From an uncultured marine group I thaumarchaeote (GTDB lineage: Archaea > Thermoproteota > Nitrososphaeria > Nitrososphaerales > Nitrosopumilaceae), in the NCBI GenBank assembly GCA_902578515.1, contig CACHDH010000005.1, positions 1-32,820 of the forward strand: a stretch of 32,820 nt of DNA. The letters are read 5' to 3'. Below, piece after piece: positions 1 through 32,820 of the stretch. A model generated the notes under the pieces. The model did no database searches and was not told the origin of the DNA. It saw only the letters and a list, made by a program, of their open reading frames with translations. Within the stretch, counting starts at the first letter, position 1. Each line of letters begins with the position of its first letter. The position numbers were made by a program, and so were the translations under genes.

Positions 1-243
1 CTGTCTTGCTGATTCAAACTTTGTTGAAAGTGGTTCTGATTCTTCTTTACTTTTCTCAATCTGATTTTTTTGTTCTATTTCGTCAGATTTTTCTTCTGTT
101 GCTTTCTTCTGTTTTGATGTCTTCTTCTTTGGTTTTGATTTTTCACCCTTTTTGTATCTAGTAAGATAATCTTTTTCATAATCCTCCGTTTTTTTCCCTC
201 TAGAACTTTTAAACCAGTCCATACTAACTCCAACTTTTTTCAT
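1..243 (-). CDS. N-terminal part of a Lys/Glu-rich hypothetical protein, truncated by the window edge
   Basis: Minus-strand reading from the ATG at 243 is open to base 1 (81 codons): MKKVGVSMDWFKSSRGKKTEDYEKDYLTRYKKGEKSKPKKKTSKQKKATEEKSDEIEQKNQ...; not in the ORF track. Confidence 0.6.
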   Translation of the reverse strand, partial: MKKVGVSMDWFKSSRGKKTEDYEKDYLTRYKKGEKSKPKKKTSKQKKATEEKSDEIEQKNQIEKSKEESEPLSTKFESARQ

Positions 244-248
244 GTTGA

Positions 249-446
249 TTATTTGTTTGCTTTCCCTCTTACATACTTTAAGTAAAAACCAAATCCACCC
301 AAAATGAATCCAGAGATAAGAGCAAGTATTGCTAATTCAGGATAATTTTGATATTGCGTTGGACCAACCATGAATAATACAGCGCCAAAAATGATCAAAA
401 ATAAAGACTGGCTTCTTTTTGGTTTGTTATGTTCATTATGAGCCAT
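249..446 (-). CDS. small membrane protein, two predicted TM helices
   Basis: 65-aa ORF with two hydrophobic stretches, between gene neighbours on the same strand. Confidence 0.65.
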   Translation of the reverse strand: MAHNEHNKPKRSQSLFLIIFGAVLFMVGPTQYQNYPELAILALISGFILGGFGFYLKYVRGKANK

Positions 447-451
447 GATGA

Positions 452-2050
452 TCAGATATGCCTGGAAATAGCATCTGCAACATTTTTCGTTCCAATATCT
501 TCAATGAATGGACCAATTTTTGGTCCACGATCAGTTGAAAGTATGATTTGGTATAGTAATTTGAAGAAATCCCTTGGTTGAACTTGATTTTCCTTTGCTA
601 TACTGTATATTGAATTTTGTAAATCATCAACTTTCTCATTTTCTGATAATAATTTTGCTAGTTGTTTCAAGGCAATTTTTGATGAACCATCAATTGTGAT
701 TTTAGCTGCTGGTATTTTTGTTTCTTCAAAGTCATCAGAATAATTTCCAGCAAGTTTGATCAAGTTTTCTACATCAGAATTTGTTTCCTTTATTGTACCG
801 TAATCAATCAGTTTTGATGTTACACGCTCTAGTCGATCATCCTTGAATATCTTGCATAATTCTATTAAGAGTCTGTAGTTTACGTGTATTGCAGGATTTT
901 TTTTGGGGCTTAACAGGTTAACGTATTCATAGAGACCTCTAGATTTTACAAGTTTTGCTTCATTATCGATTTTGGTTTTTCCAAAATAGATGTCTTCCAG
1001 TTCATTGTATTCATTCATTAATCCAGGAATGTCATCAAATCCAAGTTCCCTTGCACCAGTAATTCTCTTGTAAAGCAAGAGAAGAATTGATTCTGGTGTT
1101 CCATACGATAACCATTTTCCTGATGTAACTACATTGCCCAGGGATTTTGATATTTTTTTACCTCCCTTATCCAAGAACATTTCATATTTTATGTGATGTG
1201 GGTGTGGGAATGCTAATATTTCATCTGAAACCCAGTCATTTACTTTTACTGAATCCATAATATCTTTTCCATATGCCTCAAATCGTATATCAAATGCTTG
1301 CCATCTAGCAGCAAATTCAACTTTCCATGCTAGTTTACCAAGATCCTTTGTGATGTCAGATTCTCCTTCATGTCCACAACCTTTGATAATATTAGAACCA
1401 ATTTCAGAATCTTTACATCTGTATCTAATTTTTTTTTCGTTTTCAATGTACTCAAAAGATTCTGTAGTGTAGAGCCTATCACAGTTTTTGCAAACAGGAA
1501 AATATGGTAGAACATTTTGAAATTTTTGTTGCCCAGTTAGCTCTTCAATCTTATCTCCAATTTTTTTGCTGCCTACAAGTATTCTATGAATTTGATCTTT
1601 TAGGAGACCATTTTTGTATGTATCATGTGCTGTTTTATGTACATATTTTATTCCTAAACTGTCAAGTCCATCAAGTAACATACTACTCATATGACTTCCA
1701 TAGGAATCATGTTTATCACATAACGGATCATCAATTGCTGAAACTCTTTTTCCAATATCTTCTTCCTTTACGTCTAATCCTTCTGGTATTTTTCGTAGAC
1801 CGTCCAAATCATCAGAATATGCAATAAGTTCGGATTTGTATCCAAAGTTTTCAAGTGCAAGTTTTATCCCATATGCTCTTACAGCATCACCAAGACTACC
1901 AATATGAGGTATGCCTGAGGCACCTAGACCGCTTTCTACTCTAATCAAATCAGTATTTCGTCCAATCTGTTTTTCTCTTTCTAGTAATTCAAAAGCTAGC
2001 TTATCTATCCATGTACCCTTGCCAATTATTTCTTGTTCCGTCATCATCAA
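452..2050 (-). CDS. lysS: lysyl-tRNA synthetase, class I
   Basis: 532 aa; class I HIGH-like 'GIPHIGS', KMSKS-like 'KKISKSLGN', zinc-binding cysteines; archaeal LysRS-I layout. Confidence 0.92.
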   Translation of the reverse strand: MMMTEQEIIGKGTWIDKLAFELLEREKQIGRNTDLIRVESGLGASGIPHIGSLGDAVRAYGIKLALENFGYKSELIAYSDDLDGLRKIPEGLDVKEEDIGKRVSAIDDPLCDKHDSYGSHMSSMLLDGLDSLGIKYVHKTAHDTYKNGLLKDQIHRILVGSKKIGDKIEELTGQQKFQNVLPYFPVCKNCDRLYTTESFEYIENEKKIRYRCKDSEIGSNIIKGCGHEGESDITKDLGKLAWKVEFAARWQAFDIRFEAYGKDIMDSVKVNDWVSDEILAFPHPHHIKYEMFLDKGGKKISKSLGNVVTSGKWLSYGTPESILLLLYKRITGARELGFDDIPGLMNEYNELEDIYFGKTKIDNEAKLVKSRGLYEYVNLLSPKKNPAIHVNYRLLIELCKIFKDDRLERVTSKLIDYGTIKETNSDVENLIKLAGNYSDDFEETKIPAAKITIDGSSKIALKQLAKLLSENEKVDDLQNSIYSIAKENQVQPRDFFKLLYQIILSTDRGPKIGPFIEDIGTKNVADAISRHI

Positions 2051-3628
2051 TCACAATTGCTTTGACATATATGGACCATCTAGTGAGTACCCTAATTTTT
2101 TGTAATATTCACGTGTACCAATTGCACTAATGACAAGTAGTTTTTTTGCATCAAATTCTTCACTTGAAATTTTTTCTGCTTCGCTCACCAATTTTTTACC
2201 TAATCCAGAATGTTGGATACCATTTTCTTCGTGTTCACCAATCTTAATTGATTTTCCAAATACGTGTAATTCTCTTACTATACATGAATTTTGTGTAATC
2301 TCTTTTCTGTGAGACAATTCACTAGGCTTTCTTAACCGTAAGAAACCATAAATTGTTTCATCCTTATCGTCAAAAGAAATGAATGTCTCTCTTCCACCGG
2401 AAGAATCATACTCTTCTCTATTTATTTTCAGTAATTCTGAAGGCATATACTTTCGAGTAAGACCTGCTTCCCTACATCTAATACATTTACAAGAAAATCC
2501 TTGGTCTTTCAGTCGTTTATGAACAATCTGTCTTAGGTTACCCATTTTTGGTCCAGCATGAATTTCATTTGGTGTGATTTCTCTCTGAACACGCATTATC
2601 CTAACCCATTTTGGAACCATTTTTTTTGCTTCAGTAAGAACATGTATCATTTCTTCATCAGTATACGGCTTGTATTTTTTGTCCAGGTAGTCATCATACA
2701 GTGGTGTATTTTCCAAAACTAATGATGGATAGATCTTTAGCATGTCTGGTTTGAGGCCAGAATCGTTGAATAGTTTTTTGAAATCATTGATATCTTCATC
2801 AGGTGTGAGGGTAGGTAATCCTGGCATCATATGTGCAACTATTTTGTAACCTGAATCCTTTGAAATTTGAAATGAATCTATAACATCATTGTAGTCATGC
2901 CCCCTGTTAACAATCTTGTAAACTTTTTCGTGTAAGCTTTGTACACCAATCTCAACCCTTGTTACACCATATGAAAGCATTAGATCAATATGCTCTTTTT
3001 TGCAATAGTCTGGTTTTGTTTCAATTGTAAATCCAACGTTACGATTTTTTGCTTTTTGATTGTTTTTAATGGCATCTTCCAAGCTTGATGATGTAAATCC
3101 ATTCAATGCATCATAGCATGATTTTATGAAGTTTTCCTGATAATCTTGTGGCATAAAGAGAAATGTTCCACCAACTATAACTAATTCAATTTTTGTTGCA
3201 TCATGTCCAAACATGTGCAGTTGGTTGAGTTTTGAGGTGATCTGTACATTTGGTTCATATTCATTTTCAATTGCACTAATTGTAACTGGTTCCTTTCCTG
3301 TATAGCTATTTGGTGTGTTGAATTCGATTCCACCTGGGCAATAGGTACACCTTCCATGTGGACATGCATATGGTTTTGGCATTAGTGCTATTACTGCAAC
3401 ACCAGATGCAGTTTTTACTGGTTTTTTAAGTAAAATTTTTTGGAGTTTTTCATATGATTTTCCATCTACTGTTGATAGTATTTCATAATTTTTCGGGATT
3501 TTATCTAGTGAATATTTTGTACAAATTCTTTTGATCTCTGATTTTGTGTTATTTTTTGTTGGTTCATTAATTTGTAAGAGATTTTGTGATATCTCATGAC
3601 ATGCCTTGGAAAAATTTGAGCTTTTCAT
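2051..3628 (-). CDS. elp3: Elp3-type tRNA uridine(34) modification enzyme (radical SAM + GNAT)
   Basis: 525 aa; 'CPHGRCTYCPGG' radical SAM cluster, 'ETKPDYC', 'GVQSL', C-terminal GNAT region 'HSGLGKKLVSEAEKI'. Confidence 0.93.
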   Translation of the reverse strand: MKSSNFSKACHEISQNLLQINEPTKNNTKSEIKRICTKYSLDKIPKNYEILSTVDGKSYEKLQKILLKKPVKTASGVAVIALMPKPYACPHGRCTYCPGGIEFNTPNSYTGKEPVTISAIENEYEPNVQITSKLNQLHMFGHDATKIELVIVGGTFLFMPQDYQENFIKSCYDALNGFTSSSLEDAIKNNQKAKNRNVGFTIETKPDYCKKEHIDLMLSYGVTRVEIGVQSLHEKVYKIVNRGHDYNDVIDSFQISKDSGYKIVAHMMPGLPTLTPDEDINDFKKLFNDSGLKPDMLKIYPSLVLENTPLYDDYLDKKYKPYTDEEMIHVLTEAKKMVPKWVRIMRVQREITPNEIHAGPKMGNLRQIVHKRLKDQGFSCKCIRCREAGLTRKYMPSELLKINREEYDSSGGRETFISFDDKDETIYGFLRLRKPSELSHRKEITQNSCIVRELHVFGKSIKIGEHEENGIQHSGLGKKLVSEAEKISSEEFDAKKLLVISAIGTREYYKKLGYSLDGPYMSKQL

Positions 3629-3639
3629 CTGTATTGTAA

Positions 3640-4257
3640 CTAATTTCCAACATAATTCTTTATCGAAATTTTATGGTTCAGTATAGCAATAATTCCAACA
3701 ATACCAATTGCCACGATTTCTAAATATAGCCAATCTAATCCCCCAAGTTGAACAATCTCAACCGTAAATGGGGAAAACAGGGGAAATCCACTTGTTGAGT
3801 TAGGAAAAGTTTGTTGGGCAAGCCATACATCAAATGCAATGTGTGAGATAATGGCAGCAAATGAAATACTTGCTAAACGATAGTCCCTTTTTCCAAAGAT
3901 AAACAGCATTATCACCGCGATGATTATCGCAAATGGTATGGAGTGTACCATTCGACCAATCATTTCAATATCAAAAAATTGCAGTAAATGATCAGCATCA
4001 AGTAATATCGCAAAGGCGCCAGTTAGGAAAACATACCTCAAACTTAGACTAATCGCACCGGCAATCATTCCAAATAAGATATGTCCAAAAATATGTTCAA
4101 AACTTGGATTAGATATTACCAATGGGTTTCCAATTATGTATGATTCACCCTGAAAAAGAATACCAGTTAATGAGAGACAAAAAGATAGAGCTGAGAAGAT
4201 TATAGATGATTTTATAAAAAATTTGATTTGATTTGATTTATCCACATGCAAATTCAT
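3640..4257 (-). CDS. membrane-bound metal-dependent hydrolase-like protein (YdjM/DUF457-like)
   Basis: Multiple TM segments with conserved-type polar motifs 'LDADHLLQF', 'RMVHS', 'SHIAFDVWL'. Confidence 0.6.
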   Translation of the reverse strand: MNLHVDKSNQIKFFIKSSIIFSALSFCLSLTGILFQGESYIIGNPLVISNPSFEHIFGHILFGMIAGAISLSLRYVFLTGAFAILLDADHLLQFFDIEMIGRMVHSIPFAIIIAVIMLFIFGKRDYRLASISFAAIISHIAFDVWLAQQTFPNSTSGFPLFSPFTVEIVQLGGLDWLYLEIVAIGIVGIIAILNHKISIKNYVGN

Positions 4258-4350
4258 TTTTTAGTCATTTTTATTCTTCACTATGAGTTCATAAAATTAC
4301 AATATTACAATATTGATTATTATGTGAATTAGTTTGTTATTTTACAAATG

Positions 4351-4821
4351 TTATTTTTTCTTTCTTTTAGTACGAGACTTTAGTATCTGCAACATTTTTG
4401 CCTTAGTTCTTTTAGTACGAGACTTTTTTCTTTCCAAACTCTTGCGATACTCTAAATTTTTTAGTTTAGCTAATTCTACTTTTGTCCCAGAACTTTTGGT
4501 TTGAGCGTCAAGGTACTTTTTACCACTATCAGTTAGGATAGTTCTCCCATTCTCACCCAATGTTACATAACCAGACTTTACAAGGTTTTCAACAAACATT
4601 TTTTTTAATTCGTCCAGCTTTGGTGGTGTTTTTTTTGCCTTAGTTTTAACTTCCTTTACACCCTGCTGAAGTAACATTGTTGTAAGATAATCAGCACCCT
4701 TGTCTAGGTGTTCAACTTCCTCACTTTCAACATTCTTATTCTCATCGTGCTTCTTTTTCGCACCAAGTAGGTGTGTTATTAACTCCTCATCTTGAATTGA
4801 TTTATTGTTACTTTCAGACAA
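4351..4821 (-). CDS. hypothetical protein, winged-helix-like middle region and basic repeated C-terminus
   Basis: 156 aa; 'FVENLVKSGYVTLGENGRTILTDSGKKYLDA' resembles a wHTH; C-terminus has repeated KSRTKR. Confidence 0.6.
   Translation of the reverse strand: MSESNNKSIQDEELITHLLGAKKKHDENKNVESEEVEHLDKGADYLTTMLLQQGVKEVKTKAKKTPPKLDELKKMFVENLVKSGYVTLGENGRTILTDSGKKYLDAQTKSSGTKVELAKLKNLEYRKSLERKKSRTKRTKAKMLQILKSRTKRKKK
4362..4425. repeat. 19-bp direct repeat TTCTTTTAGTACGAGACTT (4362-4380 and 4407-4425)
   Basis: Exact copies 45 bp apart, in frame in the 3' end of the 4351-4821 CDS. Confidence 0.85.
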
Positions 4822-4863
4822 TATCGATCTAGCGAAACACTAGAATTTATGTTCTTTTTTTTA

Positions 4864-4923
4864 TTAGAAGAAAAATACTCTTACGTAAAACGCTCCAAAC
4901 GCGACCATTGTGATTATAACCAT
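4864..4923 (-). CDS. possible 19-aa hydrophobic microprotein
   Basis: ATG...TAA gives MVIITMVAFGAFYVRVFFF in an otherwise empty intergenic gap; too short to be certain. Confidence 0.25.
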   Translation of the reverse strand: MVIITMVAFGAFYVRVFFF

Positions 4924-5005
4924 GAGTGGCAGTTATTTGATAAGAATTCCCTAAAGAATCTTTTTCATATTTTGAAAGTTTTTCTTCTTTAGATCTCACC
5001 CAGAC

Positions 5006-6223
5006 CTAATACAAAGGCCTTGTTGCCTTTCTATAATCCAGCCTCAACCAAATTGGTGTGATTATAGTTGTGACTGCTACCATGAGAACAATTGTCGTGT
5101 ATACATCTCCTGTTAGTACTCCTGATGATAATCCAACTCCTGCAACAATCAATCCTACCTCTCCTCTTGAAATCATTCCTATTCCTACTCTCATTCCTGC
5201 AGCTTTATCTTTCAAAAATAAGATTGATGGTAATCCACATCCAAATAATTTGGTTGCAATTGCAACTGCGATTACAACACCACTTAACATCAATATATCT
5301 AAGTTTACAGTTGAGAAATTTACTTGTGCACCAATTATCGCAAAAAATAATGGTGCAAAAATCAATCCAATCCTATGAGTGAACGACTCTACTTTCTTCA
5401 ATACTGCTGTAGCTGAAAGAGCCATTCCTACCGCAAATGCTCCTACTATTGGAGATAATCCTAGTGATCCTGCAATTGCTGCTGCTCCAAAGAACGATGC
5501 CGTTGCTATTCCTTCTATACTTCCAGTTGATTTCCATAATCTTGTTGTCATAATTTTTGGAATTACGAAAATGGCTACAATTAATATTGCTGCAAAGAAT
5601 CCTAATACCTTAAGAATTGTAAATGTAACATCTATTAAATCCACAGTATCTAATGCTTCAGCACCTCCAAATGATGTAACGACAGATAATACTGCAATAG
5701 CCAAAATATCGTCTACAACTGCTGCTGCAATAATTAAACGAGCCTCAGGCGATTTAATCTTATTGAACTCTTTTAGCACTTGAATTGAAATTGCTATACT
5801 TGTTGCAGTAAGTGCAGTGGCAATCATCATTGCCTGTAATGCATCAAATCCGAAATGTTGGAATACTATAAATCCCGCAATGAATGGAACTACTACTCCT
5901 AAAGCTCCTACTGTAAATGATGCCTTTCCGCCACGCAAAAATTCTTTTGGTGTCATCTCTAATCCTGCCATAAATAAAATTACAATTGCACCAATTTCTC
6001 CAAGTGCTCTAACTTCTGGTCCGATTTGTAAAATTGATTCTCCTGTATTTGGATGAAGCAAAAATGCACCTAGTGCAAATGGTCCAATAATCATTCCTGC
6101 TATTAATTGCCCTAACACGACTGGCAGATGTATTCTACTGAATAATTCGCCCATCATTATTGCGGCAGCTAACAATATTCCTACTCCCATGATAACATCA
6201 ATGAAGCCTGCTTCTGCTGCCAT
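5006..6223 (-). CDS. CPA2-family cation:proton antiporter (KefB/NapA-like membrane domain only)
   Basis: 405 aa, about 12 TM segments; 'TATSIAISIQVL', 'AAVVDDILAIAVL', 'GMISRGEVGLIVAGVG' motifs. Confidence 0.9.
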   Translation of the reverse strand: MAAEAGFIDVIMGVGILLAAAIMMGELFSRIHLPVVLGQLIAGMIIGPFALGAFLLHPNTGESILQIGPEVRALGEIGAIVILFMAGLEMTPKEFLRGGKASFTVGALGVVVPFIAGFIVFQHFGFDALQAMMIATALTATSIAISIQVLKEFNKIKSPEARLIIAAAVVDDILAIAVLSVVTSFGGAEALDTVDLIDVTFTILKVLGFFAAILIVAIFVIPKIMTTRLWKSTGSIEGIATASFFGAAAIAGSLGLSPIVGAFAVGMALSATAVLKKVESFTHRIGLIFAPLFFAIIGAQVNFSTVNLDILMLSGVVIAVAIATKLFGCGLPSILFLKDKAAGMRVGIGMISRGEVGLIVAGVGLSSGVLTGDVYTTIVLMVAVTTIITPIWLRLDYRKATRPLY

Positions 6224-6296
6224 TATCAGATCTTTTTAGAATACCCTCATATAAGCAAAATCTGGTAAAATTTCTAAGACAAGTTGTTATTGATTT

Positions 6297-7319
6297 CTAT
6301 GCAATTTTTTTCGAGTTAACAAAAACTCCTTTTTTACTAGTAATTTTGCCTATTTCGTAAGTTGTGAACTTGTATTTTTTAAATATCGATCTAATCTTTG
6401 CAACGTTGTTTTTTGGCGCCACTATGCAAAATCCTATTCCCATGTTGAATGTTTTGTACATTTCTTCACTTTTAACGCCTGTATCTTCTATTAATTGCAT
6501 TAGAGGTGGAGTCTTTGGAAGATTATTCAGGTCGTATCCAATGTTTTTTAATCGCAAAAGCTTGGTGAACGAACCGCCAGTAATGTGAGCAAGACCATGG
6601 ATTTGGCATTTTGATAATGCCTCAAGCACTGGTTTTACGTAAATCTCCGTAGGCTTGAGCATGGCATTACCCAAATGCCCTACTCCCTTTATCTTCGAAT
6701 TTAGTTTGTATTTCGATAACAGCACATTTCTTGCAAGTGTATAACCATTAGAATGAAGACCACTGCTTTTGATTCCAATTATTACATCACCAGTCTTGAT
6801 TGACTTTCCAACCACCATATCCTTTTTTGAAAGAATTCCTACAACGGCTCCAGCCAAATCCATTGCAAAGCCCTTTCCGGAAAAGAGATCAGGCATGATT
6901 GCAGTCTCCCCACCAATGATGGGCACCATGGCATCCTTTGCACCTTTTGCAAGTCCCTTGACAACTTTTTTGAAGATAGCCTGATTGTTCTTGTTCGCAG
7001 CTATATAGTCAACAAATGAAATTGGTGTCGCCCCAATGCAAATTATGTCGTTCACATTCATGGCAATGCAGTCTATGCCTATTGTATCGTATTTTTTCAT
7101 CATATTGGCAATCATAATTTTTGTGCCTACTCCATCTGTATGAGTAGCCAAGAATTTGTTCCCAGGAATCTGCACTATCCCAGCATAATGTCCAAATCCA
7201 TGCGCCACTTTGGCCAGTTTTTGTGTTCTGTGTGTTGATGATATGATGCGTCCTATCGCGCCCTGGCTTTTTTTAATCTCAGCAATATCTACTCCAACCT
7301 TTTTGTAAGTCGTTACCAT
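6297..7319 (-). CDS. purM: phosphoribosylformylglycinamidine cyclo-ligase
   Basis: 340 aa; 'ATHTDGVGTK', 'AMNVNDIICIGATPISFVDYIA', 'GGETAIMPDLF', 'GLAHITGGSF'. Confidence 0.95.
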   Translation of the reverse strand: MVTTYKKVGVDIAEIKKSQGAIGRIISSTHRTQKLAKVAHGFGHYAGIVQIPGNKFLATHTDGVGTKIMIANMMKKYDTIGIDCIAMNVNDIICIGATPISFVDYIAANKNNQAIFKKVVKGLAKGAKDAMVPIIGGETAIMPDLFSGKGFAMDLAGAVVGILSKKDMVVGKSIKTGDVIIGIKSSGLHSNGYTLARNVLLSKYKLNSKIKGVGHLGNAMLKPTEIYVKPVLEALSKCQIHGLAHITGGSFTKLLRLKNIGYDLNNLPKTPPLMQLIEDTGVKSEEMYKTFNMGIGFCIVAPKNNVAKIRSIFKKYKFTTYEIGKITSKKGVFVNSKKIA

Positions 7320-7358
7320 GTTTTCGCACCTGATTTTACAAAATATTTTTTTAACATA

Positions 7359-8081
7359 TTACATGTACATGTTAGAGTCTATTTTTCTATGCTCTGTATA
7401 TTTATCTGAAAGTTCCTTAAAGTCAGCACCTATTCGTTTCTTCTCCTTTCTAAGATCGGCCGTATCAATATCCATACCATATGCTCTATTGACAGCATCC
7501 ACCAATGTAGCAGCAGCAAGTGGATCTGGTTCCTTATCATTTGCTTTTACTAATAGAGTGACTCCCTGAATCCTTCGTACTAGACATTCATTTAGTATAC
7601 CACCAGCAACACCGGTGATAAATCCCTGTGGTATCATTTTGATGTCATTATCTTCCATAACGCGACAAAGATCATCTTCTGCAGCGCAAAACGCCTTATC
7701 ATCATGAGTTGCACTAGCAACGCCATCTAAAATCACAATTTCATGTGAGCCTTTTTTTTCTGCCCAATCTAAAATTGTAGAGACAACATCATACAATCCC
7801 TCTGCGCGTAATGTGATTTCACATATTATTGCACAAATTGTTCCGTCACTGTTTGAGTATAAGCGGAATGGATGTCGCAATCGTCCTTGCATGAAAACAG
7901 TTGATGGAGGAAGATGTCTTGATCTAAGATATCCAATCTCTTCCATTTTGAGCTTATCAATAATATAACCCACAGATAATGGACCAACAAGTCCAGCACC
8001 CACAAAACCGGCAAATACTATCGGTGTTTTCAAAACAGTTTTTTTAATTTCAAACACTTGATCATCTGAAGGCATTTTCAT
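7359..8081 (-). CDS. PAC2-family protein / proteasome assembly chaperone homologue
   Basis: 240 aa; 'FAGFVGAGLVGPLSVGYII', 'EIVILDGVAS', 'GFITGVAGGILNEC'. Confidence 0.8.
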   Translation of the reverse strand: MKMPSDDQVFEIKKTVLKTPIVFAGFVGAGLVGPLSVGYIIDKLKMEEIGYLRSRHLPPSTVFMQGRLRHPFRLYSNSDGTICAIICEITLRAEGLYDVVSTILDWAEKKGSHEIVILDGVASATHDDKAFCAAEDDLCRVMEDNDIKMIPQGFITGVAGGILNECLVRRIQGVTLLVKANDKEPDPLAAATLVDAVNRAYGMDIDTADLRKEKKRIGADFKELSDKYTEHRKIDSNMYM

Positions 8082-8130
8082 ACTTTGTTAAATTTTGGAT
8101 GGCTAATTATTCTTTTACTGAATAATGATG

Positions 8131-8475
8131 CTAGTCACGATTTTTCATAAACAAATCAAGCATCGTAGTACCATTTTCCGTAATAGAGTATAGTACGTTT
8201 GCTCCAACTGGTTTTTTTGTGATGAAGTCATAGTCAAGGCAGAGGCGTAGATAGTTCAGGAATGATTTTTTCATTCTTATCTTCGATTTTGTATACAGGT
8301 CGGAGAATGTCATAGAGTTGTTGCGCACCTGATACAGGAGTTTGAGAAGCGATAAAGTGCTATAGTCACGGGTTCTGGCCTTTACCGCGCCTAGCACCTG
8401 TTCATCTCTCTGTATTATGAAGTCGTCAAACTGTTCTGCCACGTCAAGGGGAACATAGGTCAATCTGGCTCTCAT
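8131..8475 (-). CDS. winged-helix DNA-binding protein (putative transcriptional regulator)
   Basis: 114 aa; 'SLLKLLYQVRNNSMTFSDLYTKSKIRMKKSFLNYLRLCLDYDFITKK...YSITENG' matches small archaeal wHTH layout. Confidence 0.7.
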   Translation of the reverse strand: MRARLTYVPLDVAEQFDDFIIQRDEQVLGAVKARTRDYSTLSLLKLLYQVRNNSMTFSDLYTKSKIRMKKSFLNYLRLCLDYDFITKKPVGANVLYSITENGTTMLDLFMKNRD

Positions 8476-8493
8476 TACCGTACTATACGGTAA
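8475..8493. promoter_or_regulatory. perfect inverted repeat TTACCGTA-CTA-TACGGTAA at the start of the wHTH gene
   Basis: 8-bp arms and 3-bp spacer; shares base 8475 with the ATG of the minus-strand CDS; TTAATA box on the minus strand at 8501-8506, about 26-31 nt upstream of the ATG. Confidence 0.75.
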
Positions 8494-8598
8494 ATTACTT
8501 TATTAATCTTAACGTAAGTTTTTTTTGAGCTGACCTACCCATATCTTGAGCTGGGCTTGCCTAGATCTAGATTGGTTGTTTCAAGTGTAAATTTTCAG

Positions 8599-8614
8599 TA
8601 AAACACTTGTTTTA
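8599..8614. promoter_or_regulatory. perfect dyad TAAAACA-CT-TGTTTTA upstream of the Ca2+:cation antiporter gene
   Basis: 7-bp arms, overlapping the TTTTAAAC TATA-like element about 25 nt before the GTG at 8639; a second dyad TTGTTT-T-AAACAA lies at 8607-8619. Confidence 0.6.
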
Positions 8615-8638
8615 AACAAACCATTTTGAAGATTTCAC

Positions 8639-9574
8639 GTGGAAATTACCATTAATGCGTTATTGACAGTTGTCGGTCTAGTCTTGCTATGCTTTGGTGG
8701 TAATTGGCTGGTAAGTGGTGGTGTGTCCATTGCCAAGAAGCTTAGAATTAGTCAGATGGTAATTGGTTTAACAGTTGTAGCATATGGAACATCAACTCCT
8801 GAATTGGCAGCTAGTGTTGCGGCATCGCTAGGTTCGCACACAGATCTAATTCTGGGAAACATAGTTGGAAGTAACATCAGCAACGTGGGAATGGTAATCG
8901 GCATATCAGCAATCATCTCTCCTTTGGTAGTAAGCAAGGCAACCACAAGGAAAGAAGTTCCAATCATGATTGGCGTTATGCTGCTCTTGGTTGCAATGTC
9001 TATAGATGGAGAAATATCACAGTACGACGGAGTTTTGCTGATTGCTGGACTGATTGCGTTTACTGTTTATACAGTTTCAAGGGCTAAAAAAGAACGAAAG
9101 AAGGAAGAGGAAGATACGTCAGCTCAAAAATCATCCATGCCAAAGGCAGTGGGGTTAGTTGCAATCGGCTCTGGACTTTTGTATCTTGGAGGTTATCTTA
9201 CAATAGAAAACGTCGTGTCAATTGCACAGAGCATCGGAGTGTCGGAAACCGTAGTGGGAATAACCATAGTTGCCATAGGAACATCACTCCCAGAACTCAT
9301 CACATCTTTAATTGCAATAAAGAAGGGCCACACCGACATAGGAATTGGAAACATTGTTGGAAGCAATATTTACAACATACTTATGATCATGGGAGTAGCT
9401 TCTGTGATAACCGGCATAGCTGTTGTACCTGAGATCTTCAATGATTATATCATAATGATTGGATTTGCTGTTGTACTAATTGCATTCTTAAGATCTGGCA
9501 TAATTCCACGAGCTGCTGGAATTGGATTGGCAATTGCGTATGCAGTGTATCTTGGTTACACTTTGTTGTTCTAG
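8639..9574 (+). CDS. calcium/sodium antiporter (CaCA family, YrbG-like)
   Basis: 311 aa; two inverted CaCA repeats: 'AYGTSTPELAASVAA...GNIVGSNISNVGMV' and 'AIGTSLPELITSLIA...GNIVGSNIYNILMI'. Confidence 0.93.
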   Translation: MEITINALLTVVGLVLLCFGGNWLVSGGVSIAKKLRISQMVIGLTVVAYGTSTPELAASVAASLGSHTDLILGNIVGSNISNVGMVIGISAIISPLVVSKATTRKEVPIMIGVMLLLVAMSIDGEISQYDGVLLIAGLIAFTVYTVSRAKKERKKEEEDTSAQKSSMPKAVGLVAIGSGLLYLGGYLTIENVVSIAQSIGVSETVVGITIVAIGTSLPELITSLIAIKKGHTDIGIGNIVGSNIYNILMIMGVASVITGIAVVPEIFNDYIIMIGFAVVLIAFLRSGIIPRAAGIGLAIAYAVYLGYTLLF

Positions 9575-10251
9575 GTTCTCTTTCCCTTTGATTCCTTTAA
9601 AGACGAAATATCAAATCCTTTTGCTAATCGTATACTAGTTTTGACTTTTTTGTTTGGGTCAAACCCGTCAGGGACAACAAATTCATTCCAATCAAAAATC
9701 TTGTAAAACGATTTTTTCCCTTTTTCTAGAATGATTAAAATTTTTAATTTAGACTTATTCTCTTTAACAATTCTATTAAAGTTTAGAACTTCATAATTAG
9801 TCACATAAAATCTATTCATGTTTTTATTTTTTTTGTAAGTTTTGTGCTTGACTTCAAACACATAGTATGACTTTCCTTTTTTACAAAAAATATCTACATA
9901 GCTTAACTCGAATAGGCTGTTTCCGCTTTTCAGACTATCAATTTGCTTTTGATAATAGGATTTGCTAAAGTCAGTTGGGCGCCCCAGTGCTTTTGTGTCT
10001 CTCCCATGTTCAAAGAAGCCAATCCATTCATTTCTGTTGATTTCAGGCATAATTGATTTTCCAACGTATAGTTTGATTAAGGAAAATAGCTTCTTCCTTT
10101 TTCTAATCTTGATAACCCAAGACCGTTTTTCTCTTTTTAATTTTTCTTCGGAATAAATAATTTCATACCCTTCTTTTTCTAAAATATCTAATGCCATAAT
10201 TTCAGCATCAAAGCCTTTTTGAGAAATGGCAGACAATGTTACCATCTGCAT
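9571..10251 (-). CDS. hypothetical protein with PD-(D/E)XK nuclease-like motif
   Basis: 226 aa, Lys-rich; 'YVDIFCKKGKSYYVFEVKHKTYKK' (D...ExK) and N-terminal 'GFDAEIMALDILEKEGYEII'; 4-bp convergent overlap with the antiporter. Confidence 0.55.
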   Translation of the reverse strand: MQMVTLSAISQKGFDAEIMALDILEKEGYEIIYSEEKLKREKRSWVIKIRKRKKLFSLIKLYVGKSIMPEINRNEWIGFFEHGRDTKALGRPTDFSKSYYQKQIDSLKSGNSLFELSYVDIFCKKGKSYYVFEVKHKTYKKNKNMNRFYVTNYEVLNFNRIVKENKSKLKILIILEKGKKSFYKIFDWNEFVVPDGFDPNKKVKTSIRLAKGFDISSLKESKGKRT

Positions 10252-10273
10252 TATTCTAGAATATGAGTTTGAT

Positions 10274-11533
10274 CTACGTTCTTTCGTACCTGAATTTTTT
10301 AATTTTGATCAAATCAAAATAAGAGCCAAACTTTGAATCATCTACATTGTCCAAATCCTCGTCGTTTGGTTCATTTTCAAACGTCCTGAGAATTTTATAG
10401 GTGGTATTTCTTTCTGCGGGAATCCTGCCAACATCTCTGACAAGGCGCCGGATTTGCTTTGGCTTCAACAGTTGGCCATACTGTGAGCCTGCAGCAGTTG
10501 AGATGCTCTCATTGATCAGTGTTCCCCCAAAGTCGTTTGCGCCACATTTCAGTAGACGCTGTGACATTTTTTCACCAGTTTTTACCCATGACATCTGTAT
10601 ATTGTCGATGCAGTTGTTCAACATGATTCTGGAGACCGCATGTGTCAACATTATGTCGTCTGAATCAGCGCCAGAGCGAATTCCCTTGTGCAAACCATGC
10701 TTGTACATGGGCGCTTCTGTATGTACAAAATTGAGCGGCACAAATTCGGTAAATCCTCCAGTCTCCTTCTGTATTTTGCGAATGATTCCAATGTGATTGG
10801 CACGGTCTACATAACTTTCCATGTGACCATACATCATAGTTGACGTTGACCTTATTCCAATCTTATGGGCAGTTTTGATAACCTTAATCCAGTCCTTAAC
10901 AGAAATTCTGCCTGGTGAAATTTTATCACGCATTTTTTGATCTAAAATTTCAGCTGACGTACCTGGAATAGTATCCACGCCCGCATTCTTTAATCTCAAA
11001 AGGTAATCTCTTATTGTAATACCGTTTGTTGTTGCTCCATACAAAATCTCTTCAGGTGAAAATCCATGAATGTGCATCTTTGGAATTTCTTTCTTTATCT
11101 CACGACAAATTTTTTCATATAGTTCGCCGTCCATGTCAGGTGGTAGACCAGCCTGTATGCAAACTTCCGTCGCACCTAACTCATGTGCTTCCTTGGATCT
11201 TCTAACTATTTCTTCTACTGGGAGGAGATAACCTTCCTCTTCCCTGAAGTCTCTGCTGAATGCGCAAAATCCACATTGCTTTATACATACATTTGTGAAG
11301 TTGATGTTTCTGTTTACAACATACGTGACAATATCTCCCACTCTTCTTTTTCTAAGTTCGTCAGCTACGGAACAAACAAGTTCATGATCAGTTCCTCTTG
11401 CGGAAAATAACATTACAGAATCTTTTATGTCGATTTCCTTTTCTGACAATGCGTCGTTTAGTATTCCGGCAATGACTGGATCAGCGTGTTTAAGTTCTGA
11501 ATCAAAATTTGTATTTTCTAATGTCATCTCCAA
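10274..11533 (-). CDS. cofH: FO synthase subunit 2 (F420 biosynthesis)
   Basis: 419 aa; 'NRNINFTNVCIKQCGFCAFSR' radical SAM motif typical of CofH. Confidence 0.92.
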   Translation of the reverse strand: MEMTLENTNFDSELKHADPVIAGILNDALSEKEIDIKDSVMLFSARGTDHELVCSVADELRKRRVGDIVTYVVNRNINFTNVCIKQCGFCAFSRDFREEEGYLLPVEEIVRRSKEAHELGATEVCIQAGLPPDMDGELYEKICREIKKEIPKMHIHGFSPEEILYGATTNGITIRDYLLRLKNAGVDTIPGTSAEILDQKMRDKISPGRISVKDWIKVIKTAHKIGIRSTSTMMYGHMESYVDRANHIGIIRKIQKETGGFTEFVPLNFVHTEAPMYKHGLHKGIRSGADSDDIMLTHAVSRIMLNNCIDNIQMSWVKTGEKMSQRLLKCGANDFGGTLINESISTAAGSQYGQLLKPKQIRRLVRDVGRIPAERNTTYKILRTFENEPNDEDLDNVDDSKFGSYFDLIKIKKFRYERT

Positions 11534-12693
11534 AATTCCCTCCTAACATAGTTTTCATCATCTGAAAGCCGTTCGATTTTTTCTTTTAGGTTTGAATTAA
11601 TCATACTGATGAATTCCGGATACACTGGGAAGCGTGCTTTTAATTCAAAATCTTGCGCTGTACATTTTTTTTCCAAGGTGTTAATCTGAGGCCAAGCGAA
11701 TTCTGGGTTAACATAATCCACAGTTATTGGTGATATTCCTCCCCAATCATTTATTCCAACATCAAGAAAGTCATCGTAATTAGTGGGTGAGAGGTTTGGC
11801 GGAATCTGGATATTCATTTCAGGCAAAATTATCCTTGACATCGCTACTATCCTCTTGAAATATTCTTTTGATGTAGATGGATGATCCTTCATCTTTGTAT
11901 CATGTTTTGGCTCAAAGTTTTGTAAGATTACTTCTTGGATATTTCCAAATTGTTTGTGAAGTGTTTTGATTGTAAAAAGAGAATCAATTATTTCATGTTC
12001 GTTCTCTCCTATTCCAACTAGGATTCCCGTCGTCATTGGTATTTTTAATTCGCCCGCATTTTTTAAAATCTGGATTCTTGCCTTTGGGTCCTTGCTTGGT
12101 GCATCGTGATGTGGCATTCCTTTTTCTGCAAGTCTATGGCTAGAATTTTCTAACATCAGTCCCATGCTAACATTTGTTTTTTTCAGCTCATTCATCTCGG
12201 ACTTGTTGAGATTTCCAGCATTTGTATGAGGAAACAATCCTTCGTCTAATAGTAATTCGGAACAATGCGCCAAATATTCACCAGTGGATGAAAAGCCATT
12301 TTGTCTAAGCCATTTCGATGCTTCATCATACTTTTGTTCGGGACTTTCACCAGTAACAAGCAATGCTTCTACACATCTTAGTTTTCTAGCTGATTCCGCT
12401 AGATTTTTCACGTCATCAATGTTCATCATTGAAAGCTTTGATTCGCCAATTTCAGCCTTGTATGTGCAGTATGAACATGTATCCCTGCAAAGATTTACGA
12501 TGTTAAAGAATGCCTTCTTTGAAAAAGAAACAACTTTTCCCTTATGGTGGTCACGAAGATTATTAGCAACTTTGAAAATTTTTTCCGAGTCATATTTTGA
12601 ATGTGAAAATAATTCATATGCGTCATCTTTCGTGATCTCCTTTCCTTCCAAAACTTTGTTTAATGGTTCAAAATCAAATTCTAATCTGCTCAA
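11524..12693 (-). CDS. cofG: FO synthase subunit 1 (F420 biosynthesis)
   Basis: 389 aa; 'FFNIVNLCRDTCSYCTYKAEIG' radical SAM motif typical of CofG; 10-bp overlap with cofH. Confidence 0.92.
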   Translation of the reverse strand: MSRLEFDFEPLNKVLEGKEITKDDAYELFSHSKYDSEKIFKVANNLRDHHKGKVVSFSKKAFFNIVNLCRDTCSYCTYKAEIGESKLSMMNIDDVKNLAESARKLRCVEALLVTGESPEQKYDEASKWLRQNGFSSTGEYLAHCSELLLDEGLFPHTNAGNLNKSEMNELKKTNVSMGLMLENSSHRLAEKGMPHHDAPSKDPKARIQILKNAGELKIPMTTGILVGIGENEHEIIDSLFTIKTLHKQFGNIQEVILQNFEPKHDTKMKDHPSTSKEYFKRIVAMSRIILPEMNIQIPPNLSPTNYDDFLDVGINDWGGISPITVDYVNPEFAWPQINTLEKKCTAQDFELKARFPVYPEFISMINSNLKEKIERLSDDENYVRREFWR

Positions 12694-12736
12694 CAGAAAT
12701 AATACTTGATTTCAAGTATTTATTTTTGATTTTTAA

Positions 12737-13885
12737 TTATAGATCTGGTCTTTCAACCAATTCTAAGGATATGTGCATAAACTCTCCATCCCTTAGTATA
12801 CCCAATGACATTGTGTCACCAACAGATTTCTCACGTTGCAAGTGAACTAGTATATCGCTAATTTTTCTCACTTCTTTATCATCAACTGATAATATGATAT
12901 CACCATTTGCAGGGTATTCCTTACCATCAATCATTTGAGTTTCCGTCATTCCTTTCAAACCAGCCTTATCTGCGGGACTTCCATCAACCACTGTGATCAC
13001 GATAAATCCTTTAGCATCTTTGAGGTCTAACACTCTAGCAAGTTCTGGGTCTATATCTCTGCCAGAAATTCCAATCCATGGATGTTTGTATTCCCCGTCT
13101 TCTATCAGACCTGGAACTATTTTCAATGCAGTGTTGGATGGAACTGCAAATCCAATTCCACTAAATTCACCAGATATAGATTGTATAGCTGTATTGATTC
13201 CTATCACTTCTCCCTTCATATTCAATAATGGTCCACCTGAGTTTCCTGGATTTATTGCTGCGTCAGTTTGAATAACATCTGGAATTGAAAACCCGCTGTC
13301 TTGAGTAGGGAGTAATCTGCCAATCTGACTAACAATACCAGAAGTCATTGAACCTGAAAGTCCAAATGGGTTTCCAATAGCAGCTACCGGTTCACCAACA
13401 TGAAGTTGTGATGAGTCACCCATCTGTAATGGATGTAGTAAACGTGGTTTTTCACTGACCTTGATGACAGCAATGTCTGTAAATTTGTCCTTTCCTACTA
13501 TCTCAGCATCATATTGTGTTCCATCCAAAAATGTTACAGTTGCTTTACTAGCGCCTTCAACAACATGTGCATTTGTAATAATGTGACCCAAATTATCATA
13601 AACAAAACCAGAACCCATACCAGGCGTATCCCTTGGTCCATCAGGTCCTCTCTGAACACCAATTTTCACTACACCAGCCTCAGATTTTTCAAACAGTTGG
13701 ACTAGATTGAGATTACCTTTTGCTGTATATGACGTTTCATCACCCAATATTGTTGTGTCATGTCCATTTGACGTAATCAGTTCAGGTGTTCCAACATTTT
13801 CAGAGGGAATTACAATAAACGCGAAAAGCAGTATTGCTATAGTAGCTCCCACTATACCACCAACAACAAATCCAGATTTTGCCAA
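12737..13885 (-). CDS. HtrA/DegP-like serine protease with N-terminal TM anchor and PDZ domain
   Basis: 382 aa; catalytic 'ITNAHVV', 'FTDIAVIKV', 'NPGNSGGPLLN'; C-terminal PDZ 'GFIVITVVDGSPADKAGLKG'. Confidence 0.93.
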   Translation of the reverse strand: MAKSGFVVGGIVGATIAILLFAFIVIPSENVGTPELITSNGHDTTILGDETSYTAKGNLNLVQLFEKSEAGVVKIGVQRGPDGPRDTPGMGSGFVYDNLGHIITNAHVVEGASKATVTFLDGTQYDAEIVGKDKFTDIAVIKVSEKPRLLHPLQMGDSSQLHVGEPVAAIGNPFGLSGSMTSGIVSQIGRLLPTQDSGFSIPDVIQTDAAINPGNSGGPLLNMKGEVIGINTAIQSISGEFSGIGFAVPSNTALKIVPGLIEDGEYKHPWIGISGRDIDPELARVLDLKDAKGFIVITVVDGSPADKAGLKGMTETQMIDGKEYPANGDIILSVDDKEVRKISDILVHLQREKSVGDTMSLGILRDGEFMHISLELVERPDL

Positions 13886-13922
13886 GTGTTTTTTTCCTCT
13901 TATTTTTTATCTATAAACCATT

Positions 13923-15131
13923 CTATACATTGATGGATTTTTGGACCTGCCCTTTCATATGATACGTTCTTCCTCTCCATGATACAGCTGTCTTGCTTTT
14001 TGCCTGAATTAAGCCAGCCAAAAAACCACAAGCCACAATGAAGCCACCAACAGGTGCAAGCAACGAGTATCTTAATTTCAGATCAAGACCCTTTGTTGCA
14101 TCCAACATTCCTCCTAAGTATACAAGTGAAGATGTAATACATGAGATTACAAAAAGTACCAAAGACGAATCTGAATTAAAAATAATTGCAGAGTATGCAA
14201 GAATCGGAAATGGCATGAACAATAAAAATAAAACTCCAAAAAAACTTGCCACAGCAATTTTTGCATTTTGAAGATAGAGTGGTATCATAAGTCTCTTTAG
14301 CGCGTTCCATAGTGTGGAGGAATCTCTTGCCCATACAGCGTCAATAAGATGTTCACCCCTTACCATACGCATTTTGAAGTTGGATTCTTTGACTTTTTTT
14401 CCAAGCGCACCATCTTCAACAATTTCACTTTTCACACCTTCATGTGTTCCAACAGAATCATAAGTTGTTTTTTTCATAATAAAGAAACTTCCAAAAAAAT
14501 ATCCAGTGTTTTTTGATTTATCATTTACACGTAACGCAGAAAATCTAGTATGCAAAAATGTGGAAATCATTGGCAGCGTTATTTTTGTTATTCCATCTAA
14601 ACACAACATTTTTGGAATAACTGTTAGCGCATCAAGTTCTAATGACAGTAGATGAGATACAGCAAGGGAAATTACAGATTTTTTATGTGTAGTATCAGCA
14701 TCGGTAAATAGAAGTAAATCTCCTGAAGCAACTTTGTATCCCTCCATGCATGCCCAATTTTTTCCCATCCATCCATCAGGTTTTGTCTTAGCATCTACAA
14801 AAATTACTTTGGGAAATTTTTCAGAATATTTTTTCATTATATTTCCAGTTGAGTCATCTGATGAGTCGTTAATCGCTATGATCTCATAGTTGTCATAGTC
14901 TTGTTCGACTAAGGAGTTAAGACATTTTTCAATAAATTTTTCTTCATTTCGTGCAGGTAAAATTACTGAAACCTTTGGATTTGAATGATTCTTTTTTTCG
15001 AATTTATCCAAGAATGGTGAATTACTGAACGTGTTTAGCATCGACTTAATCAAAGAGATCCACGTTGCTGAAACTCCAATTAGGATTGCAACAAGTATGT
15101 AATTGATTACATCCAATATTATGTCAATCAA
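13923..15131 (-). CDS. membrane-associated family 2 glycosyltransferase
   Basis: 402 aa; 'VSVILPARNEEKFIEKCLNSL', 'EIIAINDSSDDST', 'LLFTDADT', C-terminal TM segments. Confidence 0.9.
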   Translation of the reverse strand: MIDIILDVINYILVAILIGVSATWISLIKSMLNTFSNSPFLDKFEKKNHSNPKVSVILPARNEEKFIEKCLNSLVEQDYDNYEIIAINDSSDDSTGNIMKKYSEKFPKVIFVDAKTKPDGWMGKNWACMEGYKVASGDLLLFTDADTTHKKSVISLAVSHLLSLELDALTVIPKMLCLDGITKITLPMISTFLHTRFSALRVNDKSKNTGYFFGSFFIMKKTTYDSVGTHEGVKSEIVEDGALGKKVKESNFKMRMVRGEHLIDAVWARDSSTLWNALKRLMIPLYLQNAKIAVASFFGVLFLLFMPFPILAYSAIIFNSDSSLVLFVISCITSSLVYLGGMLDATKGLDLKLRYSLLAPVGGFIVACGFLAGLIQAKSKTAVSWRGRTYHMKGQVQKSINV

Positions 15132-15551
15132 TTAGGAACTCTCAGCCTGTTTTTTTATTGATTCTATAGCTTGCTCTGTTCCACTTCGTATGTGTTTCTT
15201 AATCATACCTGTAAACATGCCAGCTAAGCCACCCATTTTAATATCCCAGTTAGCCTCAAGTAAAGAACCAGCGTCTTTAGATTTTAGGTTTAGAGTTTTT
15301 GAACCTTTGATTATTCCCTCAGTGAATTCAGCATGAATTCTTTCCTTTGGTTCTAAAGTGATTTTTTGCATACACTTGGAATCCCTGAACGCGATAACTA
15401 TTTCTCTAGTTATCAAATTACCATCACGAGAAATTATCTTTGTTTCCTTTGTTCCCTTCCAAAATTTTGGTTCTGCATCAAGATCTGAAATTATATCCCA
15501 AACTTTATCGATTGGTGCATTAATCTCAATTGATGTATCTATAGTTGCCAT
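15132..15551 (-). CDS. SRPBCC / START-like protein
   Basis: 139 aa; 'IDTSIEINAPIDKVWDIISDLDAEPKFWKGTKE' typical SRPBCC N-terminus. Confidence 0.8.
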   Translation of the reverse strand: MATIDTSIEINAPIDKVWDIISDLDAEPKFWKGTKETKIISRDGNLITREIVIAFRDSKCMQKITLEPKERIHAEFTEGIIKGSKTLNLKSKDAGSLLEANWDIKMGGLAGMFTGMIKKHIRSGTEQAIESIKKQAESS

Positions 15552-15625
15552 ACGGGCATGATTTTTTTTTTAAATATTAATTTTGATTCCGTAATTAATT
15601 TTAAACAGTCAGATTAACGTGTTTC

Positions 15626-15949
15626 ATGTCTATAAGTTATGATGATTTTCAGAAGCTAGATTTGCGAGTTGCAAAGATACTCAAAATAGAAGAGATTCCT
15701 GGCAAAAGCAGAATTGTCAAGGGAGAAATTGACCTTGGTGAGGAAACAAGAGATGTCATTATTGGCGGTGCAGAATTTTATGATCCAGAAGAATTGATTG
15801 GTAAGACTGTGATAGTTGTATCTAATCTTGAGCCCAAAAAGATGGCTGGTGTAGAATCTAATGCTATGCTTCTAGCAGCTGACATTAACGATAAGCCTTT
15901 TTGGTTAACTGTTGACTCCGAGGTTCCACCTGGAACAAAAATCAAATAA
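15626..15949 (+). CDS. tRNA-binding domain protein (MetRS C-terminal/beta-subunit-like, EMAPII OB fold)
   Basis: 107 aa; 'LDLRVAKILKIEEIPGKSRIVKGEIDLGEE', 'VVSNLEPKKMAGVESNAMLLAA'. Confidence 0.88.
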   Translation: MSISYDDFQKLDLRVAKILKIEEIPGKSRIVKGEIDLGEETRDVIIGGAEFYDPEELIGKTVIVVSNLEPKKMAGVESNAMLLAADINDKPFWLTVDSEVPPGTKIK

Positions 15950-15957
15950 TTCTGTGT

Positions 15958-16518
15958 CTACTCGTACAGCATTAACTTCTTTTCCTCAAGTAATGAATGA
16001 AGATTATTAACAGACCTGTAAACATCTGGTTCCTTTTTTGCACCTGTACAAACAAGTTTTCCAGATGAAAACAAAAGGATTACAGTTTTAGGTTCAACCA
16101 TTCTATGTATTAGTCCAGGAAATTGTTCTGGTTCATACATACTTCGTGGAAGTGTTCTTGCAGCTTGTTCTAGATGTATTCGTCCACCCAAATTAATTGA
16201 CGCAACAATGTTTTGAATATCCACAATTGCATCTTTTTTCACTTTTATTCCACCCTTGCGCAATTTTTGAACAACAGATTTTACAGCGTTACGTGACATT
16301 GTTTCAGATTTTGCACCAGTGCATACCATCTTACCAGATGAAAAAATTAGAGTTGCTGTTTTTGGTGATTTTATTCGAAAAACCAATCCAGGGAATTGGT
16401 CCGGATGATATTCTACATCCGCAAACTTACGTGTAATTTCATTGAGATCCATTTTTTGATTTACCGTAGCTGAGGCCACAACATTCTCAATACTTACGAT
16501 AGGCTTAGTTTGAGGCAA
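15958..16518 (-). CDS. tbp: TATA-box-binding protein
   Basis: 186 aa with two internal repeats: 'QFPGLVFRIKSPKTATLIFSSGKMVCTGAK' and 'QFPGLIHRMVEPKTVILLFSSGKLVCTGAK'. Confidence 0.97.
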   Translation of the reverse strand: MPQTKPIVSIENVVASATVNQKMDLNEITRKFADVEYHPDQFPGLVFRIKSPKTATLIFSSGKMVCTGAKSETMSRNAVKSVVQKLRKGGIKVKKDAIVDIQNIVASINLGGRIHLEQAARTLPRSMYEPEQFPGLIHRMVEPKTVILLFSSGKLVCTGAKKEPDVYRSVNNLHSLLEEKKLMLYE

Positions 16519-16603
16519 TTAGATATGTTCTAATCATCTGTAATAAAAAGAATCACCACATCTTAGCCTGAAGAATTGGTCTTTTGTTTTCGAATGGTTT
16601 AAT

Positions 16604-17752
16604 TTGATATGCAACTTGCTTTGGTTTGTGGATTTTAGCAGCTTAGATGTACTTGACGAATTTTTTGGAATGGGCGACGATTCAAACCCATTCATGATGC
16701 TGATTTGGATACTTCCGATTATTCTTTTTGTGTTCTATGGTCAACGTATTCAATTGATAATCACTTCTAGAGACATTAAAAAAAGAATGGCTGAATTAGA
16801 ACAATTCAGAAATGAATCTAGGGATGATTTGATTGATTATGTTAAACAAAAACTAACTCCTAACGATGATCCAACTAAAAAACTTGACAGATTTTTTGAG
16901 TACTTTACAATAATGCCAGTGGACATTGATCCAAATGGAATAATTCCCAAGATTCATCACCTTGTGCGTTCAAGAGAGGATACTACAAGAAAACAGATCA
17001 AATCAATGTTCTCTGAGATTGATACGTTGGAGATTACAAAGGTTCAAAACCTTTTGGAAATAGTCGCGACATTACAACTTTTACACAAAGTCGTTAGGCA
17101 TTTGTTTTTGACTGCAAAGAAACAAAACAACTATCCTCTAATTCTGCCTCTCCAGATGTTACTTCCGTTCATTATGGAGCAGGCTGAGGCTCTTAAAGAC
17201 GCAGTTCCAGCATTTAAAAGCGGACAGCCGATCGGTGATGGAATTGGTCCACTAGTAGTTGGTGGAATGATGCTTGATACTAAAAAACAAGAAGCTGAAT
17301 TTGAAACTGTTTACAGTGAATCAGAGTTTGATGGTAGAAAACTAATTCTACTAAAAGCTGAAGGTCCATATGCTACGGTTGGTAGACCAGGCGAAGCTAC
17401 TGAATCTCTTGTAGAAAAACTAAAACCAAACGCCATAATCATGATTGACGCTGCACTGAAACTAGAAGGAGAAGATACGGGAGAGGTTGCACAAGGGTTT
17501 GGAGCTGCAATAGGTGGTATCGGCACTGATAGATTTAAGATTGAAGAAGTAGCAACAAAATATAACATTCCAGTATTTGCAATTGTAGTCAGGCAATCTG
17601 TTAAAGATGCAATTACACTTATGAAGAAAGAGATTTCTGATCAGACTGAAAATGTAAGAAACCAAGTTTATGAAATGATAACTGATAATTCAAATCCTAA
17701 TGACACTGTACTTGTCATCGGTGTTGGGAATACTCTTGGAGTTGCTCAGTAA
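16604..17752 (+). CDS. DUF1512-family membrane-anchored protein
   Basis: 382 aa; one N-terminal TM, 'GDGIGPLVVGGMM', 'AEGPYATVGRPGEATE', archaeal DUF1512 layout; the TTG start at 16604 is uncertain. Confidence 0.8.
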   Translation: MICNLLWFVDFSSLDVLDEFFGMGDDSNPFMMLIWILPIILFVFYGQRIQLIITSRDIKKRMAELEQFRNESRDDLIDYVKQKLTPNDDPTKKLDRFFEYFTIMPVDIDPNGIIPKIHHLVRSREDTTRKQIKSMFSEIDTLEITKVQNLLEIVATLQLLHKVVRHLFLTAKKQNNYPLILPLQMLLPFIMEQAEALKDAVPAFKSGQPIGDGIGPLVVGGMMLDTKKQEAEFETVYSESEFDGRKLILLKAEGPYATVGRPGEATESLVEKLKPNAIIMIDAALKLEGEDTGEVAQGFGAAIGGIGTDRFKIEEVATKYNIPVFAIVVRQSVKDAITLMKKEISDQTENVRNQVYEMITDNSNPNDTVLVIGVGNTLGVAQ

Positions 17753-17931
17753 TGTCTGATAAAAATGAAATTGTAACTGCATATACAATACAACAGTGTA
17801 ATTCTTGTAAAGAACAATCAAAACGAAAATTTTCTGATGGGGATTATGTTTTCAAGGAAATTTCAAAATGTTCATCATGTGATGGGCAAATAATAGTGAC
17901 TAAGATCTTTGGCGAATCTCTTACCCGATAG
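17752..17931 (+). CDS. 59-aa two-CxxC zinc-ribbon protein
   Basis: ATG overlaps the DUF1512 stop (TAATG); reads MSDKNEIVTAYTIQQCNSCKEQSKRKFSDGDYVFKEISKCSSCDGQIIVTKIFGESLTR; missing from the ORF track because of its length. Confidence 0.8.
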   Translation: MSDKNEIVTAYTIQQCNSCKEQSKRKFSDGDYVFKEISKCSSCDGQIIVTKIFGESLTR

Positions 17932-18820
17932 TAGTTACTGTAACGCCAGTTTGATTTGGAATAAATGTATGTTCTGCCTGTGCAACAGTCTTACCACTTG
18001 CTTCAACAAGAATAGCATATGCTTTGACTACCTTCTTTTTAATCAAAATATCAAGTAATCTTCTAGCTTCTTTTTCTTCCCATTCGTTTAACAGCCATCT
18101 TAAGGCAAATGGCAACATGTTAAAGTTGTTCCAGATGTATTCCTGCACTTTATCTGCTTCATCATCCTTTGTTCTTTTTCTTGAAGATAATGCAAAGATA
18201 TTCTTAACTTTGCCATTACGAACAAATCCTAGACCATTTTTAGCTGTAACAAACGGTTCACATGCGTATGCTTCATTCTCTGAAAAGTCAAATGAGCCAA
18301 TTGACCACATGTTAGGAACTGTTTTTCCTGCATGAATTGTATATTGATCAAGTGAATGACCGCTTAGATTGGCAATTGGCTTGAATCCCATGTCCTGTAT
18401 AGTATTCTGAATTTTCCTTCCAACATCCTTCGATTTTACGCCTGATTTGATCATTGACATAGCTGCCTCCAAGGCATTTTCTGCTGCCTGAACCAGCGAA
18501 TCGTGTTCCTGGTTATAGTTCACGGTTACAGCAGTATCAGCTATATACCCATTAATCTGAGCACCAAGATCAATTTTTATCAAGTCGGAATCTGATACTG
18601 TTTTTGTATCATTTGGCTCGGCTGTATAATGCGCTGCTATTTCATTCAGGCTAGTATTCACAGGAAATGCACATTTTGCACCACGCTTGATAATTTCTGA
18701 TTCAGCATAATCACATATTTCTGCAACTGTCTTACCAATCCAATCTTTCTTACGAACGTTTTCTCTTACTTCACCAGCAATTTTTCCCGCTTTAATGTAA
18801 TCCTCAATTTGCATTAACAT
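17921..18820 (-). CDS. map: type II methionine aminopeptidase
   Basis: 299 aa; 'DLIKIDLGAQINGYIADTAVTV', 'NLSGHSLDQYTIHAGKTVPN', 'YACEPFVT', 'AQAEHTFI'. Confidence 0.95.
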   Translation of the reverse strand: MLMQIEDYIKAGKIAGEVRENVRKKDWIGKTVAEICDYAESEIIKRGAKCAFPVNTSLNEIAAHYTAEPNDTKTVSDSDLIKIDLGAQINGYIADTAVTVNYNQEHDSLVQAAENALEAAMSMIKSGVKSKDVGRKIQNTIQDMGFKPIANLSGHSLDQYTIHAGKTVPNMWSIGSFDFSENEAYACEPFVTAKNGLGFVRNGKVKNIFALSSRKRTKDDEADKVQEYIWNNFNMLPFALRWLLNEWEEKEARRLLDILIKKKVVKAYAILVEASGKTVAQAEHTFIPNQTGVTVTTIG

Positions 18821-18893
18821 TAACTGATTTTGTATGTTATTAAAATCCTAATCATTCAATGACTATATTTGCCTGCAGGATAGATAGGTTGTT

Positions 18894-19040
18894 CTATCGA
18901 ATTATTTCCTTAAGCATCGAGTTTTGTTGGTATCGAGCATTTTTGAGCATGAATTTCAGGAACCTAATTTCTGATTTTATTAATTTGACCTCAATTTTGA
19001 CTAGGTCCTTTCGTAATTCATCAGGGTTTTTCTCTGGCAT
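18894..19040 (-). CDS. 48-aa charged helical small protein
   Basis: Minus-strand ATG at 19040 to TAG at 18894: MPEKNPDELRKDLVKIEVKLIKSEIRFLKFMLKNARYQQNSMLKEIIR; heptad-like, below the ORF-track cutoff. Confidence 0.5.
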   Translation of the reverse strand: MPEKNPDELRKDLVKIEVKLIKSEIRFLKFMLKNARYQQNSMLKEIIR

Positions 19041-19137
19041 AATGAAATATTATGGCATAAAATAAAAAAACGATCAAGTTATGGATTTCTGACTTAATTA
19101 TTGTAATTTTCTGACACGATGGAATTCTATCTATTGT

Positions 19138-19145
19138 CTTAAATT
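19138..19145 (+). promoter_or_regulatory. TATA-like box CTTAAATT upstream of tRNA-Pro
   Basis: Centred about 25 nt upstream of the tRNA 5' end. Confidence 0.4.
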
Positions 19146-19166
19146 GGGCAATTGTTTTTGTTTGCT

Positions 19167-19240
19167 GGGAGCGTGGTCTAGCTTGGTATGATTCTGCGTT
19201 TGGGACGCAGAGGTCGCGCGTTCGAATCTCGCCGCTCCCA
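19167..19240 (+). tRNA. tRNA-Pro (anticodon UGG)
   Basis: GGGAGCG/CGCTCCC acceptor, CTGCG-TTTGGGA-CGCAG anticodon arm (TGG), TTCGAAT T-loop, A discriminator; no encoded CCA. Confidence 0.95.
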
Positions 19241-19246
19241 TTTTTT
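19241..19246 (+). terminator. T6 tract after tRNA-Pro
   Basis: TTTTTT directly after the tRNA; oligo-T is the usual archaeal termination signal. Confidence 0.5.
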
Positions 19247-19289
19247 GTTCTTGAAGTAATTCATCGGTATTTAGAATAGAATATTAACA

Positions 19290-19817
19290 ATGACTGGCAA
19301 TTTTTTATTAATGCACCTTAATGTTCTCATGTTAAAGCAAGATGATCCTAGAAAATGTAGTGCTGCTAAATTAGTAAAATTCAATCTGGCAAAGCCTGTT
19401 ATACGAACAACATCACGCACATTGGTTTTGAATCCATTTTCAAAAAAAATATTATTAAAATCAGATAGGAAACTCGTTCATTCCGTTACTGGGATTGACT
19501 GTTCGTGGAATCTTGCTGTTCCAGCGTTTAAAAAACCGTTTACTGGTGTAGCACGAAAGCTTCCACCGTTATTGGCAGGAAATCCAATTAACTATTCGAA
19601 ATTAAATAAGCTGACCACTGTGGAAGCATTAGCTGGCGCTGTGTATATTCTGGGTGAATCAGAACTAACGCATACGCTTCTTCAGAAATTCAAATGGGGA
19701 CCCACATTCTTTGCACTAAATGAGAACCTACTTGGAGAATACTCAAAAGCCAAGTCTGAATCTGAGATTCTTGAGATTAGCCATGAATATGGGCTCACCG
19801 ATGCTCAGTTTATGTGA
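19290..19817 (+). CDS. tsr3: Tsr3-like rRNA aminocarboxypropyltransferase (DUF367)
   Basis: 175 aa; 'QDDPRKCSAAKLVKF', 'GIDCSWN', 'RKLPPLLAGNPINYSKLNKLTTVEALAGAVYILGE', 'FKWGPTFFALNENLL'; a start at 19311 is possible. Confidence 0.92.
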   Translation: MTGNFLLMHLNVLMLKQDDPRKCSAAKLVKFNLAKPVIRTTSRTLVLNPFSKKILLKSDRKLVHSVTGIDCSWNLAVPAFKKPFTGVARKLPPLLAGNPINYSKLNKLTTVEALAGAVYILGESELTHTLLQKFKWGPTFFALNENLLGEYSKAKSESEILEISHEYGLTDAQFM

Positions 19818-19876
19818 TGTTGATCAATTTTACTAACAATTACAGATTTATTCAAGTGTAATTCAGACGCATCGAT

Positions 19877-22243
19877 ATGAGCGTGGAAACCAACTCAAGT
19901 GGACTTGTTCGAAGCCTATCCCTCTCACAGGCAATAATGATTGGTGTTGCCTCAATGATTGGTGGGGCAATCTTCGTACTAGTTGGACCTGGAATATCTG
20001 CAGCAGGACCTGCGTTAATTATCGCATTCCTTCTTAATGGAATTATTACACTATTCACTGCATTAACTTATGCTGAACTTGGTTCTGCCTTACCAGCTAC
20101 TGGTGGTGGATACAAGTGGATACGAGAAGGACTTCCTAGACCGAATGCATATCTAAGTGGATGGATGGCATGGTTTGCACATACTATTGCGGGAAGTTTA
20201 TACGCCGTAGCATTTGGAACATTTTTTGGCCATTTGTTAGAATCTGCAGAGATAATTAGCAATCCAACTGGAATTCCACTTGATAAGCTATTTGCGGCAA
20301 TAGCAATTATCATATTTGCATTTGTAAACATTAGGGGTTCATCACATACGGGAAAGGTAGGAAGTGCAATCACCTTCTCACAATTAGCCATAATTGCTGG
20401 CTTGATTGTAGCTGCGCTTGTTGCTATGACATTTACAAATCCAAATTGGCCAACTAATTTTCGAGATTTCTTTCCTAATGGAACATCTGGTCTCGTAATG
20501 GCAATGGGTCTCACATTCATAGCATTTGAGGGATATGAAATTATTGCACAAGCAGGAGATGAGATTAAAAAACCAAAGAAGAACATTCCGAAAGCAATTC
20601 TTATCTCCTTGGGAATAGTGGTTTCCGTTTACATTTTGTTTGCTTTTGTTTTTATTGGTGGACTTGATCCTTTGCAACTTGGACAACCTGCATGGGAATT
20701 CATTGGTAGCTATGGCGAACTTGGAATAATTGAAGCTGCAGAATATTATCTTCCATTTGGCGCATTAATTGTACTTGCTGGTGGATTTGTATCAACATTG
20801 GCTGCATTAAACGCGACAACATTTGCTGCCAGTCGTGTTTCCTTCGCCATGGGAAGAAACCATGATCTTCCTCCAATGTTTAACAAATTACATGAGAAAT
20901 ACCGAACACCATTTGTTTCCACAATATGTTCTGCTGTAGTCATGATGGTACTTGCGATGTCATTTGATCTAACTATGATTGCACTTGCCGCCAGTGTTAT
21001 GTTCCTATTTTTGTTTGCACAGGTTAATGCAGCCTGTATAACAATACGAAGACTTGCCAAAGAAAAAGGTCTGTCATACGGCTTTAAGACACCATTTTTT
21101 CCTCTAGTTCCAATTGTTGGGTTTGCGGTTGTTTCCATTCTTGCAGTTTACTTGCTGTTTTCACAGCCATTAAGTTGGGTAATTGCTCTTATTTGGATAG
21201 CAATTGGCTTTGTAATTTACAAACTATACACATCAAAAAAAGAGAAACAAGCTAATACTCCACTTGTTTTTACCCAAGAACCTGAAGAAAGAAAGGAGTA
21301 TAGAATCTTGGTGGTATATTCGAGGAATACAGCTAAGAAGCTTACCAAGATTGCGACAGCAATTGCTGATCAAAATGATGGTGAGATATCTTTCCTTAAC
21401 ACAATAACCATTCCAAAACAAACCCCATTATCTTTTGCAAACAAATTTGGTGAGATGGGAATAGGAGTATTTGACGAATTTAAGAAATCAATTTCCCATT
21501 CAATACGACATAGATATCTTGTCAGACTATCACATGATCCTACTGAGGCTATATTGGCTACAGCCGAAGAAGAAGGAATTAACACTATGTTGGTTGATTT
21601 CTCATTCTTGCGCAATAACAGAAAATTGTTATCGTTGTCTACATGTGACATAATCGGTGTAACGCCAGGAAGGGACTTTGAGAAGGACATCTCTAACATA
21701 ATTATTTCATATGATAGGGGTCGTCATTCAAACCTTGGACTTGAAATTGCCCACGCAATCTCACTCGATTACAAAAGTAAGATAAGGGTAGTTCGTGGAA
21801 TAACACAGTCACCAGAAGTGGAACAGGAGATTGTTAGCAGGATTAATGAAGTTATGTTTGATTTGGACCTCAGAAAAGTACAATTTGAGAAAGTCTATCC
21901 AAAAACCAAAAACATGCTGATATCATCTGAACTAATAAAAAATTTTAACAAGGTTAAGAATGGTATACTAGTTTTAGGTGCAGGGAACCAGGCTGATGCA
22001 GCATTTAGTCCAAAAGCGTTAGAGCTAGCCGATAAAACAACAAAGACAGTGTTAATAGTGCGTAATCATATGTTCTCTGAATTTCATACTAGATCATTTT
22101 TCAATATATTGTTACAAATAATCAAAGAAAATAAGATTCTATATCGTATTTACATTGAGATTTTGGCAGGAATTTCATTCGTAAAATCCAGGCAGAAGCT
22201 TGGAAGATATGATGAGGAATACTTTGATTCAAAACACAAGTAA
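19877..22243 (+). CDS. APC-family permease with C-terminal UspA-like cytoplasmic region
   Basis: 788 aa; N-terminal APC core 'IMIGVASMIGGAIFVLVGPGISAAGPALIIAF', 12 TM-like segments, C-terminal about 310 aa soluble. Confidence 0.88.
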   Translation: MSVETNSSGLVRSLSLSQAIMIGVASMIGGAIFVLVGPGISAAGPALIIAFLLNGIITLFTALTYAELGSALPATGGGYKWIREGLPRPNAYLSGWMAWFAHTIAGSLYAVAFGTFFGHLLESAEIISNPTGIPLDKLFAAIAIIIFAFVNIRGSSHTGKVGSAITFSQLAIIAGLIVAALVAMTFTNPNWPTNFRDFFPNGTSGLVMAMGLTFIAFEGYEIIAQAGDEIKKPKKNIPKAILISLGIVVSVYILFAFVFIGGLDPLQLGQPAWEFIGSYGELGIIEAAEYYLPFGALIVLAGGFVSTLAALNATTFAASRVSFAMGRNHDLPPMFNKLHEKYRTPFVSTICSAVVMMVLAMSFDLTMIALAASVMFLFLFAQVNAACITIRRLAKEKGLSYGFKTPFFPLVPIVGFAVVSILAVYLLFSQPLSWVIALIWIAIGFVIYKLYTSKKEKQANTPLVFTQEPEERKEYRILVVYSRNTAKKLTKIATAIADQNDGEISFLNTITIPKQTPLSFANKFGEMGIGVFDEFKKSISHSIRHRYLVRLSHDPTEAILATAEEEGINTMLVDFSFLRNNRKLLSLSTCDIIGVTPGRDFEKDISNIIISYDRGRHSNLGLEIAHAISLDYKSKIRVVRGITQSPEVEQEIVSRINEVMFDLDLRKVQFEKVYPKTKNMLISSELIKNFNKVKNGILVLGAGNQADAAFSPKALELADKTTKTVLIVRNHMFSEFHTRSFFNILLQIIKENKILYRIYIEILAGISFVKSRQKLGRYDEEYFDSKHK

Positions 22244-22274
22244 TGTTGAAATTACTGATTGAATTAACATAACT

Positions 22275-22562
22275 AAGTGTGAGCTGGTGGACGACATGCT
22301 GCTACGGCAGAGGAAACTCCTCCCTTCATACAGGAAGTGTGATCTGTAGATGGATAGTCAGAGATGGCTGGCAACAGAACAGAAAACAATCCCATCTGGA
22401 GTGTACAGTGATGGTAATGCCTGAGGTTTCCAGAGACGGAATGAAAATCTGTCCCACACGAAGCAAGGTCAAAACGAACCGTATGTTCCTGTACTAGGTT
22501 CAGGTAGACCGCAAAGCGAAATATCGTTAAAACAGAAGGAGGGTTACGGCTAGCACTCACTT
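22275..22562 (+). ncRNA. rnpB: RNase P RNA
   Basis: CR-I 'GAGGAAACTCCTCCC', CR-II/III-like 'GGCAACAGAACAGAAAACA', 'GAAGCAAGGTCAAAACG' (CR-IV), 'GGTTCAGGTAGACCGC', CR-V 'ACAGAAGGAGGGTTACGG'; P4 pairs AAC(U)CCUCC (22315-22323) with GGAGGGUU (22538-22545), leaving the conserved bulged U at 22318; P1 AAGTG (22275-22279) with CACTT (22558-22562). Confidence 0.93.
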
Positions 22563-23844
22563 ACTCTTTTGGCTCAAAACCTTTTGGCAGTGCACCACGT
22601 TTACTATCTGGTTTGTCTTCAGTTTTTTCTTCAACTTGTGGTTTTTCTTCATCATAGTAACTTCTATGTTGATTATAATCTTCCAGACCTGTTACTTGTG
22701 CTTCTCCTCTAACAGTTTGGTATCCACCTGCGCTTGCACTGGTTTGATAACCAGTAAGTTGTGATGGATCAATGCCTTTTTGTTCATAATGTCCTTTTTC
22801 TTTATCTAGTTTTCTTTTACTTATCATCATCATAGCAGCACCACCTGCAGCTGCCGCACCAGCCATTCCATAGAGGATAAATGCTGGGAATTCTCCAGAT
22901 GATGTTGATGCATATCCTTCAGGTGCATTTGGTGTAACACCAAAAATTTCTGAAGTTCCTAAGACATCTCTATTTGCAAATCCAAGTATATCGATACTTG
23001 CATTACCGGATGACTCAAAGCTTGATACTCTGTATGTTTTATCGATTGTAACTGTTCCTTCACGTACCTGTTCTCTTATCAAACCTTCTCGTAGACTACT
23101 TTCACCCATTGTAAATGAGGAAATTACAGAGCCTGTTTGAAATCCATGCTGTGCAGCATCTACACCTATTCCAGTTGGATCAAACAAAAAGTGCCAGTTA
23201 CCAATTGGTTGTTCTTTTATTTCATCTCCATTCATTAGTCTAGTGGACATAATTTCTGCCGCATCACTAGCCTTCATTGACAATGCCAAAGATGGTGTAA
23301 ATCTTTCAAACGTTGAGATTGGTAAGTTGATTTCAACATCGCCATATGCTGGTGTATTTATCACAACAGGTCCAACAGCGCCAAATCCTCTCCAATCCAC
23401 ATCTATCAAAGTTGGATCGTTTCCAGAACCAGCTTTAATTACAAAATTCTGAATTGTAGGATGCAATACTATAGTATAATCTACTGACATGCTTGTACTT
23501 CTTCCAGTCATTACTGTTCTGTAATCTACGGTAAGGTCAGTAATCTGAGCTTGGCTGCCCTTTGAAAGAATGTACGAATTTATTTTTGAAATTAATGACT
23601 GTACTCCTGGGTTTGATGAATCAGCAGAAAACGACATCTCTTTTTTTAGACCATTCATCTCAGTAAGGTTTCCACCATCTGAATAGTCTATGTTAATGGA
23701 TCGTTGGTATGTCATCTTAGCAACAGCTGTATCTGAGGTAGGCTCAATTGTGACTTCCAGTTGTGATGATGCAAAAACAGGAGATATACCACTAATAGCT
23801 ATAAAAATCGATAAAAATGCAATAATTACTATAGACTTCTTCAA
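22561..23844 (-). CDS. secreted/surface protein with signal peptide, large extracellular region, one C-terminal TM and cytoplasmic tail
   Basis: 427 aa; signal-like MKKSIVIIAFLSIFIAISGISPVFA, TM 'FPAFILYGMAGAAAAGGAAMMMI', charged tail; TTG start. Confidence 0.8.
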   Translation of the reverse strand: MKKSIVIIAFLSIFIAISGISPVFASSQLEVTIEPTSDTAVAKMTYQRSINIDYSDGGNLTEMNGLKKEMSFSADSSNPGVQSLISKINSYILSKGSQAQITDLTVDYRTVMTGRSTSMSVDYTIVLHPTIQNFVIKAGSGNDPTLIDVDWRGFGAVGPVVINTPAYGDVEINLPISTFERFTPSLALSMKASDAAEIMSTRLMNGDEIKEQPIGNWHFLFDPTGIGVDAAQHGFQTGSVISSFTMGESSLREGLIREQVREGTVTIDKTYRVSSFESSGNASIDILGFANRDVLGTSEIFGVTPNAPEGYASTSSGEFPAFILYGMAGAAAAGGAAMMMISKRKLDKEKGHYEQKGIDPSQLTGYQTSASAGGYQTVRGEAQVTGLEDYNQHRSYYDEEKPQVEEKTEDKPDSKRGALPKGFEPKE

Positions 23845-23936
23845 TACGTACTTTTACTTGTTGTATCTTTAATTAATTTTACCCAAAAAACTACGTGAGA
23901 AATGAAAGGGTAATATTGGTAGCATGTTTTTGCTAA

Positions 23937-24878
23937 ATGGTTCTAGGAGATAAAAAATTGATTACAATACTTGCTGGCGGGTCTGGTTCGGTTAAACTAG
24001 TGCGTGGATTAGCTACCCATAGGTCAGACATCAATGTGATTACTAATGTTGGCGATAATTACTGGCTTTATGGTATGTATATCTGTCCTGACATTGATAC
24101 TATTACTTATGGTTTATCCGATTTACTTGATCAAGATAAGGGCTGGGGAATAAAAAAAGATACATTTGGATTTTTACGACAGATGGAAATTTTTGGAGAA
24201 GAGACGTGGTTTAGAATAGGTGATAGGGATACAGCTACACATCTTACTAGAACTAATATGTTAAAAAATGGAAAAAGTTTGAGTGATATTACAAAATGGA
24301 TGTCTGAAAAATTTGCAATTGAAATTAAAATATTACCAATAACTGACAATTCAGTCGAAACCAGAATTATAACAGACAAGGGTGATTTGCATCTTCAAGA
24401 ATTTTGGGTTAAGCATAGAGGCATGGATGAAGTAAAAGGAATTGAATATCAGGGAGCAGACAAGGCACGACCAAATCCCGACGCAGTAAGCGCAATTCAT
24501 GATTCTAGTCTAATCGTTATTGCACCTGGCAATCCGCTTACTAGTATAGGACCAATGTTAGCAATCAAAGGAATAAGAAAAGAATTAGCAAAAAAGAAAA
24601 ACAAAGTTGTTGCTGTAAGTCCAATAATTGGCAATGCTGCTATTAGTGGACCAACAGGCAAGTACATGGAAGCAGCTGGAATTGAAGTATCAGCTGTAGG
24701 AATCGCAAAGATGTATGCAGATGTATGTTCAAACTTGATTATAGACACTAAAGATCGTAAGCAAATAAAACAGATTGAGTCATTGAACATAAATGTACAT
24801 GATACAAAAATCAAAATGACAAACAAGCAAGCTGAAGATGCACTTGGCGCATCCATTCTAAAACAGTTTCATGCATAA
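23937..24878 (+). CDS. cofD: 2-phospho-L-lactate transferase (F420 biosynthesis)
   Basis: 313 aa; 'LAGGSGSVKLVRGL', 'NVGDNYWLYGMYICPDIDTITYGLSDL', 'IAPGNPLTSIGPML'. Confidence 0.95.
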   Translation: MVLGDKKLITILAGGSGSVKLVRGLATHRSDINVITNVGDNYWLYGMYICPDIDTITYGLSDLLDQDKGWGIKKDTFGFLRQMEIFGEETWFRIGDRDTATHLTRTNMLKNGKSLSDITKWMSEKFAIEIKILPITDNSVETRIITDKGDLHLQEFWVKHRGMDEVKGIEYQGADKARPNPDAVSAIHDSSLIVIAPGNPLTSIGPMLAIKGIRKELAKKKNKVVAVSPIIGNAAISGPTGKYMEAAGIEVSAVGIAKMYADVCSNLIIDTKDRKQIKQIESLNINVHDTKIKMTNKQAEDALGASILKQFHA

Positions 24879-25506
24879 GTTGAAAACTTCCGCAATTATT
24901 CCAGTCAAAACATTTTCTAAAGCTAAAACAAGGTTAAATTTACAACCGGATTGTAAGGAAGAAATATGTAGTTTAATGTTACAGGAGGTTCTTAGGACTG
25001 TTTCTGATTGTAAAATTGTTAATCAAATAGTACTAGTAACGAAAGATGAAGATGCTTTAAAGATTGGTAAACAATTTAACGCTGTAGGAATTTTCGATGA
25101 TGAATTAGGAGTTAATAACGCAATAAATTTAGCTGACGAATATCTCTCTGACAAAAATTTTGATTGCTCAGTAATATTTCCACAAGACATACCAACAATG
25201 ACATCTACCGACATTGAGACATTGTTAGGTTTTATCAAATCCACAAACTCTGTAATTATTGTTCCCTCAAGACAGTTTAATGGAACTAATGCATTAGTTA
25301 GATGCCCTTCAGGTTTAATGCAGACAAAATATGATTTGGGTAGTTATACACATCAAATAGACGCAGCAAGAACACGAACTAACAATATATCAATTGCACT
25401 GATTCGTAGAATGATGCTTGATATTGATGACGAATCTGATCTTGCATTTATGCTAAAGCAAAATAGCAAACATGGTTTTTGTAATAAAATTGCATCATAC
25501 TTCTAG
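24871..25506 (+). CDS. cofC: 2-phospho-L-lactate guanylyltransferase (F420 biosynthesis)
   Basis: 211 aa; 'AIIPVKTFSKAKTRL', 'VIFPQDIPTMTSTDIETLL'; 8-bp overlap with cofD. Confidence 0.9.
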   Translation: MHKLKTSAIIPVKTFSKAKTRLNLQPDCKEEICSLMLQEVLRTVSDCKIVNQIVLVTKDEDALKIGKQFNAVGIFDDELGVNNAINLADEYLSDKNFDCSVIFPQDIPTMTSTDIETLLGFIKSTNSVIIVPSRQFNGTNALVRCPSGLMQTKYDLGSYTHQIDAARTRTNNISIALIRRMMLDIDDESDLAFMLKQNSKHGFCNKIASYF

Positions 25507-26484
25507 TTCATGTTTTTTTGAGTATACATAATTTAATGCCAAAACTGCAACTGATATTATTCCAGTAACCACAAGTATTATCTCAACTGTACTCAACAAT
25601 GAATGCTCGAATGCACTGGTAATGGAAATTTGGTTGATGTCAGCCACGATATATCCATACGAATAAACAAAGTAGTTTGTTGCCCAATGAATCAATACAG
25701 CTGGCGCAAGACCATACCTGTAGTATACCCATCCAATTATAATTCCGCTTGCAACTGCCTGCGCTAATTTTCCACTACTCCACGATTGATCTGAAAAAAT
25801 ATGTGCAGCGCCAAAGAGTATTCCCACTATTACAATTACAGTCAATGCCTTCTTTGTGCTTACATTGCGTAGATTTTTCCATGGCCACCATAATGATTTT
25901 CCAAAAAGTTTTAGTGATGACCCATAAGAGTATAGGGCAAAAAGAGGAACACCTATCAGTATAACTCTGAAGCCAATTTCTTCTATAATAGGCGCAAGCG
26001 ATATATCAAAAAATTGTATCAGTTGGTTTGGGGCTTCCGGTTGCTCAATAGGAATACCAAGAAGTTCTTGCACGCCAATTATTCCAGCTGAAACAATCAC
26101 TAAAATCGAGAACCATTTGATTGTGGTAACAATGTAGTTGTCTTGTATTTTGTATTTGCCCTCTGTGATCATTGATTGTAACACAGAAACAAAATTGGTT
26201 TTTGGACCAAAAAGTGCAATTGTAAAAATAATCAAAAACACACACCATATAACAGCGAATCCATCTCCTAGCTCAAATTCCATTGTAGCCTCAAAGCCTA
26301 TACCAGCAAGAAAAATGCTAAGACTATCCATGGGGTATTCATATGTCACATCATCTCCTATTCCCGAATTGAAAACCAAGTACATTCCAGTTGGAAATGA
26401 TATCACCATCAAACAAAAAATCACTGATATCAATGCAGTGTGCGGTATTGCCAACCCTTGCAAAATTTTATTCTGCGTTGACAC
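25495..26484 (-). CDS. CPBP-family intramembrane metalloprotease
   Basis: 329 aa multi-TM; 'APIIEEIGFRVILIG', 'FGAAHI', 'VLIHWATNYFVY'. Confidence 0.88.
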   Translation of the reverse strand: MSTQNKILQGLAIPHTALISVIFCLMVISFPTGMYLVFNSGIGDDVTYEYPMDSLSIFLAGIGFEATMEFELGDGFAVIWCVFLIIFTIALFGPKTNFVSVLQSMITEGKYKIQDNYIVTTIKWFSILVIVSAGIIGVQELLGIPIEQPEAPNQLIQFFDISLAPIIEEIGFRVILIGVPLFALYSYGSSLKLFGKSLWWPWKNLRNVSTKKALTVIVIVGILFGAAHIFSDQSWSSGKLAQAVASGIIIGWVYYRYGLAPAVLIHWATNYFVYSYGYIVADINQISITSAFEHSLLSTVEIILVVTGIISVAVLALNYVYSKKHELEV

Positions 26485-26490
26485 TTTTTT

Positions 26491-26817
26491 TCAGTGTAAT
26501 TCTATCGTGTCTTCTGCAAAACCAAGTCCTACTAATGTTTCTTTAATTGTATCCCTATGGTCTCCTTGTAAAAACACGTAGCCTTCTTTTGCGGTTCCAC
26601 CACAAGCATATTTGCTTTTTAGTTCCTTTGCAACATTTTCAAGATTATTGATCTTAGGATCAAGTCCTTCAATCATTGTTCCCTTTTTCTTAAAACGTCG
26701 AGTTTCAAGACGTATTATAATATGAGTACTGTCTTTGTCAAGGTCACCACAGGCGCATAAATCGTCAGGAAGTCCACAAGTATTACAAATTACCGCCATT
26801 AGTTCTAATTTCATCAT
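26491..26817 (-). CDS. SUI1/eIF1-family translation initiation factor
   Basis: 108 aa; 'CNTCGLPDDLCACG' N-terminal Zn motif, 'YACGGTAKEGYVFLQGDHRDTI'; likely start at the seventh codon (MAVICNTCG). Confidence 0.9.
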   Translation of the reverse strand: MMKLELMAVICNTCGLPDDLCACGDLDKDSTHIIIRLETRRFKKKGTMIEGLDPKINNLENVAKELKSKYACGGTAKEGYVFLQGDHRDTIKETLVGLGFAEDTIELH

Positions 26818-26906
26818 CTAGCATTATTATTAAGCCTTGTCAGCCTTGGACCAAGCAAGTTTAGGAAACACTAGGACTTTTTACAAACTAATTTAATGAT
26901 CTATTA

Positions 26907-27233
26907 TTGCCAGATGATTTGACTCAGAAAGCGATTAAAATACTACTTGGCGGCGGAACATTGCTAAGTGAACCGTGTCCATACTGTAAGGGTGTAAGAG
27001 TGATGAAGGATGGTAACGCATTGTGTGTAAATTGTGGTAAAGAGCCAGAAGGGAAGCAGGTAAAAGCACAAAGTGAGAATGAAGATTCAACTTCCACAAT
27101 ACAAACACTTGAGGGTAAACTTGAAAAATTATCTAGTCAACTTGAAAAGGAAAATGAACCAGCAAAACAGCAGGAATTGATAAAATCCATTGATTTGTTA
27201 ATAAATCTAATAGCGAAATTAAAGTCAAATTAA
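26907..27233 (+). CDS. SSSCA1/p27 autoantigen-family zinc-ribbon protein
   Basis: 108 aa; 'LLGGGTLLSEPCPYCKGVRVMKDGNALCVNCGK'; TTG start. Confidence 0.88.
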   Translation: MPDDLTQKAIKILLGGGTLLSEPCPYCKGVRVMKDGNALCVNCGKEPEGKQVKAQSENEDSTSTIQTLEGKLEKLSSQLEKENEPAKQQELIKSIDLLINLIAKLKSN

Positions 27234-27272
27234 AAAAGTTTTTATCTTTACCACTCTGCCCAAATACCAAGG

Positions 27273-27443
27273 ATGGCAGAAGGTAAAAAGAAAAACGCTC
27301 CACTCCCAGCATCTAGCGCTGGTTTACTAAGATTCTTTGAGGATGAGACCAAAGGAGTTAAGATTGATCCAAAGATTATCGTTTGCATGCCAATCAGCCT
27401 TGTTGCACTATCTTGGGCTATTGATCTTCTTCTGATTCCATAA
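27273..27443 (+). CDS. preprotein translocase subunit Sec61-beta (archaeal SecG)
   Basis: 56 aa: MAEGKKKNAPLPASSAGLLRFFEDETKGVKIDPKIIVCMPISLVALSWAIDLLLIP; absent from the ORF track (short). Confidence 0.9.
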   Translation: MAEGKKKNAPLPASSAGLLRFFEDETKGVKIDPKIIVCMPISLVALSWAIDLLLIP

Positions 27444-27447
27444 TATC

Positions 27448-29190
27448 ATGTCAGATTCAAACGATATAGAAAATATTCATAGGAGATATACACTTACACT
27501 GATAAATCCATCATCATACTATGTTTCACTGTTTGGTTCTATTGCAATAGCATGCGTAATCTCTTTTCTTTGTTTTAACAACTTCATCACAAATTACGAG
27601 ATAGTTTATCATCTACCAGCTGCTTTAGGTGCACTACTTGCGATCCAATACATAGATTCACGCTTTACACGACACAAGGAATACTCAAAATCACTTCATA
27701 TGTCATTTTTTGGAAACGTGTTGTGGTTGATCACGATAGTAGCTGGAATCATAGGTTCTAGTATGTTATCAATAGAACCAGCTTTGTTTTATGTTGCTCT
27801 TGGCATGTTCATATTTTCTAGCTTTAGGATTGGAATTATGACTACCACACTTGGAATAAGTATGAAAAAAGCATGTGCATTGTGTTTTGTTCAACCGTTA
27901 GCAATGTTTTTTGCCTTAGTTCCGATTAGCATGTGGTCTGTTCTTTACGATGTACAGACATTATCATTTGCAGTTGTATTTCTAGGAGTTGCAGTAGCTT
28001 GGTCATATATTACAAATAGAACTGGATTGCCTATGATCAAAAGCACGCATAAACTATTACAAGCATACTTACAGTCAGTTTCACAAAATGACCCACGTGA
28101 CATGGAGTCAATTATACTTGAAACATCAATGCAGTCAGATATCTCAACGTCACAAATTCGTTTCTCTACAAATGATGACAAGAACGACTTCAGAATGATA
28201 CTACCTGATCTACATCCAGGACCATTCCATCCAGTAGGGGGCAGTAACATTCCATATGAAATTTACAAAAGTATGAATTCATCTGCAATGGTTTTGCATA
28301 GCATCTCTGACCATTCTCTTAATCTTCCATCCCAGCAAGATGTACAGGATTATTTACAGGAATTATCGAAGAGTCGTGTATCCAAAAAGGGCATGACATG
28401 TACGGAACCTGTTACTGCGCAAATAAACAAGGCACATGTTGTAGGAATACGACTTGACGAAACTGCATTACTATTCTTATCATTATCCCCACATGGAATG
28501 GAGGATGTTCCTGTAATCTTAAAGACAGAGATTGAACAAATGGCAAAAAATAGAAATTTCGAGCACGCATTAATTGTAGATACACACAATGCTATGGGCG
28601 GAGAGATATCACAGGAAGATTCTCAAGATTTGTTAACTGCAGCAAAAAACGTACTTGACATTCTTATCACTAAAAGTAACCATCCATTACAATATGGATA
28701 TGCAAACTCGCAATCTATGAATATTCAAACTAGCGACCTTGCGGGTGGCGGTATTGGAATGCTTTGCCTTGCTTTTGAACAAAAAAAATACTTTTTGTGT
28801 TGGGCTGACGCTAACAACATGGAAAACGGTGTACGCGAAGAAGTTATAGCTCATCTAAAAAATCATGGGCATGAACTGGTTGAGATGTTTACATCTGATA
28901 CACATTCAACAACAATGGGAGTAAGAAACAGAAATGGTTACTATGAGCTTGGCAGTGTTACTAAATCAGAAAGATTAGCAGATTGGTGTTTAACTATTGC
29001 AAAGCAAGCAGAAAAAAATATCGCAGAAGGCAAATTTGAAATCTTAGAAAACAACGCAAAGGTAAGAGTAATGGGATCAGGAATATTTGAACATCTTTCC
29101 AAAGCACTTGACAGTTCCCTGAATATGACAAAATGGTTTATGATCCTATGTACTGGTATTTTCTTGATATCTATTTTTCTACGGTTCTAA
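27448..29190 (+). CDS. DUF2070-family membrane protein
   Basis: 580 aa; six to seven N-terminal TM, 'LPDLHPGPFHPVGGSNIPYEIYKSM' and 'HNAMG' in the soluble region, C-terminal TM. Confidence 0.88.
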   Translation: MSDSNDIENIHRRYTLTLINPSSYYVSLFGSIAIACVISFLCFNNFITNYEIVYHLPAALGALLAIQYIDSRFTRHKEYSKSLHMSFFGNVLWLITIVAGIIGSSMLSIEPALFYVALGMFIFSSFRIGIMTTTLGISMKKACALCFVQPLAMFFALVPISMWSVLYDVQTLSFAVVFLGVAVAWSYITNRTGLPMIKSTHKLLQAYLQSVSQNDPRDMESIILETSMQSDISTSQIRFSTNDDKNDFRMILPDLHPGPFHPVGGSNIPYEIYKSMNSSAMVLHSISDHSLNLPSQQDVQDYLQELSKSRVSKKGMTCTEPVTAQINKAHVVGIRLDETALLFLSLSPHGMEDVPVILKTEIEQMAKNRNFEHALIVDTHNAMGGEISQEDSQDLLTAAKNVLDILITKSNHPLQYGYANSQSMNIQTSDLAGGGIGMLCLAFEQKKYFLCWADANNMENGVREEVIAHLKNHGHELVEMFTSDTHSTTMGVRNRNGYYELGSVTKSERLADWCLTIAKQAEKNIAEGKFEILENNAKVRVMGSGIFEHLSKALDSSLNMTKWFMILCTGIFLISIFLRF

Positions 29191-29584
29191 TCTCTTCCAA
29201 GTTACCATAAAACTCGTCAATAAATGAAGAGAACTGCATTATTGGTACAATCGGTACTTTGTTAACCAGTTTTACACCTTCCTGATACAGTGTTACAATT
29301 ACTGGCGCAGCCATGACTTCATTTGTTATTGCCACATAATGTTTCACACGGTCTATCTGTTTTAGAACAATATTCTCAAGAGCAGAATTGGTCATTCTCT
29401 TCCAATGTTTACAATCAATAAGTACTGCCGTACCAAGATGTATTCCAACAACATCTATTTCCATTGTAGGCTTCTTCATCCTAAAATTACGTGTAACTTC
29501 AAAATTTTTTGATTCCAAAATTTCAGCTACTAATCCCTCAAAATCTTTCCAATCAACATCACGTGATGCCTCTTCAATTGGCAC
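29171..29584 (-). CDS. Mrr-like restriction endonuclease-fold protein
   Basis: 137 aa; 'WKDFEGLVAEILESKNFEVTRNFRMKKPTMEIDVVGIHLGTAVLIDCKHWKR' (E...D...xCKxW); GTG start. Confidence 0.85.
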   Translation of the reverse strand: MPIEEASRDVDWKDFEGLVAEILESKNFEVTRNFRMKKPTMEIDVVGIHLGTAVLIDCKHWKRMTNSALENIVLKQIDRVKHYVAITNEVMAAPVIVTLYQEGVKLVNKVPIVPIMQFSSFIDEFYGNLEEIRTVEK

Positions 29585-29691
29585 GCCAGATTTTATTGCC
29601 GAGATTGCATCTTTTAGTTTATTTTCTATGAAGAATCACCAGATAGATTTTTTGTTAATGCCTAATGAACCTTAAATTATGATAAGATATC

Positions 29692-32169
29692 ATGTCTGAC
29701 ATGAAATTTTGCCTAGTTTGGATAGCAGCAATCCTGTTTCTATCACCATTTATGCTTCATTCTTCATTTGCGGAGAAGGGAACATTCGTTGAACAAGTCA
29801 AGTTTATCCAGTACTTGGATGAGAACACTGCGCTTGAGGAAGTCAGAAATGGAAACTTGGACATTTACTTTTTCCGTGTATCATCAGACAGAATAGAATC
29901 AAACGAGGCAAGGGAAGGAATACAAATCTTTGAATCGACTGGCGGCTCATACAGCATGCTGGTTAACCCGTCAGTATCTGATAATTTCAATCCATTTTCA
30001 ATTACTGAGTTGAGATTTGCATTGAATTATCTCATAGATAGAAATCTAATTGTTAACGAATTAATTGGTGGTTATGGAAATACTATGATTTCAAACTATG
30101 GAATATTTTCTGCTGATTATCTTTCCATTATTGAAGAACTGGAATCGTTTCACTTCAAGTATAATCCAGCATTGGCAGACGAGATAATTTCACATGAGCT
30201 TGAAGAGGCAGGTGCCGAAAAAATTGATGGACAATGGTATTATGATGGAGAACAGATTGAGATTACATTTTTTATTAGAAGTGACGATCCAGTAAGGAAA
30301 TCTATAGGTGAGATTCTGGCTTCAGAACTTGAACATATTGGTTTCAAGGTTAACAAGGATTTTGGTGACCTAAACAAGGCGTTTGTAGTTGTTTATGGTT
30401 CAAATCCAGCAGACCAGAAATGGCATCTTTACACAGAAGGATGGGGCAGTTCTGGATTTGCAAAATATGATTCCGTTGGACTTGCACAAATGTATTCTCC
30501 ATGGTTTTCAAACATGCCAGGTAACAATGACCCAACATACTGGAATTACAAAAACGACTACATTGATTCCATAACAAAAAAAATCTATGTCAGTGACTTC
30601 AAATCTGCCGAAGAAAGATCTTCATTGATTAAGCAAGCAACAAAAGAGGGTATCAATGAATCTGTTAGAATTTTTCTTGCAAGCAAGACGGACCAGTATG
30701 TAGCTAATGATGACATAGACGGAATCATCAACGCACTTGGTGCAGGAGTTCCAACCAGATTTACAATAATGAATGCAAAATCAGATAATGATTTGTTGGT
30801 AGTCGGTGTAAAACAGATTTACCAGGGAGCATGGAATCCCATTAGTGGATTTAGTGATACATACAGCAATCAAATATGGCTAAACCTCTATGATCCTGGA
30901 GTATTTAGCCATCCGTTCACTGGAAAGACAATCCCAATTCGCACAAGCTGGCAGGTTGAAAATCTTGGCAATGATGAAAAGATCAACGTTCCTGCAGATG
31001 CAATTTCATGGGATATAGGTACTCAAAAATGGAAAAATGTTGGAGATGGAATAGATGCAACAAGCAAAATCACATTTGATTTAGTACTAGGCGATTGGCA
31101 TCATGGGGAGACGATGGATATGAATGACATACTGTATTCACTATACTTCCTGCAAGAATGGGGTTCAGAGCTACAAGATGGCGATAATACATATGATTCT
31201 GAATATTCACCACAGGCTGCACAAAATGCCAAAACACTAGTTGGGATAAAGCAAATAGATCATGATACTGTTGAGGTTTATGTTGACTATTGGCACTTCG
31301 ATGAAGCCGAAATAGCTGGATGGGCAGCACCATGGAGCAGCATGCCATGGGAGATTGTTGCTGCATCTGAGGAGTCTGTTCTCAATGGAAAAGTTTCATT
31401 CTCACGTTCTGGTGGAGTTAGCAAGAGTGTAAACTGGCTTTCACTGATTGTTCCAAATGATGCGAACATAATCAAGGAACAGCTTGCAGAATTCAAAGAA
31501 ACAAAGCACATCCCATCATCATTGCAAGACTCGGGACACGATTGGCAATATTTTGAACAACGCTATGACACAGCGATAAAATGGATTGATGAAAATAAAC
31601 ACGCAGTGATCAGCAACGGACCTTTTTATCTTAATAATTATTCACCAGAATCAAGGACAATCACCATAAATTCATTTGATTCAACAGGATATCCGTTTGA
31701 TGCTGGTAAATGGAAAAAATTTGAGCAGATCAAGTTTCCAAAAATTACCAACGTGGAAATTCCAAGCGTTGTAGATTTGAAAAAGGATCTATCTGTTAGA
31801 GTTCATACAGACGACACATCTGCAATTCATTATTTCATCTCAAACCCTAAGGGAGAAACTGTCTCATCAGGAATCAAATTAGTTTCCAACGGTTTGTCTG
31901 AGATTAGCTTAACAGAAACAAAGATTTCAGAACTTAATGTTGGAGCAAACACACTGAAGATATTTGCATCATCAGAGGAAGCACTAAGACCAGATGTCTA
32001 TGAGACAAGCTTTCTAGTAGTTGAGGGGCAAACTGAACTTCCAACAGTTCCCATTTCTGATGTAGAGTCTAGTTCTGATGGTACGTCATACACTGGTATT
32101 GTTCTAGCGATCATTGGTGCAATAATAGTTGGAATAATTGTGTACATACGAAGAAAAAGAAAATCCTAG
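29692..32169 (+). CDS. family 5 (peptide/nickel-type) ABC substrate-binding protein with C-terminal TM anchor
   Basis: 825 aa; signal peptide, SBP_bac_5-like 'LRFALNYLIDRNLIV', 'TFDLVLGDWHHGETMDMNDILYSL', C-terminal 'YTGIVLAIIGAIIVGIIVYIRRKRKS'. Confidence 0.88.
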   Translation: MSDMKFCLVWIAAILFLSPFMLHSSFAEKGTFVEQVKFIQYLDENTALEEVRNGNLDIYFFRVSSDRIESNEAREGIQIFESTGGSYSMLVNPSVSDNFNPFSITELRFALNYLIDRNLIVNELIGGYGNTMISNYGIFSADYLSIIEELESFHFKYNPALADEIISHELEEAGAEKIDGQWYYDGEQIEITFFIRSDDPVRKSIGEILASELEHIGFKVNKDFGDLNKAFVVVYGSNPADQKWHLYTEGWGSSGFAKYDSVGLAQMYSPWFSNMPGNNDPTYWNYKNDYIDSITKKIYVSDFKSAEERSSLIKQATKEGINESVRIFLASKTDQYVANDDIDGIINALGAGVPTRFTIMNAKSDNDLLVVGVKQIYQGAWNPISGFSDTYSNQIWLNLYDPGVFSHPFTGKTIPIRTSWQVENLGNDEKINVPADAISWDIGTQKWKNVGDGIDATSKITFDLVLGDWHHGETMDMNDILYSLYFLQEWGSELQDGDNTYDSEYSPQAAQNAKTLVGIKQIDHDTVEVYVDYWHFDEAEIAGWAAPWSSMPWEIVAASEESVLNGKVSFSRSGGVSKSVNWLSLIVPNDANIIKEQLAEFKETKHIPSSLQDSGHDWQYFEQRYDTAIKWIDENKHAVISNGPFYLNNYSPESRTITINSFDSTGYPFDAGKWKKFEQIKFPKITNVEIPSVVDLKKDLSVRVHTDDTSAIHYFISNPKGETVSSGIKLVSNGLSEISLTETKISELNVGANTLKIFASSEEALRPDVYETSFLVVEGQTELPTVPISDVESSSDGTSYTGIVLAIIGAIIVGIIVYIRRKRKS

Positions 32170-32789
32170 ACTTTCTTTCCGGTAACAAACAATGTACCAA
32201 ACTCCCGTTTCCATTTCGCTCTATGATTTGTGTCCTTCACTTGTCTTGTAGTTGTCTTAAAGCCAGCTTCGTTGAACATTCTTTTCCATTCAGCCTTAGA
32301 GCGCAAGTCCATTGGCACATTCATGACTTTTTTCCATCTCTTGGTGAGATGGTTGTCACTGTAAAAGTCGGTTCCACAGTAAAAGAAACCACCAGCTTTG
32401 AGCATCTTGAAAACCTTAGCTAGTGCTGGTTCCATCGGCACCGAATAGTATAACGATTCCATTGAAAAAATGATGTCAAACTTTCCAGTATAATTCCAGG
32501 ATTCAAGATCAGTGCATGCATATTTTTCCTTTTTTGAAGTCCGTTTCGATACGGCTCTTTTTATCATGTTTTTGCTTTTGTCTATTCCCATCGCATTTTT
32601 GCATTTGGGAAGATGCGCAATTTTTCTAACAACCCAGCCGTTGCCACATCCAATATCCAGGAATGAAAATGGCTTGTCAAAGGAAATACTGCCTAGAAAT
32701 TTACCTACAGTCACACCATGTCCCTCTTCCATCTCTTCAGCCCTTCCGGCTTTTGCCCAGCTGTTAAAGACTTTGGTTGTCCTGTCCAT
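32166..32789 (-). CDS. class I SAM-dependent methyltransferase
   Basis: 207 aa; 'FLDIGCGNGWVVRKIA', 'GIDKSKNMIKRA', 'FDIIFSMESLYY'. Confidence 0.9.
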   Translation of the reverse strand: MDRTTKVFNSWAKAGRAEEMEEGHGVTVGKFLGSISFDKPFSFLDIGCGNGWVVRKIAHLPKCKNAMGIDKSKNMIKRAVSKRTSKKEKYACTDLESWNYTGKFDIIFSMESLYYSVPMEPALAKVFKMLKAGGFFYCGTDFYSDNHLTKRWKKVMNVPMDLRSKAEWKRMFNEAGFKTTTRQVKDTNHRAKWKREFGTLFVTGKKV

Positions 32790-32820
32790 TCAAGCACCCT
32801 TTACTATATTGAAGAATTGT

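Follow-up and report, generated by a model that had tools for sequence, protein, structure and literature searches.

A radA-linked operator suggests an unrecognised SOS-like control circuit in marine ammonia-oxidising archaea

The window, by which is meant the whole stretch of 32,820 nucleotides analysed here, carries a gene for a 114-aa winged-helix (wHTH) protein, the promoter of which is the main subject of this study (Table 1). The preliminary description of this DNA had placed a 19-bp dyad between a TTAATA box and the start codon of the gene, and the dyad is present at that position, its last base being the A of the ATG (8475). On the minus strand the sequence around the site runs ...TTAATAAAGTAATTTACCGTATAGTACGGTAATGAGAGCC..., and a longer stretch of that strand, TTAATAAAGTAATTTACCGTATAGTACGGTAATG, takes in the TATA-like box, the dyad and the ATG. 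Within the dyad lie two 7-bp boxes, which together form the exact match TACNGTANNNTACNGTA (8476-8492); the last base of box 2 adjoins the A of the ATG, and a third, imperfect box, 10 bp upstream of box 1, overlaps the end of the TATA-like box. The TTAATA, 26-31 bp 5' of the ATG, probably acts as the promoter of the wHTH gene, and the TATA-to-ATG spacing, taken by itself, suggests that the mRNA is leaderless. Downstream of the wHTH gene is a PAC2-family gene that has no operator of its own and is found on the same strand in 66 of 76 wHTH loci; the gene order wHTH-PAC2-purM is stable, and thus the locus is core chromosomal rather than mobile. The divergent antiporter gene shows no sign of being an operator target. 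Two genes from the wHTH gene, at 9571-10251 of the window, is a gene for a 226-aa protein that weakly resembles Hjc, the Holliday junction resolvase of archaea (E=0.004, which does not reach the Pfam cut-off), and the region upstream of it is without an operator.

Table 1. Features of the wHTH locus, with window coordinates, and placement of the operator at its five target genes
Feature	Position	Strand	Basis
19-bp dyad (8+3+8), gene-strand reading TTACCGTA-TAG-TACGGTAA	8475-8493	.	sequence reading
Operator box 1, TACCGTA	8486-8492	-	exact match; TAC.GTA invariant across orthologues
Operator box 2, TACGGTA	8476-8482	-	exact match; conserved in orthologues
Third, imperfect box, TAAAGTA	8496-8502	-	1-mismatch match 8486-8502 and orthologue alignment
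TATA-like box, TTAATA	8501-8506	-	sequence reading; near-invariant TAATA in orthologous promoters
114-aa wHTH protein, proposed regulator	8131-8475	-	conservation, AlphaFold, fold matches
PAC2-family (proteasome-assembly-chaperone-like) gene	7359-8081	-	PAC2 E=2e-39
Divergent calcium/sodium antiporter gene	8639-9574	+	profile match; neighbour in 48/73 loci
Target 1, wHTH gene itself	site between TATA box and ATG		
Target 2, radA (Rad51/RecA homologue)	site overlaps or abuts start codon		TIGR02236 and PF08423
Target 3, 35-aa C2H2-like protein MIQCEYC...FHELLH...	site usually 4 bp before ATG		
Target 4, small CxxC...CxxH protein (64 aa) next to trpE	site about 32 bp before start, directly upstream of TATA box		
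Target 5, 128-aa protein MPKAGFKSITVSE...CxxC....CxH	site about 12 bp before start, often one mismatch		

The 114-aa protein matches no Pfam or NCBIfam family above cut-off, its weak HTH-type Pfam matches being to DUF7347 and HTH_45 (E=0.03-0.07). An AlphaFold model made from a 36-row alignment has a mean pLDDT of 81, with a core above 90 and a poorly resolved N-terminus, and displays the wHTH fold, with helices followed by a two-strand wing. Its Foldseek matches in the PDB are generic wHTH proteins (MarR/ArsR, Sso10a, AspA; best E 1.4e-3). The likeness to Sso10a, pNOB8 AspA and the MarR/ArsR repressors is one of winged-helix fold (Foldseek E about 1e-3), but the N-terminal 30-40 residues of the 114-aa protein differ from theirs, and membership of the ArsR or MarR families was rejected as no family profile scored above cut-off. 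By sequence, the closest of the solved structures is AspA, though the match is a weak one (hmmsearch E=0.11), and the context of the wHTH locus is chromosomal (PAC2, purM) and not that of a partition locus. A strongly conserved stretch of the protein, S-x-IR-x-K-x-S-x3-Y, probably sits in the putative recognition-helix region. Neither a sensor domain nor a protease was seen in the 114-aa protein, a point that weighs against the circuit proposed below.

The dyad, described at the outset as operator-like, lies far beyond chance, since matches with up to three mismatches are expected only 0.02 times per window (100 shuffles at the window's composition). The window contains one exact match, which is also the sole exact copy in the assembly of the organism's own genome (58 contigs with 690,691 bases, 58% complete); a further match, at 23516 of the window, has three mismatches, lies within a coding frame and was taken as chance. 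Orthologues of the wHTH protein occur in about half of 101 relatives, among them nearly all of those that belong to its own family. Among 80 orthologue records, taken from named Nitrosopumilus-type records, 78 have TACNGTA-N3/4-TACNGTA upstream of the gene, typically flanked by a TTAATA/CTAATA-type box on one side and by the start codon on the other, and the position of the site is unchanged over a range of protein identity from 97% to 41%, the 41-42% identical orthologues (G040, G046) retaining a site of their own. A lack of conservation at the orthologous promoters, which the preliminary description had named as part of a refutation, was thus not observed. What did not stand is the strict 19-bp perfect dyad as the recognition unit. 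The two box centre bases are C/G in 49 of the 78 orthologue sites, C/A in 12, C/C in 5, G/T in 5, G/C in 4, G/G in 2 and G/A in 1, so that they are complementary in 53 and asymmetric in 25, and an 11-bp spacing is tolerated as well. The recognition unit predicted from these alignments is instead a pair of palindromic 7-bp TACNGTA boxes, each with a free centre base and set one helical turn from the other; the perfect 19-bp dyad is one particular instance of this arrangement. As the box centres are 10 bp apart, occasionally 11, both boxes would face the same side of the helix. A third box, TA[AT][AG]GTA, is near-invariant (columns -10 to -4) across 73 distinct orthologous promoters, as is the TAATA, and neither the third-box nor the TAATA columns were among those used for site selection; the wHTH promoter is on this account probably made up of three phased boxes reaching into the TATA box. 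Palindromes of this size are able to form hairpins, but there is hardly any chance at all that the site is a fortuitous palindrome or a hairpin at the 5' end of an RNA: the low expectation and the conservation across genera refute the former, and the latter was rejected as the centre bases do not covary and the site is probably upstream of a leaderless transcript.

A genome-wide search, another check proposed at the outset, revealed two-box sites at further conserved genes, that is to say a regulon. Exact two-box sites numbered 170 in 61 genomes of the same family, compared with 18 for the reversed pattern, and in 40 genomes from other families there were 2, compared with 3. Each complete own-family genome contains between two and six sites, and complete wHTH-bearing genomes in a second sample between three and six. 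The annotated sites, in loci from many genomes, map to five orthologous genes and keep a fixed geometry there, apart from about six distinct ones that lie elsewhere (L205, L213, L318 and L322, together with L167 and L171, in which the spacer of the match is four bases long). It is almost certain that the operator and its five-gene regulon are real. The earlier picture of a single autoregulated gene was consequently too narrow: the site at the gene itself is conserved, but so are four further targets, including radA. The operator lies between the TATA box and the start in four of the five targets and upstream of TTTATAT at the small Cys/His gene. The organism's own genome shows three of the five, namely the one in the window, target 4 at C6:18092 (L178), which in this lineage is a 37-aa TCYRCGTT... 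protein, and target 5 at C14:14679 (L218, one mismatch). radA is absent from this 58%-complete assembly, and no site was seen in it at the 35-aa gene; in the nearest relative (G008) radA bears the site (L179).

The conserved gene for the 35-aa microprotein (MIQCEYC..F.E..NGLAEKTFHELLHEP.VVNK) is below the usual annotation size (e.g. L186:3022-3129, L188, L189, L194, L195) and has the operator 5' of it at each of the loci read; it is followed by a coiled-coil gene, and a Na+/H+-exchanger-family gene is oriented divergently from it. In the lineage of the organism's own genome the trpE-linked Cys/His target is replaced by a different 35-37-aa protein (TCYRCGTTGLGWNQ...; L178:2947-3060 on contig C6 and L192:3050-3157), the operator and its geometry remaining unchanged. 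Rare exact sites are also found outside the five core targets (L318 2001-2017 in G216, which precedes a gene with MTKYRTGEEAPESGIYEYAG, and L205 3001-3017 in G036), and these are possibly lineage-specific members of the regulon.

An important consideration is which protein binds the operator. No wHTH gene was found by profile search in genera g2 and g16 (five genomes), the genomes of which have 0, 0, 0, 0 and 1 exact sites, and the radA promoter of G045 (g16) keeps only the first box, the second having been lost. It might be argued that the regulon is real but that another conserved protein binds the operator, the wHTH gene being merely one of the targets, as G031 (g2) has no wHTH gene and yet keeps the radA site with one mismatch, and G308 and G323 have four sites each with no wHTH match. 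However, one of the sites in G323 is the wHTH gene's own promoter, which is directed at a contig end 48 bp away, so that the gene has evidently been cut off in the assembly; genera without the gene have essentially no sites; and autoregulation is typical of small wHTH genes that have their operator at the start codon, as here. A different binder is thus unlikely. The co-occurrence of gene and sites supports the wHTH protein as the regulator, though it rests on two or three independent losses and is not proof, and we consider it likely that the wHTH protein is the operator binder. Autorepression by this protein is the simplest model, and the fact that whole clades have lost the gene and the sites together supports it.

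The reading preferred here, with a probability of roughly 70%, is that the wHTH protein is the autorepressor of a radA regulon, acting on five targets by way of one operator and released most plausibly by DNA damage or stalled replication. The protein, probably a dimer, would place one recognition helix on each TACNGTA box in successive major grooves and would occupy the stretch that separates the TATA box from the start codon, in which a leaderless mRNA is expected to begin. A block to initiation is the simplest effect of a protein bound in this way, as it would be at four of the targets; at target 4 it would abut the TATA box. Its own gene would be shut off together with radA and the genes for the 35-aa, small Cys/His and 128-aa proteins. 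Such a signal would then free the operator, leading to the derepression of radA and the small genes, and the repressor would reset the circuit through its own operator in a negative feedback. It is probable that the bound protein represses. Archaeal activators upstream of a TATA box can recruit TFB/TBP, and the operator directly upstream of TTTATAT at the small Cys/His gene is in a position that would also suit an activator, but with the operator in the repressor position at the other four targets it is improbable that the wHTH protein activates, or acts both ways depending on position.

The control of recombination and repair genes in archaea beyond the Sulfolobales and haloarchaea is largely unknown, and the classic LexA is absent; archaea are stated in one account to have no LexA-regulated SOS (PMC1224876). 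The proposed circuit is like the LexA/RecA system in that a small autoregulated wHTH-type factor has operators at its own gene, at a recombinase gene (recA in the one case, radA in the other) and at small genes. It differs in that the wHTH protein has no protease domain (no match to a LexA or S24 self-cleavage domain in Pfam or NCBIfam at E<=1), in its operator and in having a regulon of five genes, and the best reading is of a circuit that is SOS-like in logic and unrelated to LexA in sequence. The Orc1-2/DDRE system of the Sulfolobales is likewise an archaeal damage transcription programme with a regulator that binds its own promoter, but Orc1-2 is an AAA+ Orc1 paralogue binding an ANTTTC hexanucleotide (PMC9738581), whereas the present system has a 114-aa wHTH protein and the operator TACNGTA-N3-TACNGTA and so falls outside it. 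In Halobacterium NRC-1 radA1 is the most UV-induced gene (PMC1224876, in passages that name neither an operator nor a regulator), and this provides an archaeal precedent for the transcriptional control of radA, albeit from a different phylum. Searches of a paper library yielded no expression data for this archaeal group and no paper on the regulon or the motif described here, an absence that is not proof of novelty. The radA-linked operator suggests an unrecognised SOS-like circuit in the marine ammonia-oxidising archaea, and with a specific candidate protein, an exact operator and five targets in a group that ranks among the most abundant microbes of the ocean, the question of an SOS-like response in these organisms now comes down to a few simple experiments, whilst three conserved microprotein or unknown genes gain a testable context.

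Family f9 of the same order has what appears to be a sister regulon, with TACTGTA-N4-TACAGTA-type sites in all nine of nine genomes, 51 compared with 3 for the reversed control (L214, L217, L228, L229, L231, L232, L235, L334, L354, L363). The sister motif is found at radA, PCNA (PF00705/PF02747), a family-B polymerase and SPL-like radical SAM genes, and its presence at these genes makes a genome-maintenance role more likely for both regulons; it also occurs at a small wHTH gene, at a relative of the 128-aa protein and at several TnpB-type transposon genes. Candidates for the sister regulator, compared with the wHTH protein as single sequences, gave hhalign probabilities of 19% in one case, a weak similarity, and 90% in another, and the two regulators may or may not be homologous. 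Whether DNA damage is the signal is evenly poised, and the case leans on radA and the sister family because radA is the sole obvious repair gene among the five targets. A circuit that senses metal (zinc) or redox state, with radA among several outputs, would account for the Cys/His motifs in three of the four non-self targets (CxxC...HxxxH in the 35-aa, CxxC...CxxH in the 64-aa and CxxC....CxH in the 128-aa protein). However, the regulator differs from ArsR-type metal sensors in having one invariant Cys and no Cys/His cluster, radA is consistently among the targets and the sister regulon includes PCNA, PolB and SPL-like genes, all of which make metal or redox sensing rather unlikely. There is also a precedent, in the archaeal regulators CdrS and aCcr1 that time division genes (PMC7617429), for supposing that the regulon times recombination in the cell cycle instead of responding to stress, and a long coiled-coil gene follows that for the 35-aa protein, but the targets include neither a division nor a replication-initiation gene and such timing is quite improbable. 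It falls a little short of even odds that the circuit is a genuine SOS-like damage regulon of ammonia-oxidising archaea, in which a hitherto undescribed wHTH autorepressor acts on radA and tiny zinc-motif genes, that it arose in evolution without a link to LexA or Orc1-2, and that a sister version in another family of the order controls radA, PCNA and PolB as well as photolyase-like genes and was taken over by transposons of the TnpB type.

The viral contigs contained no relative of the wHTH protein and no matches to the sister motif, and the 32 exact two-box pattern matches in them were without archaeal target context and look like chance. In G119 (L352, L356, L357, L358) several copies of a TnpB-type (Cas12f1-like_TNB) gene are preceded, at a distance of 33-52 bp, by the sister operator, which looks as though the transposon had come under the control of the host repair regulon.
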